This document shows positions 1-64,000 of a stretch of 64,000 nucleotides of DNA, piece by piece; position 1 is the stretch's first letter; each line of letters starts with the position of its first letter. The notes beneath the pieces are model-generated. The model saw only the letters and a program-made list of their open reading frames with translations, made no database searches and was not told the origin of the DNA. This DNA is from Amycolatopsis umgeniensis (GTDB lineage Bacteria > Actinomycetota > Actinomycetes > Mycobacteriales > Pseudonocardiaceae), in NCBI RefSeq assembly GCF_014205155.1, contig NZ_JACHMX010000001.1, positions 6,200,001 through 6,264,000 on the forward strand, in the 5' to 3' direction. The position numbers and the translations under genes were made by a program.

Positions 1-2
1 AG

Positions 3-110
3 TACCTCACGTACTACGCCGAACTCGAGTCGGTTGATGAGACCGTATACCGGATCTTCACGGGAACCATCCGCAACGGAATTGGGGATGCAGGGGAGGA
101 TGCAGTGTGA
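3..110 (+). CDS. C-terminal end of an unidentified protein (truncated by window edge)
   Basis: The third forward frame is open from the first base and ends at TGA 108-110, giving a 35-residue tail that ends GDAGEDAV. The tail has ordinary amino-acid composition (YLTYYAELESVDETVYRIF), and its stop overlaps the GTG start of the next gene in a GTGA arrangement. Both facts argue that it is the real 3' end of a translationally coupled upstream gene. The fragment is too short to name. Its coupling to a DUF6527-type gene suggests it could be an E1/ThiF- or E2-like component, because such genes often sit beside DUF6527. That is inference from context only. Confidence 0.5.
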   Translation, partial: YLTYYAELESVDETVYRIFTGTIRNGIGDAGEDAV

Positions 111-493
111 GGGAGACGCGGATCGTTCCCGAGTTCGTAACGTCGTTTCCCGCAGAACTGGAGCCGGGCCACCTCTACGTGTCCGCCCGGTTCTCCACCG
201 CCGCACACCTGTGTGCCTGCGGTTGTGGTCGTGAGGTCATCACGCCCCTCTCGCCGGCTCAGTGGGTGCTCACGTTTGACGGCACGGTCACGATATGGCC
301 ATCGATCGGGAACTGGGCGTTGCCGTGCCAATCCCACTACGTCATCGATCGCGGCACGATCAAGTGGGCACGCAACTTCACCTGTGACGAGATCCAGCTC
401 AACCGCGAGTCAGACCACCGCATCCTCGATGCCGTCCCTGCATCCCAGGGCCGTTGGTGGGGTCGCCTCCTTCGGCGTCTGACTGGTCACTGA
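107..493 (+). CDS. DUF6527-type small cysteine-rich protein
   Basis: A 128-residue protein starting at GTG 107, which overlaps the preceding stop by 4 bp. A CACGCGRE segment near residues 36-43 (Cys-x-Cys-Gly-Cys-Gly) is followed by a W/I-rich stretch (VTIWPSIGNW) and a later Cys-x-Ser-His pair (CQSHYVI). This is the pattern I associate with DUF6527 proteins, which look like small metal-binding or enzymatic domains. From family knowledge, they often lie in bacterial ubiquitin-like conjugation operons with E1/ThiF, E2 and ubiquitin-like genes. None of those partners is visible here because the window begins just upstream. The family call is from memory of the motif. The C-terminus is basic and may be divergent. 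Confidence 0.55.
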   Translation: MRETRIVPEFVTSFPAELEPGHLYVSARFSTAAHLCACGCGREVITPLSPAQWVLTFDGTVTIWPSIGNWALPCQSHYVIDRGTIKWARNFTCDEIQLNRESDHRILDAVPASQGRWWGRLLRRLTGH

Positions 494-808
494 CACCAGC
501 CGTGGCTGCGGCTACGAACAAGCGACCGACGTGAGCTGCGCGTGGCGTCCGCTTCCGCGCGCGGTGACGCCAACGGTATCGCCGAGATGTGCGCCACCGC
601 AGGCGTTGCCGTGGTGTTCGTGTCAGAGATCAAGTGCCGTATTCAGAGGGCGACGTGGTGGGCAGGTCCGTCGCGTGCCGTGATCGCGCTGAGCGACCGC
701 TACAAGAGGGACGAGCATTTCTGGTTCAGCTTCTTCCACGAGGTGGCCCACGTTCTACCGCATCGACGAAGGAACCCTAGCCGCCACACGGGTATGACGC
801 TCATGTGA
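494..808 (+). pseudogene. Remnant of a HigA/ImmA-IrrE-type antitoxin-protease gene
   Basis: The frame is open from 494 (just after a TGA) to TGA 806-808. The first usable start is GTG 542. The middle reads like the C-terminal metallopeptidase half of HigA-type XRE-ImmA proteins: CATAGVAVVFV, then LSDRYKRDEHFWFSFFHEVAH with the HExxH zinc motif, then an abrupt basic tail (RRRNPSRHTG). The N-terminal helix-turn-helix part and the C-terminal part after HExxH are missing, so it is probably a truncated, non-functional copy. Its last bases overlap the end of the convergent drmC gene. I infer that the arrival of the DISARM operon or an accompanying deletion cut it. The HExxH is intact, so a short expressed protein cannot be excluded. 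Confidence 0.5.
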
Positions 809-1541
809 CAAGCACTTGTTGGTAAAGCAGGTCTTCGGCCTCAAGCAGTTCGCGTTCGACGGCCTCGGTGAGGGTGCGGTCGTCGATGAGTACGCCGAAC
901 TCGACGTTGCCATGTTCCGCACTCCACGAGAAGTTCGCGCTGGTCACCAGCAGGAACCGGTGGTCGATGGCGAGAAACTTCGCGTGGTTGCGCACGCCTG
1001 CGCCGTCGAAGTCCTTCGTACGCAGGACGATCGCGGGTCGAAGGTGCGCAGCAACTTCCGAGGCGGTCGGTGCGCCTCGGCCTGCGGCTGTCGCGTCCAG
1101 GTACACCCGCACGGCCAGCTCCGGCCGTCCGGCGGCCTGCCGCAGGGCTTGCCACAGGCCCGAGGAGCGCTGGAAGTTGAAGGTGGAGCAGGTAATGGAC
1201 TGCCGCGCACTGTCGACAAGGTGGGGCACGGAGGTGGTGAGCGGCCCGCTGCGAGCGAGGTGTCCGGGCATCGTCCACAGGGGCGTCGCCGAGGTCGGGG
1301 CGGACCGTGCGCCCTCGATGGCCCTCAGGACGGCGATGCGGGACGCCGAGGACGACCCGGCGGCCAGAAGCGTCCGAACTGTTGCGCGGTTCCCCGCGGC
1401 GACGGCTCTCAGCGCGCTGGTAAGCGTGTCACCGTCTGCGAGCCGGTCCGCGACGAGGCCGGCCTCGGTCCCGGTGAGTCGCTGTCCCAGTTCCCAGGCC
1501 GCCGCGGGGTCAATCGGCGCGTCCGAAGAACCCAACACCAC
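801..1541 (-). CDS. drmC: DISARM protein DrmC, phospholipase D-like
   Basis: About 246 residues if translation starts at GTG 1541 (GTG 1538 or TTG 1535 are alternatives after GGGAG). It overlaps the end of drmB by about 30 bp. The C-terminal half is a PLD-type domain with one HxKxxxxD motif, HAKFLAID (His186, Lys188, Asp193), followed by TSANFSWSAEHGNVEFGV, where Asn and Glu complete the PLD signature. One HKD motif implies an active site formed by dimerisation. DrmC is the last gene of both DISARM classes. In studied systems it appears dispensable for some phages, and its nuclease or lipase activity is not well defined. Position at the end of the operon supports the call. Confidence 0.85.
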   Translation of the reverse strand: MVLGSSDAPIDPAAAWELGQRLTGTEAGLVADRLADGDTLTSALRAVAAGNRATVRTLLAAGSSSASRIAVLRAIEGARSAPTSATPLWTMPGHLARSGPLTTSVPHLVDSARQSITCSTFNFQRSSGLWQALRQAAGRPELAVRVYLDATAAGRGAPTASEVAAHLRPAIVLRTKDFDGAGVRNHAKFLAIDHRFLLVTSANFSWSAEHGNVEFGVLIDDRTLTEAVERELLEAEDLLYQQVLVT

Positions 1542-3534
1542 TCCCAGGTAGGTCGACGAGGAAGCGCCGGTCGAGGAACCGGTTGGCCCGTTCACACGAG
1601 GTCTCCGATGCCATGACACAGCAGTGGCAGGCGGCGCCGTGCAGAAAGTCCTCAGGGTCCTGTGGGGTGCGCATCGCGCAGATCGGGTCCGAGGAGCATC
1701 GGGTGGCTCGGTACAGCGCGCCGGATACAACGCATTCGAGCCGGTCAGGTTCACTCAGCTGCACCAGGCCGCCGAGGGTGCCGTCGCTATCGGAGGCGGT
1801 CGTGCAGATGAGCAATCCGGCCGCCGCTTCGCGGCTTTCGGACTCTGGCCAAGCGTACAGCCGTTCGCTCAGGCTGGCGGCGGAGTAGCCGCACGTCATG
1901 GCCAATTCCCGGATCAGTACGTGCGCGAAGGTGTGGATGAGCCAGTATCGCGGCGGCCTGAGCCGGGTGTCGGGGTCCACATCCTGCGCGGTCTCGGAGA
2001 AGCGACGGTAGAAGTTGCGCCGATGCGCGTCTCGCTGGGCACGCCAGATTTCCGTCGTTTCGATCCGGGTTTCCCACGCCGCCACGGCGGCCTCGTCGAG
2101 TTGCAGATAGATGCCCTCGCCGCGATCCTCCGTTGCCACCGTCCACGCCGGGTACGGCGCTCTGGTCAGCGGGGCCAGGCGTTGGGGCAGGTCACCGACC
2201 CGGTCCATGTCGTCGATGCGGGTGAAGCCGACGAGCGCGTTGACCTTGCGCAGCCGTTCGACGGCCAGCACCCTGGTGATCTCCGGTCGAAGCTCGGGAC
2301 CACGATCCCGCCGAGACAGCGTCAGCCCGCTTACTTCGTCCTCGTGCCGGAGCCCGAGCGGGTCCTTGAGCAGGTACTGCCATTCCGGAACGAGCAGGTC
2401 CACCGGGTCCCACTGCTTGGCCCAAGCGTCCAGTTCCTGGGCCGACTCGGGCGGCAAAAGAGCAGTCGCGACGGCCTGGGCAAGTTTTTCGTCCGAGAGT
2501 TCGGACACGTCGACCTTGCCGTCGAGTACGTCCCGCAGGGTGTCCAGGTCGTCTGCGTACTTGGCGAGCTTCTCGCCCAACGCCACGCGGATGCGTGCGG
2601 CGAGGTCGCCGGTCTCTTCTTGTGACGACTCTGGCATCACGATGATCGACTGCGTCGCCGGGAACCAGAGGTTTGACGCGCCGACGAGCATGAGCCGAGC
2701 TTCGTTGCGGCACCCCTTCGGCTCGAAGGCGTCGAGGTGGGGATGGCGGCCACGGCAGTTGGGAAGCTTGCTCTTACCCGCTTCCCCCTGAGCCTCGTTC
2801 ATCCCTCGCCGTGCGCCACATGACTCGCACCCGATCACGGCCGATGCGCCCTTGCCCGCAGTGCGGTCAACCATCTTCAGCGCCGGGAACTCCGCCTGTG
2901 GGCAGGGCTTCCAGTGGTGTACCCACTCGTCGTAGGGAAACTCGTCGAGGTGACCGTCCACGCAAGCCAATAGATACCGAGCGGGCACTGCCGTGCGCCG
3001 GACCGGCTTACGAGTCCGGTTGCCCGACCTGCCTGTGCACTTGGCGTGCTCGAAGCAGGCCAGGTCGGCGCGAAACGGGTGGGTGTTCGTGTACGCGAAC
3101 TGCGAAACCGTGCCCAGCATGTCGCATCCGGTGCAGCGCAGCCATTGCGGGAACACTCGTGCGGGCACACCGAGGTCGTTGCCCTCGGTGGACAGGCTGA
3201 TCTTCTTCGGCTGCCACGGGTGCGGGCGCAACTGCACGTCGCGGGACCGGAGCAGCTTGCCCACGACTTCGCGCAACCGTGGAGCGCGGATCTGCGGGAT
3301 GCCGTCGCGGCGCCGCCAGATTCGATCCCAGTCGTCCAGGCCAGTCGGCATGATCGTGAACTGCGGCAGGTCCATGATCGAGCCAGGTCCGTAGGTGTAG
3401 AGCAACGATGACGGACGACCCGAGCCGACCTTCGCGCGATTGTGCTTGGTTGCCTTTTCGGCCTCGCGCTCCGCGTCACCCAGCGGGTCGACGGCGGTGG
3501 CGGCGTCATAGACGAACCGGGTATCGACGGTCAC
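1510..3534 (-). CDS. drmB: DISARM protein DrmB (DUF1998)
   Basis: The start is taken as GTG 3534, which forms a GTGA overlap with the drmA stop. A longer frame to 3558 exists but would overlap more. The protein is about 674 residues. The N-terminus contains RPSSLLYTYGPGS, typical of DrmB openings. The middle has zinc-like cysteine pairs (CTGCDMLG, CESCGARRG). The C-terminal DUF1998 region (from about residue 540) has HTFAHVLIRELA, a GLxxLxxP-like stretch and the cysteine cluster CHCCVMASETSC near residue 645. DrmB works with the DrmA helicase: the DrmAB pair binds and translocates on DNA and is loaded on unprotected phage DNA with a 5' end. It is an essential core of DISARM. Confidence 0.92.
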   Translation of the reverse strand: MTVDTRFVYDAATAVDPLGDAEREAEKATKHNRAKVGSGRPSSLLYTYGPGSIMDLPQFTIMPTGLDDWDRIWRRRDGIPQIRAPRLREVVGKLLRSRDVQLRPHPWQPKKISLSTEGNDLGVPARVFPQWLRCTGCDMLGTVSQFAYTNTHPFRADLACFEHAKCTGRSGNRTRKPVRRTAVPARYLLACVDGHLDEFPYDEWVHHWKPCPQAEFPALKMVDRTAGKGASAVIGCESCGARRGMNEAQGEAGKSKLPNCRGRHPHLDAFEPKGCRNEARLMLVGASNLWFPATQSIIVMPESSQEETGDLAARIRVALGEKLAKYADDLDTLRDVLDGKVDVSELSDEKLAQAVATALLPPESAQELDAWAKQWDPVDLLVPEWQYLLKDPLGLRHEDEVSGLTLSRRDRGPELRPEITRVLAVERLRKVNALVGFTRIDDMDRVGDLPQRLAPLTRAPYPAWTVATEDRGEGIYLQLDEAAVAAWETRIETTEIWRAQRDAHRRNFYRRFSETAQDVDPDTRLRPPRYWLIHTFAHVLIRELAMTCGYSAASLSERLYAWPESESREAAAGLLICTTASDSDGTLGGLVQLSEPDRLECVVSGALYRATRCSSDPICAMRTPQDPEDFLHGAACHCCVMASETSCERANRFLDRRFLVDLPGSGVGFFGRAD

Positions 3535-6500
3535 GGGTTCTCCTGAGGTGGTTCCCACCGGGGTGCTCCGGGAGGCGCGATGTAGACGAGGTTCTCCTTG
3601 ATGGGGCTCACGAGAAGGTTGATTTCTGGCTGCACCTCTCGCATTGAGTTGGCCACGACGAACGGCGGCGCGTCCCGGGAGTCCGCACGGGACTTGGCGT
3701 TCTCTGCGCTCATCATCAGCGCGTCATGTCGTGTCTCGTCGGTGACTTTCTCGTAAACCAGCGACTTCCGGTGGTCGGCCAGGTACTTGCGCCGCTTCTC
3801 CCAGTGGTCGAGGCGGTTCACCAGCTGGTCTCGCGCCCGGCGGGCGGCGTCCTCGTTCGACGCGCCCAGCACCCGGCTGACCAGGGCGTCGATGAGGTCG
3901 ACGACGAAGTCGCGCCGGCTGTCGATGCCGCCCGCGTTGTGTTCCGGGGAGAGTCCTTGTGTCTCGGCCGCCTGCAGGACACGGGTCGCGCTGACAAGTA
4001 CGCCGTCCAGGCCACGGTCGAGTGAGGTCGCCGAGAACGGCGTGACCGACAATGCCTCGACCTGGGCGTAGAACGTCTCGTGGTAGTGCCGGAACTGCTC
4101 GAAGTGCGCCAGGTCGCGTGGTCGTGCCCAGTTGCCCAGCGACACCACCAATCCTGGCCGGGTTGCGTCCCGGCCCACGCGCGAGGATGCCTGGATGTAC
4201 TCGGCGGTATTCTTCGGCTGGCCGACCACGAGCATCAACCCGAGCCGGGTGACGTCCACACCGACCTGGAGCATCGACGTGGCCAGCACCGCATCGAACG
4301 GAGCGACCTCGCGCGTGAGTACCGGCTTCTTCGCCTCGCGCGAGGCCCGCAGTTCGCGCTTGCCGGCCGTGGAGTCGAACCTGGGCTCGAAGCTCACGGC
4401 CATCTGGTCCAGAGTCGCGGTGATATCGGCGCTGGCAACCCGCGAGGTGAGTTCGGCGACGTGCAGCGAACCGAAGTCGGTGCCGGTCCTGCTGGGCAGT
4501 AGCGACCACGGTCGGCGCTTGGCGAGCGCGGTCTGGATGTCGTCGCCCATGTACCGCGCCATGCCCGCGAGTTCGCGGGTGGCGCTGAAGTACCCCACCA
4601 GCGACAGGTACGGATCGGCCGCCTCACCGCAGCGGTCAAGCAGCAGTTGGCCCGCCGCCATCAGTACCTCGGCCACTCGGATCTCCGCGGTGGTCAGGCG
4701 GACGCCCGTGGTCGACAGGCCAACGTAACGCCGTCCTGGGAACTTGTCCGAGATCGGTTCTTCCCTGGAGAAGAACGTGTTGCCCGCGTCCAGCACCTGC
4801 GGCGGAAAGATCGTGATATCCCGCCCATACAGCGCTTTGACCTGATCGGCGGCGTTGCGTGCCGTCGCTGTGGACGCGACCAGCAACGGCCGCACCGCAC
4901 GGTGGTCAGCGGTTCGCCACGTGGTCATCACGTCGATAGCGACCTCGAACAGCCCGACCGTGGTCCCGAGCGCACCGGTTATCAGATGCAACTCATCCTG
5001 AATGACCAAATCCGGCGGGCGCAGCCGGGAAGCCGGACGCACTGCGGCTGCGGGCAGGCCGTCCTTGGCCGGGTGCTTGTTGCCGTCCTTGATGTCGCAG
5101 TGCTTGTAGTCAGGGTGGACGAATCCGTGCCGCTCGCACCGCCGCGACACATACCCGAACAGGGATGCCGCCTCGCCCTCGCGCGCCAGCCGGGCGAACT
5201 TGTCGACCGTCGCGATAAGGAACACGGGCACGAGCCGGTAGATCTCCTCGTCCACCGTCAGTACCGGCAGCCCCTCTGCCGACACACCGCCCTCGGCGAA
5301 TGGGCACTCGGCCAGGTCGTCGCCGCAGTAGACGTGCACACGGCGGGTCTCCGGCCTGGCCTTGACATCGCCTGGCCCGATCCGGGTGCCGCACCAGGGG
5401 CACCGCTGGATCTGCAAGACGGTCAGCCGGTAGTTGCCGCCGGCGTTGTTCGCCCGCGTCAACTGTTGTTCGGCTTCGTCGAATCGCTTCGGGCTCACGT
5501 CCGTTCCGACCCACAGACCGATCCGGAACGGCTCGGCCCCCCACGTGGCCACGTCGTCAAGCCGAGCCAACTCCGCGGCGCACACGAGAGAGGTGGCGCG
5601 TTGAAACTGCTGGGCGGTGAGTAGCCGCAGTGTGTACCGCATTAGCACCGCGATCCCGGAATTGCCGTCCAGCGGACCGTCCGGTGTGGGCATGATGCCC
5701 TGGCGCCGCCGGATGGCGAACGTATACGCGGCCAGTCCGAGGTACGCCTCGGTCTTGCCGCCACCGGTGGGGAAGAACAGCAGCTGGGCCTTCGGATCGT
5801 TGCTGGAACGCCGCTGCGCCGCCGGGTCGGTCAGCATCGGTAGCTGCATGAGCACGAACGCCAGCTGGAACGTGCGCCACGAGTGCGCCTTCGGCCCCTG
5901 CGCGAGGACCGCCGCCCGCGCGTGGTCGATGCTCTCGCCGGGATTGCCTGCCCGGCGCTGTGCCACTTGCGTTTGGACGCGCTGATCAGCCATCACCCGG
6001 TTCATGAACCGGAAGCACCGCAGCGCCTCGTCGTCAGCGAGCAGGTGGTCAAGGCCATCCGCGAGCTGCCGTTGTACCTGCTGAGCTTCTCGCACCAGTT
6101 CGACGCCGTCCACACGCAGATGCTCAGGCAGCGCCTCAGCTCTAGTGAGCTGCTCGTCGAGCCAGGTGCGGTATCCGGCGACGATCGGCTCGAGCCCAGT
6201 CCGCAGCTCCTCACGGCTGGCGGCCTGCAGCCCTCGCATATCCAGCAGGGCCGCCCCGATCTCCTCGGCAGTGGTCTGCGGGGTCTGCACCGTCGGCAAC
6301 CAGGTCGTCCACACGGCACTGGCACGCCGGATCTCGCCGGACGCCTTCCAGTCGACCGAACAGGTGCGCCCGATGGCGAACTCCAGCCGGTCACGGTACT
6401 GGAGCCTCAGGCGCCGCAGCTCGTCGTCCCGTTCCTCGCGAGTATCGGCCAGCCTGTCGGAAACTGGCAGGAAAACCTCGCGGCCACTCGCCTCGACCAG

Positions 6501-7211
6501 CAGTTTTGTCTGATACAGCCAGGCGTTGACGGGAATCTTGCGCGGCGCCACCCGATCGTTGCACAGCGCCACCTCGATCAGCTTCTTCCCGCCCTCGACG
6601 TCGTCGTAGCGGTCCACCCTGAGCACAACGGTGTCCCGCAGGTGGATCGTCGTCGTATGCACGGGGTCGAGATTGGCGACGCTGATCGTCTTCTTGATCT
6701 CGATGGGTGTGCGCTTGTATCGGCGAACGGTATTTTCGCTGTTCTCCCGCTTCTCTTTGGTCGGCTCGTACTGCCCCCACGAAGCGGTCACGGTGAACTC
6801 GGCCAGGTCGTCGGGGATCTGACAGCGCAACCCCATCGACGCCGGGATCATCAGACCGCGCTGCTGCGGCTGATCCTCGACACTGTCCTCGTCCGACCCC
6901 GCACCGCTCTCGTCTACGGCGGTGACCGGAACCCCCCGGCTCTCATCAGCGTCGGTCGCGTCACCGACGTCGGTAGCCGCTTCGTCCTCGTCGGCGTCCG
7001 ACGGGTCCTCCCTGCCGGATGCCAACCGCGCCGGCGCGATCCGCCCTACCAGATAGGCCACATCCGGCACACCATCGAGCACTTCCTCCGGACCGTTTGC
7101 GGGGCCGAGAAGTTCCCGTTCGAGGATGTCGACTAGGTTCTCCCGCACGGTGAGCGACCGCCCGTCCGACTCATGCATCAGTCGGTAGTGCTGGTCCTGC
7201 GGGGCGTTCAC
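3531..7211 (-). CDS. drmA: DISARM helicase DrmA
   Basis: A 1226-residue SF2 helicase starting at GTG 7211 in a GTGA overlap with drmMI. Visible motifs are Walker A FFPTGGGKTEAYLGL (about residue 480), a Walker B-like QDELHLITGALG (about 740; DELH instead of DEAH, as usual in this family), and the C-terminal helicase motifs GVDVTRLGLMLVVGQPKN and QASSRVGRD (from about 985). A CxxC zinc element (CPWCGTRIG) lies between the helicase domains. The N-terminus holds an acidic low-complexity stretch (DADEDEAATD). DrmA and DrmB form the motor core common to all DISARM systems and discriminate unmethylated invading DNA. Confidence 0.93.
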   Translation of the reverse strand: MNAPQDQHYRLMHESDGRSLTVRENLVDILERELLGPANGPEEVLDGVPDVAYLVGRIAPARLASGREDPSDADEDEAATDVGDATDADESRGVPVTAVDESGAGSDEDSVEDQPQQRGLMIPASMGLRCQIPDDLAEFTVTASWGQYEPTKEKRENSENTVRRYKRTPIEIKKTISVANLDPVHTTTIHLRDTVVLRVDRYDDVEGGKKLIEVALCNDRVAPRKIPVNAWLYQTKLLVEASGREVFLPVSDRLADTREERDDELRRLRLQYRDRLEFAIGRTCSVDWKASGEIRRASAVWTTWLPTVQTPQTTAEEIGAALLDMRGLQAASREELRTGLEPIVAGYRTWLDEQLTRAEALPEHLRVDGVELVREAQQVQRQLADGLDHLLADDEALRCFRFMNRVMADQRVQTQVAQRRAGNPGESIDHARAAVLAQGPKAHSWRTFQLAFVLMQLPMLTDPAAQRRSSNDPKAQLLFFPTGGGKTEAYLGLAAYTFAIRRRQGIMPTPDGPLDGNSGIAVLMRYTLRLLTAQQFQRATSLVCAAELARLDDVATWGAEPFRIGLWVGTDVSPKRFDEAEQQLTRANNAGGNYRLTVLQIQRCPWCGTRIGPGDVKARPETRRVHVYCGDDLAECPFAEGGVSAEGLPVLTVDEEIYRLVPVFLIATVDKFARLAREGEAASLFGYVSRRCERHGFVHPDYKHCDIKDGNKHPAKDGLPAAAVRPASRLRPPDLVIQDELHLITGALGTTVGLFEVAIDVMTTWRTADHRAVRPLLVASTATARNAADQVKALYGRDITIFPPQVLDAGNTFFSREEPISDKFPGRRYVGLSTTGVRLTTAEIRVAEVLMAAGQLLLDRCGEAADPYLSLVGYFSATRELAGMARYMGDDIQTALAKRRPWSLLPSRTGTDFGSLHVAELTSRVASADITATLDQMAVSFEPRFDSTAGKRELRASREAKKPVLTREVAPFDAVLATSMLQVGVDVTRLGLMLVVGQPKNTAEYIQASSRVGRDATRPGLVVSLGNWARPRDLAHFEQFRHYHETFYAQVEALSVTPFSATSLDRGLDGVLVSATRVLQAAETQGLSPEHNAGGIDSRRDFVVDLIDALVSRVLGASNEDAARRARDQLVNRLDHWEKRRKYLADHRKSLVYEKVTDETRHDALMMSAENAKSRADSRDAPPFVVANSMREVQPEINLLVSPIKENLVYIAPPGAPRWEPPQENP

Positions 7212-10200
7212 TCGTCATCCCCCTCATCCTCGACCGCTGGTGGCGCCTCGCCCTGAGCGGCGGCCCGGCGTTGGTTCTCCTCAAGCAGCCGATCCACAAT
7301 CTCCACCCGCGCTGCCGGACTGACCGTCCACCGGGTCATCTGCCGGTAAGTGTGGAAGCCGTGGTCCAGTGGAACGTCACCCCAGCCGTAGGCGTGCATG
7401 ACTGCCTGATCGAGCTCGACGTGAATCTCCCGCATCCGCGCCACGTCTGCATCAGCGGAGTCTGCGGTGTCCGAGTCGTTGACCAAGTTGTAGAGCTTGG
7501 TCAACCCCAGCTGGCGGCGCAACATAACCTCTCGCCGCTCGATGTCCAACACCCGCCCGATCTCCGCCAGCCGTTCTGTCGGCTCAGGGCGTGGAAAAGT
7601 CTCGAATACATCGGATGGCGTATAGCGCGGGTCACTACGCAAGCCAGAACCGTACTTGATTGCCCACATCTGGTGCAGGTTCGACGACAACGTCGCCTGA
7701 TCAGCAAATGAGTCCGTCGCAAACACAACCGTTGCCTCGCTTGGGATCGCTCCCTTCTTTAGTCTCATTGGCATTACAGCTCTGCTATGGCGTGTGATGA
7801 CAAGGATTTCTTGCAGCTCCGAAATCGCTTTTCGCATCGCCGGTCGTGACCTGAAGAAAAGCCACCAAGGTGCATCGCGCACCGCCTTTGCCTTTTTTGC
7901 ACGCACTGGTTTTACAGTCTCAACAATTCGCCGATAAGGCAGCGGGTAGTCGCGAGCGCTACTCTCTGACCTATCATTGAAGTCGATCACCCAGCGAGAA
8001 GGCGAAGTGTCTGGACGAGAATTGAGATCTTCGCCGGTAAGGTACCGAAGTATAACCTCCGCATTCTTTGGGTCATGCCTTATCCATGCGATTGCCTCGT
8101 CGGGCTCCAGCACGAATCCGTCACCGTAAGGCTTGCATCCTTCAAATGTGATTCCGCGGTTCTCATTCAATCTCACCGGACGACTATCTATCCGTCCGGC
8201 CGGTTCCAGCAAGGTAGAGATGCGGTCAACCACTACACCGTCAGCTACTCGCGGCACATCAGCCGCAACGGCGCGACGACTTCCCCATAGCGCAGCGTAT
8301 TCAAGATTAGCACTGGAAGCAGGCCAAGGTTTGCTCTGGATCGCTCGGATGATGGTGAATCCGCTCGCAACAATCCGATCAAGACCAGTCTCGCGGGTAT
8401 CCCCCTGCGCCACAGTATTCGTGGCGATTAGTCCGAGATTCCCTTGACCGCCTAGCAGGTCCATCGCCCGCAAGAGAAAGTAGGCCACAAGGTCTGCACG
8501 CCCACCGCCGGTCCCGCTTGAAAGAACGTGACTGAACCAGTCGCGGATGTTGCCGCCCTGGGCGCCTGAGATCTTTGTCCCGCCCAGAAATGGAGGGTTG
8601 CCGACGATGGCGTCGAAGCCACCGCGCTCCATCACGTCCGGCACCATAAGGATCCAGTGCAGCGGCTTCCAGCGCTCGTAGTCCGTATGGATGGTCGGGG
8701 TGAGTCCGGCGTCGAGGATATCGTCAAGCATGGCGCGGTCGGACCCGTTGTGTGCCAGGTTGAGCGCCCAACTGAGGTCTGTGTACGCGGAGTTCAGCTT
8801 CTTGCCCGGCTTGCCGCCGTGCCTGAGCCCAGTGGCGATCACCGCGTCGCCGATTTCGGTCAGCTCCGCGACGAGATCGCGATACTCCCGCCACTGTCGG
8901 CGTTTGGTGGTCGCCGAGCGCTGCGGGTCGGCGTCGTTGACCTCGGTTGCGAGCTGCCTGCGCAACGTGACCGCGCGCTGCAGCGTGCTGTCGACGTCGG
9001 GCTGGAACGGCATCTGCCGTGGGATGTCAGGGTCGATGTGTTGATACTTCAGTTGCCGGACGTCGGTGAGGCCGAGAAGAGAGTTGCCGTGCAGGATCTT
9101 GTCGTCAACGAAGGAGAACGGCAGTTTCGGGTCGAGCGACACCAACCACAGCGATAGCTTGCACATCTCCACGGCCATACTGTTGATGTCCGCCCCATAC
9201 AGGCAGGTCGCCACCACGGTTCGGACGGCGTGTGTCATCTGCTCATGCGGTGTACCGACGGCCACGCCTTCACGCTGCCACGCCTCCACCAACCGCTCAG
9301 CCAAATACCGGGCAGCAGCGACGAGGAACGCACCCGAGCCGCAGGCGATGTCGGCGACTTTGAGGTCAAGAATCCGCCACGACTCCTTCAGTACCCAGCC
9401 ATCTACTTGTTGGTGCGGTCCGGGGTCGTAGACGAGGGGTTCCAGTGCGTGCAGCACAACCTCCTCGGCGAGGGATCGGGGCGTGTAGTGAGCGCCCGCC
9501 GTCGCTCGTGACGGCGTCTCGACCACCAGAACACCGCCAGGCACTACGACTAGGGGCCTGTTGCGCAGGTCGCGGCGGACGATCCCGACGAACGGCCGCA
9601 GCCTGTCTCGCAGCTCGGCATCCGAGGTCACCGCGCGCAGGGCGCGTTCGGCGTCCTCGATCTTATTGTTGTCGCGGATGGCCTTGACCAGTGCTGCCTT
9701 CGAGGGCGGGGTGGCGGCGGGCTGGTGCTCTTTAGCCCACGAGAGGATCGCGTCGGCCAGCGCGCTGTCGCCGCGATTGGTCGTCGCGAGCGATTCCAGC
9801 ACCGCAAGTGGGATCTCCGGTTCCTCACCCTCCTTTCCGATCAGTCCTATGGTCACCTCGTCGACCTCGGCGCACGAGTAGCCGAGCAGGCCTTCGTAGA
9901 TGTAGCCGATCTGCTCGACATCGATGTCCCGGAAGGAGATCCGTCGGGCAGGCTGCCCCTTGAGCTTGGCGAACTGGACGGCGCGCATCACCTCCAGCAT
10001 CACCCGGTCGGACACCGTGATGGCCAATGTCCCTTGTGGACCACGAGCGGCGAGGAACGGAAACCGACTGGAGTCGAACAGCGAGCCGCCATACGGCGGC
10101 AGTCGAATATCCTCAAAGGAGGCTCCCCGGTAGAGCGCCTGTGAGGTGGCAAGGAGGCGATGCCAGGTTAGATGGGTGGCGTCGAGGGCTTCGCTGCCTT

Positions 10201-11188
10201 CTTCGCGGGCGCGGGCGTCGAGCGCGTCCAGCTCCTCGCTGATGCCATATCCGAGGGTGAACAGGCTGCTCTGGGGCAGCAGGTTGCGTTCCTCGGCGAA
10301 GAGTAGGAACACCACCCGCATCATCACCGTCACGGCCGCCTCGTACACGTCCGCTCGTTTGGCGGGCAGGGGATCGGGGCCGTCCGCGGCCAGCGCGGCT
10401 TCGGACAGCGCCTGCACCAGCAACTCGACGGCGCGCCGGACCTGCGTTCCCAGTGCCTCGGTGATCTCCTCGGCGGCGGCAACCGACTCGCCGAACAGCG
10501 CGGTCAGCCGGTCCTCGGGTTTGCCGCCTAGCAGCCGGCGGCGCTGGAGCAATTCGATGAAGGCGTCACGAGTTTGCGGTTCTTCGATCCACGTCTGAGT
10601 GTCCACGACACCCGACGCGACCATGGTTTCCTTGTGAGCGCTGACGATCGCCCACCACCGACCGTCCGTGACGAGACCGATCGGGACCGCGTTGGCGCGC
10701 AGCAACTCTTCGAGCCGGTCGATCGGGGTGTTCGCCCACCCGTCGTCAAGCGGGTCGCGCAGGGAGTCGACCGGATCGACGATGAGGACCAGCGCGCCGA
10801 TCGTGTTGCCGTGTACGAGGGCGCCGGTCGCGCGCACGGTGACGGCATGGTCGGGAGACCGCACCTGGTCACCCACCGTGGCGGCGGTGTAGGAGTCACG
10901 CCACCCGAGCACGTCTCGTAGGACCACATGGGCCCAGGTGTCACGCTCCTGACGGTAGAACTCAAGCGCGGCGGCGTCGTCCCGCCGTGTGTCCCAGTTC
11001 TCCCATGCCTTCTCAAACGCGACCTTGGCGTCTTTCAGCGCAGTGATGGCGTCCTTGGCCGGCACTGGTATGCCTTGCGGCCAGACCCGCCTGAGCGCGG
11101 GTATGGCAAGGAACGGGCCGTCGGTGTCGACGAGTTCCAGCCATCGGCGGTGTAGGTCGGCTCCGGTGGGCGCGGCTCGACGGTTCAT
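7208..11188 (-). CDS. drmMI: DISARM class 1 adenine methyltransferase DrmMI
   Basis: A 1326-residue protein starting at ATG 11188 in an ATGA overlap with drmD. SAM-binding motif I is VADIACGSGAFLVAAAR (about residue 615) and the catalytic N6-adenine motif IV is NPPF (FDAIVGNPPFLGG, about 863). Length and layout resemble large Eco57I/PglX-like methylases: a long helical N-terminal part, a central Rossmann methylase and a C-terminal target-recognition part. In class 1 DISARM, DrmMI modifies host DNA at a specific site, probably as a self-mark. The region 7861-8220 inside the C-terminal half is only about 54% G+C by hand count, well below the rest of the gene, which suggests an exchanged recognition domain. 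Confidence 0.92.
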   Translation of the reverse strand: MNRRAAPTGADLHRRWLELVDTDGPFLAIPALRRVWPQGIPVPAKDAITALKDAKVAFEKAWENWDTRRDDAAALEFYRQERDTWAHVVLRDVLGWRDSYTAATVGDQVRSPDHAVTVRATGALVHGNTIGALVLIVDPVDSLRDPLDDGWANTPIDRLEELLRANAVPIGLVTDGRWWAIVSAHKETMVASGVVDTQTWIEEPQTRDAFIELLQRRRLLGGKPEDRLTALFGESVAAAEEITEALGTQVRRAVELLVQALSEAALAADGPDPLPAKRADVYEAAVTVMMRVVFLLFAEERNLLPQSSLFTLGYGISEELDALDARAREEGSEALDATHLTWHRLLATSQALYRGASFEDIRLPPYGGSLFDSSRFPFLAARGPQGTLAITVSDRVMLEVMRAVQFAKLKGQPARRISFRDIDVEQIGYIYEGLLGYSCAEVDEVTIGLIGKEGEEPEIPLAVLESLATTNRGDSALADAILSWAKEHQPAATPPSKAALVKAIRDNNKIEDAERALRAVTSDAELRDRLRPFVGIVRRDLRNRPLVVVPGGVLVVETPSRATAGAHYTPRSLAEEVVLHALEPLVYDPGPHQQVDGWVLKESWRILDLKVADIACGSGAFLVAAARYLAERLVEAWQREGVAVGTPHEQMTHAVRTVVATCLYGADINSMAVEMCKLSLWLVSLDPKLPFSFVDDKILHGNSLLGLTDVRQLKYQHIDPDIPRQMPFQPDVDSTLQRAVTLRRQLATEVNDADPQRSATTKRRQWREYRDLVAELTEIGDAVIATGLRHGGKPGKKLNSAYTDLSWALNLAHNGSDRAMLDDILDAGLTPTIHTDYERWKPLHWILMVPDVMERGGFDAIVGNPPFLGGTKISGAQGGNIRDWFSHVLSSGTGGGRADLVAYFLLRAMDLLGGQGNLGLIATNTVAQGDTRETGLDRIVASGFTIIRAIQSKPWPASSANLEYAALWGSRRAVAADVPRVADGVVVDRISTLLEPAGRIDSRPVRLNENRGITFEGCKPYGDGFVLEPDEAIAWIRHDPKNAEVILRYLTGEDLNSRPDTSPSRWVIDFNDRSESSARDYPLPYRRIVETVKPVRAKKAKAVRDAPWWLFFRSRPAMRKAISELQEILVITRHSRAVMPMRLKKGAIPSEATVVFATDSFADQATLSSNLHQMWAIKYGSGLRSDPRYTPSDVFETFPRPEPTERLAEIGRVLDIERREVMLRRQLGLTKLYNLVNDSDTADSADADVARMREIHVELDQAVMHAYGWGDVPLDHGFHTYRQMTRWTVSPAARVEIVDRLLEENQRRAAAQGEAPPAVEDEGDDE

Positions 11189-14100
11189 GCCCGCACCTTC
11201 CCAGTCTCGGCGTCGGCCGGGGTCAGCGCGAACACGACGGCCGCGGCTGACACGTGCGGCCGGATGTCGCGATAGCGCTCGCCGATCGCAGCGATCTCCC
11301 GCTGTTCCTCGTCGTCCAGGCTTACTAGCCGGTCCTCCATCGCCCGCAGGTCCCGGCGGCGCTGCGCCTGCTGGTCATCGGTGAACAGCTTCTCCTCCTC
11401 GGCGCGGATCTCCCCCGACAGCCGATCGCGGGATTCGCGTAGATTGATCCGGAACGCGTCAAAAATCTCGCGCACCCTCGTGATGTCGGAGTCCCGGCGC
11501 TTCTGGAGAGCGTCGGTGACCTGGGTCTGGCGGGACTCGGCCTTGCGGGCCATGGCTGTTAGCAGACGGTTGCGCAGCCGCGAGTCCTCGGCGTTCCACA
11601 GATCGGCCAGTGCCGTGCGCACGTCCTCCCCGGCGAGAGACAGGTTCTCCGCGTCGAGGGTCGCATCAAGCACTTCTTCCACCTTCGCCTCGGACATGGT
11701 GTTGCCGTGCACTCGGATGCCGGTGAGGAAGACTTCCTCGTGCAGTCGAAGTCCGCCGCGGCCGACCAGGACCAGCCGTGACACCGCCGCCACGCAAGAC
11801 TGGGGAAGGCCATCGGCCACGACGGCGGTCACCCGGTGGACTGGCGAGTCGATCCCGAACAGGGCGCTGCGCAGTACGCGGGTGGCGCGCTGCATGAGGG
11901 CGTGGCCGAGGTGGATGTGGACCAGGTCGTGCCGGCCCTGCGCGGCCTTGTCGTCGAAGGTGATCGGTCGCAGTGTGTCGGGCTCCAGCCGGGTATCCAG
12001 ACCACGCAGCGCGGGCTGCCATGCCGACCCCAGCCCGGGAACGGCGAACACGGCCGCGTCGGTGTCCTGGGCGAAGGAGAAGTCTTCCAGCAGCGGGGGC
12101 TGGGCGGTGAGCGCGAGCGCGGCATCTACGACCCGGCGGGCGTTTGCCGGGGTCAGGTGCATTTCCACCTTGTGCTCGTCGTAGGTGCGGGACAGCTCGG
12201 TGAGCCGGCGGTTGAGTTCAAGCCCGCCAGCGAGCGCGCGGGTGATGACCGCGTTGCCGTCGTCTGGCGCCGCGGGCTTGGCCTTGCGGCCTCCAGTCGC
12301 CGGGTCGAAGTGGTTGCGCACCTCGAAGTCGACCACCTGGTTGACCGAGCCGAGGTCAGCGGCGACGGTCCCGATCTTGTCCGCGATCCGCTCCACCAGG
12401 AACCGCAGGTCGCGCGCGTACTGGGAGTCGGCGGACTCGGGCACGAACCGATAGATCTGCGGGATGTTCCGCTGGCCGTAGCGGTCGATCCGGCCGATCC
12501 GCTGCTCCAGCCGCGACGGGTTGAACGGGATGTCGAAGTTGACCAGCCGGTGGCAGTGGTCCTGCAGGTCGATGCCCTCGCCAGCCGAGTCGGTCGCGAC
12601 CAGTACCCGCACCGGGTGCTTGGCGGGGTCCTCGGTGAACTGCGCCCGAATAAGCTCGCGCTCCTCGGTCGGGGTCGAGCCCTGGATGGTGGCCAGCACG
12701 TCCCGGTAACCCCGCTGGGTCAGAACATCGACGATCCAATCCAATGTGGCGGCGTACTCGGTGAACACCACCACTCGCTCATTGATCCACGTCCGGCCAT
12801 CGGGGCGGCAGGTCGTGTCCAGGAACTTGATCAGCGCCTCCAGCCGTGAGTCCGGTCGGTGCTCGTAGCGGGAGCCCCACCCGATCAACGATTCGATCTC
12901 GCGTCCGGTGGCCGTTACCAAAGGGTCGGAGCCTTTGCTGTGTCGGAGCGCGGTGAACTCGGGGTGCTCGGCGGCGCCCTCTTCCTCGTCGGACTGGCCG
13001 CTGCCCAGCACCTCGGCGTAGTACTGCTCCTCGTCATCGAGGTCGAGTTGACGGCCGGTGCTCGCGGCCTGCTCGTACAGCTCCAGCGTGCGGGCGAACG
13101 ACCAGGGGCTGGACAGGAAACGCTTCTTCAGCAGCATCGCCACCAGCCCACCGGAACGCCCCTTGCCATTCGCGCGTGCGCTGTCGGTGAGGATGCGGTC
13201 CAGCAGGTCGAACTGGCGCTGTTCATCGTCGCTGGGCGTGAACACGATCGGCTTGAGCTCCCGCTTGCGGAAGTCCTTCTCCGGCAGCTCGGTCTTCAGC
13301 CGCCGGACCGCTACCTCCCGCAACGCCCGCTCGTCGAGATTCGCACCCCGGCTGAAGCGCCGTCCATCGATCATCTCCAACAGCGCAGTGAACGACTCCG
13401 AGTAGCCGTTGTGCGGGGTCGCACTCAGGAACAGCCGGTGCTCGCACTTGTCCGCCAGCGCCTTCGTGGCCGTCGTACGCTGGCTGTCGACGGCGTAACC
13501 ACGCCGGCCGGGCGCGGTAGTCGGGCTCGCCGGCGCGACATGATGGGCCTCGTCGACCACGAGAACGTCAAAGGCGAACCGCCGGGCCGAGGCTGTGTCC
13601 GTGACGTCAGCGAATACGTCTCGCAACAGCCGCTGCGCACGCAGGGTCGGCAGCCACGACATGCTGACGATCACCCTGGGGAACAGCCGGAACGGGTTCG
13701 CGGCCAAGCCGTGGCTACGTCGCACCCGCGCCAACAGTTCGCTGTTGACGATGACGAAGTCCAGACCGAACTTCTCCCGCATCTCGTCCTGCCACTTCAG
13801 CGCCAGGCTCGGCGGGCAGACGATCACCACGGACCGGGCACGATGGCGCAGCAGCAGCTCCTGGATCACCAGACCGGCCTCGATGGTCTTGCCCAGACCG
13901 ACGTCGTCAGCGAGCAGCAGATTCGTCCGCGACGACTGAAGCGCCCGGCGCAGCGGTTCGAGCTGATACGCCTCCACGTTCGCGCCGCTACGGAAGGGCG
14001 CCTGGTAGGAGTTGGCGTCGGCCGAGGTCACCGCACCCCAGCGCACGGCGTCGACAAACGCGGCCAGTGTGTTGGGGTCGTCGAACGCGTCCGGATCGAT

Positions 14101-14412
14101 CCCCTCGGGAAGTCCCTGGTCGGGTGCGACGGTGTGGCCAACCTCCAGCTCCCACACCACCGTGAGCTCCTGCCCCAGCCGGTCCTCCTCCAACGACTGG
14201 AGACTCACCACGTGCGTCAGACCGGCGGTGCCCTCGTCAGCCGGACTGCGCGGCAGGCCCTGCTGCCGGACCGCCGCGACCGCCCACGTCGACCCGCGGA
14301 CGTTCACCACTTGACCCGATTCCGGCACAGGCGGCATTATCGGCGCCCCAGCGGCCCCCGCGCGCTTCTCGTGCTCCGCCGTGATCGTCACGTAGATCCC
14401 TTCGTAGCTCAC
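11185..14412 (-). CDS. drmD: DISARM class 1 SNF2-family helicase DrmD
   Basis: About 1075 residues from GTG 14412 (AAGGA about 10 nt upstream). ATG 14337 is a reasonable shorter alternative, and a nominal frame to 14514 would run into the divergent gene. Motifs are Walker A LADDVGLGKTIEAGLV (about residue 170), Walker B DEAHHVAP (about 287), the C-terminal helicase motifs FTEYAATLDW and TDSAGEGIDLQ, and IGRIDRYGQRN (about 640). A charged coiled-coil-rich tail follows. It is the first gene of the operon and defines class 1 DISARM together with drmMI. Its exact role in restriction is not established. The promoter must lie in the short gap to the divergent regulator and overlap the palindrome there. 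Confidence 0.92.
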   Translation of the reverse strand: MSYEGIYVTITAEHEKRAGAAGAPIMPPVPESGQVVNVRGSTWAVAAVRQQGLPRSPADEGTAGLTHVVSLQSLEEDRLGQELTVVWELEVGHTVAPDQGLPEGIDPDAFDDPNTLAAFVDAVRWGAVTSADANSYQAPFRSGANVEAYQLEPLRRALQSSRTNLLLADDVGLGKTIEAGLVIQELLLRHRARSVVIVCPPSLALKWQDEMREKFGLDFVIVNSELLARVRRSHGLAANPFRLFPRVIVSMSWLPTLRAQRLLRDVFADVTDTASARRFAFDVLVVDEAHHVAPASPTTAPGRRGYAVDSQRTTATKALADKCEHRLFLSATPHNGYSESFTALLEMIDGRRFSRGANLDERALREVAVRRLKTELPEKDFRKRELKPIVFTPSDDEQRQFDLLDRILTDSARANGKGRSGGLVAMLLKKRFLSSPWSFARTLELYEQAASTGRQLDLDDEEQYYAEVLGSGQSDEEEGAAEHPEFTALRHSKGSDPLVTATGREIESLIGWGSRYEHRPDSRLEALIKFLDTTCRPDGRTWINERVVVFTEYAATLDWIVDVLTQRGYRDVLATIQGSTPTEERELIRAQFTEDPAKHPVRVLVATDSAGEGIDLQDHCHRLVNFDIPFNPSRLEQRIGRIDRYGQRNIPQIYRFVPESADSQYARDLRFLVERIADKIGTVAADLGSVNQVVDFEVRNHFDPATGGRKAKPAAPDDGNAVITRALAGGLELNRRLTELSRTYDEHKVEMHLTPANARRVVDAALALTAQPPLLEDFSFAQDTDAAVFAVPGLGSAWQPALRGLDTRLEPDTLRPITFDDKAAQGRHDLVHIHLGHALMQRATRVLRSALFGIDSPVHRVTAVVADGLPQSCVAAVSRLVLVGRGGLRLHEEVFLTGIRVHGNTMSEAKVEEVLDATLDAENLSLAGEDVRTALADLWNAEDSRLRNRLLTAMARKAESRQTQVTDALQKRRDSDITRVREIFDAFRINLRESRDRLSGEIRAEEEKLFTDDQQAQRRRDLRAMEDRLVSLDDEEQREIAAIGERYRDIRPHVSAAAVVFALTPADAETGKVRA

Positions 14413-14427
14413 TAGAGAGCCATCCTT

Positions 14428-14458
14428 CTCCCGACTTGCGATTTTCGCAAGTCGGGAG
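14428..14458. promoter_or_regulatory. Perfect 14-bp inverted repeat between drmD and the XRE-ImmA gene
   Basis: The arms CTCCCGACTTGCGA (14428-14441) and TCGCAAGTCGGGAG (14445-14458) are exact reverse complements around TTT. The site is 15 bp upstream of the drmD GTG and 13 bp upstream of the XRE-ImmA GTG, so it must overlap both promoters or leaders. No T-run follows on either side, which argues against a terminator. The likely role is an operator for the adjacent XRE regulator that controls itself and DISARM. That role is inferred. Confidence 0.7.
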
Positions 14459-14471
14459 CTAGTGTTGCCAG

Positions 14472-15575
14472 GTGCCAAGTGTTCCCGAGCGTGTGTTGAC
14501 CCTGATCGAGGCATCCGGGCTGACTCGCCGCGAGTTCGGACAGCGGATCGGCCTCGACGAGTCGAAGATGTCCAAGTCGCTTGGCGGCGCCCGCCGGTTC
14601 TCCTCTGTTGATCTTGCCCGGATTGCGGAACTGTGCAAGGTCACGGTGGACTGGCTGATCACAGGTGAGGAACCGCCACTCGCCCTGGCCGCCAGGACCA
14701 CAAGCGGCGACGCGGGCGTCGCTCTTGACGCGGCGAAGCGGTACAGCACGCTGCGCACCGACATGGCGGCCCTTGGTTATCCCCAGCCGTGGCAGGCGAG
14801 GACTTTGGGTCTCGGTAAGGGGGGATACGCCGAGCAGGGTCGGTCGTTGGCCCGTGAAGCTCTCGCGCGCATCAGTGAGGCCGGTCGCTCGATCGCCGTC
14901 GGCAACTTGGTGGCACTCATCGAGGCGGTCTTCGGGGCCGATGTGGCCGTTGTTGAACTCGGCGCCGGTTTCGACGGCCTGGCGGCATCGTCCGAGCACG
15001 TCAAGCTCATCGTGCTCGCCACCTCGCACGTTCCGGCCAGGCAGCGCTTCACGCTCGCTCACGAACTCGGCCACCTCCTTGCCGAAGACGATCAAGACGT
15101 CCACCTCGACCGGGACATCTACGACAAAGCCCAGGCGAAAGATCCCAGCGAACTGCGCGCCAACGCGTTCGCATCCGCCTTCCTCATGCCCGAGGATCGG
15201 CTTCGCGCCGCCGTCGGCTCGAGTGGCCTCACGGAACACACCTTCGCTGCACTGGCGTGCGACCTGATGGTGACCCCGTCGGCGCTCGCCTACCGCCTGC
15301 TTCACCTACGACTGATCGACGCGGGAACCTGCGACCGTTACAAAGCCATCACCGCCTCCAAGGCCGCGGCCATAGTTGGGCGGGGTGAAGAGTTCGCCCA
15401 ACGGGTTACCGAAGCCCGGACACCACGCCCACCTGGGCCTCTCGTCCGGGACACCTACGCCGCCTACGAAGCCGGTACGGCCACGCTCCGCCCCTACGCG
15501 AACCTGCTCGGAATTGACGTCGACGAACTCAGGCACGCACTTGAGTCTGAACACGGAACCCACGATGTCCCATGA
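14472..15575 (+). CDS. XRE-family regulator with ImmA/IrrE metallopeptidase domain
   Basis: A 367-residue protein starting at GTG 14472, only 13 bp after the palindrome, with no strong Shine-Dalgarno (possibly leaderless). Residues 1-65 are a lambda-repressor-like helix-turn-helix (TRREFGQRIGLDESKMSKS). Residues about 140-270 are an ImmA/IrrE (COG2856) protease domain with the zinc motif HELGH near residue 197 and a downstream ANAFASAFLMP segment typical of the family. Such proteins act as antitoxins or as stress-responsive, cleavable repressors. ImmA cleaves the ICEBs1 repressor and IrrE/PprI cleaves DdrO. It is coupled to a PIN-like gene by an ATGA overlap and divergent from DISARM, so it is a candidate regulator of both. 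Confidence 0.82.
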   Translation: MPSVPERVLTLIEASGLTRREFGQRIGLDESKMSKSLGGARRFSSVDLARIAELCKVTVDWLITGEEPPLALAARTTSGDAGVALDAAKRYSTLRTDMAALGYPQPWQARTLGLGKGGYAEQGRSLAREALARISEAGRSIAVGNLVALIEAVFGADVAVVELGAGFDGLAASSEHVKLIVLATSHVPARQRFTLAHELGHLLAEDDQDVHLDRDIYDKAQAKDPSELRANAFASAFLMPEDRLRAAVGSSGLTEHTFAALACDLMVTPSALAYRLLHLRLIDAGTCDRYKAITASKAAAIVGRGEEFAQRVTEARTPRPPGPLVRDTYAAYEAGTATLRPYANLLGIDVDELRHALESEHGTHDVP

Positions 15576-16111
15576 CCGAGTTCCTCTTCCCGGACAACAC
15601 GGTCCTGTGCAACTTCGCCGCCGTGAATCGGCTCGAGCTGCTCGACTCCACGCTTGACGGACGCGGCCGGTGGACCGAGGCCGTCGCCTACGAGGCCACC
15701 AGATCCGCGCGCGTCCTGCCCGACCTCGGCCAACTGGCAGCCGGCGATTGGCTCGGCGAGCCGATCGAGATCGACGACGAGTCCGAGATTCAGCAGATCA
15801 ACGCCATCCGCCGGGCCGTCTTCGGCGGCACCGATGACGAACCGTTGAAACACCTCGGCGAAGCCCAGACCTGCTTCGTGATCCTCAAGCGGAGCGAGTT
15901 CGCTGGCTCCTGGTGGATCTCGGACGACCGGGAGGCCGTGCGCTACGCGCGCCTACGGGGAATCACCACACGCGAAACGATCGACCTGGTCAGCATCGCC
16001 GTCATCAATGGCGACATCGGCACCCAGGAGGGTTTCGGCCTCATGCAGAAGATGGCCGACCAGGGCCGATGCCTCCGACTTCCCAGTTCGGCCGCGGACC
16101 TTCGCCGCTGA
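15572..16111 (+). CDS. PIN-like nuclease, putative toxin partner
   Basis: A 179-residue protein whose ATG overlaps the XRE-ImmA stop (ATGA). The N-terminus LFPDNTVLCNF resembles the first beta strand of PIN domains, with acidic Asp8. Further acidic candidates are Glu41 (AVAYE), Glu97 (GEAQT) and Asp118/119 (ISDDREAVRYAR), spaced as expected for a PIN four-acid site. PIN proteins are metal-dependent ribonucleases and are the usual toxins of VapBC modules. Pairs of XRE-ImmA with a PIN protein are a known toxin-antitoxin-like arrangement. The pair may be an addiction module for the island or part of DISARM control. The family call rests on motif spacing only. Confidence 0.65.
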   Translation: MTEFLFPDNTVLCNFAAVNRLELLDSTLDGRGRWTEAVAYEATRSARVLPDLGQLAAGDWLGEPIEIDDESEIQQINAIRRAVFGGTDDEPLKHLGEAQTCFVILKRSEFAGSWWISDDREAVRYARLRGITTRETIDLVSIAVINGDIGTQEGFGLMQKMADQGRCLRLPSSAADLRR

Positions 16112-16327
16112 CCAGCGCCTCTGGCCCGACCACAGTCGACAACGAGGGGTGTCCGCCGAACCGGGCACAGTCCACCTGCGAAGCTCTCGCAGGAAGAGAC
16201 ATCCGAATGCTGGGAGATTACCCTCGATTAGGCATCCAGATCAGCGTCAGCAGCTTCGCTGGCGAACAGCAAGATCTTCGTCCCCACCCCGTACCAACGA
16301 ACTGTCGCAACAGGGTGGTGACTTCTC

Positions 16328-16567
16328 ATGGCCAAGCCAAAGAAGCGGCAACACAATCCCCGAACCCACGTGTCGAAGATCTGGATTCGGGGTGTGCGAC
16401 ACGATCCACCAGACGCGCACAAGATCGCCAAGGTCCTCGTTGAGATCGCAAGAAGCCTGGATGACGAGCCAGCCCAAGATCTAGCCGGCCCGACCAATGT
16501 TCTAGTAAGCGACCCAACGTGCCGCGGCCAAACTCCCGACACAGATGAACCCCCTACGAGCGCCTGA
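16328..16567 (+). CDS. Small hypothetical protein
   Basis: A 79-residue frame from ATG 16328 to TGA 16567 beginning MAKPKKRQHNPRTHV, very basic at first and acidic later. It fills most of the gap between the PIN gene and tRNA-Ala. A GGTGG element precedes the start at plausible distance. No domain recognised. Its last codons run into the inverted repeat at 16541-16602. The rest of this gap (16112-16327) shows no convincing gene. It may be a genuine small gene of the accessory region or chance. Confidence 0.35.
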   Translation: MAKPKKRQHNPRTHVSKIWIRGVRHDPPDAHKIAKVLVEIARSLDDEPAQDLAGPTNVLVSDPTCRGQTPDTDEPPTSA

Positions 16568-16602
16568 CCTGGGGTTTCCAAGCGCTCAGGGGGTTCATCT
16601 GT
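16541..16602. repeat. 15-bp perfect inverted repeat, terminator-like
   Basis: ACAGATGAACCCCCT (16541-16555) is repeated in exact inverse at 16588-16602. A second shorter pair (GAGCGC/GCGCTC) nests inside. It lies 12 bp from the 3' end of the minus-strand tRNA gene and at the end of the defence region, so it can terminate transcription from both sides. It could also be a boundary or attachment-related repeat. No second copy was noticed in the window. Confidence 0.55.
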
Positions 16603-16613
16603 AACTTCATGTG

Positions 16614-16686
16614 TGGAGCTAAGGGGACTCGAACCCCTGACCCCCTCACTGCCAGTGAGGTGCGCTACCAGCTGCGCCATAGCCCC
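16614..16686 (-). tRNA. tRNA-Ala (anticodon GGC)
   Basis: Read on the minus strand, this is a complete 73-nt cloverleaf. It has acceptor arms GGGGCTA and TAGCTCC (one G-U pair), a D arm GCGC-AGCTGGTA-GCGC, the anticodon stem CCTCA/TGAGG with loop CTGGCAG (anticodon GGC), and a T arm AGGGG-TTCGAGT-CCCCT. The discriminator base is A and CCA is not encoded. tRNA-Ala genes are frequent integration sites, and this one borders the defence region. Confidence 0.95.
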
Positions 16687-16954
16687 GGAGCGAAGTTGTA
16701 CTCCGCATCTCGTGTGTCCATACATTACACCGCCCGCGTAGGCCGTTCGCGAGGGGGTCGCTCTCAGTGGTCCCGATCCCTGGAAACTGCCCCCACCTGC
16801 ATCTTTGAGACTTATTTTTAGACGTGTATTGACTCCGCGTGTGACCGCCGTTACGTTTTCGACCATCGTGACGCCGAGGTCCCCGCCCGCTACGCCGCGT
16901 CTCCATTGGGCTCCGCCTCAGCTCGCCCTGCCCTATGACGCGGAGGAGGTCCTG

Positions 16955-19108
16955 ATGAGGGCCAGAGCAGCCTTGATAGCCCTGTTTTCGCTGGTCGGAG
17001 CGCTGATTGTGGTGGCGCCGGCGGCGCAGGCGGCCATCGTCCCCGATACCTGGTACACGGTGACGGCCACCAGCGGGAAATGCGTGGACGCGCGGGCCGC
17101 CGGGTCGGCGAACGGGACGGTCGTGCAGCAGTACACCTGCAACCAGACCTTTTCCCAGCAGTGGCAGTTCCAGCCGACTTCGGGCGGCTATTACCGGGTC
17201 AACACGCGCAACAATCCGGCGCAGGTGTGGGACGTCGCCGAGGTGTCGACGTCCGATGGCGGGCTGATCCATCTGTGGGCCTACGGCGGCGGCAACAACC
17301 AGCAGTGGCAGCCGGTCGAGGAAGCCGGTGGCGCGTACCACTTCGTCAGTCGCAACAGCGGGAAGTGCCTCGACCTGCCCGGGCTCTCGACGCAGGACAG
17401 CACCCAACTGCAGCAGTACGCGTGCAACGGCTCCGGCGCGCAGTCCTTCCGGCTCACGCCGGTCACGGGCACCGCCAACCCCGACCTCGGGCCGAACGTG
17501 CTCCTCTTCGACCCCGGAATGTCGCAGTCCGCGATCCAGTCCCAGGTCAACAGCGTCTTCTCCCAGCAGGAGACCAGCCAGTTCGGCTCGAACAGGAAGG
17601 CGCTGCTGTTCAAACCGGGTTCGTACAACATCGACGTCAACGTCGGGTTCTACACGCAGGTGCTCGGGCTCGGGCTGTCCCCCGACAACGTGACGATCAA
17701 CGGCGCGGTGCACGCGGAAGCCGATTGGTTCCAGGGCAACGCGACGCAGAACTTCTGGCGTGGCGCGGAAAACCTCTCCGTCAACCCCAACGGCGGCACC
17801 GACCGCTGGGCCGTTTCGCAGGCCGCTCCGTATCGCCGGATGCACGTCCGCGGCAACCTGCAGCTCGACGACGGCGGCTGGTCCAGTGGCGGCTGGATGT
17901 CCGACGTCAAGGTCGACGGCCAGGTCCGGTCCGGTTCGCAGCAGCAGTGGATTTCGCGTAACTCGCAGTTCGGCGGTTGGAGTGGCTCCAACTGGAACAT
18001 GGTGTTCGCCGGGGTCAACGGCGCGCCCTCGACCAGTTTCCCGAATCCGCCCTACACCACGGTGAACACGACGCCGGTGGTCCGCGAGAAGCCGTTCCTC
18101 TACGTCGACAACGCGGGCGCGTACCAGGTTTTCGTGCCCTCCACGCGCACCAATGCGCAGGGCATCACGTGGGGCGCCAACCAGCCCGGTTCGTCGCTGC
18201 CGATCAGCCGGTTCTTCATCGCGAAGCCCGGCACGACGGCTTCACAGATCAACGCGGCCCTCGCCGAGGGCAAGGATCTCCTGATCACGCCGGGCGTCTA
18301 CCACCTGAACGAGACGCTGCGCGTGACGCGGCCGGACACCGTCGTGCTCGGCCTCGGTCTGGCGACGCTGATCCCGGACAACGGCATCACCGCCATGACG
18401 GTGGCCGACGTCGACGGCGTCAAGATCGCCGGCGTGCTCATCGACGCGGGCACCACGAACTCGAACACGCTCATGGAGGTCGGCCCGGCCAGCTCGGCGC
18501 AGGATCACGCGGCGAACCCGACTTCGCTGCACGACGTGTTCTTCCGCATCGGCGGCGCGGGTGTCGGCAAGGCCACGAACAGCCTGGTGGTCAACAGTGA
18601 CGACGTCATCGGTGACCACCTGTGGATCTGGCGCGCCGACCACGGCAGCGGGGTCGGCTGGAACACCAACACCGCCGACACCGGTCTGATCGTCAACGGC
18701 GACGACGTCACGATGTACGGCCTGTTCGTCGAGCATTACCAGAAGTACCAGACGATCTGGAACGGCAACCGCGGCCGGACGTACTTCTACCAGAACGAAA
18801 TGCCTTACGACCCGCCGAATCAGGCCGCCTGGATGAACGGATCGACGCGGGGTTACGCGGCCTACAAGGTGGCGAACTCGGTGACGAACCACGAGGCGTA
18901 CGGACTCGGCAGTTACTGCTACTTCAACGTGAATCCGAGTGTGGTCGCCGATCGCGCGCTAGAAGCGCCGAACAACCCGAACGTCCGTTTCCGCAGCATG
19001 GTCGCCGTTTCCCTCGGCGGGAACGGCACCATCAGCCGGGTCGTCAACGACCGCGGCGGACCGGCGAACTCGGGATCGACCGTGGCGAACCTGGTCGCCT
19101 ACCCCTGA
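16955..19108 (+). CDS. Secreted RICIN-domain protein with beta-helix (pectate-lyase-like) region
   Basis: The start is ATG 16955 behind GGAGGAGG, giving 717 residues. It has a Sec signal peptide (ALIALFSLVGALIVVAPAAQA). Residues about 25-170 are a ricin B-type trefoil with repeated QxW motifs (QQWQFQ, NNQQWQPV, AQSFRL) that usually binds sugars. The remainder is a long right-handed beta-helix-like region rich in Asn/Asp/Gly turns (PDNVTINGAVHAEADW, VVLGLGLATLIPDNG, NSDDVIGDHLWIWRADHG), as in pectin-lyase-fold and GH55-like proteins. The substrate is unknown, but a secreted polysaccharide-acting or binding protein is likely. Related actinomycete proteins carry vague names such as coagulation factor 5/8-type or adenylyl cyclase, which I consider unreliable. 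Confidence 0.75.
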   Translation: MRARAALIALFSLVGALIVVAPAAQAAIVPDTWYTVTATSGKCVDARAAGSANGTVVQQYTCNQTFSQQWQFQPTSGGYYRVNTRNNPAQVWDVAEVSTSDGGLIHLWAYGGGNNQQWQPVEEAGGAYHFVSRNSGKCLDLPGLSTQDSTQLQQYACNGSGAQSFRLTPVTGTANPDLGPNVLLFDPGMSQSAIQSQVNSVFSQQETSQFGSNRKALLFKPGSYNIDVNVGFYTQVLGLGLSPDNVTINGAVHAEADWFQGNATQNFWRGAENLSVNPNGGTDRWAVSQAAPYRRMHVRGNLQLDDGGWSSGGWMSDVKVDGQVRSGSQQQWISRNSQFGGWSGSNWNMVFAGVNGAPSTSFPNPPYTTVNTTPVVREKPFLYVDNAGAYQVFVPSTRTNAQGITWGANQPGSSLPISRFFIAKPGTTASQINAALAEGKDLLITPGVYHLNETLRVTRPDTVVLGLGLATLIPDNGITAMTVADVDGVKIAGVLIDAGTTNSNTLMEVGPASSAQDHAANPTSLHDVFFRIGGAGVGKATNSLVVNSDDVIGDHLWIWRADHGSGVGWNTNTADTGLIVNGDDVTMYGLFVEHYQKYQTIWNGNRGRTYFYQNEMPYDPPNQAAWMNGSTRGYAAYKVANSVTNHEAYGLGSYCYFNVNPSVVADRALEAPNNPNVRFRSMVAVSLGGNGTISRVVNDRGGPANSGSTVANLVAYP

Positions 19109-19233
19109 TGGACCCCGGTGCGCGCCGTGATGGCGGTCGCGGCGCGCACCGGCCTTTCACCCACGCCGAAAAGCCGCCCCCCGAACGGGTGGTGTGCCGC
19201 GCGGACGATCTCCGGCGCTTCGATACTCGGAAC

Positions 19234-19788
19234 ATGCCTCTCGTCGGTTTCACCGCCATCGAACCCCGCCTGGCTTGGCCGCTCGTCGCCCTTCGCGGGC
19301 TCTTCGCCCTCCTGTTCGGCGTGCTCGCGCTGATCTGGCCGGGAACGACCGTCCTGGCGCTGGCGATCCTCTACGGCGTCTACGCGATCTTCGACGGCAT
19401 CGGCGGCGTGATGCAGGCCTTCAGGCCGGGCGACGCCGCCCATCGCGCCGCCTACGGGGTGCTGGGCGTGCTCGGCATCGCGGCCGGGGTGCTGGTGCTG
19501 CTCTGGCCGGGGATCACCGTGCTGGTGCTGGCTTTCCTGGTCGGTTTCTGGGCCATTTTCACCGGCATCGTCGAGATCGTCGCCGCCATCCGGCTGCGCA
19601 AGCAGATCGAGGGCGAGGCCTTCCTGATCGCGGCGGGGGCGCTCTCGCTGATCGCGGGCATCGTGATCGTGATCAACCCGGTCGCGGGGGCGTTCGGGAT
19701 CGCGCTGCTGGTCGGGATCTACGCCCTGCTGTACGGCGTGATGCTGCTCGTCCTGGCGTTCCGCCTGCGGAAACTCACGCAAGCCTGA
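19234..19788 (+). CDS. HdeD family (DUF308) membrane protein
   Basis: 184 residues from ATG 19234 (MPLVGFTAIEPR). Six hydrophobic helices are arranged as three repeated pairs, each carrying a variant of LxGVLxLxWPGxTVLxLA (for example GVLALIWPGTTVLALAIL and GVLVLLWPGITVLVLAFL), which is the DUF308 repeat of HdeD proteins. HdeD of E. coli is linked to acid resistance at high cell density. The biochemical function is unknown. The 3' end overlaps the convergent GNAT gene by 14 bp. Confidence 0.85.
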   Translation: MPLVGFTAIEPRLAWPLVALRGLFALLFGVLALIWPGTTVLALAILYGVYAIFDGIGGVMQAFRPGDAAHRAAYGVLGVLGIAAGVLVLLWPGITVLVLAFLVGFWAIFTGIVEIVAAIRLRKQIEGEAFLIAAGALSLIAGIVIVINPVAGAFGIALLVGIYALLYGVMLLVLAFRLRKLTQA

Positions 19789-20497
19789 AAGCCTGTCGCA
19801 AGTGGACCCGCGCCCCGGCGCGGCGAAGGTTCGACAGGCTCGGCGAGCCCTCCACGGCGGTCGCGACGGCGAAGTGGTGACCTTCGCGGACGGCCGCGGT
19901 GAGACCGTGCGCCAGCAGCCGCGCCTGCGCGCCTTTGCCGCGGTGGGCCCGCGGTGTGGCCGAGCCGCCGAGGAGGACGCCGGGACCGTGCGAGCTCAGG
20001 GCCGCGGCGGAGATCGGCACGCCGTCCTCGAGCAGGACCGACCGCCGGATCCGGGGATCGGCGTGCTCGGCGGCGATGAACTCCGTCACGGCGCCGTCGC
20101 TCCCGTAGCCGTCGAGCAGGATGCGGAGGAAGACGTCGATGTCAGGTGAGTCATCGACGTCCGCGTCCGATGCCGCGAGTTCGGTGAGCGGGAGGACCGC
20201 GATCGGGCGGCGGCAGGCGGGCACCAGACCAGACGGGGTCAAGCCCGGCGGCAGCACGAGCGTCGGCGGATCCCCGTCCCAGCACGACGCCCCGGCGAGC
20301 CGGACGGCCCGCGGCAGGTTCTCCGCGCTGACGCCGGAGATCGTGCGCAGGAACCGCAGCTCCGGAGCCGTGGCCAGCACCGCGAGCAGCCCGTCCTCAC
20401 GCCAGGCTTCGTAGCCGCCGGGGAGCCCCGCCGCCGTGGCCGCTTCACACGCGACGACGGCACGGGCGTGAATCACTTCTTCGGCTTCGGTCAGCAC
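19775..20497 (-). CDS. GNAT-family N-acetyltransferase
   Basis: A 240-residue protein from ATG 20497. The C-terminal GNAT core contains the acetyl-CoA loop region ATPRAHRGKGAQARLLAHGL (R/Q-x-x-G-x-G/A pattern as RGKGAQA) and a final SNLRRAGARVHLRQAF, where N and R are typical of motif B. The N-terminal 120 residues are a less conserved domain. The substrate is unknown. It is convergent with the HdeD-like gene and divergent from the receiver-flavoprotein gene with only 32 bp between starts, so the two may share a promoter region. Confidence 0.75.
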   Translation of the reverse strand: MLTEAEEVIHARAVVACEAATAAGLPGGYEAWREDGLLAVLATAPELRFLRTISGVSAENLPRAVRLAGASCWDGDPPTLVLPPGLTPSGLVPACRRPIAVLPLTELAASDADVDDSPDIDVFLRILLDGYGSDGAVTEFIAAEHADPRIRRSVLLEDGVPISAAALSSHGPGVLLGGSATPRAHRGKGAQARLLAHGLTAAVREGHHFAVATAVEGSPSLSNLRRAGARVHLRQAFRLA

Positions 20498-20529
20498 GAC
20501 CCGAACGTAATAGGGATTAGGCTGATCCG

Positions 20530-22185
20530 GTGAGCCAGCCGATCCTGTTGACCGTCGACGACGATCCCGCCGTATCCCGTTCGGTCGCCCGCGACCTGCG
20601 CAGACGGTACGGAAAGGACTACCGGATCATCCGGGCCGATTCCGGGGCCGACGCGCTCGAAGCGCTGCGCGAGATCAAGCTGCGCGGCGACGCCGTGGCC
20701 GCGATCCTCGCCGACTACCGGATGCCGCAGATGGACGGCATCGTCTTCCTCGAGAAGGCGATGGACCTGTTCCCGAACGCCCGTCGCGCGCTGCTGACCG
20801 CGTACGCCGACACCGACGCCGCGATCCAGGCGATCAACGTCGTCGACGTCGACCACTACCTCCTCAAGCCGTGGGACCCGCCGGAGGAGAAGCTCTACCC
20901 GGTCATCGACGCGCTGGTCGAGACCTGGCGCGCGGTGGGGGAGCGGCCGGTCGACGAGATCAAGCTCATCGGCCACCGCTACTCGTCGCCGTCGTTCCAC
21001 CTGCGTGACTTCCTGGCGCGCAACGCCGTTCCGTACCGCTGGTACTCGGTCGACGACGACGAAGGCCGCCGGATCCTGGAGGCCGCCGACGCGACCCAGC
21101 AGGAGATCCCGGTGCTCGTCACGCCGGACGGCACGGTGCTGCGCCAGCCGTCCGGACCGGAACTCGCCGACGCCGTCGGCCTGTCCACGCGGCCCGCGCA
21201 GGAGTTCTACGACCTGATCGTGATCGGTGGCGGGCCCGCGGGGCTCGGGGCGGCCGTGTACGGCGCGTCGGAGGGGCTGCGGACGGTGATCGTCGAGCGC
21301 AAGGCGACCGGCGGCCAGGCGGGCACCAGCTCCCGGATCGAGAACTACCTCGGTTTCCCGGACGGCGTTTCCGGCGCCCAGCTCACCGACCGCGCGCGGC
21401 GGCAGGCGTTGAAGTTCGGCGCCGAGGTGCTGACCACGCGCGACGTCGTGGGCCTGGAGGCGCGCGGTTCGGCGCGGGTCGTGCTGTTCGGCGACGGCAC
21501 CGAGATCGCCGCGCATTCCGTGGTGCTCGCGAGCGGCGTCACCTATCGCGCTTTGGAAGCGACCGGCATCGCCGAACTCGCCGGCCGCGGCGTCTACTAC
21601 GGCTCGGCCGCCACCGAGGCGCCCGAGTGCAAGGGCGAGCACGTCTACATCGTCGGCGGCGCGAACTCGGCGGGGCAGGCGGCGGTGTTCTTCTCCAAGC
21701 ACGCCGCCGAAGTGACCATCCTCGTCCGCGGTCAGTCGCTCGAAGCGTCGATGTCGCACTACCTGATCGAGCAGATCGCCGGGATCGAGAACATCCACGT
21801 CCGCACTCGGACCACCGTGGTCGAAGCGCACGGCGAAGACCACCTCGAACAGCTGACCCTGTGCGAGAACGGCGGCGTGACCGAGACCGTGCCCACCGGC
21901 CACCTGTTCATCTTCATCGGCGCGGCACCGCGCACCGACTGGCTGGGCACGGAGATCCAGCGCGACGACCACGGTTTCGTGCGGACGGGGCCGGATCTGC
22001 TGACCGACGGCGACCGGCCGCCCGGCTGGCCGCTCGACCGCGACCCGCACTACCTGGAGTCTTCCGTTCCCGGGGTGTTCGTGGCGGGCGACGTCCGTGC
22101 CGCGTCGGTGAAGCGTGTCGCTTCGGCCGTCGGCGAAGGCGCCATGGCGGTCACCCTGGTCCACCGGTACTTGGAGGAGCAATGA
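20530..22185 (+). CDS. Response-regulator receiver fused to thioredoxin-reductase-like flavoprotein
   Basis: 551 residues from GTG 20530. Residues 1-125 are a CheY-like receiver with acidic Asp9-11, phosphoacceptor Asp62 (LADYRMPQMDG), Thr90 and Lys113 (LLKPWD). Residues about 145-215 resemble a glutaredoxin/thioredoxin fold without cysteines. Residues about 225-551 are a thioredoxin-reductase-type FAD/NAD(P)H module with DLIVIGGGPAGLGAA, the NADPH loop VYIVGGANSAGQAAVFF and FVAGDVRAASVKRVASAVGEG. The redox CxxC of true thioredoxin reductases is absent; only one Cys (EAPECKGE) sits in that region. The downstream kinase gene overlaps by ATGA and is the obvious phosphodonor. Output is probably flavin redox chemistry gated by phosphorylation. 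Confidence 0.85.
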   Translation: MSQPILLTVDDDPAVSRSVARDLRRRYGKDYRIIRADSGADALEALREIKLRGDAVAAILADYRMPQMDGIVFLEKAMDLFPNARRALLTAYADTDAAIQAINVVDVDHYLLKPWDPPEEKLYPVIDALVETWRAVGERPVDEIKLIGHRYSSPSFHLRDFLARNAVPYRWYSVDDDEGRRILEAADATQQEIPVLVTPDGTVLRQPSGPELADAVGLSTRPAQEFYDLIVIGGGPAGLGAAVYGASEGLRTVIVERKATGGQAGTSSRIENYLGFPDGVSGAQLTDRARRQALKFGAEVLTTRDVVGLEARGSARVVLFGDGTEIAAHSVVLASGVTYRALEATGIAELAGRGVYYGSAATEAPECKGEHVYIVGGANSAGQAAVFFSKHAAEVTILVRGQSLEASMSHYLIEQIAGIENIHVRTRTTVVEAHGEDHLEQLTLCENGGVTETVPTGHLFIFIGAAPRTDWLGTEIQRDDHGFVRTGPDLLTDGDRPPGWPLDRDPHYLESSVPGVFVAGDVRAASVKRVASAVGEGAMAVTLVHRYLEEQ

Positions 22186-23603
22186 GCGTTCTGCCCAGGG
22201 AGGAACTGCGCGGGCTCTTCCTTTTCGAGCACCTCAGCGAGGAACAGCTCGACTGGATCGCCGAGCACGCCGTCCTCGAGCAGTACACCGGCGGCACCAC
22301 GGTCATGCGTGAGGGCGAGCCGGCCACCTGCTTCTATCTCCTGCTCTCCGGCGCGCTGCGGATGACGCGGCTCGTCGGCGGCACCGAGGTCGAGACGATC
22401 CGCTCCGACCAGCGCGGCGCGTACTGCGGCGCGACGCAGTTCTTCGTGCACCAGGAGAACGAACATCATTACGGCGCTTCGGTGCACGCCGTCAGCGACC
22501 TCACCTTCCTGACCCTGCCCGCGGCCGAGTTCGCCACCGAGTTCCGCCGCTGGTTCCCGATGGCGACGCATCTGCTCGAGGGCATGTACCTCGGCTGGCG
22601 CAACAGCGACACGGTGATCGGCTCGCGGCGGCGCCTGCTCGCGCTCGGCGAGCTTTCCGCCGGGCTGACCCACGAGCTCAACAACCCCGCCGCGGCCGCC
22701 GTGCGCGCGACGGCGTCGTTGCGGGAGCGCGTGGCCGGGATGCGGCACAAACTCGCGATGCTGGCGAAGAAGAACGTCGACCCCACGCTGCTGGAGCAGC
22801 TTCTCGAGATCCAGGAACAGCTGGTCAAACAGGTCGCCTCGGCGCCGAAGCTGACCGCGATGCAGCAGTCCGACCGCGAGGACGAGATCGGCGACTGGTT
22901 CGACGACCACGGTATCGACCAGGGCTGGGACCTCGCCGACATCTATGTCCGCGCCGGGCTGACCGTGCCCGACCTCGGCCGGCTGCTCGCATCGGTCGGG
23001 GAGACCTTCCTCGACGGCGCCGTCCGCTGGCTGGCGTACGCGCTCGAAACCGAGATGCTGATGGGCGAGATCGAGGATTCGACGACCCGGATCTCGGTGC
23101 TGGTCGGCAAGGCCAAGCAGTACTCGCAGATGGACCGCGCGCCGCACCAGTGGATCGACGTGCACGAGGGACTCGACTCCACGCTCGTCATGCTGGCGGG
23201 CAAGATCGCGCCGGGGATCCGTGTGGTGAAGGAGTACGACCACGCGGTGCCGAGGATCCCGGCGTACGCGGGCGAGCTGAACCAGGTGTGGACGAACGTC
23301 ATCGACAACGCGCTCGGCGCGATGGGCGCCGAGGGCACGCTGACCCTGCGGACATCCAAAGTGGACGATCACGTGCACGTCGAGATCGGCGACACCGGAC
23401 CCGGTATCCCGGCCGAAGTGAGGCAACGGATCTTCGAGCCGTTCTTCACCACGAAACCGGTGGGGCAGGGGACCGGGCTCGGCTTGGACATCTCCTGGCG
23501 CATCGTCGTCGAACGGCATCAGGGCGATCTCCGGGTCGATTCGGAACCGGGAGACACGCGGTTCACCGTCTGCCTGCCTGTCTCGGAGCAGTCCGTGATC
23601 TGA
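22182..23603 (+). CDS. Histidine kinase with N-terminal cyclic-nucleotide-binding domain
   Basis: 473 residues from ATG 22182, overlapping the receiver-flavoprotein stop (ATGA). Residues 1-125 look like a Crp-type cNMP-binding beta-roll (FEHLSEEQLDWIAEHA, FYLLLSGALRMTRL). A dimerisation helix carries the phospho-acceptor box LSAGLTHELNNP (His164). The HATPase region has an N box (NVIDNALGAMG), DTGPGIP and GTGLGLDISWRIV. No transmembrane segment is seen, so it is a soluble sensor. Coupling to a receiver fused to a reductase suggests a phosphorelay that controls an enzyme rather than transcription. The ligand of the cNMP domain is unknown, and the site lacks a clear cAMP arginine-serine signature. 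Confidence 0.85.
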   Translation: MSVLPREELRGLFLFEHLSEEQLDWIAEHAVLEQYTGGTTVMREGEPATCFYLLLSGALRMTRLVGGTEVETIRSDQRGAYCGATQFFVHQENEHHYGASVHAVSDLTFLTLPAAEFATEFRRWFPMATHLLEGMYLGWRNSDTVIGSRRRLLALGELSAGLTHELNNPAAAAVRATASLRERVAGMRHKLAMLAKKNVDPTLLEQLLEIQEQLVKQVASAPKLTAMQQSDREDEIGDWFDDHGIDQGWDLADIYVRAGLTVPDLGRLLASVGETFLDGAVRWLAYALETEMLMGEIEDSTTRISVLVGKAKQYSQMDRAPHQWIDVHEGLDSTLVMLAGKIAPGIRVVKEYDHAVPRIPAYAGELNQVWTNVIDNALGAMGAEGTLTLRTSKVDDHVHVEIGDTGPGIPAEVRQRIFEPFFTTKPVGQGTGLGLDISWRIVVERHQGDLRVDSEPGDTRFTVCLPVSEQSVI

Positions 23604-23742
23604 TTTTCCTTCTACCCCAACGTTTCGCCAGGAACTGACGACTTCTTCCGTTCATCGATCGTTCACTTCGAAATGGCTCGCCCGCGCGTCAAATGAGGTG
23701 AACGGGCTGAAGGATCAGGCCTGTGAACGAGGGGGTGGGCCG

Positions 23743-24831
23743 GTGAAACGCCGTCTGTCGATCGGCCTGGCCGTGGTGCTGCTGCTGGCCGTGGTCGCCG
23801 TGATCGTCTGGGGCCGGGGCGGTGACGAGAACACCGCGCAGGGTACGGATCTGACCACGGTGCGCGGGGTCATCGGTTCGGAGAAGCTCGCGTTCTTCTC
23901 CGACAAACGAGTGGTGGACGCTTTCGCCAAGCACGGCTTGAAGGTGGACGTCGACACCGCGGGCTCACGGCAGATCGCGAGCATGGACCTCGGCGCGTAT
24001 GAGTTCGCGTTCCCGTCCTCGTCGCCCGCCGCGCAACGGATCCAGCGTGACCACCAGGTGACCGGCGTGCACACGCCGTTCCAGTCGCCGATGGCGATCG
24101 CGACCTTCGAGCCGATCGTGAACCTGCTGGCCGCCAACGGGATCGTGCGCAAGGGCGCCGGGGACTACCAGGTGCTCGACGTCGCGAAGTACCTCGAACT
24201 CGCCCAGAAGGGCACGCGCTGGGACCAGCTCCCCGGCAACACCGCCTTCCCCGCGCGCAAGAACGTGCTGGTCACGACCACGGACCCGCGCGAGTCGAAC
24301 TCGGCGGCGATGTACCTGTCGATCGTTTCCTTCGTCGCCAACGGGAACAACGTGGTCAGCACGCCGGAGGCCGAGGCGAAGGTACTGCCCGGGGTGTCGA
24401 AGCTCTTCCTCGACCAGGGCTACACGCAGAACAGCACCGAAGGCCCGTTCGAGGACTACCTCGCGGCGGGGATGGGCAAGACGCCGATGGCGCTGATCTA
24501 CGAGTCGCAGTTCGTCGACAGGCTGGTCCGCGCGGACGGTTCGATCCGGCCGGACATGCGCCTGCTCTACACGGCGCCGACGGTGTACTCCAAGCACACG
24601 CTCGTGCCCTTGAAGCCGAACGGCGATCAGGTCGGCAGGCTGCTGGCGACCGATCCCGAGCTGGGGAAACTCGCCGCCACCTTCGGCTTCCGCACCGGGG
24701 ATCCGCGGTTGTTCGCCGACGTCGTCGCCGCGGCCAAGGCGCCGGTGCCCGCGGATCTGGTGGACGCCGTCGAGCCGCCGTCGTACGAAACCCTGGAGCG
24801 CCTGCTCGACGCCGTCAAGAAGCAGTACTGA
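23743..24831 (+). CDS. Membrane-anchored solute-binding-like protein of a TelA/VWA operon
   Basis: 362 residues from GTG 23743 (AGGGGG 7 nt upstream; a longer frame from 23698 is less likely). One N-terminal hydrophobic segment (SIGLAVVLLLAVVAVIVWG) anchors or exports it. The rest resembles a periplasmic binding protein: VRGVIGSEKLAFFSD, DLGAYEFAFPSS, ALIYESQFVD. The stop overlaps the next start (TGATG). It is the first of four coupled genes that include TelA and a VWA/solute-binding lipoprotein. The ligand is unknown. I see no transporter permease in the operon, which suggests sensing or scaffold work rather than uptake. Confidence 0.6.
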   Translation: MKRRLSIGLAVVLLLAVVAVIVWGRGGDENTAQGTDLTTVRGVIGSEKLAFFSDKRVVDAFAKHGLKVDVDTAGSRQIASMDLGAYEFAFPSSSPAAQRIQRDHQVTGVHTPFQSPMAIATFEPIVNLLAANGIVRKGAGDYQVLDVAKYLELAQKGTRWDQLPGNTAFPARKNVLVTTTDPRESNSAAMYLSIVSFVANGNNVVSTPEAEAKVLPGVSKLFLDQGYTQNSTEGPFEDYLAAGMGKTPMALIYESQFVDRLVRADGSIRPDMRLLYTAPTVYSKHTLVPLKPNGDQVGRLLATDPELGKLAATFGFRTGDPRLFADVVAAAKAPVPADLVDAVEPPSYETLERLLDAVKKQY

Positions 24832-25985
24832 TGGACGATTTCACGCTCACTCCACCCGAGCCGGTGGAGGCGATCCCGGCCGAGCGGGCGGCGGGCCTGG
24901 TCACTCTCGGCCCGGAGGTCCACGCCGAAGTCGCGAAGCGCGCGGAGAAGTTCGCCGTGCGGCTCGAAGCGCTCGACGTCCGATCGCCGGAATTCACCCG
25001 CGTCCTGGACGAACTGCTCGCGGTCGGCGAGTCCGACATGCGCGCGGCGGCGACCGTCGCCGGCGCGCTGCTGGACCGCTCGACCAGGGCGTTGGCGGAA
25101 ATCGCGTCACCGCAACAGCAGGCGACGGTGAGCCTGGCTGGGCTCCGGCGGACCTTGGCGGAGATCGACCCCGCGAAACTGCCGATCACCGGCCGCAAGC
25201 TGATGGGGTTGATCCCGGTCGCGGGCAGCGCGAAGAAGGCGCTGGACCGCTACCGCGCCGCCAATGAGCCGGTGAACGCGCTGGTACTGGACCTGCGCGC
25301 ACGACAGGACGTCCTGCGCCGGGACAACGCCGCGCTCAAGGGTGAACGGGAGCGGCTGTGGGGGACGCTCGGCAAACTGTCGGAAGCGGCCGCGTTCGCC
25401 GAAGCCGTGGACGGGGCGATCGACCGGCAGGTGGGGATCTTCGACCTGACCGATCCCGCGCGGGCCAAATCGCTGAGGGCCGACGCGCTGCATCCGATCC
25501 GGCAGCGGCATCAGGATCTGCTGACCCAGCTCGCGGTGAGCGCGCAGGGCTATCTGGCGCTGGATCTGGTGCGGCGCAACAACGACGAGCTGATCCGCGG
25601 CATCGAGCGGGCGGTGTCGACCACGGTCGCGGCGCTGCAGGTCGCGCTGCTGGTGAGCGGCGCGCTCGCCGGGCAGCGGGACGTCCTCGACGAGGTTCGT
25701 GCCGTGCAGGCCACCACCGACGGGCTGATCCGGGCGAACGCCGAACTGCTGGAGCTGCGCAGCGCCGAGATCCAGCGCGCGGGCAGTGATCCGGCGGTGG
25801 CGGTGGCGACGATCCGCGAGTCGTTCGAGCGGATCTACCGCAGTATCGACGCGATCGACGAGTTCAAGGCGGGAGCCGTCTCGACGATGGCGGCGACCGT
25901 GGAGGCGCTGTCCGGGGAAATCCGGCGGGCCGAAGACCATCTGCGCCGGTCTCACGAGACGGCGACGGCCGAGGGGGCATCGTGA
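24831..25985 (+). CDS. Toxic anion resistance (TelA) family protein
   Basis: 384 residues from ATG 24831 (TGATG overlap with the previous gene). Mostly alpha-helical and coiled-coil. TelA hallmarks visible are FAVRLEALDVRSPEF near residue 45, GRKLMGLIPVAGSAKKALDRYRAAN near 122, a middle LxQRHQDLLTQLAVSAQGYLAL near 225 and VSTTVAALQVALLVSGAL. The family is linked to tellurite and other toxic anion resistance and to stress operons with TerD-like and VWA proteins, but its biochemical role is unknown. Here it sits between two solute-binding-like proteins and likely works on the cytoplasmic side with them. Confidence 0.82.
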   Translation: MDDFTLTPPEPVEAIPAERAAGLVTLGPEVHAEVAKRAEKFAVRLEALDVRSPEFTRVLDELLAVGESDMRAAATVAGALLDRSTRALAEIASPQQQATVSLAGLRRTLAEIDPAKLPITGRKLMGLIPVAGSAKKALDRYRAANEPVNALVLDLRARQDVLRRDNAALKGERERLWGTLGKLSEAAAFAEAVDGAIDRQVGIFDLTDPARAKSLRADALHPIRQRHQDLLTQLAVSAQGYLALDLVRRNNDELIRGIERAVSTTVAALQVALLVSGALAGQRDVLDEVRAVQATTDGLIRANAELLELRSAEIQRAGSDPAVAVATIRESFERIYRSIDAIDEFKAGAVSTMAATVEALSGEIRRAEDHLRRSHETATAEGAS

Positions 25986-27607
25986 AACGCTGGACGGTGG
26001 TCACGCTGGCGGCGATCTGCGCGCTGTCACTGGTTTCCTGTGATTCGGGGGAGGGTGCGGCGCGGAGACTGGGGGAGGCCGAGGCGGGCACCCTGCGGGT
26101 GCTCGCGGGCAGCGAACTGGCTGATCTGCAACCGTTGCTGGAGCAGGAAGCGGCGGCGACCGGGGTCAAGGTCAAGTTCCAGTTCACCGGGACGCTGGAA
26201 GGCACCGAATCGCTGGCGAACGGGAAGGCGGACGGCCAGTACGACGCTGTCTGGTTCTCGTCGAACCGTTATCCCGCAGCCGTTCCCGACGCGGCTAAAC
26301 GGCTCGGCGAGCAGGTGAAGATCATGAGTTCCCCGGTGGTGCTCGGGCTTTCCGCGTCGGCGGCGCAACGGCTCGGCTGGACAGGGCGGCCGGTGAGCTG
26401 GGGTGAGATCGCCGAGCAGGCCGGGAAGAAGGCCTTCACCTACGGCATGACCGATCCGTCGGCGTCGAACTCCGGGTTCTCGGCGCTGGTCGGGGTCGCT
26501 TCCGCGCTCGCGGGCGCGGGCAACGCCATCGACGCGCAGCAGATCGCTTCGGTCACTCCGAAACTGACCGAGTTCTTCAGCGCGCAGGCGATGTCAGCGG
26601 GTTCGTCCGGCTGGCTTTCCGAGACCTACCAACGGCGGGCGAGTGGTCAGGATCCCGGCAAGAAGGTCGACGGGCTGATCAATTACGAGTCCGTCCTGCT
26701 GTCGCTGAACGCGAGCGGGAAGCTCCCCGAACCGTTGACGCTGGTGTACCCCTCCGACGGTGTCGTCACCGCCGACTATCCGCTGACCCTGCTGGCCGGC
26801 GCGAATTCCGACGCGCGGGACGCGCACCGCAAGCTGGCCGAGCGGCTCCGGACGCCGGACACTCAGCGCAAGATCATGGAGACCACGCAACGTCGTCCGG
26901 TCGTCCCGGGTGTCCCTTTAGGACAGCAGTTCGCGCAGAAGGACCTCGTCGAACTGCCGTTCCCCGCGACGCAGCAAGCCGTCGACGCGTTGCTGGGAGC
27001 GTACTTCGACAAGATCCGGCGTCCGTCGCGGACCCTGTACGTCCTCGACACCTCCGGTTCCATGGCCGGGGACCGGATCGAGTCACTGCGGACCGCGCTG
27101 ATCGGGCTGACCGGCGCCGACGGTTCACTCACCGGCCGGTACCGCCGGTTCCGCAGCCGCGAAGAGGTCACGATGCTGCCGTTCGACACCGTTCCCGGCA
27201 GCCCGCAAACGTTCGCCGTCCCGGACGGCGATCCCCAGCCCGCGCTGGACAAGATCAAGCACTTCGCCGAAGACCTCGACGCGAACGGCGGCACGGCGAT
27301 CTACGACAGCCTCGAGCGCGCGTACGCCATCATGGGGCCGCTGGTCGCGCGTGATCCCGACCGGTTCACGTCGATCGTGCTGATGACCGACGGGGAGAAC
27401 GCGAGTGGTTCCAGCTTCGAGGACTTCCAGCGGAAGTTCCCGTCGCTGCCGGAGGCGATGCGGCAGATCCCGGTGTTCACCGTGATCTTCGGCGAGAGCG
27501 ACTCCGCCGAACTCGGCGAGGTCGCGAAACGCACCGGCGGCAACGTGTTCGACGCGCGGGGTGACGTGCTGCCCAAGGTGTTCCAGGAAATCCGCGGGTA
27601 TCAATGA
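25982..27607 (+). CDS. Lipoprotein with solute-binding and C-terminal von Willebrand A domains
   Basis: 541 residues from GTG 25982 (GTGA overlap). The signal peptide ends in the lipobox LVSC (Cys about residue 20), so it is anchored outside the membrane. Residues about 35-330 form a molybdate/sulfate-type binding protein (LAGSELADLQPLLEQEA, YGMTDPSASNSGFSALVG). Residues about 345-541 are a VWA domain with an intact MIDAS: TLYVLDTSGSMAG, a Thr in NGGTAIYDS, and Asp in LMTDGENASG. The combination suggests a surface sensor or assembly factor. It follows TelA and precedes a small membrane protein in one operon. Confidence 0.85.
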   Translation: MKRWTVVTLAAICALSLVSCDSGEGAARRLGEAEAGTLRVLAGSELADLQPLLEQEAAATGVKVKFQFTGTLEGTESLANGKADGQYDAVWFSSNRYPAAVPDAAKRLGEQVKIMSSPVVLGLSASAAQRLGWTGRPVSWGEIAEQAGKKAFTYGMTDPSASNSGFSALVGVASALAGAGNAIDAQQIASVTPKLTEFFSAQAMSAGSSGWLSETYQRRASGQDPGKKVDGLINYESVLLSLNASGKLPEPLTLVYPSDGVVTADYPLTLLAGANSDARDAHRKLAERLRTPDTQRKIMETTQRRPVVPGVPLGQQFAQKDLVELPFPATQQAVDALLGAYFDKIRRPSRTLYVLDTSGSMAGDRIESLRTALIGLTGADGSLTGRYRRFRSREEVTMLPFDTVPGSPQTFAVPDGDPQPALDKIKHFAEDLDANGGTAIYDSLERAYAIMGPLVARDPDRFTSIVLMTDGENASGSSFEDFQRKFPSLPEAMRQIPVFTVIFGESDSAELGEVAKRTGGNVFDARGDVLPKVFQEIRGYQ

Positions 27608-28185
27608 TCCGGTACCTCGGCTCCACGAAGAACCTCGCGGGCTGTGTCGGCGGGCTCATCGGTCTCGTGCTGTACCTGACCGGCGTCGTCGGCGGACTGT
27701 GGCCGGTGGTGGTCGCCGGACTGTACGGCGTGTTCGCCCTGCTCGCGCCGCCTGAACGGGTCCGGTTGGTGCCGGTGGACACTGGGCACCTGCGCGCGGA
27801 CCTCGTCTCGCTGGTGGCCAAGGTGACCGCGCGGGAGCAGCGCATGCCGGAGTCCTCTGTGGACAGTGTCCGGCGTGTCGTCGAAGTCCTCGACGACATG
27901 CTGTCGCGGCCGGAGCGGCTGTCGGCCAACCCGGACGTCCAGCACGCCGTCACCAGGTTGGCGCGAACCGATCTGCCGCTTTCCGTGGAGACCTACCTCA
28001 ACCTGCCGTGGTGGTTCGCCGCCAAACGGCGGGCGAGCGGCGAGCCGAGCGCGTCCGAAGAACTCCTCGCGCAACTGGAGCTGCTGGAGACCGAGGCGCA
28101 CCGGGTCGCTGAACGGTTCTACGCCGGCGACGTCCATCAGCAGTCGGATCACACGCGGTATCTGCGTGAGCGGGGCGAGGCCTGA
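27604..28185 (+). CDS. Small membrane protein of the TelA/VWA operon (XpaC-like possible)
   Basis: 193 residues from ATG 27604 (ATGA overlap). Two close hydrophobic helices lie in residues 10-45 (NLAGCVGGLIGLVLYLTGVV and PVVVAGLYGVFALLAPPE), followed by a soluble helical domain with heptad-like leucines (SEELLAQLELLETEAHRV). In other bacteria a XpaC-like gene often lies next to telA, and the topology here would fit, but similarity is too weak to name it. As the last member of the four-gene operon it probably links the extracellular binding/VWA proteins to TelA at the membrane. Confidence 0.6.
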   Translation: MIRYLGSTKNLAGCVGGLIGLVLYLTGVVGGLWPVVVAGLYGVFALLAPPERVRLVPVDTGHLRADLVSLVAKVTAREQRMPESSVDSVRRVVEVLDDMLSRPERLSANPDVQHAVTRLARTDLPLSVETYLNLPWWFAAKRRASGEPSASEELLAQLELLETEAHRVAERFYAGDVHQQSDHTRYLRERGEA

Positions 28186-28320
28186 GGGCGGTCCCGATCA
28201 GCGGTAACCGGGAATCAGTCTGCCGGTTGTTCTGCATGGGCAAGCCGGGTTCGCTGCGCTGGACTGGGCGACGCCGATCCGGTCGTGGTCGGCGTTCCGT
28301 CTCTCCTAGGGAGCTCAGAC

Positions 28321-29421
28321 GTGCGTAAATACAGACTCGGGGCGGCCGTGCTGGCCGCGGTCATGGTGTGTCTCGCCGGTGGTGTCCCGGCGAACGCCGC
28401 GCAGCGCGGCGACCACTGCGTCGCCGACACGGCGACCGAAGTGATCCGATGCTTCGACAGTGTCGGCGATTCCCTCGCTGCGGCGTCGGCGGGCAAGGTC
28501 GGTGCCTCCGCGACCGTGATCAGCGTGCTGTACGAACACGGGAACTTTGGTGGCGCGAGCGTCGCCATCACCGGGTCGCCGTGCGTCGAAGGGACCAACC
28601 AGACCATCGGGTTCCTCGGCGACTGGAACGACAAGATCTCCTCGTTCCAGACCTTCCACAACTGCTACATCACGATGTACGAGCACGCCGAATACCAGGG
28701 CGAAAGCCAGGAGTGGTACGCCAACGACAGCGCGAACTACGGGTCCAACATGAACGACCGCGGCAGCTCGGTGGTGTATTCGCGAGGCCCCTCCCGCGCC
28801 GAACTGCTCAAGGACTGTGGCCGCGCCACCAAGAACTGCAACGCCCACGTCGACCAGCGCGGTCAGGATTTCGGCGGTAGCTGGGGCCGTGTCGACACGG
28901 TGTACAACTGCAGCGCCAACAAGATCACCCAGGTGATCGGCAAACGCGACACCCGAAGCGGGAAGAACACGGTGTCGAACGAGATCAGTGTGACCGCGGG
29001 CTTCCAGTTCCTCGTCGACTGGTCGGTCGCCTACAAGCGCACGTGGGGCCAGGAATGGGGCTGGGAGACCAGCGAAAGCGTCGAGACCCGGATCGAGGTG
29101 AACCCGGGTTACTGGGCGGGCCTCGACCGCTCACCGGTGATGCGCGTGGCCGACGGCTGGTACGACATGTGGTTCGACAAGCGCAAGTGGGGCCACAACC
29201 AGTGGTACGTCTGGAACTTCAGTGGTGAAGGTCCCGCTCCCGGTGTCGTGGGCCAGACCAGGACGGTCGGCAAGAAGATGACGTCGGACGAGAAGAAGAG
29301 GGTGTGTGGGAAGTCGGCGGGGCTCGTGCGGTCCTCCGCTGGAGCGCAGACGGAAAGCGCCGCCGCGGTGACGCCTTCCGTGCCTCCGGTGCGTGTCGCG
29401 GAGGGACGACTGCACAGCTGA
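28321..29421 (+). CDS. Secreted beta/gamma-crystallin-like protein with putative pore-forming-like C-terminal domain
   Basis: 366 residues from GTG 28321 (GGGAG 8 nt upstream). It has a signal peptide ending near PANAAQ. Residues about 60-140 contain two Greek-key-like motifs, LYEHGNFGGASVAI and MYEHAEYQGESQEWY, characteristic of beta/gamma-crystallin and I36 inhibitor folds. The second half contains long alternating polar/hydrophobic strands rich in Ser, Thr and Trp (SNEISVTAGFQFLVDWSVAY, WGQEWGWETSESVETRIEV), reminiscent of aerolysin/ETX-type beta pore-formers. Several Cys (CGRATKNC, YNC) suggest disulfides. The second-domain assignment is inferred from strand pattern only. The last 60 residues are low-complexity. 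Confidence 0.55.
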   Translation: MRKYRLGAAVLAAVMVCLAGGVPANAAQRGDHCVADTATEVIRCFDSVGDSLAAASAGKVGASATVISVLYEHGNFGGASVAITGSPCVEGTNQTIGFLGDWNDKISSFQTFHNCYITMYEHAEYQGESQEWYANDSANYGSNMNDRGSSVVYSRGPSRAELLKDCGRATKNCNAHVDQRGQDFGGSWGRVDTVYNCSANKITQVIGKRDTRSGKNTVSNEISVTAGFQFLVDWSVAYKRTWGQEWGWETSESVETRIEVNPGYWAGLDRSPVMRVADGWYDMWFDKRKWGHNQWYVWNFSGEGPAPGVVGQTRTVGKKMTSDEKKRVCGKSAGLVRSSAGAQTESAAAVTPSVPPVRVAEGRLHS

Positions 29422-29453
29422 TCCGTTTCGGCGGCCGATGGTCACGTGCGTGG

Positions 29454-30248
29454 CTATCGGCCGCCTAGCTTCGGCAGGGTCAGCGTGGTGACCGCCGTCA
29501 TCACCCAGCCCAGCAGGTCGCCGAGCGGGATCGTGGAAAGCTTTTCCGGCCATTCCTCGGCCAGCGCGTGCAGGACGAGGTGACCGTCGTGCGCTTCGAC
29601 GGCGGTGAGCCGGATCCCTTGCGGGAGTTCCGGCAGGGGCAGCACGATCGGCTTGAGGCGGGACGGCGGACCGAAGCGACGGCGTCCGATGTGGACGGAC
29701 ATCGGCCGCAGGACGACGGCGTCGCCCTCCACAGTGGACTCCAGGGCGAGATGTCCCCAGCGGGGCCGCTTTTCCCAGCGAATGTGGAAGTGCCCGTCCT
29801 CGCCGGGGGTCACGATGATGCCCGGCCGGGCTTCGGCGACCCGAGCCTGCAGGATCTCGGGCGCGACCCGGATCGCCATCTTCACCTGTTCGGGGATAGC
29901 AGCGGGGGACGGGAGCGAGCGGAGACGGACGTTCGAGGCCAGGACGGTGATGCGACTCAGCGGGGTTTCCGGCCAGTCGACGTCCTCCACGACGATGCGG
30001 ACGTCGCCGACCCGGCCGGTGGCGGCCAGACTGAGGCTGTCGGCCTGGTAGTCGAGGCCGGTCAGGGTGAGCCCGACGTCGTGCCCGTCCACCTTGGTCG
30101 TCAGCCGTCGCCCGACCAGCTGTTCGGTCACGGTCTTCAGCACCGCGGCCGGGGTCACGGGCACGTTCGGCAACAGCGCCCGCCCGGCGGCCGCCAGGCC
30201 GAACAGCTCGGGAAGGGGGTTCAGCTCGAACCATCTGCCTTCGCTCAT
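29454..30248 (-). CDS. LmeA-like (DUF2993-like) lipid-binding protein
   Basis: 264 residues from ATG 30248 (MSEGRWFELNPLP); a longer frame upstream is less likely. There is no signal peptide. The beta-rich body ends with PLPELPQGIRLTAVEAHDGHLVLHA, which resembles the C-terminal LPxLPxGLxLxxVxVxxxGLxV motif of DUF2993 proteins such as LmeA, a phospholipid-binding protein involved in mannan elongation in mycobacteria. The family link is from that motif and remains tentative. It is the first of several minus-strand genes but is not tightly coupled to any. Confidence 0.4.
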   Translation of the reverse strand: MSEGRWFELNPLPELFGLAAAGRALLPNVPVTPAAVLKTVTEQLVGRRLTTKVDGHDVGLTLTGLDYQADSLSLAATGRVGDVRIVVEDVDWPETPLSRITVLASNVRLRSLPSPAAIPEQVKMAIRVAPEILQARVAEARPGIIVTPGEDGHFHIRWEKRPRWGHLALESTVEGDAVVLRPMSVHIGRRRFGPPSRLKPIVLPLPELPQGIRLTAVEAHDGHLVLHALAEEWPEKLSTIPLGDLLGWVMTAVTTLTLPKLGGR

Positions 30249-30294
30249 CCGACCAGTGTCGCCGAACGGGACGCCGATTGCCGCCGCAGGGGGG

Positions 30295-30588
30295 TCAGCG
30301 GGCCGCGAAACGGGCGATGACACCCGCCAGGATCACCCAGAACGCCGCGGCCAGACCGTAGTCGAGGATGACCGCGAGATTCGGGTCACTCACCGGGAAC
30401 AGTCCCGGCCAGAACAACGCCAGAGGTCCGGCGAGTGCCTGGATGAAGATGAAGAAACCGTTGCCCGCGTTGGCTCCTGCGAGCACCATGACCATGTACA
30501 GCAGCTCGATGAAAGCGAACAGCGCGCCGATGCCGGTGATGACCCGCACGGCGGTGTTGCTCCTACTGGTGGTTCGCCATCTGGACAT
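30295..30588 (-). CDS. Small integral membrane protein
   Basis: 97 residues from ATG 30588 (MSRWRTTSRSNT). Three hydrophobic segments: VITGIGALFAFIELLYMVMVL, a middle FIFIQALAGPLALFWPGLF and a last ILDYGLAAAFWVILAGVIARF. The N-terminus is basic and should lie inside. No family recognised. It stands between the LmeA-like and ornithine cyclodeaminase-like genes with gaps on both sides. Confidence 0.5.
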   Translation of the reverse strand: MSRWRTTSRSNTAVRVITGIGALFAFIELLYMVMVLAGANAGNGFFIFIQALAGPLALFWPGLFPVSDPNLAVILDYGLAAAFWVILAGVIARFAAR

Positions 30589-30660
30589 GCCGGAAAAGTT
30601 CCCGGATTCGGCCCCGGCAAACGTTTCAACGGCCAAGTTGCGCCGATCGGCCGTACCCAC

Positions 30661-31569
30661 CTACTCCTCGTAGGCCGCCAGTGACCGTGCGATGGCCCAA
30701 TCCTGGGCGGCGACGCCGACGGACTTGAACACTGTCCTTCCTGAGACCGCTGGCGGCTCCCGCAGGGCCGCGCCGAGTTCCACGATGGACCCGCGGTCGA
30801 GAACGCCGTCCTCGACGGCTTTGATGACCTCGCCCGCCTCCTCGAGCGCGGCTCCGATCTGGTCGACGACCACGATCGAAGCTGTCGCGAGCAGTTCCCC
30901 GGGCAGTTCGCGCATCGACGGGCGGAACGAGCCGATCGCGTTGACGTGGACGTTCTGCGGGAGGGCCGAGAGGGCGAAGAGCGGCGTCTCCGACGACGTC
31001 GCGCAGTTGACGATCTCCGCGTCCGCCAGGGCGTCCTCGACGGACTCGGCGACGCGGAACGAGACGGCGGGGAACTCCGTGCCGAGCCGTTCCGACAGCG
31101 CCCGGGCGTTTCCGGTGGTCCGGCTGTGGATCGCGACCTCACGCAGTTCTCGTACCGCGGCGATCGCGCGGACCTGGTCGGCCGCCTGTGCCCCGGAACC
31201 GAGGAGCGCGAGGTGTCCGGCGCTCGGCGGGGCGAGCAGATCGGTCGCGACGCCGGTGACCGCGCCGGTGCGCAGGGTGGTCACGGCGGTCGCGTCGGCG
31301 ACGAGTGGTTCACCGGCGCCCGTCCAGACCACGGTGCCGAGAATCGCCGGATCACGGTCCAGCTGGACGCCGAGCGTTTTGACCACTCCCGTTCCCGACG
31401 GTTCGTGGTACGCCGTCATCACCAGCACCCGGCCGTCGCCGAAGACGAGCCGCTCCGGCTGGGTGAAGTGCCCGGCGGCGAGTCCGTCGAACGCGTCGCG
31501 GACCGCCTCGACCGCGTCCCGCATGGGGACGGCCTTGCGGACCTCGTCGTCACTGAGTGTTCGGGTCAC
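30661..31569 (-). CDS. Ornithine cyclodeaminase/mu-crystallin family protein
   Basis: 302 residues from GTG 31569 (AAGG 8 nt upstream; GTG 31578 is an alternative). It has the NAD(P)-binding Rossmann loop LALLGSGAQAADQVRAI, then VAIHSRTTGNARALSERLG, a catalytic-region NAIGSFRPSMRELP and FKSVGVAAQDWAIA near the end, all characteristic of the family. Members include ornithine and lysine cyclodeaminases, ketimine reductases and alanine/arginine dehydrogenases. The specific substrate cannot be told. No biosynthetic cluster surrounds it, so a role in amino-acid catabolism or ketimine reduction is most likely. Confidence 0.85.
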   Translation of the reverse strand: MTRTLSDDEVRKAVPMRDAVEAVRDAFDGLAAGHFTQPERLVFGDGRVLVMTAYHEPSGTGVVKTLGVQLDRDPAILGTVVWTGAGEPLVADATAVTTLRTGAVTGVATDLLAPPSAGHLALLGSGAQAADQVRAIAAVRELREVAIHSRTTGNARALSERLGTEFPAVSFRVAESVEDALADAEIVNCATSSETPLFALSALPQNVHVNAIGSFRPSMRELPGELLATASIVVVDQIGAALEEAGEVIKAVEDGVLDRGSIVELGAALREPPAVSGRTVFKSVGVAAQDWAIARSLAAYEE

Positions 31570-31717
31570 GGGAATCACCTTGCCAGCACGCGGTGCTCGC
31601 GCGCAGGACGACACTGCCCCGGACCCGCTCGTTCCGTGCCCGGCCGGCGCGTTCCGGCAGCGTCGCCTGTTCCAGCACTCGTTCGCCGAGATCCTCCAGC
31701 AGCAAGGCGGCCGAAAG

Positions 31718-32308
31718 CTAGCCGTCCAGGGGTGCGCCCCGCCACTGCCAGCCGGCGCGGGAAGGGCGTCCGGGAAGGTCCGTCCGGTCTGTCGCCCACA
31801 GCAACGCGGTCCAGGGATCGATGTCGACGGCGTCCACTTCCGGGAACATCCGCGCGAGCACACGCGAACAGACGTCGCGGGGCGGGTCGAGGGTGATTTC
31901 AAGGCCCCTGGCCATGTCCTCGCCGTGAACCAGGGCCTCGACGCAGCCCATTCCGGCGAAGCCCGCGAGGTCTGCGCGACCGCTCGGGTGATAGGCACGC
32001 ACGTCCGGGGCCATCGTGCGCAGGGTGGCGCCGAGGATGCCGCCGCCGACGGTGACGAACTCCAGCATCTCCGACGGTGTCGCGGCACTGTCGGCGACGG
32101 ATTCGAAGCAGACGAAACGCGGCGTCGACGGCCGGGCGATCAGCAGCCCGGCGTAGGAGATGAGGCAGTCGCCGAGATGCTCGGCCGTCCGCCAGGCGTT
32201 CAGTTCGCCGGTGCCGGGGGCCGATGACCAGTCGTGGTTCGCCGCTTTTCGCAGGTCGCTCACCACGCTGGTCACCGCCGCGTCGAGATCGTCGGGCGTG
32301 ATCGTCAT
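31718..32308 (-). CDS. Maleylpyruvate isomerase-type (mycothiol-dependent/DinB-fold) protein
   Basis: 196 residues from ATG 32308. The four-helix DinB-like fold is suggested by NAWRTAEHLGDCLISYAGLL (His of the metal site), a central helix and VEALVHGEDMARGLEI (Glu and His ligands). This three-ligand pattern is typical of the MDMPI N-terminal domain of mycothiol-dependent enzymes in actinobacteria. No sterol-carrier-like C-terminal domain follows. The substrate is unknown. The gene lies 7 bp downstream of the M28 peptidase stop and may be cotranscribed with it. Confidence 0.75.
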   Translation of the reverse strand: MTITPDDLDAAVTSVVSDLRKAANHDWSSAPGTGELNAWRTAEHLGDCLISYAGLLIARPSTPRFVCFESVADSAATPSEMLEFVTVGGGILGATLRTMAPDVRAYHPSGRADLAGFAGMGCVEALVHGEDMARGLEITLDPPRDVCSRVLARMFPEVDAVDIDPWTALLWATDRTDLPGRPSRAGWQWRGAPLDG

Positions 32309-32315
32309 CAAGGCA

Positions 32316-33740
32316 TCAGCTCAAGGGTGTCGGAAACGCGACCGGACCGCGGCGGCCGTTCTTCCCGACCGCGCGCACACCGAAGAACAGGTTGTCCTTC
32401 GACAGATCAACTTTAGCCTCGGTCTTGTGGCCGACTCCGATCACGTGCGTCCATTCGGCCTCCGTCGTCTCCCGCCAGACGACCTCGTAGCCGGCGAGAT
32501 CCGGGTCGGTTCCGCGGCGCCACACCAGATTCGTGTCGTTCGTCAGCTGGTTCGTCCGGATCCGGACGTCCTCGGGGGCGCCGGGCGCCGTCGCGAGCGA
32601 CCACAGCGTGGCGGCGTTCACCCGGGCGACCCTGGCGATGAACGGGAAGTCGCAGAACTCGGGCAGGTCGCCGAACTGCTTCCCGTTCTCCACCCGGACG
32701 TCCTGGTGCTGGTGCGCGTAGTCCTCGTGCGGTTCGGTGAACCGCGCGGCCGGATACCCCTGCTCCAGGAAGGGGATGTGGTCGCCACCCCGGAGGTAGC
32801 GGTCGCGCCGGTAGATCACCCGCACGGCCATACCGGTCGCGTCGTTCTCCGCGACCGACCGCACGAACCGGGCCAGCTGCCGGGAGGGTGAATCGTTTTC
32901 ACCACCGACAGCGCGCCGGATATCGGCCTGCGCCGGGGTTTCCGACGTCGGCACGCCCTCGGCGAACAACCGGATCGTGCGCGGGTCCCGCGTGCCGTCG
33001 TCCGCCCGGCTCGAACCGACGATGTCGTTGGTGAACATCGCTCGCACGTCGGTGCCCGCCGTTTTGTAGAGGGTGGCCAGGTGCCGTGCGCCGAACAGGC
33101 CCTGTTCCTCGCCCGCGACCGCCACGAAGACGAGGGTCGCGGCCGGACGGCGGGTGGCGAACACCCGGGCGAGTTCCATCGAGACGGCCACGCCGGAGGC
33201 GTCGTCGTCGGCCCCCGGCGCGTCCTTCGTGGCGTCGAGCGGATCCGAGCACCTCGAGTCGTAATGGCCCGACACCACGTGAACGCGTTCGGGCGTGGTG
33301 GATCCGCGCAGCGTGGCGACGACGTTGGTGATCGTGGTGGCAACGGGGATCCGGGGTGGGGCGGGTGGCTGCACGTACGACTGCAACTCGACTTTCATCC
33401 GTCCGCCCGACCTCTCCGCGGATTTCGTCATCTCCGCGAAGATCCAGTCACGGGCGGCGCCGATTCCGCGGACGGGATCGGTCTGCGAGGACAACGTGTG
33501 CCGTGTCCCGAAGGCGGCAAGCCTGCGGACGGTGGCCTCGATGCGGTGTTCGTCGATCTCCCGCAGGATCGCCCGCAGTTCCGCGTCCGGCCGTTGCGGC
33601 GAGGGGGATCCGCCGGGCCCGCGATCGCCCAGTTCATCGGCACCGGCCGGGGCCCCGGTGAGGGCGGTGGAGGACAGGGCGGCCGCGGACAGCGCGGCCG
33701 ACGTGGACAGGAACACTCGTCTGGACCTCTCCTGAGCCAT
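32316..33740 (-). CDS. Tat-exported M28 family zinc aminopeptidase
   Basis: 474 residues from ATG 33740. The N-terminus carries a twin-arginine signal (ERSRRVFLSTSAALSAAALS). Zinc ligands of family M28 appear in order: His in VSGHYDSR, Asp in APGADDDASG, Glu pair in AVAGEEQGLFG, Asp in FTNDIVGSS, and the last His in EPHEDYAHQHQD. The C-terminal 100 residues look like a fibronectin-III-type domain (PEDVRIRTNQLTNDTNLVWR). Expected activity is release of N-terminal residues from peptides outside the cell. Confidence 0.9.
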   Translation of the reverse strand: MAQERSRRVFLSTSAALSAAALSSTALTGAPAGADELGDRGPGGSPSPQRPDAELRAILREIDEHRIEATVRRLAAFGTRHTLSSQTDPVRGIGAARDWIFAEMTKSAERSGGRMKVELQSYVQPPAPPRIPVATTITNVVATLRGSTTPERVHVVSGHYDSRCSDPLDATKDAPGADDDASGVAVSMELARVFATRRPAATLVFVAVAGEEQGLFGARHLATLYKTAGTDVRAMFTNDIVGSSRADDGTRDPRTIRLFAEGVPTSETPAQADIRRAVGGENDSPSRQLARFVRSVAENDATGMAVRVIYRRDRYLRGGDHIPFLEQGYPAARFTEPHEDYAHQHQDVRVENGKQFGDLPEFCDFPFIARVARVNAATLWSLATAPGAPEDVRIRTNQLTNDTNLVWRRGTDPDLAGYEVVWRETTEAEWTHVIGVGHKTEAKVDLSKDNLFFGVRAVGKNGRRGPVAFPTPLS

Positions 33741-33913
33741 TCTTCGTTCCTACGCGTCCGGCCATCGGGCGTCTACCCGCGAAAGGATGAGCGCGGCAGG
33801 CGGTGGATGGGGGAGGAACGCCGGGTGATCTTCGGGAGAAAAACTCCATGGCCGAGGCGCTCCAGGAAACGCTGAAGAGTGGGCCAAGCGCAGACAAAAG
33901 CCGGCAGCGCCCG

Positions 33914-35092
33914 TCAGTCCTCGGTGTTCTCCTCGAGGTCAGTACGCGGTTCGTGGAAGGGCTCTGGTGATGTCTCGTAGGTATGTCCGCTCGGCGTGGT
34001 GATGATCATGCCGCCGTTGCCGGTGGGCACGGCCGACCATCCTGGTTCCTCTCGTAGCAGGTTGTGACCTTTGCAGTGGATGTGGCAGTTGTGGTGGTCG
34101 GTCTTGCCCTTGCGGGCCCGGGGGACGATGTGGTCGATCTCGGCGAACTCGGCCGGGCAGTGGCAGCCTGGTTGCGTGCACTCGCGATCCCTCGCCATGA
34201 TCAGACGTGCCAGGGATGCCGGTGACCGATATTTGTCGGCGCCGGCTTCGAGTAGCTGGCCTGTGGCCGAGTCGGTGATCAGCCGCGACCAGGTCGACGA
34301 AGAGTCGGAGGCGATCTCGCGGACCAGCCAGTCAGGGATGGGTCCGTACCCGGCGAGCGTCGCGGGGTCGTTGCGCGCGCCGACGAGTGTCAAGAGATCG
34401 ACATAGACATGGATATGCGCCCGTCGTTTCCCTCGGCCGTCCTCGGCCAGCAGGCGTTCCGCGAAGATGTCGGCGCGATGCTGATCAAGGGTTCGGGATT
34501 TGTCCTTGTTCCGCCGGGATCGCGCCGATCTGCTCATCGAGGCGTAGAGAGAACTGGCGACTTCGGTGGGAAGATGGCCGGAGAGCGTGGACATGGTCTC
34601 GTCGTTGTGTTCCAACGAGATACGCCGCAGAGCGCGCTTTTTGGCGGCCCGTTCGCGATACCCGTCGGGGTCGAACTTCTGCACGGCGTAGCTCACCGAA
34701 CCGCGGATCGCGCCGGGATCGCGACCGGCGAGACGTTCGGCCAGCCAGGCGTCGATCTGGGCCGCGACCTCGTCCGAAACCTCTCTGGTCAGCTGGGTGA
34801 CCTTGGAGGATTTGTACAGGTCGATGTCGCCGCGTTCCAGTGCTGCCAACGTGTTCGGCAGCCGCGACACCAGCGCGCGGGAGGTTTCGACGAGCAGGAA
34901 CGCACGATTGCGAGTGACCGAGAAGCGCAAGGCGATCTCCTCGGTCACCGATCTTCGTGAACCGCCGACAGCGGCGAACTCGGCTAACGCACGCACCTGA
35001 CGCCCTTGTGCCTGACGAAGCGAAACCTCTTCGTCGAACGAGGTGTCAAGAAAGCGAGCAGCTTTCGGGTTATAAGCGAGAGTTGAGGTCAT
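33914..35092 (-). CDS. DUF222 and HNH endonuclease domain protein
   Basis: 392 residues from ATG 35092. The N-terminal DUF222 region is helical (LAALERGDIDLYKSSKVTQL). The C-terminal HNH domain is CTQPGCHCPAEFAEIDHIVP then KTDHHNCHIHCKGHN, giving the His-Asn-His fold with zinc cysteines. These proteins are abundant, multi-copy genes in actinobacteria (REP13E12-like in mycobacteria) and are suspected mobile or phage-related elements of unknown function. The gap 33741-33913 before the M28 gene shows nothing clear. Confidence 0.85.
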   Translation of the reverse strand: MTSTLAYNPKAARFLDTSFDEEVSLRQAQGRQVRALAEFAAVGGSRRSVTEEIALRFSVTRNRAFLLVETSRALVSRLPNTLAALERGDIDLYKSSKVTQLTREVSDEVAAQIDAWLAERLAGRDPGAIRGSVSYAVQKFDPDGYRERAAKKRALRRISLEHNDETMSTLSGHLPTEVASSLYASMSRSARSRRNKDKSRTLDQHRADIFAERLLAEDGRGKRRAHIHVYVDLLTLVGARNDPATLAGYGPIPDWLVREIASDSSSTWSRLITDSATGQLLEAGADKYRSPASLARLIMARDRECTQPGCHCPAEFAEIDHIVPRARKGKTDHHNCHIHCKGHNLLREEPGWSAVPTGNGGMIITTPSGHTYETSPEPFHEPRTDLEENTED

Positions 35093-35265
35093 GCCTCGAC
35101 CATACTCAGACGCAAGTTCGAATTCGACGAAATACGGGACTGAATTCGCGTAATGCGTGAATGGGCCAGTCACGACAGACGGAGTCGGCACGTCGCGCGG
35201 GATGAGGTTTCTGCCAGGCAAGGAAGTGCGCGCAAGTCGCCAAGCAAAGGCGGCCGCTCACATCG

Positions 35266-35578
35266 GTGACAGTGATTGTGGAACTTTGCTGCCGCCGGAC
35301 CGTGACAATGCCGGGCACGCGGCTTGTCTGGCTACTGAGACATCACGGGTGGGCCTTCTGCTCCGTCCTGGACGACCAGAGCAGCGCCGAGGTGGTCGCT
35401 GACGAAACCGAAACGCGGGCCGGAAATCTGGATCTGACACAGGCGGCAGCCGGCCACCCCGCTCGCCAGAGCCGTGCTCAGGGCCTTCGACATCATCCCC
35501 GAAGACTTGGGTGAGGACGGCTACCAGACCCAATGGAGCCCCCGTCCTCACCGCACCCCGCCGGCGGCCGAACGCTAA
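35266..35578 (+). pseudogene. Degenerate small actinobacterial hypothetical gene
   Basis: From GTG 35266 the frame reads VELCCRRTVTMPGTRLVWLL then RHHGWAFCSVLDDQSSAEVV, then loses sense. From 35438 a different frame reads TPLARAVLRAFDIIPEDLGE and DGYQTQWSPRPHRTPPAAER to TAA 35576-35578. The two halves look like the start and end of a family of about 150-residue actinobacterial proteins, with the middle deleted and a frameshift. This explains most of the 480-bp gap between the HNH gene and the LuxR-type regulator. The family identification is from memory and unnamed. Confidence 0.4.
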
Positions 35579-37926
35579 CCTTCACTCGCCGGAAGCAACT
35601 CCCGCAACATGGCCAGCAACTCCCGCCGGTCCCCAGCGCCGAGCTTCCCCCGGATCCGGGCCATGTGGTGCTCCACGGTCTTGCCCGAGATGAACAGCTT
35701 GCCCCCGGCCTGCTTGTAGGTGAGTCCGTCGACGACGAGCCGGGCGACCTCCAGTTCCCGTTCGCTCAAGGCGCTCAGACCGGTGGCCGCGACGGGTTCC
35801 GGAGCGCGTCCTTGGAACTGTCGCGCCGCTTCGAGCAGCTGGACCATCGCCTTCCGGTCCGAGGTCCGGATCGCCGCCTGCCCGGCCAGCCGGGACGCGT
35901 CCCAGCAGAGCCCGAGTTCGTGCAGTTCCGACGCGGCCGCGGTGATCGCTTCGGGATCGAAAGTCCCGGTCAGGACCGCGAGCCAGCTGGTCGCGGCGGC
36001 GGCGAGTGCGGCCGGGTAGCGTCCGCAGGGCGCGAAATCGTTGAGCGCGGCCAGATGGTCCCCGGCCGAAGAATGATCCTCGACGGTGATGGCGGCGTGC
36101 AGCTCGTGCCAGCGCAGGGTGGCTGTCCACAGTGGAGGGTTGCCGAGCGCGTCGAGGACGGTATGTGCCCGTTCGAGCTGCCCGGCCAGCTTGGCGCTCG
36201 CACCGCCCCGTGCGGCCGCGATCGCGAGTTCTCCCAGCGGCAGCAACGAATACAGGTCCGGTTGCTGGCGCATCGAAGCCTGGTATGCCCGGTCCCAGGA
36301 CCGTTGCAGCCCGGGAAGGTCGCTCGAACGCCGTGCCAGGCCCAGTTGCAGGGTGGCGGCGAAAAGTTCGTCGCGGGCTTCGAGACCGTCCGGAGGCATC
36401 AAGGCCTCGGCGGCCGTCTTGAGGTCGCCCGCGGTCATCGCGACCCACCCGAGCAGCAGCCGGTGCCGTTTCGCGAGCAGGTCGCCGCCGATCCGCCCGG
36501 TCACCGCGCGGCTGAGCACCGACTCGGCCAGCGCGAGTTCGCCGGAATGCAACCCCACCAACGCCGCGAGTGCCGCCGGGCTGTCCGGGAGCGGTGCGGG
36601 CGCCCCCGCCGATTCCAGCATCGACGCCGCGCCCAGCAGGGCCGACAGGGTTTCGGCGCCGCAGCCGGACACCGACCCGGTGATCGCGCGCGCCGTCCGT
36701 GAGGCGGCGTTCGCGAACAGGGTCGGGACTTCGGGGGTCTCCAGCACACCTCGGGCGGCTTCGAGTTTTCCGGTGCCCAGCAAGGCGATCGCGGCGAAAG
36801 CCTTCGATCCGGCCCGGCCGGACCATTGGTACAGCTCGGCGCTGTGCGCCAGTTCGCCGCGATGCGCGAGCACGGTCGCGGCCACTTCGGCGCCGGCGGC
36901 CCTGGCGTCCGTATCCGAGGTGCTGCCGAGCATGCCGTCGCCGAGACGGAGCGCGGTGTCGAGGTCCCCGGCCAGCGCCGCGGCGTGCGCCCAGCCGACG
37001 GTGAGCGCCGCGCCGCGCCCACCGGCCTCGGACGCGGCTTCGTAGAACCGCGCCGCGAGTTTCGTGTCGTCGGGCATCGCTTCACGCGCGGCCGCCTCGA
37101 AGGCCGCCGCCGCGCTCGCGCCCGAACTTCCGGTTCCGAGCAGGGATCGAGCGAGCTCCAGTACCGGCAGTCCGTCGCGCAGCTGGAGTTCCACCAGTCG
37201 CTGCAGCACCGTCAGCCGACGCCCCGGCGATCCCCAGGCGCGGACGGCTTCGGCGGCGATCGGCAGCAGCACGTCGTCCTCGCCGAGGAGCCCGGTCGCC
37301 CTCGCGTTGTCGAAGACCTCCGGCAAGCCCTCGCGATCGCGGTTGAGCAGCGCCGCCAGGAGATCGAGGTTCCGGCCCGCGCCCGCTTCGGCGGCGATCA
37401 GGTAGCGGTGGACGTCGTCGTCCAGCTGCTCCAGCTCACCGCGGAAGTCCGCGAGCCTGCCGGTGACCGCGCGGAGCACGAGTCCCGGCACACCACCGGT
37501 TCTGGCGTGGACAGCTTCGGCCGTGGCAGCGTCGCCACCGGCGTACTCGACGAGCCGCCGGACGTCGTCGACGCCGAACGCGCCCAAGGACACCGATCTG
37601 CCGAAGGAATCGGCGAGCGCGCGCAGCGCCTTGGTCCGGGCCGTCGTCCTGCAGGCCAGTACGACGGGCGTGGTCGTTTCCTCCGCTCGTGTCCTGATCT
37701 TCGCGATCTCGTCGTCGCCGAGTTGGTCGGCGTCGTCGACCAGCAGCGCCTCGACTCCGGCACCCGCGTAGTGGCGTCCGAGCAGGCCGAGCAGATGGGT
37801 CTTCCCGTGACCGCCGGGGGCGACGACGGTGATCCGCACCGGCAGTTCCGGGGCGGCGGTCACCTCGTCGAGCAGAGGCCGGGCACCCGGATGGATGATG
37901 CCGGGCTTGTCTAGCAATGCGTTCAA
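35575..37926 (-). CDS. IniR-like AAA/LuxR-family transcriptional regulator
   Basis: About 783 residues starting at TTG 37926, which overlaps the Hsp70-like stop (TTGA) and follows GAAGG by 6 nt. The N-terminal NTPase has Walker A VAPGGHGKTHLLGLLG and a Walker B-like ALLVDDADQLGDDE. A long helical, TPR-like middle follows. The last 65 residues are a LuxR helix-turn-helix (LSERELEVARLVVDGLTYKQ, ISGKTVEHHMARI). It is a LAL-type regulator. In Mycobacterium tuberculosis a similar large regulator, IniR (Rv0339c), lies beside iniBAC and activates it under cell-wall stress. Position here, next to iniB/A/C-like genes, supports an equivalent role. Confidence 0.75.
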   Translation of the reverse strand: MNALLDKPGIIHPGARPLLDEVTAAPELPVRITVVAPGGHGKTHLLGLLGRHYAGAGVEALLVDDADQLGDDEIAKIRTRAEETTTPVVLACRTTARTKALRALADSFGRSVSLGAFGVDDVRRLVEYAGGDAATAEAVHARTGGVPGLVLRAVTGRLADFRGELEQLDDDVHRYLIAAEAGAGRNLDLLAALLNRDREGLPEVFDNARATGLLGEDDVLLPIAAEAVRAWGSPGRRLTVLQRLVELQLRDGLPVLELARSLLGTGSSGASAAAAFEAAAREAMPDDTKLAARFYEAASEAGGRGAALTVGWAHAAALAGDLDTALRLGDGMLGSTSDTDARAAGAEVAATVLAHRGELAHSAELYQWSGRAGSKAFAAIALLGTGKLEAARGVLETPEVPTLFANAASRTARAITGSVSGCGAETLSALLGAASMLESAGAPAPLPDSPAALAALVGLHSGELALAESVLSRAVTGRIGGDLLAKRHRLLLGWVAMTAGDLKTAAEALMPPDGLEARDELFAATLQLGLARRSSDLPGLQRSWDRAYQASMRQQPDLYSLLPLGELAIAAARGGASAKLAGQLERAHTVLDALGNPPLWTATLRWHELHAAITVEDHSSAGDHLAALNDFAPCGRYPAALAAAATSWLAVLTGTFDPEAITAAASELHELGLCWDASRLAGQAAIRTSDRKAMVQLLEAARQFQGRAPEPVAATGLSALSERELEVARLVVDGLTYKQAGGKLFISGKTVEHHMARIRGKLGAGDRRELLAMLRELLPASEG

Positions 37927-39077
37927 CAGCGACCTTCGGGGGAGGACGGTGCGGCGCCGGGGGTGGACGGCGCGCACGAGGTCGGCGTGGTGGGAGGGGC
38001 TTCGGGACCCTTGTCCGCGGTGGCTTCTCGGGTGGTCAGGGTGAGCAGCAGGGTGGTCGCGGCCAGCACCACGACCACGGCTCCGGCGACCAGGGGCTTG
38101 CGTCGGCTGAGCAGTTTCGCCGCCCCGGTGCGTTCTGGCAAGGGGAACGGGGTGATGTCCACCGGCGGCCGTTCGGGCCGCTCGGTGAGTTCCGGGGCCT
38201 CGTCGACCCGGGGGAGCAGGGTGGTTTCCACGGTCGCCACCGCGGCCAGGGCGCTCGAGCGCGGGCCGCCGGGTTGAGAGACCTCACGTCGCGCGGCGAT
38301 GTTGGCCGCGCCGGTCGCCACCGTCAGCACCGGGTCGCTCGAGGCGAAGACGGGGCACGGAGTCCGGCCGGGGACCGGCGGGGCCTCGCCGCAGACCACG
38401 ATGCCTGCCAGCGCCTGCGGCTGGACCCCGGCGCCGTGCGCGAGTTCGAAGACCCTGCCGATGGCCTCACCGGGGTCGACGCCTTCGACCGTCTTGACCG
38501 GCTGCCAGCCGTTGATCCCGGCGGCGGCGATCGTGACCACCGCGCCGTCCGGACCGAATTCGCAGACACCGGCGGTGACGTCGCCTTGCGGGGCGAGGTA
38601 CGCGTGCAGCGCTGCGATGGGCGCCGGTACCAGCATGACGCGGGGGAATCCGGCTTCGGCCAGCGCGCGGCGCAGCAGGTCGCGGCGGAACGAGCCCCAG
38701 CCGACGGGATGCGTGAGCACGATGTCCCGCGGTTTCTCGCCGAACCGCTCGGCCGCCTGATCCACCGCGGCGTCCACGAGGACGGCGCTGAGGGATTCGG
38801 CCGGGAACCGCTCGCCGCCGACGATCACGGGGACGTCGTCGCCGACCCGCTCGTGGAATCCGGTCAGCAGGCGGGCGGGCGCGGACCGGCCCGCTTCGAC
38901 GGCGGCGTCCCCGGTGAGCAGGTAGCCGTCGTCGTCGAGGAACACCGCGGACGCCGCCGACGGGCCGCGCGCGCCGAGCCACGACGGCTCCGGCACGCCC
39001 CAGCCGTCGCCTTGGTTCACGCAGGTGGCGGCGGTGGTGCGGGTCGAGGCGATATCGATGCCGAGGACGTAGGGCAA
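37923..39077 (-). CDS. Membrane-anchored Hsp70-like ATPase-domain protein
   Basis: 384 residues starting at TTG 39077 (GGAGGA 7 nt upstream). Residues 1-260 follow an actin/Hsp70 fold: phosphate-1 region YVLGIDIASTRTTAATCV, a middle DIVLTHPVGWGSFRRDLLRRAL, LVPAPIAALHAYL, CEFGPDGAVVTI and IVVCGEAPPVPG. The substrate-binding domain of DnaK is absent. Instead there is a Pro-rich linker, a transmembrane helix (LVAGAVVVVLAATTLLLTL) near residue 320 and a short Pro/Ser-rich tail outside. It is translationally coupled to the IniR-like regulator and divergent from iniB, so it probably acts as an envelope-stress sensor or chaperone of that system. Confidence 0.75.
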   Translation of the reverse strand: MPYVLGIDIASTRTTAATCVNQGDGWGVPEPSWLGARGPSAASAVFLDDDGYLLTGDAAVEAGRSAPARLLTGFHERVGDDVPVIVGGERFPAESLSAVLVDAAVDQAAERFGEKPRDIVLTHPVGWGSFRRDLLRRALAEAGFPRVMLVPAPIAALHAYLAPQGDVTAGVCEFGPDGAVVTIAAAGINGWQPVKTVEGVDPGEAIGRVFELAHGAGVQPQALAGIVVCGEAPPVPGRTPCPVFASSDPVLTVATGAANIAARREVSQPGGPRSSALAAVATVETTLLPRVDEAPELTERPERPPVDITPFPLPERTGAAKLLSRRKPLVAGAVVVVLAATTLLLTLTTREATADKGPEAPPTTPTSCAPSTPGAAPSSPEGRC

Positions 39078-39103
39078 CGAGCATCCTCCTTCGCTTGACC
39101 AGC

Positions 39104-39156
39104 CCCTAGGACCAACTAGGGCCACTCACCCGAACGGCTTGACCCATCCGGGTGAG
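39104..39156. promoter_or_regulatory. Inverted repeats in the divergent hsp70-like/iniB-like promoter region
   Basis: The 294-bp gap between the two divergent genes contains CCCTAG-6-CTAGGG (39104-39121) and CTCACCCG-16-CGGGTGAG (39125-39156), both perfect. They lie 27-80 bp upstream of the Hsp70-like start and over 200 bp upstream of iniB. They are candidate operators for the IniR-like regulator. The rest of the gap shows AT-richer sequence but no promoter I can place with confidence. Confidence 0.45.
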
Positions 39157-39371
39157 GGTTGGCATTAAACCCAACAAGGTGCGTCTCGGTTAAGCCCCTA
39201 ACGCCCTAACGATGTCATACCGATCCCCTATTGGCTGAGTGAGCGGCAACCAGGAGTGATCCCCGATGTGCCGAGAGGTACCGGCTCACTAACTTCGGTG
39301 ACCTGCGCTCAGCCGTGCCCTCCGGCCGCTGCGCCAGCCCCACCGACCTAGACCCCCAGGAGAGTCCTTTC

Positions 39372-40463
39372 ATGGGTTCCGTCCAGACCCTGCACGACTT
39401 CACGCTGAACCTGCTGAACGACACCGCGGCCCGCGCGGCGTTCGCCAACGACCCGCAGCAGGTCCTCGCCGACGCCGGTCTCGGTGACATCAACGCCGCC
39501 GACGTGCACGAGGTCGTCCCGCTGGTGCTCGACTTCGTCCCGGTCGACACCGCCACCGACGTCACCGGCACCGCCGCGGCGACCGCTGACAACCTGGCAG
39601 GCTTCGGCGGCGTCGCGAACGTCGTCAACGGCACCGACGGCGAGTGCGCCGACGGTGTCCAGGGCGCGATCGACCAGCTCACCGCGCTGACCGCCGGCCT
39701 GCCGGTCGCCGTCCCGGGTGTCGGCGAGCTGCCGAGCCTCCCGGGTGTCCCGGGCCTGCCCGACGCCGGTCTCCCGGGTCTGCCGGAGCTGGGCCTGCCC
39801 GCCGTCCCGGCCGTGCCCGCCGTGGGCGACCTGCCGGTCGACCTCCCGGGCCTGTCCGCCGTCCCGGCCGTCTCCGACGTGACCGACGTGTCGAACGCCG
39901 CCGCCGGCGTGACCGCCCTCGCGCAGAACACCGTCGGCAGCTTCGGGCTGACCGACGACCTTTCGCGTGGCCTCGACGCCGCTTCCGTCGGCCAGGCGGG
40001 CGATGTCGCCAACGGCGCCGTCGACACCGCGACCGACCTGGTCCACGACGTCCCGGCCGTGGACTCGGTTCCGGCCATCGACTCGGTTCCGGCCGTCGGT
40101 GACCTGAGCAGCGACCTGCCCCGCGTCGACGGCGTCGCGGGCGGTGCCCCCGACTTCCTGTCGACGGTCGGCGACCTGACCAGCGTCATCGGCCAGGTCG
40201 GTGTCGCGGACGTCACCACCAAGGTGCACGACATCGCGGGCAAGGCGCACGACATCGGCAACGGAAACGGCATCGTCAACGACGTGACCGACAACGTCGC
40301 GACCGACGTCACCGACAACGTCGTGAACGACGTCGCGAACCACGCGGGCGTCAACGACGTGCACGACGTCGTCTCCGGTGTGGCCAACAACATCGGCCAC
40401 GTGGGCGACATCAACCTCGGTGCCGGCGACATCGCCTCGCACAACGACATCCACATCGGCTGA
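39372..40463 (+). CDS. IniB N-terminal-domain protein with low-complexity repeats
   Basis: 363 residues from ATG 39372 (AGGAG 10 nt upstream). The first 55 residues (QTLHDFTLNLLNDTAARAAF, QQVLADAGLGDINAADVHEV) match the conserved IniB N-terminal domain. The rest is low-complexity, Val/Asp/Ala/Gly/Pro-rich with short degenerate repeats (LPGLPELGLP, VDSVPAIDSVPAV, VTDNVATDVTDNV) and ends IGHVGDINLGAGDIASHNDI. Length and composition agree with the Gly/Ala-rich, envelope-linked IniB of mycobacteria, whose function is unknown. It is followed by a hairpin and then the dynamin-like genes. Confidence 0.75.
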   Translation: MGSVQTLHDFTLNLLNDTAARAAFANDPQQVLADAGLGDINAADVHEVVPLVLDFVPVDTATDVTGTAAATADNLAGFGGVANVVNGTDGECADGVQGAIDQLTALTAGLPVAVPGVGELPSLPGVPGLPDAGLPGLPELGLPAVPAVPAVGDLPVDLPGLSAVPAVSDVTDVSNAAAGVTALAQNTVGSFGLTDDLSRGLDAASVGQAGDVANGAVDTATDLVHDVPAVDSVPAIDSVPAVGDLSSDLPRVDGVAGGAPDFLSTVGDLTSVIGQVGVADVTTKVHDIAGKAHDIGNGNGIVNDVTDNVATDVTDNVVNDVANHAGVNDVHDVVSGVANNIGHVGDINLGAGDIASHNDIHIG

Positions 40464-40499
40464 TGAGCTGAAACTCTTTCAGCTCTCACCGTGTGCACG

Positions 40500-40529
40500 G
40501 GCCCCGCGACCGCACCAGGTCGCGGGGCC
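40500..40529 (+). terminator. GC-rich hairpin between iniB-like and iniA-like genes
   Basis: GGCCCCGCGACC (40500-40511) and GGTCGCGGGGCC (40518-40529) pair perfectly over 12 bp around a 6-nt loop. A weak T-run (CCTTCG) follows. It begins 37 bp after the iniB-like stop and 63 bp before the next start, so it likely terminates or attenuates transcription and lets iniB be expressed above the downstream GTPases. Confidence 0.7.
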
Positions 40530-40592
40530 TTCGCGGCATGTTGGCCCATGCCACATTGATTCCGCGCTTGGTTAAGGGAACACTGCATCCCC

Positions 40593-42359
40593 GTGACAGC
40601 CCCCGCCTGGCTCGACGTGCTCAACGAGACCTTGGACGCCTGTGCCGCCCACGGTCGCGCCGACCTGGCCGAACGCCTGCGGCGGAGACGGGACCAGCAG
40701 GCGCCGGGAACCCGGATCGCGGTGGTCGGCTTTCCCAAACAGGGCAAGGGTTACCTGCTCAACGCGTTGCTGAACGCCCCGGTCTGCGCGGTCGGGGACG
40801 CGAGCACCCCCGCCGTCCCCACCGAGATCGGGTACGCCCCCGACGCCGCCGCCACGCTGGTCGGGCACGCTCGGGAAAGCGTGCCGGTCGCGGATCTGGC
40901 CAAGGAACTCGAGATCCGGCCGCCCGGTTCGCTGCGCCGGGTCGAGGTCGGTCTGCCGCGTGAACTGCTCGGCACGGGTCTGGTGCTGGTGGACACCCCG
41001 GCGATAGGGGATCCTCGTTCGCCGCGCACGGCGGCCACCCTCGACGTCCTCGCCGACGCGCACGCGGTGATCCTCGTCTCCGACGCGACGCAGGAACTCC
41101 AGCCCGCCGAACTCGCGCTGGCCCGGCACATCCGCACCTGGTGCCCGGCCTTGGTGCTGGCGCTGACCAAGATCGACGTCAGCCCGGACTGGCGGGAACT
41201 CGCCGCCCGCAATCGCACCGCGCTTTCCGAGACCGGGGTCGTCGCCGACGTCTTCCCCGTGTCCGCGACGGTGCGCCAAGCCGCCGCGAAGGCCGGTGAC
41301 GCCGGCCTCAACGGACGGTCCGGTTTCCCGGAACTCCTGAACTGGGTCGGCGAGCAGGCTTCGCGACCGATCGAACGCACCCGCGCGCTCGCCGCCGCGG
41401 TGAGCGTCCGCGCGGCGGCGGTCGAGCTGGTCGAGAGCCTGCAGACGCGGCTCGACGCCGTCTCACAGGACAGCGGGATCGATCAGGTCACCCTGCTGCA
41501 GCAGGCACAACGGCGCACCGAGGAACTGCGGCGGCAGAACGTCCGCTGGCAGAACCTGTTGTCGGACGAGATCACCGATCTGGTCTCCGACGCCGAATAC
41601 GACCTGCGCGAGCGGACCCGGCAGATCGTGCGGCATATCGACCGCACCTTCGACGAAGGCGACCCGGTGCAGATCTGGCCGGATTTCCAGACCTGGCTGG
41701 AAGAGAACCTCGCCGAGGCCGTCGAGACGAACTACAACTGGGTGTCCGACCGCTCGACGTGGATCGCGCACGCGGTCGCCACGAGTTTCGGGCCACGCTT
41801 CGGCCAGGCCCCGGAACTGCCGCTGACCGGATCCGGAGTGGACTCGATCCCCGAAGTCGGCACGCCCAAGATCGAGCGGTTCAAGATCGGGCAGAAACTC
41901 TTCACCGGCTTGCGCGGTTCCTACGGCGGCGTGCTGATGTTCGGCCTGGTCACCAGTCTCGCCGGGCTGCCGCTGATCAACCCGGTTTCCCTCGGCGCCG
42001 GTGTCGCGTTCGCCACCAAGAGCGTGCGCGACGAAGGCGGGATGCGGCTGCAGCGGCGTCAGGCCTTGGCGAAGGCCGCGGCTCAGCGCCACGTCGACGA
42101 CGTGTTCATCCGGTTCAGCAAGGAGATCAAGGACGAGATCCGCCAGGTCCAGCGGCGGCTGCGCGACCATTTCGCCGCGCTCTCGGACGAACTCGCGGAA
42201 GAGCTGACCCGTCAACGGGAACTGATCATCGCCGGCTCCGCCGACCGGGACCGGCGCACCCAGCGGGTCAAAAAGGAGATCGACCGGCTCGCCGCACTGC
42301 ACCGGAAGGCGGGAGCTTTAGGCGTGACCGCCCGTGAAATCCGGGAGCTTTCGGCGTGA
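40593..42359 (+). CDS. IniA-like dynamin-family GTPase with altered P-loop
   Basis: 588 residues from GTG 40593. The GTPase domain has G1 VVGFPKQGKGYLLNALL (residues 44-60), switch/G2 Thr in ASTPAVPTEIGY, G3 LVDTPAIGD and G4 LTKID. The Ser/Thr that normally follows the P-loop Lys is Gly53, which should affect Mg2+ binding. The C-terminal half is helical, with a hydrophobic hairpin FGLVTSLAGLPLINPVSLGA that probably inserts in the membrane, then long charged helices. Mycobacterial IniA is a dynamin-like protein that mediates membrane fission and maintains the envelope under isoniazid. The gene is coupled by GTGA to the next dynamin-like gene. Confidence 0.8.
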   Translation: MTAPAWLDVLNETLDACAAHGRADLAERLRRRRDQQAPGTRIAVVGFPKQGKGYLLNALLNAPVCAVGDASTPAVPTEIGYAPDAAATLVGHARESVPVADLAKELEIRPPGSLRRVEVGLPRELLGTGLVLVDTPAIGDPRSPRTAATLDVLADAHAVILVSDATQELQPAELALARHIRTWCPALVLALTKIDVSPDWRELAARNRTALSETGVVADVFPVSATVRQAAAKAGDAGLNGRSGFPELLNWVGEQASRPIERTRALAAAVSVRAAAVELVESLQTRLDAVSQDSGIDQVTLLQQAQRRTEELRRQNVRWQNLLSDEITDLVSDAEYDLRERTRQIVRHIDRTFDEGDPVQIWPDFQTWLEENLAEAVETNYNWVSDRSTWIAHAVATSFGPRFGQAPELPLTGSGVDSIPEVGTPKIERFKIGQKLFTGLRGSYGGVLMFGLVTSLAGLPLINPVSLGAGVAFATKSVRDEGGMRLQRRQALAKAAAQRHVDDVFIRFSKEIKDEIRQVQRRLRDHFAALSDELAEELTRQRELIIAGSADRDRRTQRVKKEIDRLAALHRKAGALGVTAREIRELSA

Positions 42360-43561
42360 CCGCACTGGATGTCCGAGAGCTGGTGAGCGAGGCCGCGGCG
42401 CACTACCGGGACCGCCCGCACGCGGTGGTGATGCTGCGGGAATGCCTGGAGCGGCTGGAAGAACCGCTACGCGTCGGTTTCGTCGGCACGCCGGGAACCG
42501 GGAAGTCCACTTTGGTCTCCGCGCTGGCGGAATGGCCGACGAGGGCCTTGCGCGACCTCGAACTGTTCGACACCCCGGCGCCGGCTGAACACGTCGACGC
42601 GACAGTGCGCCTGGTGCGTCACCTCGAGCCCGACGAACTCGCCGGCGCCCGCCCGGTGGGCGGTTCCGCGTTCGCGCGGCAGAGCGCGGTGAACTCGGTG
42701 CTGGTGCTCGGCCGGGCGGACGAGGTCGGCGCGGGCCGGATCGACGCCCTGCTCACCGCGAAACAGCTGGCGCGGCGCGCTTGGCGAGAGGATCCGAACT
42801 GCGCGGGCTTCCAGGGAGTCATCGCGGTCGCCGGGCAATTGGGCTACGCGGGCCGCGCGCTGCGGGACGACGAATTCGCGGTGCTGCGCGCGCTGGCGTC
42901 GGTCTCCCGTCAGGAACTGGAGCGGCATCTCCTGTCCGTGGATTCCTTTGTGGATGATCCGTTTCCGGTGGGTGTCCCGCCGGAGTCGAGGAAACATCTG
43001 GTGTCGCGCTTCGGGCTCTACGGCGTCCGGCTCGCGATCACCCTGATCCGCACCGGCTGTGACAGCAGGCTGAAGCTTTCGGCGGAACTCGTGCACCGCA
43101 GCGGTCTCGGCGATCTGAGGGACACGCTCGCGGGTTGTTTCGTCGCCAGGGGCGAAGCGTTGAAGGCACGTACGGCGGTGCTGCGGCTTGAAAGCCTGCT
43201 CGCCGCCGAACCGGTCCCGCACGGCGACCGGCTGGCCGCACGCGTGGAGCGCTTCGCCGCGGCAGCGCACGACTTCCGGGAACTGCGGCTCATCGCCGAC
43301 ATCCGCGGCGGCCGCACGGCGCTGTCCGGGGAGATCGCCGAGGAGGCCGCCCGGTTGCTCGGCGCGCAGGGACTCGCGCCCACCGAGCGGCTCGGCCTCG
43401 CACCCGACGCGGACCCGGCCGAAATCCACGCCGGAGCCGAAAGCGCGCTGGTCCGCTGGCGGCACGAGGCGGAACGGGCCGACGCCGCGCACGCCGAACG
43501 CGCCGCGGCGCGGGTGATCGTCCGGTCGGTGGAAGGGCTCCTCAGCCTCTTCGTGGGCTGA
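42356..43561 (+). CDS. IniC-like dynamin-family GTPase
   Basis: 401 residues from GTG 42356 (GTGA overlap). The P-loop is canonical, VGFVGTPGTGKSTLVSAL (Gly44-Lys50-Ser51), and a degenerate G3 follows as LELFDTPAP. A canonical G4 N/TKxD is not apparent (LVLGRADEV is in its place). The C-terminal portion is helical and Arg/Ala-rich without a clear membrane hairpin. Size and position match IniC, the shorter partner downstream of iniA in mycobacteria. IniA lacking the P-loop Ser/Thr but IniC retaining it suggests that the two form a hetero-assembly with one catalytic partner. Confidence 0.72.
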   Translation: MTALDVRELVSEAAAHYRDRPHAVVMLRECLERLEEPLRVGFVGTPGTGKSTLVSALAEWPTRALRDLELFDTPAPAEHVDATVRLVRHLEPDELAGARPVGGSAFARQSAVNSVLVLGRADEVGAGRIDALLTAKQLARRAWREDPNCAGFQGVIAVAGQLGYAGRALRDDEFAVLRALASVSRQELERHLLSVDSFVDDPFPVGVPPESRKHLVSRFGLYGVRLAITLIRTGCDSRLKLSAELVHRSGLGDLRDTLAGCFVARGEALKARTAVLRLESLLAAEPVPHGDRLAARVERFAAAAHDFRELRLIADIRGGRTALSGEIAEEAARLLGAQGLAPTERLGLAPDADPAEIHAGAESALVRWRHEAERADAAHAERAAARVIVRSVEGLLSLFVG

Positions 43562-43566
43562 AAATC

Positions 43567-43968
43567 CTAGGCGTTGCCGAGCACCCGGGTCACGCTGATC
43601 TCGATGACCACCCGCTCCGGATTCGGCTTGGGCTGCCGATAGCGCGCGGCGTAACGGTTCTCGGCGTCGCGCACCGACTCCGGATCCTCGCGCAGCACCG
43701 CGCGTCCCTCCAAAGTGGACCATCGCGGCCCGTCGATCTGGCAGGCGGCGACCGGAATGCCCTTTTCGTCCGCTTCCTTGATCATGCGGGCCTTCTTGGA
43801 CGAGCGGAACGTGATCACGCGGGCGATCCCGGTCTCGAAGTCCACCGTGACCCCGACCGCGACGACATGCGGGGTCCCGTCGGGGCGGACGGTGGTCAGG
43901 GTGGCGAGATGCCGCTCGGTCCAGAATTCCCGGAAGGTCTCGCCGCGCGCGCTCAAGTCGATCGTCAT
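43567..43968 (-). CDS. PPOX-class (pyridoxamine oxidase-like) F420/FMN-dependent enzyme
   Basis: 133 residues from ATG 43968. The split-barrel fold is indicated by the N-terminal [20 protein letters not shown] and [12 protein letters not shown], the central [13 protein letters not shown], and [17 protein letters not shown]. This matches the actinobacterial PPOX-class F420-dependent subfamily (TIGR03618-like). Members reduce quinones or biliverdin or have unknown substrates. It is convergent with the iniC-like gene. Confidence 0.82.
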
Positions 43969-44109
43969 GACGCTCACGCTAGGGCACTGTTCACGCAAGC
44001 GTCATTTGAGGTAATAGTAAGGAAACTTTCTTAACTCTCTTGTTTTTGGCCGACCCGGATGTCACTCTCGAAACGCGCCGCCGCCACCAACGATGTTTCC
44101 GGAGGAGCC

Positions 44110-45327
44110 ATGAGAAAGACCGTTCGGACAGTGCTGGCCGCGGCCGCGCTGACCGCCGGGCTGGTCGCCACGACCGCCCCCGCCATCGCGGCCACCACTC
44201 AAGGAACCCCTTATCTGCCAGGTGTTCTCCGCCCGTCGGTGTCCCAGGCGACGCAGGACGCGGCACTCGCCAAGTACTACGACTTCTGGAAGAAGAACTT
44301 CCTCACCACCAAGTGCGGGACGGGCACCTACGCGGTCAAGGCGCCGGACGCCGACCACGCCTTCGTCGCCGAGGGTCAGGGCTACGGGATGACCATCGCC
44401 GCCATGATGGGCGACAAGGACTCGCAGGCCCGGACCGTCTTCGACGGCATCCTGAAGTTCGTGAAGGCGCACCCCTCGTCGATCGACAAGGATCTCCACG
44501 CCGCCGAGCAGGACGCGAGCTGCAAGAGCGTCAACGGCACCGACTCGGCGACCGACGGCGACCTCGAGATCGCCTACGGCCTGCTCATCGCCGACAAGGT
44601 CTGGGGCAGCGGCGGTTCGGTGAACTACAAAGCCGAGGCGCTGCGGATCATCAAGGCGATCAAGCGCAGCGAGGTGCACCCCACCACCAAGTTCATGCGG
44701 CTGGCCGACTGGGCCGACGAGGGCAAGTACATCAACAGCTCGCGTTCCTCCGACTGGATGCCGGGCCACCTCCGCGCGTTCGAGAAGGCCACCGGCGACT
44801 CGTTCTGGGGTCAGGTCCGCACCCGGCAGGAGCAGGCCGTCACCCAGCTCCAGCAGCAGTACGCGCCGAAGACCGGGCTGATCCCGGACTTCGTCGTCAA
44901 CACCAACTCCACGCCGAAGCCCGCCCCGGCGGACTTCCTCGAGGGCAAGGACGACAAGTACAGCTACAACGCCTGCCGTGACCCGTGGCGCCTCGGCGTC
45001 GACGGCGTCACCGTTTCGGGCAGCCCGGCGCAGGGGCAGGTGCGCAAGATGAACACCTGGATCCAGCAGACGACCGGCGGCGACCCGGCCAAGATCACCA
45101 CCGGCTACACGCTGTCGGGCTCCAAGATCTCGGGTGAGTCGGGTCAGCACCCCTGCTTCACCGCGTCGTTCGCCATCGCGGCGATGAACGACCCGGGCAG
45201 CCAGGCCTGGCTGGACAAGCTGTGGACCCGCGTCACCACCTGGACGCCGAACGCCACGGACTACTACGGCACCGGCATCACCGTGCAGGTCCTGCTCATC
45301 CTCTCCGGTAACTACATCGCTGTCTGA
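44110..45327 (+). CDS. Secreted glycoside hydrolase family 8 enzyme
   Basis: 405 residues from ATG 44110 behind GGAGGAG. Sec signal peptide ending TTAPAIAA. GH8 signature: general acid Glu88 in VAEGQGYGM and the conserved SATDGDLEIAYGLLIADKV (Asp149 and Asp151). Later ASRSSDW-type and GESGQHPCFTASFAIAA segments are consistent with the (alpha/alpha)6 barrel. Substrates in the family include cellulose, chitosan, lichenan and xylan. The choice depends on the proton-acceptor loop, which I cannot assign. It is followed by a strong palindromic terminator. Confidence 0.9.
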   Translation: MRKTVRTVLAAAALTAGLVATTAPAIAATTQGTPYLPGVLRPSVSQATQDAALAKYYDFWKKNFLTTKCGTGTYAVKAPDADHAFVAEGQGYGMTIAAMMGDKDSQARTVFDGILKFVKAHPSSIDKDLHAAEQDASCKSVNGTDSATDGDLEIAYGLLIADKVWGSGGSVNYKAEALRIIKAIKRSEVHPTTKFMRLADWADEGKYINSSRSSDWMPGHLRAFEKATGDSFWGQVRTRQEQAVTQLQQQYAPKTGLIPDFVVNTNSTPKPAPADFLEGKDDKYSYNACRDPWRLGVDGVTVSGSPAQGQVRKMNTWIQQTTGGDPAKITTGYTLSGSKISGESGQHPCFTASFAIAAMNDPGSQAWLDKLWTRVTTWTPNATDYYGTGITVQVLLILSGNYIAV

Positions 45328-45333
45328 TCTCCC

Positions 45334-45380
45334 GTGAAGGCCCCCTTCCCTCGGCTCAGCCGGGGGAAGGGGGCCTTCAC
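45334..45380 (+). terminator. Palindromic terminator-like element, copy 1
   Basis: GTGAAGGCCCCCTTCCC at 45334-45350 pairs with its complement ending 45380 around a TCGGCTCAGCCG loop region (one mismatch near the loop). It begins 6 bp after the GH8 stop. A nearly identical element lies at 52878-52934. Confidence 0.8.
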
Positions 45381-45484
45381 GCTCGAAACGGACATCCACC
45401 GGACAGGATTTCAACTGCTTGTTGACCTCTTCAACACCCAGTTGTAGCGTCGGCGACCACCCAAGGCACCGTGGAGGTCCCCTC

Positions 45485-46453
45485 ATGCCGTCGACGCCGC
45501 TCACCCTGACCCGAACCTGGCGCTTGGCCGTGCTCACCGGTCTGGCCGCGCTCCTCACCGCGGCCTGCGGAGGCGGGCCCGACGGTGCGGGCGGCCAGGA
45601 ACCCGCGGCGTCGGGGGCGCCGGCCGCGACCCCGGACACGACCGCCCTGATCGAAGGCATCCAGAAGGACGCCGCCGTCGCCGGCACCCTGCCCGCGAAG
45701 TACGCGCAGGCCGGGATGCTGCACCTGGCCTCGAACCTGCAGTCCGCGCCCAACAACTTCTACGCCGCCGACGGCAAGAGCCCGATCGGCTACGAGGTCG
45801 ACCTCGCCAAGGCCATCGGCAAGAAGCTCGGCGTCACCGTGCACCACCAGGACATGGCGTTCGGTTCGCTGATCACGAGCCTCCAGTCCGGCCGCGTGGA
45901 CCTCACGATGGCCGCGATGAACGACACCAAGACCCGCCAGGCGCAGATCGATTTCGTCGACTACTTCTCCTCCGGCATCACGATCATGGTCCGCAAGGGC
46001 AATCCCGACCGGATCACCGGCGCGGACACGCTGTGCGGCAAGAACGTCGCCGTCGTGCAGGGGACGAGTCACCAGAAGTTCGCCGAGGAGCAGAACGGCA
46101 AGTGCACGCAGGCGGGCAAGCCCGCGCTGACCGTGACCGCGACGGACAGCGACACCCAGAACCAGAACCAGCTCCGCACCGGGCGGGTCGCCGCCATCCT
46201 CAACGACCTGCCCAGTGCGGTCTACATCTCGCGGACCGCGGGCGAGGGCAAGTTCTTCGAGGTCGTCCCCGGCGAGCCGATCAACGGCGGGCCGTACGGC
46301 ATCGGCGTCAACAAGGAGAACAAACCGCTGGCCGAGTCCGTCCAGAAGGCCCTGCAGTCCCTGATCGCCGACGGCGGCTACGGCAAGATCCTGCAGGCCT
46401 GGGGCGTCGAGCAGGGCGCTGTCAAGGAGGCGAAGCTCAATGGCGGAAGCTGA
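45485..46453 (+). CDS. Polar amino-acid ABC transporter substrate-binding lipoprotein
   Basis: 322 residues from ATG 45485 (GGAGG 7 nt upstream). The lipobox is LTAAC near residue 27. The binding-protein 3 fold is recognisable by NFYAADGKSPIGYEVDLAKAIG, the VDLTMAAMNDTKTRQAQIDF segment and GKNVAVVQGTSHQKF. Family-3 proteins bind amino acids such as Glu, Arg, Cys or Gln. The ligand cannot be fixed from sequence. It is the first gene of a four-gene operon, with the permease overlapping by 14 bp. Confidence 0.9.
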   Translation: MPSTPLTLTRTWRLAVLTGLAALLTAACGGGPDGAGGQEPAASGAPAATPDTTALIEGIQKDAAVAGTLPAKYAQAGMLHLASNLQSAPNNFYAADGKSPIGYEVDLAKAIGKKLGVTVHHQDMAFGSLITSLQSGRVDLTMAAMNDTKTRQAQIDFVDYFSSGITIMVRKGNPDRITGADTLCGKNVAVVQGTSHQKFAEEQNGKCTQAGKPALTVTATDSDTQNQNQLRTGRVAAILNDLPSAVYISRTAGEGKFFEVVPGEPINGGPYGIGVNKENKPLAESVQKALQSLIADGGYGKILQAWGVEQGAVKEAKLNGGS

Positions 46454-47354
46454 TCGGTCAACAGCCGAGCCGCTGCCGATCGTCCGGCTGAAACACTGGG
46501 GCCGCTGGGTCAGCGCCGTCGTCATCCTCGTGCTGCTGGTCCTGCTCGGGATCGCGCTCGGGAACGCCCAGATCCAATGGGATTCCGTACCGGAGTTCCT
46601 GTGGTACCGGGTGATGGCGGTCGGCCTGCTCAACACCGTGCTGCTCGCGGTGATCGCGCAGGGTTCGGCGATCGTCATCGGGATCGTGATCGCCCTGATG
46701 CGCCGGTCGGCGAATCCGGTGGCGCGCTGGTTCGCGGCGGGCTACATCTGGCTGTTCCGCGGGCTTCCGGTGCTGCTGCAGATCCTGATCTGGTACAACC
46801 TGGCGCTCGTCTTCGAGTTCATCTCCATCCCGCTGCCGTTCGGCGGCTACCTGCTGCACGAGCAGACCAACGTGCTGATCACCGCGTTCACCGCCGCGCT
46901 GCTCGGCTTGGCGCTCAACGAAAGCGCCTACATGGCGGAGATCGTCCGTGCCGGGCTGAACAGTGTCGACAGCGGGCAGACCGAGGCGGCGAAGTCGATC
47001 GGGATGTCGCCGGGCGCGACACTGCGCCGCGTGGTGCTGCCGCAGGCGATGCGGGTGATCATCCCGCCGACCGGCAACGACTTCATCAACATGCTCAAGG
47101 GGACGTCGATGGCGTCGGTGATCGGCGTGACCGAACTGATCCACGCGGCCAACAACATCTCGTCCAACAACCTGCTGGTGATGGAGACGCTGCTGGCGGC
47201 CGCGGTCTGGTACATGGTCGTGGTGACCGTCGCCGGGATCGGACAGCACTATCTGGAGCGCGCCTTCGACTCCGAAGACCGGGCGCGAAGTCCGTTCTCC
47301 CGGGCCGCCAAGGCCTTGCGCACCGCGCCGCTGGTGAGGAGTGAACGTGGCTGA
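46440..47354 (+). CDS. Amino-acid ABC transporter permease
   Basis: 304 residues from ATG 46440. About five to six hydrophobic helices follow an N-terminal one ([15 protein letters not shown]). The HisM/GlnP-type EAA loop is visible as [23 protein letters not shown], and [12 protein letters not shown] marks the polar amino-acid permease family. A single permease gene implies a homodimeric channel. It overlaps both neighbours. Confidence 0.92.
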
Positions 47355-48114
47355 GCCGCTGCTGAAGGCCGTCGGCGTCCGCAAGAGCTACGGCCACACG
47401 GAGGTGCTGGGCGGCATCGACCTCGAAGTCCACAAAGGACAGGTGGTCTGCCTGCTCGGCCCGTCGGGCGCCGGGAAGAGCACCTTCCTGCGCTGTGTCA
47501 ACCATCTGGAGGCGATCGACGCCGGACAGGTCTGGGTCGACGGCGAGCCGATCGGGTTCCGCCTGAAGAACGGGAAGCTGTACGAACTGAAGGAACGCGA
47601 GGTCGCCCGGCAGCGGCGCGACATCGGCATGGTGTTCCAGCGGTTCAACCTGTTCGGCCACCGGACGGCGGTGCAGAACGTCGTCGAGGGGCCGGTGCGG
47701 GTGCTCGGGCTGAATCCCGAGGAGGCCCGCGTCCAAGCGCTCGATCTGCTCGACAGGGTCGGTCTCGCGCATCGGGCCGACGCCTATCCGGCGCAGCTTT
47801 CGGGCGGACAGCAGCAACGGGTCGCGATCGCCCGGTCGCTCGCGATGAAACCGAAGCTGATGCTGTTCGACGAGCCGACGTCGGCGCTCGACCCGGAACT
47901 CGTGGGCGAGGTGCTGGCGGTGATGGGTACGTTGGCCGCGGAGGGGATGACGATGGTCGTGGTGACGCACGAGATGGGGTTCGCGGCCGAGGCCGCCGAC
48001 GAGGTGGTGTTCATGGCCGACGGCGTGGTCGTCGAGACCGGTCCGCCGGGGGAGATCCTGAGCTCGCCGAAACACGAGCGGACCAAGCAGTTCCTGGCAC
48101 GGGTCCTCGCATGA
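47347..48114 (+). CDS. Amino-acid ABC transporter ATP-binding protein
   Basis: 255 residues from GTG 47347 (AGGA 6 nt upstream; GTG 47341 is possible). Walker [11 protein letters not shown]-loop VFQRFNLF, signature LSGGQQQR, Walker [14 protein letters not shown] and H-loop VVVTHE are all intact. It matches the GlnQ/HisP class. The start lies inside the permease end, and the stop overlaps the aminotransferase-YheO gene by ATGA. Confidence 0.93.
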
Positions 48115-49838
48115 CGCGGATCTCGCCGCGGTACCTGCTGCAGTTCGACGAACCGGCCGGGTACCTCGACTTCGCCCGGTTCGGCCCGCCGTCGCACGCC
48201 GTGCTCGACACGACGGCGAGCCTGCTCGACGCCTCGACCAAGGCCGGTCCGTCCACTGTGGACGACCTGATGCGCCAGGAGACCCGGGCCAAGGCCGCCG
48301 CGGCACGGCTTTCCGGCAGCGACACCGACCACACGGTGCTGTTGCCGCACACCAGTCTCGGGTTGTTCCAGGCCGCGTTCAACGCGCCGCGGGGCGAGGC
48401 GCTGGTCTCGGCGTCGGAGTTCCCGGCCAACACGTACCCGTGGGCGCGGGCCGAACAAGCGGGCAGGCTGACCGTGCGGCGGCTGCCGCTGGGGAACGTC
48501 ACGGCGGACGCGGTCAAGGCGGCGCTGACCCCGGAGACGTCGCTGGTCAGCGTGAGCGCCGTCGACTTCCGCACCGGGTATCGCGCCGATCTGGCGGCGA
48601 TCCGGGAAGTGACCGGGGACAGGCTGCTCGTCGTCGACGGGATCCAGGGCTTCGGGGTGGTCGAGGCACCGTGGGAGGTCGCGGACGTGCTCGTCGTCGG
48701 CGGCCAGAAGTGGCTGCGGGCGGGCTGGGGTACCGGTTTCGCCGTCCTGTCCGACCGTGCGCTCGAGCGGATGGAGCCGATCCTGTCCGGCTGGACAGGA
48801 GCCCGTGACCCGGGCCTGTTCGACGACGAGATCCATCCGGCCGACGACACCGCCGCCGCGTGGTCGATCTCGAACCTGAGCCCGATCACCTCGGGTGCGT
48901 TCGCGGCCGCTCTGGAACTGGTCGAAGAGGCGGGTGTCGAGGCCATCGCGGGCCGCATCGCCGAACGCGTCGACGAACTCGAAGAAGCCGTGAAATCCGT
49001 GGGGGGAGAGGTGGTTTCGGCCGTCGAGCGGCGCGCCGGGATCCTCGCCTTCACCCTGCCGGGGCACGCCGCCGAGCAGGTGGGTTCCGCGCTGGCGAAC
49101 GCCGGGATCGCCGCGACCGTACGGCCGGAGCACGTCCGGCTGTCCCCGCACGCGTCGACTCCGGCGAGCACGGCGGAGCTGGTGCGCTCGGCGTTGGAGC
49201 GGCTGATGAAGCCGGTCAAGGTCTTCGAGGCGCCCGCTGTCGCGTCGGCGGGCTCGGGGGACTTGCTCACGGCGCTCGTCCCGGCGGTGCACGCGCTCGC
49301 GACGATGCTGGGACCGGGCAACGAAGTCCTGCTGCACGATCTGAGCAGGCTGCCGGACTCGATCGTCGCCATCGCGGGTGATCTCACCGGCCGGACGGTC
49401 GGCGGCCCGATGACGGATCTGCTGCTGGGACTGGTCCGCCGCGGCACCACGCAGGATCTGACGAACTACGAGACCCACGGCCCCGACGGCCGCGCGATCC
49501 GTTCCTCGACGCTGTTCCTGCGCGACGCCGACGGGATCGCGATCGGCTGCCTGTGCGTCAACCGGCTGTCCGACGGGGCGCCGAAGTCCGGCGGGCACGA
49601 GCCCGAAACCTTCCCGCCGGACGTCGACAGCCTGCAGCGGTTCCTCGTCGGACGCGCGGTCACGAAGGCCGGGATCCCGGTGGACCTGATGAAGAAGCGG
49701 CACAAGGCGGCCGTGGTCCGGGAACTGGACGAGGCGGGGTTCTTCCTCATCAAGGACTCGGTCGACCACCTCGCCGGGGAACTCGACGTCACGCGGTACA
49801 CCATCTACAACTACCTGAACGAGATCCGGGCCACGTGA
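48111..49838 (+). CDS. Fusion of class V aminotransferase with YheO/DauR-like regulator
   Basis: 575 residues from ATG 48111. Residues 1-370 are a fold-type I PLP enzyme of the class V/isopenicillin-epimerase type: Asp in VVDGIQGFG (about 175) and the PLP lysine in [16 protein letters not shown] (about 200). Residues about 385-575 are a YheO-type PAS domain ([39 protein letters not shown]) followed by its DNA-binding helix pair ([27 protein letters not shown]). The PAS/HTH module is that of DauR, a D-arginine catabolism regulator. The fusion probably senses an amino acid imported by this operon through PLP chemistry and controls transcription. Confidence 0.82.
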
Positions 49839-49851
49839 CTCGCGCGAACAA

Positions 49852-51021
49852 CTAGCGGAGGAAGGACTCCACGGCGTCGGCCGCGCGGTCGATCCCGCCG
49901 TTCCCGCGTGTCTCGGCCCGCACCTCGGCGAGGCGCGCGGCCACCGAGGGCGACCCGGAGACCCGCTCGACGGCGGCCCGCAGCGTCGAAGCCGTCACGT
50001 CCGAGGCCGCGAGTTCCTCACCGACACCCAGTTCCGCCAGTTTCGCCGCGTTGCCGAAACCGTCGGTGGCCAACGGGATCGCGACGGTCGGCACGCCGTA
50101 CCAGAGCGATTCCGTGCTGCCGCCCATGCCGGCGTGCGTGATGAACGCCGACGCGGCTTCGAGCACCGCGAGCTGCGGGACGAACGGATGTACCTCGATG
50201 TGCTCGGGGAGCGGTCCGAGGCCGGCGGGATCGGTCTGGCCGATCGAGATGACCACATGCCAGTCCGAGTCGCGGAACCCGTCCACGCACGCGCGGAACA
50301 GGTCGACCTGGTCGGTGAACGCGGTGCCGAGCGACATCAGCAGGACCTTCTTGCCGCTCGAAGGCGGCGTCCAGCTCCGATCGGCCAGCCGTTCCGGGTC
50401 CAGCGCCGGGCCGACGAACCGGACCGACGACGGCACCCGCTCGACGTTGGACTGCATCGCCCTCGGCAGCAGCGCGAGCACCTGCTCCGGGTGGGAGATC
50501 CAGTCCCAGGCGTCGGCCTCGATACCGTTCTCGTTCAGCCACCGGGTGAAAGTGGCGAAATAGTCCTTTCCGGACGGTGAGGTCCGGATCGAGGTGAGGA
50601 TCTCGGCCATGTCCTCTTCGTAGCCGTCCCAGGCGACATACGTCGGGGACAACTGCACGGCCGGAACGTCGTAGCGCCTGGCCAGAAGGGGTGCCGGGAG
50701 ACCGCCGATGTCGTACAGCAGCAGGTCCGGACGGTTCTCGTCGTAGAAATCGGTCAGCACCGGCATCGCCTGGATGCCCTCGTCGAGGAAGACCCGCATC
50801 TGCGACGCGGGATCCTCCGGCCACGCCGACTGGTCGCCGATCGGGAGGATCGAGGGATGCGAGACCACCTCGGCGCCGGTCGGCTCGATCAGCCCGGTGA
50901 GCGGTTCGCCCACGACATAGCTGACTCGATGTCCGCGTGCGACCAGCTCACGGATGACGGCCAGCGACGGGTAGATGTGGCTCGGCGCGGTGCAGCCGAT
51001 CATCGCGATGTGTTTCTGCAT
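49852..51021 (-). CDS. Macrolide-type (MGT) glycosyltransferase
   Basis: 389 residues from ATG 51021. GT-B fold of family GT1: N-terminal IAMIGCTAPSHIYPSLAVIREL with the catalytic His in GHRVSYV or SHIYPS region, and C-terminal donor site FVPQLAVLEAASAFITHAGMGGSTESLWYGVPTV in two blocks. The motif HAGMGS-like with VPxxxIPLATDGFGNA is typical of the MGT family (OleI, OleD, Mgt), which glucosylate and inactivate macrolides. The presence of a leader peptide and terminator upstream supports antibiotic-inducible expression. Confidence 0.85.
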   Translation of the reverse strand: MQKHIAMIGCTAPSHIYPSLAVIRELVARGHRVSYVVGEPLTGLIEPTGAEVVSHPSILPIGDQSAWPEDPASQMRVFLDEGIQAMPVLTDFYDENRPDLLLYDIGGLPAPLLARRYDVPAVQLSPTYVAWDGYEEDMAEILTSIRTSPSGKDYFATFTRWLNENGIEADAWDWISHPEQVLALLPRAMQSNVERVPSSVRFVGPALDPERLADRSWTPPSSGKKVLLMSLGTAFTDQVDLFRACVDGFRDSDWHVVISIGQTDPAGLGPLPEHIEVHPFVPQLAVLEAASAFITHAGMGGSTESLWYGVPTVAIPLATDGFGNAAKLAELGVGEELAASDVTASTLRAAVERVSGSPSVAARLAEVRAETRGNGGIDRAADAVESFLR

Positions 51022-51060
51022 GAGGTCCTGTCTGAGGTCGTGACGTCGGACGGCGCGCAG

Positions 51061-51089
51061 AAAAGGGGGCCTCCCGATCGCGGGGGCCC
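51061..51089 (-). terminator. Terminator/attenuator hairpin in the glycosyltransferase leader
   Basis: On the minus strand GGGCC and CCCG pair with CGGG and GGCCC across a four-base loop with one bulge (51067-51089), followed by CC and TTTT at 51064-51061. It lies between the leader peptide stop (51105) and the glycosyltransferase start (51021), the position of an attenuator. Confidence 0.65.
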
Positions 51090-51104
51090 TGCGGTCGCGC
51101 CGTC

Positions 51105-51137
51105 TCAGGCGGTGCGCATACGAACGTGGCAGATCAT
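51105..51137 (-). CDS. Putative macrolide-responsive leader peptide (MICHVRMRTA)
   Basis: A ten-codon frame from ATG 51137 to TGA 51105 encodes MICHVRMRTA. It contains an Arg-Met-Arg triplet, a +X+ motif at which macrolide-bound ribosomes are known to stall. It lies 84 bp upstream of the macrolide-type glycosyltransferase, with a terminator hairpin between. The promoter 8 bp upstream of its ATG implies a nearly leaderless transcript. It is short, so chance cannot be fully excluded, but position and motif fit translation-attenuation control. Confidence 0.6.
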   Translation of the reverse strand: MICHVRMRTA

Positions 51138-51144
51138 GATCGAC

Positions 51145-51173
51145 AGCGTAGCGCGCGCCACTCGGCGTCCCAA
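51145..51173 (-). promoter_or_regulatory. Likely sigma-70 promoter of the glycosyltransferase leader
   Basis: On the minus strand a TTGGGA element (51173-51168) and TACGCT (51150-51145) are spaced by 17 bp. The expected start of transcription is at or next to the leader-peptide ATG at 51137. An AACCGGTTAATCGGTT palindrome-like stretch just upstream could bind an activator. Confidence 0.5.
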
Positions 51174-51306
51174 CCGATTAACCGGTTGCCCGGTTTGCCG
51201 CGATCAGGACCCGCCGTTGGTAGGGACCTTCGCCGGAGGACTTCCGCGGGTCAGCGGCGTGGATAGGGTTTCGGGGCTTTCACCTTTGGAGGGAAAGGGA
51301 GAAACC

Positions 51307-52863
51307 TTGAGACGTGTTCTCATCACCGCGCTGGCCGTCGCCACGCTCGCCTCGGTCGCGGTGACCGCGCCCGCCGGCGCGGCCGAAGCGGCGCAACCCG
51401 CCGAGACCATCACCTGGGGAGCGTGCACCGACCCGACGTTGATCAACGCCGGCGCCGAGTGCGGCTTCCTGTCCGTTCCGCTCGACTACTCGAGGCCGCG
51501 CGGAGAGAAGATCCAGCTCGCGCTCAGCCGCGTCAAGCACAAGACGCCCGACGCGCAGTACCAGGGCGTCATGCTCACCAACCCCGGCGGCCCCGGCGGT
51601 TCCGGGCTGCTGCTCGCGACCCGCGGCCCGCGCGTGCCGAACCACGCCGGCGACGCCTACGACTGGGTCGGTTTCGACCCGCGCGGCGTCGGCTCCAGCA
51701 AGCCCGCGCTTTCGTGCATCCCGAACTACATGGACTACAACCGGCCGAACTACGTGCCCACGACGCGGCAACTGGAGACGACCTGGTTGCAGCGCTCGAA
51801 GTCCTACGCCGACGCGTGCGCCGAGAAGAACAGCCGCGCGCTGCTGGAGAACATCAAGACGACCGACACGGTCAAGGACATGGAGAGCATCCGCAAGGCG
51901 CTCGGCGCGGAGCAGCTGAACTTCTACGGGTACTCCTACGGCACCTATCTCGGCCAGGTCTACGGGACGCTGTTCCCGCAGCACGTCCGCCGGATGGTCC
52001 TCGATTCCACTGTGGACCCCCGCAACGTCTGGTACCAGGCCAACCTCAACCAGGATCTCGCCTACGACGTCAACCTCAACATCTGGTTCGGCTGGGTCGC
52101 CTCCCACGACGACGTCTACCACCTCGGCAAGACCCAGGCCGCGGTGAAGCAGGTCTTCGACGAGCAGTTGAAGAAGCTGGCCGCGGTCCCGGCGGGCGGC
52201 TACGTCGGACCGGACGAGTTCCTCGACGTCTTCAACCAGGCTTCCTACTACCAGCTGCGCTGGACGCTGCTCGGTGACGCGCTCGCGAAGTTCGTCAACA
52301 AGGGTGACTGGCAGACGATGAAGGGGCTGTTCGAGACCTTCGGCGGCCGCGGCGACGACAACAGCTACGCCGTCTATCTCGCCGTCCAGTGCACGGACGT
52401 GAAGTGGCCGCAGAGCTGGCAGCAGTGGAAGCACGACAACTGGCGGACCTACCGGAAGGCGCCGTACTTCACCTGGCAGAACGCTTGGTACAACGGGCCT
52501 TGCCTGTACTGGCCCGCGAAACCCGGCAAGCCGGTCAAGGTCGACGGCAAGAAGGTGCCGAGTGTGCTGATGATCGGCGAGACGCTCGACGCGGCGACAC
52601 CGTACGAAGGCAGCCTCGAAGTGCGTAGCCGGTTCCCCGGCGCTCGCTTGATCGGTGAGCCGGGCGGCACGAGCCACGCCATCACGCCGCGCGGCAACGC
52701 GTGCGTCGACAACCGGATCGCCGACTACCTGGCGACCGGCGCGCTGCCCGACCGCAAACCGGGGCGGACGGCCGACGTCGAATGCGCGCCGCTGCCGCTC
52801 CCGGTGCCACCGCCCGTACCTGCGGCCACCTCCGGCGCCGCACTCTCCCGGGTGCCCGCCTAA
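51307..52863 (+). CDS. Secreted alpha/beta hydrolase, tripeptidyl aminopeptidase type
   Basis: 518 residues from TTG 51307 (GGGAG 6 nt upstream). Sec signal peptide VLITALAVATLASVAVTAPAG. The hydrolase fold contains the oxyanion region LTNPGGPGGSGLL, WVGFDPRGVGSS, nucleophile Ser about 210 in GYSYGTYLG, Asp in GETLDAATP (about 428) and His in GGTSHAI (about 456). The C-terminal TAP-like domain identifies it with actinomycete tripeptidyl aminopeptidases (Tap/SlpD/SlpE), which cleave N-terminal tripeptides. A Pro-rich tail ends the protein. It is followed by a 57-nt palindromic terminator. Confidence 0.9.
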   Translation: MRRVLITALAVATLASVAVTAPAGAAEAAQPAETITWGACTDPTLINAGAECGFLSVPLDYSRPRGEKIQLALSRVKHKTPDAQYQGVMLTNPGGPGGSGLLLATRGPRVPNHAGDAYDWVGFDPRGVGSSKPALSCIPNYMDYNRPNYVPTTRQLETTWLQRSKSYADACAEKNSRALLENIKTTDTVKDMESIRKALGAEQLNFYGYSYGTYLGQVYGTLFPQHVRRMVLDSTVDPRNVWYQANLNQDLAYDVNLNIWFGWVASHDDVYHLGKTQAAVKQVFDEQLKKLAAVPAGGYVGPDEFLDVFNQASYYQLRWTLLGDALAKFVNKGDWQTMKGLFETFGGRGDDNSYAVYLAVQCTDVKWPQSWQQWKHDNWRTYRKAPYFTWQNAWYNGPCLYWPAKPGKPVKVDGKKVPSVLMIGETLDAATPYEGSLEVRSRFPGARLIGEPGGTSHAITPRGNACVDNRIADYLATGALPDRKPGRTADVECAPLPLPVPPPVPAATSGAALSRVPA

Positions 52864-52877
52864 CCCACCTGACGGAA

Positions 52878-52934
52878 TGCGCGTGAAGGCCCCCTTCCCT
52901 CGGCTCAGCCGAGGGAAGGGGGCCTTCACGCGCA
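52878..52934 (+). terminator. Palindromic terminator-like element, copy 2
   Basis: Perfect 27-bp arms (52878-52904 and 52908-52934) surround the loop TCA. The inner 45 bp are nearly identical to the element after the GH8 gene at 45334-45380. It starts 15 bp after the hydrolase stop and lies upstream of the ABC exporter promoter. Confidence 0.85.
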
Positions 52935-52956
52935 TCCGGGGTTTTCAGGGCAGGGG

Positions 52957-52998
52957 ACTTTGTGTTACAAAGTGCCTGTCGACTTTGTAGTTCAGAGT
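52957..52998 (+). promoter_or_regulatory. Tandem operator-like repeats upstream of the ABC exporter operon
   Basis: ACTTTG-TGTTA-CAAAGT (52957-52973) is a perfect 6+6 inverted repeat. ACTTTG-TAGTT-CAGAGT (52982-52998) is a near copy, one change, 25 bp further on. They lie directly upstream of the ATG at 53017 and are likely bound by the small winged-helix regulator encoded last in the operon. Confidence 0.6.
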
Positions 52999-53016
52999 GC
53001 TCGAAGGGGGAAAGTC

Positions 53017-53928
53017 ATGGCGGACGCGTTCAGCCTCGAAGGGCTCGTGAAGCGCTTCGGTGACGTCCTGGCCGTCGAAGACGTCAGCGTGCGGGTCGCG
53101 CCGGGGGAGGTGGTGGCGCTGCTCGGGCCGAACGGTGCGGGCAAGTCCACCACGATCGACATGCTGCTGGGCCTGACCAGGCCGGACGCCGGTCAGGTGC
53201 GGGTCGCCGGGCTCAGCGCGGCCGAGGCGATGGACCGGGGGATGGTCGGCGCGATGGCGCAGAACGGGACTCTGCTCAGGGACGCCACGGTCGCCGAACT
53301 CGTCGGCCTGTTCGCCTCGCTGCACCGCAACCCGCTGCCGATCCGCGAGGTGCTCAAGCGCGCCGGTGTCACCGAGTACGCGAACCGCCGCTGCGGGAAG
53401 CTCTCCGGCGGCGAGCAGCAGCGGGTGCGGTTCGCGCTCGCGCTGGTCGGTGATCCGGATCTGCTGGTGCTCGACGAGCCGACCGCGGCCATGGACGTCG
53501 ACGGGCGGCGCCGCTTCTGGGCGTCGATGCGCGAGTACACCGAGACGGGCCGCACGGTCCTCTTCGCGACGCACTACCTCGCCGAGGCCGAGGACTACGC
53601 GGACCGCGTCGTGCTCATGCGGCACGGCCGGGTCGTCGCGGACGGGCCGGTCGGCGAGGTCCGGGCCGCTGTCGCGGGCCGGGTGCTGCGCGCCGTCATC
53701 CCGAATGCCACCCGAGACACCGAAGCCGCGCTGGCCACGCTGCCCGGAGTGTCCCGCGCGGTGCTGCGGGCCGGGCACGCGGAGCTGAGCTGTGCCGACT
53801 CCGACGCCGCCATCCGCGGCCTGCTGCGCGAGTTCCCGCTCGCCGCGAACATCGAAATCACCGCCGTGGGACTGGAAGAGGCGTTCATCGCGCTGACGGC
53901 CGACGTCGAAGAGGGAGCCTTGAGATGA
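53017..53928 (+). CDS. ABC-2 exporter ATP-binding protein
   Basis: 303 residues from ATG 53017 (AGGGGGAAAG upstream). Walker A GPNGAGKST, Q-loop AMAQNGTLL, signature LSGGEQQR, Walker B LLVLDEPTAAMD and the H-loop FATHYLAEAE are present. The C-terminal tail (LEEAFIALTAD) is that of drug- or antibiotic-type exporters of the DrrA/CcmA group. It overlaps the permease by ATGA. The substrate is unknown. Confidence 0.9.
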   Translation: MADAFSLEGLVKRFGDVLAVEDVSVRVAPGEVVALLGPNGAGKSTTIDMLLGLTRPDAGQVRVAGLSAAEAMDRGMVGAMAQNGTLLRDATVAELVGLFASLHRNPLPIREVLKRAGVTEYANRRCGKLSGGEQQRVRFALALVGDPDLLVLDEPTAAMDVDGRRRFWASMREYTETGRTVLFATHYLAEAEDYADRVVLMRHGRVVADGPVGEVRAAVAGRVLRAVIPNATRDTEAALATLPGVSRAVLRAGHAELSCADSDAAIRGLLREFPLAANIEITAVGLEEAFIALTADVEEGALR

Positions 53929-54656
53929 ACCTGAGTTACCTCGCGCTGGAGATCAAGCGCATCGTCCGCAGCCCGCAGTTCGCGCTGTTCACCATCGGCA
54001 TGCCACTGGCGATGTTCCTGTTGTTCGGCGGCATCTTCGGCGCCCGCGAGATCGCTCCTGGGATCTCGACCGCGACGGTGACCATGGTGAACATGGCCGC
54101 GTACGGCGCCATGACCGCCGCGCTGTTCACCGGCACCCGTGTCGCCACCGAGCGCACCGACGGATGGCAGCGCACCTTGCGGCTGACCCCGATGCGCGCG
54201 CCGGGCTATCTGATGGTCAAGGTGTCGGCGGGATTGTTCGTCGCGCTGCCCGTACTCCTGGTGATCTTCGCGGCGGGCATGATCCGCGGCATCCGCCTCG
54301 AAACCGGCCAGTGGCTGACGATCTTCGGCGCGCTGTGGCTCGGCGCGCTGCCGTTCGCGGTGCTGGGCCTGATGATCGGTCTGTTCGGCAAGGGCGACAC
54401 CGTGCAGGCGGTGACCGGCGCGCTGATGCTGCCGCTGGGCATGTTCGGCGGGCTGTGGATCCCGCTGCAGATCCTGCCCGGCTGGATGAACACCGCCGGG
54501 CACATCATGCCGACGTACTGGCTCGGCGAGATCGGCCGCGCGCCGGTGCTCGGCGGGTCGGGCGCGCTCACCGCGGTCCTGGTGCTCGCCGCGTGGCTGG
54601 TGGTGCCCGCGCTCGTGGTGATGGCGCGGTTCCGGCTCGACACGGCCAGACTGTGA
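53925..54656 (+). CDS. ABC-2 type exporter permease
   Basis: 243 residues from ATG 53925. Six hydrophobic helices in the ABC-2 pattern, starting FALFTIGMPLAMFLLFGGIFG. A conserved WQRTLRLTPMRAPGYLMVK loop lies after helix 2 and GLWIPLQILPGWM before the last helix. Pairs with the preceding ATPase to form a homodimeric exporter. Confidence 0.9.
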   Translation: MNLSYLALEIKRIVRSPQFALFTIGMPLAMFLLFGGIFGAREIAPGISTATVTMVNMAAYGAMTAALFTGTRVATERTDGWQRTLRLTPMRAPGYLMVKVSAGLFVALPVLLVIFAAGMIRGIRLETGQWLTIFGALWLGALPFAVLGLMIGLFGKGDTVQAVTGALMLPLGMFGGLWIPLQILPGWMNTAGHIMPTYWLGEIGRAPVLGGSGALTAVLVLAAWLVVPALVVMARFRLDTARL

Positions 54657-54676
54657 GCCCGTGTTAGTTTTCCGAG

Positions 54677-55306
54677 GTGGTGGAGGATGAGCACGACGAC
54701 GACCCGAGGCCGATGACGCCCGAGGAGTCGCTCGCGCTCATCGCCGCGCAGACGGAGCAGACCCGGCGTGAGATCGGGCCGAACCCGGCCGTGCTGCTCG
54801 CCGTCTGGGGCCTGGTGTGGCTGTTCGGTTTCGGGCTCGTCTACGTTTCCGCGCCGCCCACCGCCCTGATGCCGTTGTGGGTCGCCGGCGCGATCACCGT
54901 CGCCGGTTTCGTCGGGGCCATGGCGTACTCGGCGATCTACGGCATCCGTGCGGGCCGAGGCGTGCGCGGCCCGTCCCGGCTCGTCGGGGCGATGTACGGC
55001 TGGAGCTGGATGATCGCGTTCGGCGGGCTGACGGTGGTGAACACCGCGCTGATCCGGCTCGGCCTCGACACCGACCTGATCCCGTTGCTGTGGTCCGGAA
55101 CTTCGCTCATGCTGACCGGTCTGATGTACCTCGCCGGCGGGATGCTGTGGCAGAGCAAACTGCAGTACGGCCTCGGCGTGTGGATCATCGCGTGCGGCGC
55201 GGCGAGCGTGCTGGCCGGGGGACCGCACAACTTCCTCGTGCTGAGCCTGGCGGGCGGCGGCGGTTTCCTGGTGGCGTCGCTGGTCTTCCTGGTGCGGTCG
55301 CGATGA
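54677..55306 (+). CDS. Six-helix membrane protein of the exporter operon
   Basis: 209 residues from GTG 54677 (GTG 54680 equally possible). A charged N-terminus (EDEHDDDPRPMTPEESLALI) precedes about six transmembrane helices (VLLAVWGLVWLFGFGLVYVS and others). The overlapping regulator start (ATGA) shows it belongs to the operon. No family function is known. This type of protein is regularly found between ABC-2 exporters and the small winged-helix regulator in actinomycetes. Confidence 0.65.
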   Translation: MVEDEHDDDPRPMTPEESLALIAAQTEQTRREIGPNPAVLLAVWGLVWLFGFGLVYVSAPPTALMPLWVAGAITVAGFVGAMAYSAIYGIRAGRGVRGPSRLVGAMYGWSWMIAFGGLTVVNTALIRLGLDTDLIPLLWSGTSLMLTGLMYLAGGMLWQSKLQYGLGVWIIACGAASVLAGGPHNFLVLSLAGGGGFLVASLVFLVRSR

Positions 55307-55626
55307 GCGAAGACGGGCTGCCCCAGCTCGATCCGGTGATCCACGCGCAGGCGCGGCTGCGGGTCACCGTGGCGCTGTCGAGCCTCGGCCCGGGGGACAG
55401 CATCACTTTCCCCCGGCTGCAGCAGTTGCTGGACATGACGCCGGGCAACCTGTCGACGCATCTGCGCAAACTCGAGGACGCGGGCTACGTCGAGATCACC
55501 AAGGCGTTCGAACATCGCACACCGGTGACGCTGGTCGAGCTGACCACCCGGGGACGGGCTGCGTTCGAGGAGTACACGAAGGCCCTCCACCGTCTTCTCG
55601 AGGTGCCGGGCGATGGGCGGGCATGA
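55303..55626 (+). CDS. Winged-helix transcriptional regulator (ArsR/MarR-like)
   Basis: 107 residues from ATG 55303 (ATGA overlap). It has a winged-helix DNA-binding fold: RLRVTVALSSLGPGDSITFP, recognition helix LDMTPGNLSTHLRKLEDAGYV and wing ITKAFEHRTPVTLVELTTRG. It is the class of small regulators that control neighbouring exporters. It lies last in the exporter operon, and the twin palindromes at 52957-52998 are its likely sites. Its end overlaps the next gene start by 14 bp. Confidence 0.85.
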   Translation: MSEDGLPQLDPVIHAQARLRVTVALSSLGPGDSITFPRLQQLLDMTPGNLSTHLRKLEDAGYVEITKAFEHRTPVTLVELTTRGRAAFEEYTKALHRLLEVPGDGRA

Positions 55627-56929
55627 CCGGTGGGTCATCCACCTCGACATGGACGCGTTCTACGCCTCCTGTGAACAGCTGACCCGGCCGACCTTGGCCC
55701 ACCGTCCGGTGCTGGTCGGCGGCGCCGGCCCGCGCGGCGTGGTCGCCGGGGCGAGTTATCAGGCGCGGGAACACGGCATCAAATCGGCGATGCCGATGTC
55801 GCAGGCCCGGCGGCTGCTGCCGCCCAACGGCGTCATCCTGCCGCCGCGGTTCAAACTCTACGAACTGCTGAGCACCCAGGTGTTCGACCTCGTCGCCCAG
55901 AACGCGCCCGTGCTGGAACGGATCTCCCTCGACGAGGCCTTCGCGGAACCGCCTTCGCTGGCCGGGGCTTCGTCGGATCGGGTGCGGGAGTTCGGTACCC
56001 GCCTGCGGGAGCACATCCGGTCCGAAATCGGGCTGGTGGCGTCGATCGGGGCGGCGTCGGGGAAGCAGGTCGCGAAGGTGGCTTCGGATCTGGCGAAACC
56101 GGACGGGCTGCTCGTCGTCGACCAGGGCACCGAACGCGATTTCCTCGCACCGTTGCCGACCAGGGTCCTGTGGGGGATCGGCCCGGTGGCGGAGGGGAAA
56201 CTGCGGGCGATCGGCGTCCGGACGCTGGGCCAGCTGACAGCGCTCTCCGACGCCGACGCGGTGTCCACTTTGGGCAGTGTGGTCGGCAGGGATCTGCGGC
56301 GCCTGGCCACCGGCGTCGACGACCGGCCGGTGTCCGACCGCGCCGAGCTCAAGCAGGTCAGCGCGGAGACGACCTTCGATCGCGACCTGATCGACCTGGT
56401 GAGCCTGCGGCGCGAGGTCCGCGACCTCGCCGTCCACGCGCACAAACGGCTCGTCAACGCCGACAAGGTCGCGCGGACGGTGGTGGTGAAACTGCGGCAC
56501 ACCGATTTCAGCACGGTGACCCGGTCGGAGACGATGGCTTCGCCCACCGACGAGTTCGACCAGCTCGCCTCGATGGCGGAACGGCTGCTCATCGACCCGA
56601 CCGAATTCGGCGGGGTGCGGCTGGCCGGGGTCGCGTTCTCCGGGCTTTCGGTACCGCATCAGGATCCGCTGTTCACCCTTTCCGTTCCGGTGTCCGAAGT
56701 GCCCTTGGTCGAGCGGGCGCCCGCACCGGAGGTCGTCGTCTCCTCGAGTTGGCGGCCCGGGAACGACGTCGTGCACGACGAGTACGGAAGCGGCTGGGTG
56801 CAGGGTGCCGGGCACGGCCGGGTGACCGTGCGCTTCGAGACGCGGTCGAGCGGGCCGGGTGTCGCACGAACCTTTCCGCAGGACGACCCGGCGCTGCGCC
56901 GCGGTGACGCCGGTGACTGCCTCACTTGA
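55613..56929 (+). CDS. dinB: DNA polymerase IV (DinB), Y-family
   Basis: 438 residues from ATG 55613 (overlaps the regulator end). Palm motifs are IHLDMDAFYASCEQ (Asp ligands near 11-13) and the SLDEAFAEP catalytic Asp-Glu near 105. Helix-hairpin-helix LWGIGPVAEGKLRAIG and a little-finger domain (SAETTFDRDLIDLVSLRREV) are typical. The C-terminal 60 residues (NDVVHDEYGSGWVQGAGHGR) are an extension common in actinobacterial DinB2-type enzymes. No canonical beta-clamp motif at the very end was confirmed. It performs error-prone translesion synthesis. Confidence 0.92.
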   Translation: MGGHDRWVIHLDMDAFYASCEQLTRPTLAHRPVLVGGAGPRGVVAGASYQAREHGIKSAMPMSQARRLLPPNGVILPPRFKLYELLSTQVFDLVAQNAPVLERISLDEAFAEPPSLAGASSDRVREFGTRLREHIRSEIGLVASIGAASGKQVAKVASDLAKPDGLLVVDQGTERDFLAPLPTRVLWGIGPVAEGKLRAIGVRTLGQLTALSDADAVSTLGSVVGRDLRRLATGVDDRPVSDRAELKQVSAETTFDRDLIDLVSLRREVRDLAVHAHKRLVNADKVARTVVVKLRHTDFSTVTRSETMASPTDEFDQLASMAERLLIDPTEFGGVRLAGVAFSGLSVPHQDPLFTLSVPVSEVPLVERAPAPEVVVSSSWRPGNDVVHDEYGSGWVQGAGHGRVTVRFETRSSGPGVARTFPQDDPALRRGDAGDCLT

Positions 56930-56987
56930 CCCCGCGTTTCGTCCTCTGGTTGCGGTAGTTGCGCGTGCAAGGACCGCATTCAGAGGA

Positions 56988-57635
56988 CTAAACGCGGTCA
57001 GGGGCAGCCGGGGCGAAGGTTTCCAGCAAACGCCGCGTCGCGGACTCCGCGCCGTCGGCGTTCTTCCCGAGCACCATCGCCACCACCCGCGAATGGGCGG
57101 CCAGCACGTCGTCGCCGGGGATCTCTTCGAGCGCCGCCACGACCGGAACGCGCAATTGCGCGATCAAGGCGTTGCCGGAAGCGCGGAGCAGGGCCGCGTG
57201 GAAGGCCCTGTCCGCCTCCTGGAAAGCCCGGAGGTCGGCGGCGTCGGCCATCAGGCCGTACGTCGCGACGAGGACCGCGAGTTCGTCCGGTCGACGGTGC
57301 CACGCGGCCATTCTCGCCGCTTGCGGTTCGATCGCCAGCCGGAGTTCGAACAGTTCCGCCAGCTGACGGGAGCGTTCGGGCCCGGCGACCCGCCAGGCGA
57401 TGACGTCCGGATCGATCGCGTCCCAGTGTTCCGGCGGCCGCGTCCAGGTACCGACTCGCGGCCGCGCCGCGACCATGCCCTTGGTTTCCAGTACTCGCAA
57501 CGCTTCCCGCACCACGGTGCGTGACGCGGAGAACCGGCGCCCGATGTCCTCCGGCACGATCGGCTGCTCCGCCCCGAAGGCACCGGAGACGATCAGCCTG
57601 CCCAGTTCGTCGACGATCCGGGCATGTCGTGTCAT
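56988..57635 (-). CDS. GntR/FadR-family regulator of the sugar ABC operon
   Basis: 215 residues from ATG 57635, which overlaps the permease stop (ATGA). N-terminal winged helix: GRLIVSGAFGAEQPIVPEDI then SASRTVVREALRVLETKGMV. The C-terminal FCD-type effector domain has LFELRLAIEPQAARMAA and the metal-site residues Asp in AFQEADRAFHAAL and His in AHSRVVAMVL. It is the last gene of the operon and probably represses it until its sugar-derived ligand binds. The TnGTnnnACnA box at 61240 fits. Confidence 0.9.
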   Translation of the reverse strand: MTRHARIVDELGRLIVSGAFGAEQPIVPEDIGRRFSASRTVVREALRVLETKGMVAARPRVGTWTRPPEHWDAIDPDVIAWRVAGPERSRQLAELFELRLAIEPQAARMAAWHRRPDELAVLVATYGLMADAADLRAFQEADRAFHAALLRASGNALIAQLRVPVVAALEEIPGDDVLAAHSRVVAMVLGKNADGAESATRRLLETFAPAAPDRV

Positions 57636-58630
57636 ACGGGCAGACCGACCCGGCGTTCCCCGCCCCGGACCTGCTGGAGCACGACGGCCACGACGAGCAG
57701 CGTCCCGGTGGCCATGTTCTGCCAGAACGGGTTGACGCCGAGCCCGGACATCCCGTTGTTGAGCACGCCGAGGATGATTACCGCCAGTACGGTGCTGATG
57801 ATGGATCCCTTGCCGCCCTTGAGCATCGTGCCGCCGAGTGCGGCGCCGGTGACGGCGAGCAGTTCGAGCCCCTCCGAACCCGACGTCGGCTGCCCGGATC
57901 CGGTGCGCGCGGTGATCAGCAGGCCCGCGATCGCCGCGACCACGCCGACGAGCGCGTAGACGCCGATGATGTAGCGGTTGATGTTGATCCCGGCCAGCCG
58001 TGCGGCGGTGTCGTTGCCGCCGATGGCGTAGATGTTGCGGCCGATGTCGGTGTAGCGCAACAGGAAGTGCAGCACGGCCGCGACGATCAGGAACACCCAC
58101 ACCAGCGTCGGCAGCCCGGCGATGGAACCCTTGGCCAGGAAGATGAACAGGTCGTCGGCGCCGGTGTAACCCTGTGCCTTGCCGTCCGAGATCACCTGCG
58201 CGATGCCCTTGTACGTCGCCAGCATCGCCAGCGTCGCGACCACGGGGTTGACCCGGCCGAAGATGATGATCATGCCGTTCATCAGCCCGCACACCACGCC
58301 GACGCCGACCGCGGCGAGGGTGCCGACAGCGGAACTCCCGGTCGAGGTGAACACCATCGCCGACACCACCGAAGCCAGCCCGGCCATCGAGCCGACCGAG
58401 ATGTCCAGCGCGCCGAGGATGATCACCAGGGTCTGCACGAGTGAGAGCAGGCCCATGATGGTGATCGCGCTGCCGATCAGCAGCAGGTTGTTGGTGCGGA
58501 GGAAGTTTTCGTTGAGCGAGCTCATCAGGATCACCAGCGCGATCAGGGTGAGCAGCAGGCTCGAGTTCTGCACGCCGATCGCGGTCACCGTCCGGCGGAA
58601 CGGTGACACCGGTTGGGCGAGGGTGGTCAC
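57632..58630 (-). CDS. Sugar ABC transporter permease (RbsC/AraH class)
   Basis: 332 residues, starting at GTG 58630 in a 4-bp overlap with the ATPase stop. Eight to ten hydrophobic helices; the class 2 carbohydrate motif LGALDISVGSMAGLASVVSA and the EAA-like GGNDTAARLAGININRY are clear. The GGTMLKGGKGSIISTVLAV segment near the end is typical of ribose/arabinose/galactose permeases. Confidence 0.92.
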   Translation of the reverse strand: MTTLAQPVSPFRRTVTAIGVQNSSLLLTLIALVILMSSLNENFLRTNNLLLIGSAITIMGLLSLVQTLVIILGALDISVGSMAGLASVVSAMVFTSTGSSAVGTLAAVGVGVVCGLMNGMIIIFGRVNPVVATLAMLATYKGIAQVISDGKAQGYTGADDLFIFLAKGSIAGLPTLVWVFLIVAAVLHFLLRYTDIGRNIYAIGGNDTAARLAGININRYIIGVYALVGVVAAIAGLLITARTGSGQPTSGSEGLELLAVTGAALGGTMLKGGKGSIISTVLAVIILGVLNNGMSGLGVNPFWQNMATGTLLVVAVVLQQVRGGERRVGLPV

Positions 58631-60159
58631 GAGGCGATCTCCTCAGTGTCTTCGGTGGCCGGGATGGCCAAAGTCAGCACGGCTTCTTCACTCGCGTCGT
58701 CGCGTCCGAGCTCGCCGGCGACCCGGCCCGCGCGCAGGACGACGATCCGGTCGGCGAGGCTCAGCACCTCGGGAAGGTCGGAGGAGATCACCAGGAGGGC
58801 GATGCCTTCGGCGGCGAGACCGTCGATGATCCGGTAGATCTCGGCCTTCGCGCCGACGTCGACCCCGCGCGTCGGCTCGTCGAGGATCAGCAGTTTCGGG
58901 CGCCGCGCGAGCCAGCGCGCGAGGACGGTCTTCTGCTGGTTGCCGCCGGAGAGCTTGCGCACCTCCTGCTCGATCGACGGCGTCCGCACGCGCAGTTCAC
59001 GGACGTATTCGTCGACGAGTTCGCGTTCCTTGGCGCGGCGCACCACCCGGAACCGGCGCAGCCGGTCTAGCACCGCGATGGAGACGTTGTCCCGCACGGA
59101 CCGCTGCATCAGCAACGCGTCGGTTTTGCGTTCCTCCGGCGCGAACCCGATCCCCGCCTTGACCGCGTCGCCGGGAGTGCGGGCACGCAACGCTTTCCCG
59201 TCCAGTTCGACGGTTCCCGAGCGCACCGGCAGATCGCCGACGATCGCGTGCGCGAGTTCCGAGCGCCCGGCGCCGACCAGTCCGGCGAGGCAGACGACCT
59301 CGCCCGCGCGGACCTCCAGGGAGATGTCGGTGACGTCGTCGGTGGTGACCCGGTCGAGCCGCAGCACGACCCGGCCGGTCTCCTGGGTGGCCCGTCGCTC
59401 CAAAGTGGACAGATCGCGGCCGATCATCATGCGCACCAGCCTGCTCTCGTCGGTGGACGCCGCGTCCTCGACCCCGATCAGGTTTCCGTCGCGCAACACC
59501 GCCACGCGATCGGCGAGCTGGAAGATCTCCTTCATCCGGTGCGAGACGTAGACGACCGCCACCCCGCTGTCGCGCAGCCGCCGGATGAGCGCGAACAGCG
59601 CGTCGACCTCGTGCTCGGAAAGCGACGACGTCGGCTCGTCGAACGCGATCACCTTCGGCGGCGTCGCGGCGGTGAGCACCCGCAGGATCTCGACCAGCTG
59701 CCGTTGCGCGGGGGACAGCCTGCTCCCGAGCGTCTCCGGATCCAGCACGCCCTCGAATCCGTATTCCCGCAACGCGTCCTGGGTCATCCGGTGCAGGGTC
59801 CGGCGGTTGACCAGCCGTCCGCGCGCGGGCAGTTCACCGACGAAGACGTTCTCCGCCACCGAAACGTGCGGGATGATCTCCGGCTCCTGGTAGATCACCC
59901 GGATCCCGGCGGCCATCGCGGCCCGCGGACTGTCGAACGCCACGGGACCGCCGTCGACCAGCAGATGCCCGTCATCGGGACCGTGATCGCCCGACAGCAC
60001 CCGCAGCAGGGTGGACTTGCCCGCCCCGTTCTCGCCCATCAGCGCGAGGACCTCGCCGGGCCGGAAGTCCAGGGTGACGCCGTCGAGCGCGGTCACCCCG
60101 GAGAACCGTTTGCTGATCCCTTCGGCGGTCAGCACCGCCGCGGGTTCGGATGTGGCCAT
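58627..60159 (-). CDS. Sugar ABC transporter duplicated ATP-binding protein
   Basis: 510 residues from ATG 60159 (GGAGG 7 nt upstream). Two fused ATPase domains: the first has Walker A GENGAGKST, LSPAQRQLVEI as degenerate signature and Walker B VIAFDEPTSS; the second has GLVGAGRSEL in place of Walker A, LSGGNQQKT and LLILDEPTRGVD. This asymmetry is the rule for RbsA/AraG/XylG proteins. It is coupled to the permease. Confidence 0.93.
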   Translation of the reverse strand: MATSEPAAVLTAEGISKRFSGVTALDGVTLDFRPGEVLALMGENGAGKSTLLRVLSGDHGPDDGHLLVDGGPVAFDSPRAAMAAGIRVIYQEPEIIPHVSVAENVFVGELPARGRLVNRRTLHRMTQDALREYGFEGVLDPETLGSRLSPAQRQLVEILRVLTAATPPKVIAFDEPTSSLSEHEVDALFALIRRLRDSGVAVVYVSHRMKEIFQLADRVAVLRDGNLIGVEDAASTDESRLVRMMIGRDLSTLERRATQETGRVVLRLDRVTTDDVTDISLEVRAGEVVCLAGLVGAGRSELAHAIVGDLPVRSGTVELDGKALRARTPGDAVKAGIGFAPEERKTDALLMQRSVRDNVSIAVLDRLRRFRVVRRAKERELVDEYVRELRVRTPSIEQEVRKLSGGNQQKTVLARWLARRPKLLILDEPTRGVDVGAKAEIYRIIDGLAAEGIALLVISSDLPEVLSLADRIVVLRAGRVAGELGRDDASEEAVLTLAIPATEDTEEIAS

Positions 60160-60179
60160 GGAAACGCCTCCACGCGGGA

Positions 60180-61205
60180 TCAGATGCAGTTGACGCCGGC
60201 CTGCTTGTAGTTGTCCTTGGTGACGATCTGGGTCTTCGCGATCGTCTCCGGCGGCAGATCCTTCGAGTTCTTCACCTTGTCCACCAGCAGCTGGATCGCG
60301 GTGCGGCCGACCTCGGCGCCGGAGATGAACAGCGCCGACTTGTTGCCGGTCTCCTTGCCCGCGGCCCAGTCTTTGCAGGTCAGGTAGGCCCCGAGGCCGA
60401 CGCCGATGATGTCGCCCGAGGCGACGCCCGAGTTCGCCAGCGCGGTCACGGCGCCGGTCTCGTTCTCGTCGTTGCAGCCCCACACCACCCAGTGCTTGAC
60501 GCCCGGGTTCGAGCCGATCACCGCGCCGGTGCGGTTCTGCGCGTCCACCGGGGTGTTGTCGGTGCCGACCTCGATCACCGGGACCTGCGCACCAGCGTCT
60601 TTGTCGAAAGCGGCCTTCGCCGCGGAGACGCGGTCCGAGCACACGGTCAGGTCCTGCTTGTAGGCGCTGATGATCTTGGTGTCGGCCGCGGTCCAGCCCG
60701 CCGCCTTGAACAGCTTCGCGGCCTCCTTGCCGACCGAATCGCCCATCTGGGAGCCGTTGAAGCCCACGAACGGCGACTTCGTCCCGCCGCCGTCCTTGAT
60801 CACGTCGTCGGAAGCGATGATCGGGATGCCCGAGCTCTTCGCCTTGTCGAGCACCTGCGGGCCGATGGCCTGGTCCGGGACGACGATCGCGATGCCGTTG
60901 GCGCCCTGGGCGACCGCGGCGTCGAGTTCGGTGATCGCCTTGTTGGCGTCCTGCCCGAGGTTGACGACCTTGAGTTCGACGCCCAGTTCCTTCGCCTTCT
61001 CCTGCGCGCCCTGCGCCTGCTCGACGAAGTACTGCTGGTCGCCCTGTTTCTGCAGATAGAACAGGGTGACCTTGCCGCTCGCGGGTGCCTGCTGCGGTGG
61101 CGCGGCGGCGTCCTTCCCGGACGAGCAACCGGTCAACACGACACCGGCGATCAAACAAGAACCAACAAGGCGCCAGGGCAGGGACCTGTGCGAAGCTGTG
61201 GACAT
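60180..61205 (-). CDS. Sugar ABC transporter substrate-binding lipoprotein, arabinose-type
   Basis: 341 residues from ATG 61205. Lipobox VLTGC near residue 27. Type 1 periplasmic fold: TLFYLQKQGDQQYFVEQAQ, VVPDQAIGPQVLDKAKSSGI, IPIIASDDVI and the hinge-region VVWGCNDENETGAVTAL, which resembles AraF (L-arabinose) proteins more than RbsB. The sugar is therefore likely arabinose or a similar pentose, but this is not proved. It heads the operon. Confidence 0.85.
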   Translation of the reverse strand: MSTASHRSLPWRLVGSCLIAGVVLTGCSSGKDAAAPPQQAPASGKVTLFYLQKQGDQQYFVEQAQGAQEKAKELGVELKVVNLGQDANKAITELDAAVAQGANGIAIVVPDQAIGPQVLDKAKSSGIPIIASDDVIKDGGGTKSPFVGFNGSQMGDSVGKEAAKLFKAAGWTAADTKIISAYKQDLTVCSDRVSAAKAAFDKDAGAQVPVIEVGTDNTPVDAQNRTGAVIGSNPGVKHWVVWGCNDENETGAVTALANSGVASGDIIGVGLGAYLTCKDWAAGKETGNKSALFISGAEVGRTAIQLLVDKVKNSKDLPPETIAKTQIVTKDNYKQAGVNCI

Positions 61206-61239
61206 CGAATGCTCCCAGGACGAAGCGGAAGAGTGTGAC

Positions 61240-61250
61240 TCGTATTACTA
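61240..61250. promoter_or_regulatory. GntR/FadR-type operator upstream of the sugar operon
   Basis: TCGTATTACTA matches the FadR-subfamily pattern TnGTnnnACnA exactly and is centred on a GTATTAC palindrome, flanked by GAGTG (61231-61235) and CACTC as outer repeat. It lies 35 bp upstream of the substrate-binding start. A related TCGTACTAATCG lies about 60 bp further. The rest of the 61206-61461 gap has no gene. Confidence 0.55.
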
Positions 61251-61461
61251 ATCACTCTTCCAGGTGACGTCAAGGCGCGATCTGGTCACGAAAAAGGGCT
61301 GTGGTCGTACTAATCGCCTGTCGGGCAGCCTCTGGCCTGGCGATCGGTCCTGTGGAACTTGTCGGAAGTTTGTCCGATCGTTGTTGTTGACTTTGGTTGA
61401 GTGTCGCGCCCGTTTGCCGTAAGGCAGGATGAAGAGACTTGTCACCCGATCGAGGGAACCG

Positions 61462-62592
61462 ATGTTCAGCTCCCGCGCCCGTCAAAGCGCCGCACTCCTC
61501 AGCACGGCCCTGCTGCTCGCCGCGTGCGGTTCCACTCCCGAACAGCAGCAGCCGCCTGCCACCTCCGAAGCGCCGGCGCAGGCGAGCCAGGCGCCCGACG
61601 GCGCGTTCACCGTGGTCGCGACCGGCGACGTGCTGATCCATCCGGCGCTGACCGAGCAGGCCAAGGAGGACGGTGGCGGGAAGATCGACTACCGGCCGCT
61701 CCTCGCCGGGATCAAACCGCTGATCTCCGGCGCCGACCTCGGCATCTGTCATCTCGAGACGCCGCTCGCGCCGAAGGGTGGGCCGTATAGCGGCTACCCG
61801 TCGTTCAGTGCGCCGCCCGAGATCGTCGACGCGCTCAAGGACACCGGGTACGACAACTGCTCGACGGCGTCCAACCACACGATCGACCAGGGCGTGGACG
61901 GCGCGACGCGGACGCTCGACAAACTCGACGAGGCGGGGATCAAGCACACCGGTTCGGCGCGCTCGGCCGAAGAAGCGAAGAAGCCGCTGATCGTCGACGT
62001 CAAGGGCGTCAAGGTCGCCCAGATCTCCTTCTCCTACGGGTTCAACGGGATCAAGGTGCCCTCGGGGAAGCCCTGGCTGGTCAACCAGATCGACGCCGAA
62101 GACGTGATCGCCCAGGCCAAGGCCGCGCGGAAGGCGGGCGCCCAGGTCGTCCTCGCGAGCCTGCACTGGGGCACCGAGTACCAGCACGACCCGACCGCCG
62201 AACAGCGCTCACTGGCGAAGAAACTCCTCGGCGACGACTCGATCGACCTGATCATCGGTCACCACGCGCACGTCGTGCAGCCCTTCGAGCAGATCAACGG
62301 CAAATGGGTCGCCTACGGCCTCGGCAACAGCGTCGCCCGGCATTCGGAGCCGAAGGGCTCGACCGAACAGGGCGCCGCGGCGCGGTTCCGGTTCGTGCGG
62401 GACGGCGAGCGCTGGAAGGTCGACAAGGCCGAGTACGTCCCGACGCTGGTCCAGCTCGGTCCGCCGATCCGGCTGCTCGATCTGACCGCGGGACAGACCG
62501 GGGACGCCGGGGCGGACGCGCTCAAGGCCACCGACGAGGTCGTCCTCAGCCGTGGCGCCGGAGACCAGGGCCTGACCCGTCCCGGTCGCTGA
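61462..62592 (+). CDS. CapA-family metallophosphatase-like lipoprotein
   Basis: 376 residues from ATG 61462 (GAGGGAACCG upstream; ATG 61429 adds 11 residues). Lipobox LLLAAC. The calcineurin-like CapA fold has FTVVATGDVLIHPAL (metal Asp), ICHLETPLAPKGG, SNHTIDQGVDGATRTLD (Asn-His), LASLHWGTEY (His) and IIGHHAHVVQPFE (His-x-His). CapA/PgsA proteins take part in poly-gamma-glutamate or capsule formation, but actinomycete homologues stand alone without capBC, as here. Function is unknown. Confidence 0.9.
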   Translation: MFSSRARQSAALLSTALLLAACGSTPEQQQPPATSEAPAQASQAPDGAFTVVATGDVLIHPALTEQAKEDGGGKIDYRPLLAGIKPLISGADLGICHLETPLAPKGGPYSGYPSFSAPPEIVDALKDTGYDNCSTASNHTIDQGVDGATRTLDKLDEAGIKHTGSARSAEEAKKPLIVDVKGVKVAQISFSYGFNGIKVPSGKPWLVNQIDAEDVIAQAKAARKAGAQVVLASLHWGTEYQHDPTAEQRSLAKKLLGDDSIDLIIGHHAHVVQPFEQINGKWVAYGLGNSVARHSEPKGSTEQGAAARFRFVRDGERWKVDKAEYVPTLVQLGPPIRLLDLTAGQTGDAGADALKATDEVVLSRGAGDQGLTRPGR

Positions 62593-62661
62593 CCCCCGGG
62601 CGAGGACACGGGCGGGCCGAGCCGTTCGTCCGGCCCACCCGTGCCTTCTCCGCGCCCGACT

Positions 62662-63687
62662 TCAATATCGTCGCCGTACCACCAGTTTCGCGAGGGCCGC
62701 GAGCTCGGTGCCTGGGCGGGGCACCGGGTCCGAGACGGCGAGATGGTGCAGCGCGCCGGTCAGGAGCGCGTCGGCCTGCTCCTGGCTCCAGGCCCGGCCA
62801 CCCGCCCGTTCCACCAGCTCCGCCGCGTGGGGCAATTCCGCGACGTCGAGGTTTTCCTTGCGGTACAAGGCATCCAGTTCTCGACCGGCATCCGTGCCGG
62901 AGTGGAGCGCGGCCACCACCGGCAGGGACTTCTTCCGGTTGGAGAGATCCGAGTGGACCGGTTTCCCGGTCACTTCCGGATCGCCCCAGATCCCGAGGAG
63001 ATCGTCGATGTGCTGGAACGCCAGCCCGAGTGCCCTCCCGTACTCGGTCAGCCGGTCCACCTGATCCTGCCTCCCTTCCCCGGCGAGCGCGCCGAGCGTG
63101 CACGACGCCCCGAGCAACGCGCCGGTCTTCCCCTCGGCCATGCGTACGCATTCGGCGGTGTCGACGTCACCGCGTTCTTCGAACTTCAGATCCGCGCTCT
63201 GTCCTTCCAGCAGGTCGATCACGGCCGTGCTCAGCACCCGCAGCGCGGTCTGCCCGAACGGCGCCAGCAACTCGAAGGCCCGGCACAGCAGGGCGTCCCC
63301 GGCGAGGATCGCGGCGCCGGTGCCGAAGACGGTCCAGGCCGTCGGCCGGTGCCGCCGGGTGGTGTCGCGGTCCATCACGTCGTCGTGCAGCAACGAGAAG
63401 TTGTGCACCAGCTCCACCGCGACTCCCACCGGGACGGCGACTTCGGCGTCACCGCCGACCGCCCGCGCCGACAGCAGCGCGAGCGCGGGCCGCAACGCCT
63501 TCCCGCCGTCCGAAGTGGACGGACGGCCGTGCTCGTCCCACCAGCCGAAGTGGTAACCGGCGATGAGCCGCATCGACTCGGGAAGCCCGCCGACGGCCTC
63601 GCGCAGCGCCGGGTCGAGCAGATTCCGGCTCCACGTCAGGACTTCGGCGCCCGTCCTGGCGCCGGTGCTGGTGTCGATGGTCGTCAA
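62662..63687 (-). CDS. Polyprenyl diphosphate synthase, probable encapsulin cargo
   Basis: 341 residues from TTG 63687 (AAAGGAAG about 4-8 nt upstream), 11 bp after the encapsulin stop. Prenyl synthase motifs are GGKALRPALALLSA, the first Asp-rich motif HDDVMD (about residues 101-106), GKTGALLGASC and the second motif FQHIDDLLGIWGD (about 238). The chain length is not predictable with confidence. The N-terminal 20 residues (Ser/Thr-rich) are flexible and could serve as the cargo-loading segment. Polyprenyl transferases are established cargo types of Family 2B encapsulin operons. Confidence 0.88.
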   Translation of the reverse strand: MTTIDTSTGARTGAEVLTWSRNLLDPALREAVGGLPESMRLIAGYHFGWWDEHGRPSTSDGGKALRPALALLSARAVGGDAEVAVPVGVAVELVHNFSLLHDDVMDRDTTRRHRPTAWTVFGTGAAILAGDALLCRAFELLAPFGQTALRVLSTAVIDLLEGQSADLKFEERGDVDTAECVRMAEGKTGALLGASCTLGALAGEGRQDQVDRLTEYGRALGLAFQHIDDLLGIWGDPEVTGKPVHSDLSNRKKSLPVVAALHSGTDAGRELDALYRKENLDVAELPHAAELVERAGGRAWSQEQADALLTGALHHLAVSDPVPRPGTELAALAKLVVRRRY

Positions 63688-63698
63688 CGGACTTCCTT

Positions 63699-64000
63699 TC
63701 AGCCTTCGCGTCCGAGTTCGGCGTTCTCCAAGATCCCCAGGGCGTCGGGGACCAGGACAGCCGCCGAGTAATACGCGCTCACCAGGTACGAGAGGATCGC
63801 CTGTTCGCTGATCCCCATGAAGCGGACGTTCAGCCCGGGCTGGTACTCGTCGGGCAGCCCGAGCTGGTGCAGGCCGACGACACCTTGCGTGTCCTCGCCG
63901 GTCCGCATCAGGAGGATCGAACTGGTGCTGGTCTCGGTGACGGGGATCTTGTCGCACGGCAGGATCGGGATCCCGCGCCAGGACGGGACCTGGTGGCCGT
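63699..64000 (-). CDS. Family 2B encapsulin shell protein, C-terminal part (truncated by window edge)
   Basis: The frame enters at the right edge and stops at TGA 63701-63699, giving about 100 residues: [57 protein letters not shown] and [20 protein letters not shown]. This is the conserved end of Family 2B encapsulins, HK97-fold shell proteins that are often misannotated as Crp/Fnr regulators because of an inserted cNMP-binding domain. That insert would lie beyond the window. The operon mate is a polyprenyl synthase. Confidence 0.75.

Follow-up and report, generated by a model that had tools for sequence, protein, structure and literature searches.

A conserved Arg-x-Arg leader peptide precedes a macrolide-family glycosyltransferase gene in Amycolatopsis and may form part of a macrolide-responsive switch

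A glycosyltransferase gene in the window analyzed here (a stretch of 64,000 nucleotides from Amycolatopsis umgeniensis) is preceded by a very short open reading frame (ORF) and by RNA hairpins (Table 1). The encoded enzyme scored 355.8 bits against TIGR01426 (macrolide family glycosyltransferase), passing the cut-off of 260 bits, and 402.6 bits against NF033129 (macrolide-inactivating Mgt), not reaching the cut-off of 700 bits. Among proteins of solved structure, oleandomycin glycosyltransferases are its best relatives (E 1.8e-100). Macrolide inactivation is read here from family membership, with no assignment as Mgt, and from the same TIGR01426 membership we infer that the enzyme gives resistance. 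It is probably an intrinsic, macrolide-inactivating glycosyltransferase. Homologs were found by protein search in all 80 Amycolatopsis genomes, and close orthologs, defined by E 2e-155 or better and at least 59% identity, in 55 of them; the glycosyltransferases of the named Amycolatopsis loci are 91-95% identical to that of the window.

Downstream of the gene, a convergent ORF ends at 49838. This ORF (48111-49838, plus strand) combines an aminotransferase class-V domain, a YheO-like PAS domain and an HTH domain. Upstream lies a divergent alpha/beta hydrolase gene, which begins at about 51307 (the start codon was chosen by us). Between the hydrolase and the glycosyltransferase, the minus strand reads TTGGGA-17-TACGCT-7-ATG, followed by the ORF MICHVRMRTA. 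A preliminary description of this DNA had proposed a macrolide-sensing attenuation leader made up of a promoter, a ten-residue peptide with Arg-Met-Arg, a terminator hairpin with TTTT and the glycosyltransferase; the promoter, peptide, hairpin with TTTT and gene are all present, on the minus strand. Membership of a WhiB7-type promoter family and an outer helix starting immediately after the stop codon are features beyond that description. A search of the window with Rfam at the gathering threshold matched only a tRNA elsewhere and no family at the leader.

Table 1. Features of the glycosyltransferase locus, in the order of transcription (positions in the window)
Feature	Position	Strand	Remark
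AT-rich box TTAATC	51176..51181	-	3 bp upstream of TGGGAC; diverged WblC/WhiB7 box GAAAWY
-35 TTGGGA	51168..51173	-	17-nt spacer to -10; overlapping -35 reading TGGGAC
-10 TACGCT (TANNNT)	51145..51150	-	7 nt before leader ATG at 51137
Leaderless (by sequence) ten-codon ORF MICHVRMRTA-stop	51105..51137	-	ATG 116 nt before glycosyltransferase start
P1 5' arm GACGGCGCG	51096..51104	-	directly 3' of stop codon; pairs with 51057-51049
P2 hairpin GGGCC-CCCG/CGGG-GGCCC	51067..51089	-	enclosed by P1; terminator of the preliminary description
T4 run after P2	51061..51064	-	TTTT
P1 3' arm CGCGCCGTC	51049..51057	-	alternative pairing toward glycosyltransferase start possible
P3 weak hairpin	51025..51051	-	overlaps P1 3' arm and Shine-Dalgarno AGGA (51029-51026)
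Macrolide-family glycosyltransferase, 389 aa	49852..51021	-	ATG at 51021

Conservation of the peptide in relatives had been suggested as a check on the preliminary reading, and it was borne out: an Arg-x-Arg leader was present in 51 of the 55 Amycolatopsis genomes with a close ortholog (upstream DNA of all 55 was taken), with both Arg residues fixed. The leader was also present in both Sphaerisporangium loci found (L041 and L042), and none was seen in three Rhodococcus loci. Of the other four Amycolatopsis genomes, one had a decayed leader (L014, MIRRIRVHTL, with R-V-H at codons 6-8) and three had none (L026, L074 and L075). The aligned set comprised 52 loci with leader and hairpins, 50 from Amycolatopsis and two from Sphaerisporangium. 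Eleven loci (L031-L040 and L046) were left out as exact duplicates of other genomes, and L129 as a chance match to the leader pattern. The single leader of 11 aa (L053) stood outside the codon and parsimony counts, a locus that had lost its hairpins (L062) outside the structure counts, and L014 outside the row set and hence outside both the structure counts and the 53 promoters.

Leader length was ten residues in 51 of the 52 aligned loci and eleven in L053. In every one of the 51 ten-residue leaders, codons 6 and 8 encoded Arg, through CGC, CGG or CGT at the former and CGC or CGG at the latter. Parsimony on the enzyme-gene tree gave seven codon changes and no amino-acid change at codon 6, and for codons 2-5, 7, 9 and 10 the number of amino-acid changes ranged from 6 to 15 per codon; at codon 8 there was one codon change and no amino-acid change, which is too little DNA variation to say much alone. 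Because Arg6 is fixed despite silent changes while other codons vary, we conclude from these substitution patterns that selection is acting on the peptide, centered on Arg6 and Arg8. The gap between Arg8 and the stop codon was exactly two codons in all 51 leaders, so that the distance from a stall to P1 would be fixed. Within the window's own genome, the pattern TANNNT-7-ATG-N12-CGN-N3-CGN had five matches, against three for a reversed-pattern control; the other four were rejected as candidates and open longer ORFs (44 to over 180 codons).

Loss of the leader or its hairpins took several forms. In L026 both are gone, and a similar-looking promoter reads straight into the glycosyltransferase start, giving a natural leader-less derivative. 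P1, P2 and Arg8 are all lost in L014 (R-V-H), a joint loss that favors a link between peptide and hairpins; L062, which has lost P1 and P2 and retained R-I-R, counts against it.

The leader had been called nearly leaderless, and this description agrees with its relatives: TANNNT stood 6-8 nt 5' of the leader start in all 53 leader loci (44 at 7, seven at 8 and two at 6). For WblC promoters, the available sections of one study give the consensus GAAAWY, 3 bp, TKGMNN, 16-19 bp, TANNNT, with transcription mostly beginning 7 or 8 bp past the -10 (PMC7157823). As the -10 ends 7 nt before the ATG, transcription is predicted to start at the leader ATG or the adjoining base. The window's promoter matched 7 of 10 scored positions of GAAAWY-N3-TKGM (TTAATC-GGT-TGGGAC), with 6-7 in its close clade. 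Full scores of 10 were obtained for 15 of the 53 leader loci and scores of at least 9 for 23, and a score of at least 9 was reached by 2 of 1060 shuffles. A scan of 50500-52800 for E. coli-type promoters found none. In addition, a WhiB-family protein in the same genome (L152) carries the AT-hook-like stretch RPRGRPRK, and an AT-hook is a mark of WhiB7. Together, the 15 full matches, the window's 7 of 10 and the AT-hook WhiB make WhiB7 control likely for the promoters of the leader family and plausible for that of the window.

Similarity to known WblC/WhiB7 promoters lies in the layout of box, N3, -35 and -10 and in a transcription start 7-8 bp after the -10 (PMC7157823 and PMC10727445, in part). 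In the accessible sections of the same two reports, WblC/WhiB7 regulons and the whiB7 uORF are described at the promoter level, and no drug-specific leader ORF on a glycosyltransferase was seen. Three macrolide-family glycosyltransferase loci (L043, L117 and L130) have no leader ORF and carry a WblC-type promoter 6-7 nt before an in-frame enzyme start.

Comparison of the aligned loci also supports the RNA structure. Over the 52 sequences, 97.3% of 778 cells in P1/P2 could pair, compared with a mean of 92.3% for shuffles and 27-57% for slid alignments; for P1 itself the figure was 99.3%. Two-sided changes occurred in 6 of 15 P1/P2 pairs (two of the eight counted in P1 and four of the seven in P2), a number equalled by 2 of 500 shuffles, in statistics that ignore relatedness and with four P1 pairs invariant. 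Covariation events were few by parsimony, pair 44/122 having changed once and pair 39/127 five times, and further pair types were no more numerous than in shuffles, 325 of 500 of which reached the observed number. P1 and P2 together had a mean z of -4.0 relative to shuffles over the 52 loci; a fold of the 168-nt stretch had no extra stability (z 0.23). A covariance model of the structure, R1, matched once per genome in 51 of the 80 Amycolatopsis genomes, always at the coordinates of the glycosyltransferase; its weakest match (E 0.002, in G019) was to L062, which has no hairpins. In 394 genomes of the class, under stricter filters by which weak matches may be lost, R1 matched its own locus and three others at E 0.006-0.009, which we took as chance. 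As judged by alignment, a predicted P1 that begins immediately after the stop codon and encloses P2 is conserved ahead of the glycosyltransferase.

The Arg codons of the window's leader occupy the register of ErmDL, Arg6-x7-Arg8, and in the predicted stall the P site would be occupied by Met7 and the A site by the Arg8 codon. According to the sections available of a study of ErmDL (PMC8298421), the telithromycin-arrested ribosome has Leu7 in its P site and Arg8 in its A site, erythromycin acts at the same motif, and Ala at either Arg abolishes telithromycin stalling. The same sections report that erythromycin arrest has no strict need for +X+ and that altered sequence 5' of +X+ can abolish arrest (PMC8298421). 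Since upstream context can have this effect, a +X+ motif by itself is no proof of stalling. Both systems have Arg6-x7-Arg8 at equal codons and a resistance-type gene next, and ErmDL, MTHSMRLR, resembles the leader MTYFMRLRSH of L020 and L021 (PMC8298421, in part). Unlike ErmDL as described there, the window's leader appears leaderless by sequence, has ten codons, belongs to high-GC actinobacteria and to a WhiB7-type promoter family, is followed by a gene for a drug-modifying enzyme instead of an rRNA methylase gene, and has an arrest that is predicted.

Other leaders provide more distant parallels, again from partial texts. Like the proposed leader, MsrDL (MYLIFM) of msrD is a tiny peptide that responds to macrolides and lies ahead of a resistance gene, but it differs from the window's leader in stalling at the stop codon, in lacking +X+ and in acting with an intrinsic terminator (PMC10314930). 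As proposed here, Streptomyces uORFs of lmrC, tiaA and are5sc mediate ribosome-dependent attenuation of actinobacterial antibiotic resistance genes; these, however, are ABC-F genes induced by lincosamide, streptogramin A or pleuromutilin, and the leaders of are5sc (MLV) and tiaA (MVGDDDISG) showed no erythromycin stalling (PMC8546547 and PMC12421871).

Of the preliminary claim of a macrolide-sensing attenuation leader, one part stands: comparison gives good support to a stalling leader upstream of a macrolide-family glycosyltransferase, through fixed length, a covarying hairpin, placement in the ErmDL register, R6-x-R8 with silent changes and R1 in 51 of 80 genomes. On these comparisons, we regard the conserved leader of the +X+ arrest kind as real; its sequence indicates a leaderless start, and its promoter family is of the WhiB7 type. 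That it senses macrolides is likely. A stall-type peptide together with a conserved RNA hairpin before the gene makes it probable that the glycosyltransferase gene is switched on by the drug itself. That a macrolide- or ketolide-inducible leader governs it by translational attenuation is a proposal to which we give slightly better than even chances, its leader and stall part being much more secure than the masking and expression step.

Under translational attenuation, general ribosome stress would raise WhiB7, which would aid firing of the promoter. Macrolide- or ketolide-bound ribosomes would arrest as they do on ErmDL, codon 7 occupying the P site and codon 8 the A site. The front of such a ribosome would come to rest near the stop codon, at the base of P1, and P1 could still form; the 3' arm of P1 would then be unable to pair toward the Shine-Dalgarno sequence and start codon, and the enzyme would be made. 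Ribosomes reaching the stop codon would cover the 5' arm, P1 would be blocked and the start site would be masked, following the logic of ErmC and ErmD.

Constrained folding was assessed by measures for P1 and for pairing of its 3' arm to the start (3:4), each a sum of pair probabilities over nominal length that can exceed 1. With nt 1 to stop-1 blocked, a rough equivalent of the codon-7 stall, the P1 measure was 0.77, 0.56, 0.60 and 0.86 in four clades (that of the window first) and the arm-to-start measure 0.51, 0.69, 0.61 and 0.20 in the same order. With nt 1 to stop+10 blocked, representing a ribosome on the stop codon, P1 was 0 and the arm-to-start measure 1.48, 1.25, 1.23 and 1.11, or 1.8 to 5.6 times higher. 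The presence of P1 in the stall and its absence at the stop argue for the translational model. For the window, formation of P1 reduced the computed cost of opening the start site from 6.3 to 1.8 kcal/mol; over the 52 loci, P1 lowered this cost by more than 2 kcal/mol in 18 and raised it in 15.

MsrDL toeprints, in the accessible portion of that study, fall 15-17 nt past the first base of the P site (PMC10314930); by that measure, a ribosome stalled at codon 7 would reach to roughly nt 33-35. Our confidence in the model is reduced by this estimate, because computed P1 is already dropping there: in the window's clade the measure was 0.77 with nt 1-32 blocked and 0.27 with nt 1-34 blocked, and the latter constraint gave 0.48, 0.20 and 0.85 in the other three clades. 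Free RNA already showed substantial P1 formation in three of the clades (0.71, 0.55 and 0.83), against 0.26 in the fourth. In a first fold test, P1 did not rise on stalling (0.42 stalled versus 0.58 in free RNA). The duplex of the P1 3' arm with the start did not exceed the background given by the gene's own coding windows (below 5% in none of 52 loci), and neither did the 1:2 pairing exceed coding-sequence background (one of 52). P3 had p <0.05 in 18 of 52, with a mean z of -1.8 in the window's clade and 0.0 for the window's own copy. Folding support is therefore mixed, and translational attenuation is the favored step from stall to expression.

Alternatively, P2 and its T-run might end transcription unless a stalled ribosome gives read-through, as for msrD. 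This is an unlikely reading with some points to its credit. T-runs are possibly less important in high-GC bacteria, the P2 hairpin is very stable as well as conserved, and the window does have TTTT. Terminator-type attenuation is known, moreover, for Streptomyces lmrC (PMC8546547) and macrolide-induced msrD (PMC10314930), as given in the sections available. However, a T-run of at least four after P2 was found in 9 of 18 close relatives and in 0 of 34 others, a simple terminator scan (which needs 5 T in 8) did not list P2, and no alternative helix undoing P2 was seen in the folds inspected. A codon-7 stall would end near nt 33-35, short of the 5' arm of P2 at nt 49, and the ribosome would not touch the hairpin. 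With the T-run unconserved and the stalled ribosome off P2, the terminator model fares no better than the translational one, and we do not take a T-run terminator to be the main switch, because the T-run is not conserved. The transcription terminator was thus the weak element of the preliminary description, the hairpin being conserved and the T-run not.

Stability of the mRNA offers another, quite improbable, explanation. Protection of erm mRNAs by stalled ribosomes is known, and a ribosome stalled here would occupy about nt 1-34 of the transcript; it might shield the 5' end of the leaderless mRNA, with P1/P2 as a stability element. This reading would leave unexplained why P1 follows the stop codon immediately and keeps a constant spacing from Arg8. 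Least probable of all is a leader that senses a non-macrolide signal (arginine shortage or general slow translation) or whose peptide itself acts: it has two Arg codons and a promoter type that answers many translation inhibitors (PMC7157823, in part), but the sole fixed residues are the two Arg, in +X+ spacing and ErmDL register, the downstream gene belongs to a macrolide enzyme family, the variation at seven other post-start positions speaks against a peptide product, and an arginine sensor was set aside because just two Arg are fixed.

If control by this leader is as proposed, drug-specific leader control, known for erm and ABC-F genes, would extend to a drug-modifying enzyme in environmental actinobacteria, and would act on a leaderless mRNA with the arrest register of ErmDL. 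As a target of a +X+ leader, a macrolide glycosyltransferase gene seems to be of a new type. Full-text searches of open PMC papers, a collection outside which most subscription papers lie, turned up no account of a macrolide glycosyltransferase under leader-peptide control. No such leader is described in the sections available of PMC8298421, PMC7157823, PMC4921905, PMC10727445 and PMC12121999, nor in those of PMC8546547, PMC12421871, PMC8657839, PMC10219788 and PMC10314930. The 52 aligned loci amount to natural variants of one +X+ leader, with seven variable positions around a constant Arg6 and Arg8, and offer a set for comparing which Arg-x-Arg contexts might stall.

A second class of leader was detected in other actinobacteria. 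The search of the class yielded 65 matches, of which 50 were taken as loci (L001 and L091-L139; L100 and L101 had just 103 and 131 nt of upstream DNA). In 19 of the 49 more distant homolog loci (L091-L139), a different leaderless peptide with an end of about Q-I-Y-G-stop was present. Peptides of this class, found in part of L104-L134, include MHLQIYG, MYLQQIYG, MSSFLQIYG, MNFLQIYG and MAFQQLYE; they have 7-9 aa and mostly end in Q-[IL]-Y-[GE]-stop. MsrDL is closer in form to these leaders than to that of the window (PMC10314930, in part). A WblC-type promoter score of at least 8 was obtained for 14 of 21 loci (the 19 and the related L050 and L077), compared with 1 of 420 shuffles. The pattern CAGATCTACGGCTRR had 27 matches in 26 of the 394 class genomes, 14 ending in a stop codon and the other 13 reading TGG. 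All but one (L177) of the 14 stop-ended matches precede macrolide-family glycosyltransferase genes, 11 of these 13 by coordinates and two (L170 and L173) before apparently damaged gene copies.

This second class would represent a new arrest sequence. With it, a more general arrangement may be considered, in which actinobacterial macrolide glycosyltransferases use a two-input gate that joins a WhiB7-type promoter to a leaderless arrest peptide, the transcript starting at the leader ATG and at least two unrelated peptides having been fitted to it (R-x-R in Amycolatopsis and Q-I-Y-G-stop in other genera). We regard the chances for and against this arrangement as evenly balanced. In such a gate, the promoter would answer general ribosome stress and the arrest peptide, at the very 5' end, would report the drug itself.

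Two further leaderless short ORFs before distant homologs, MSAFLVFYL in L077 and VIQTPLYL in L050, end in Tyr-Leu and perhaps represent a third leader type.
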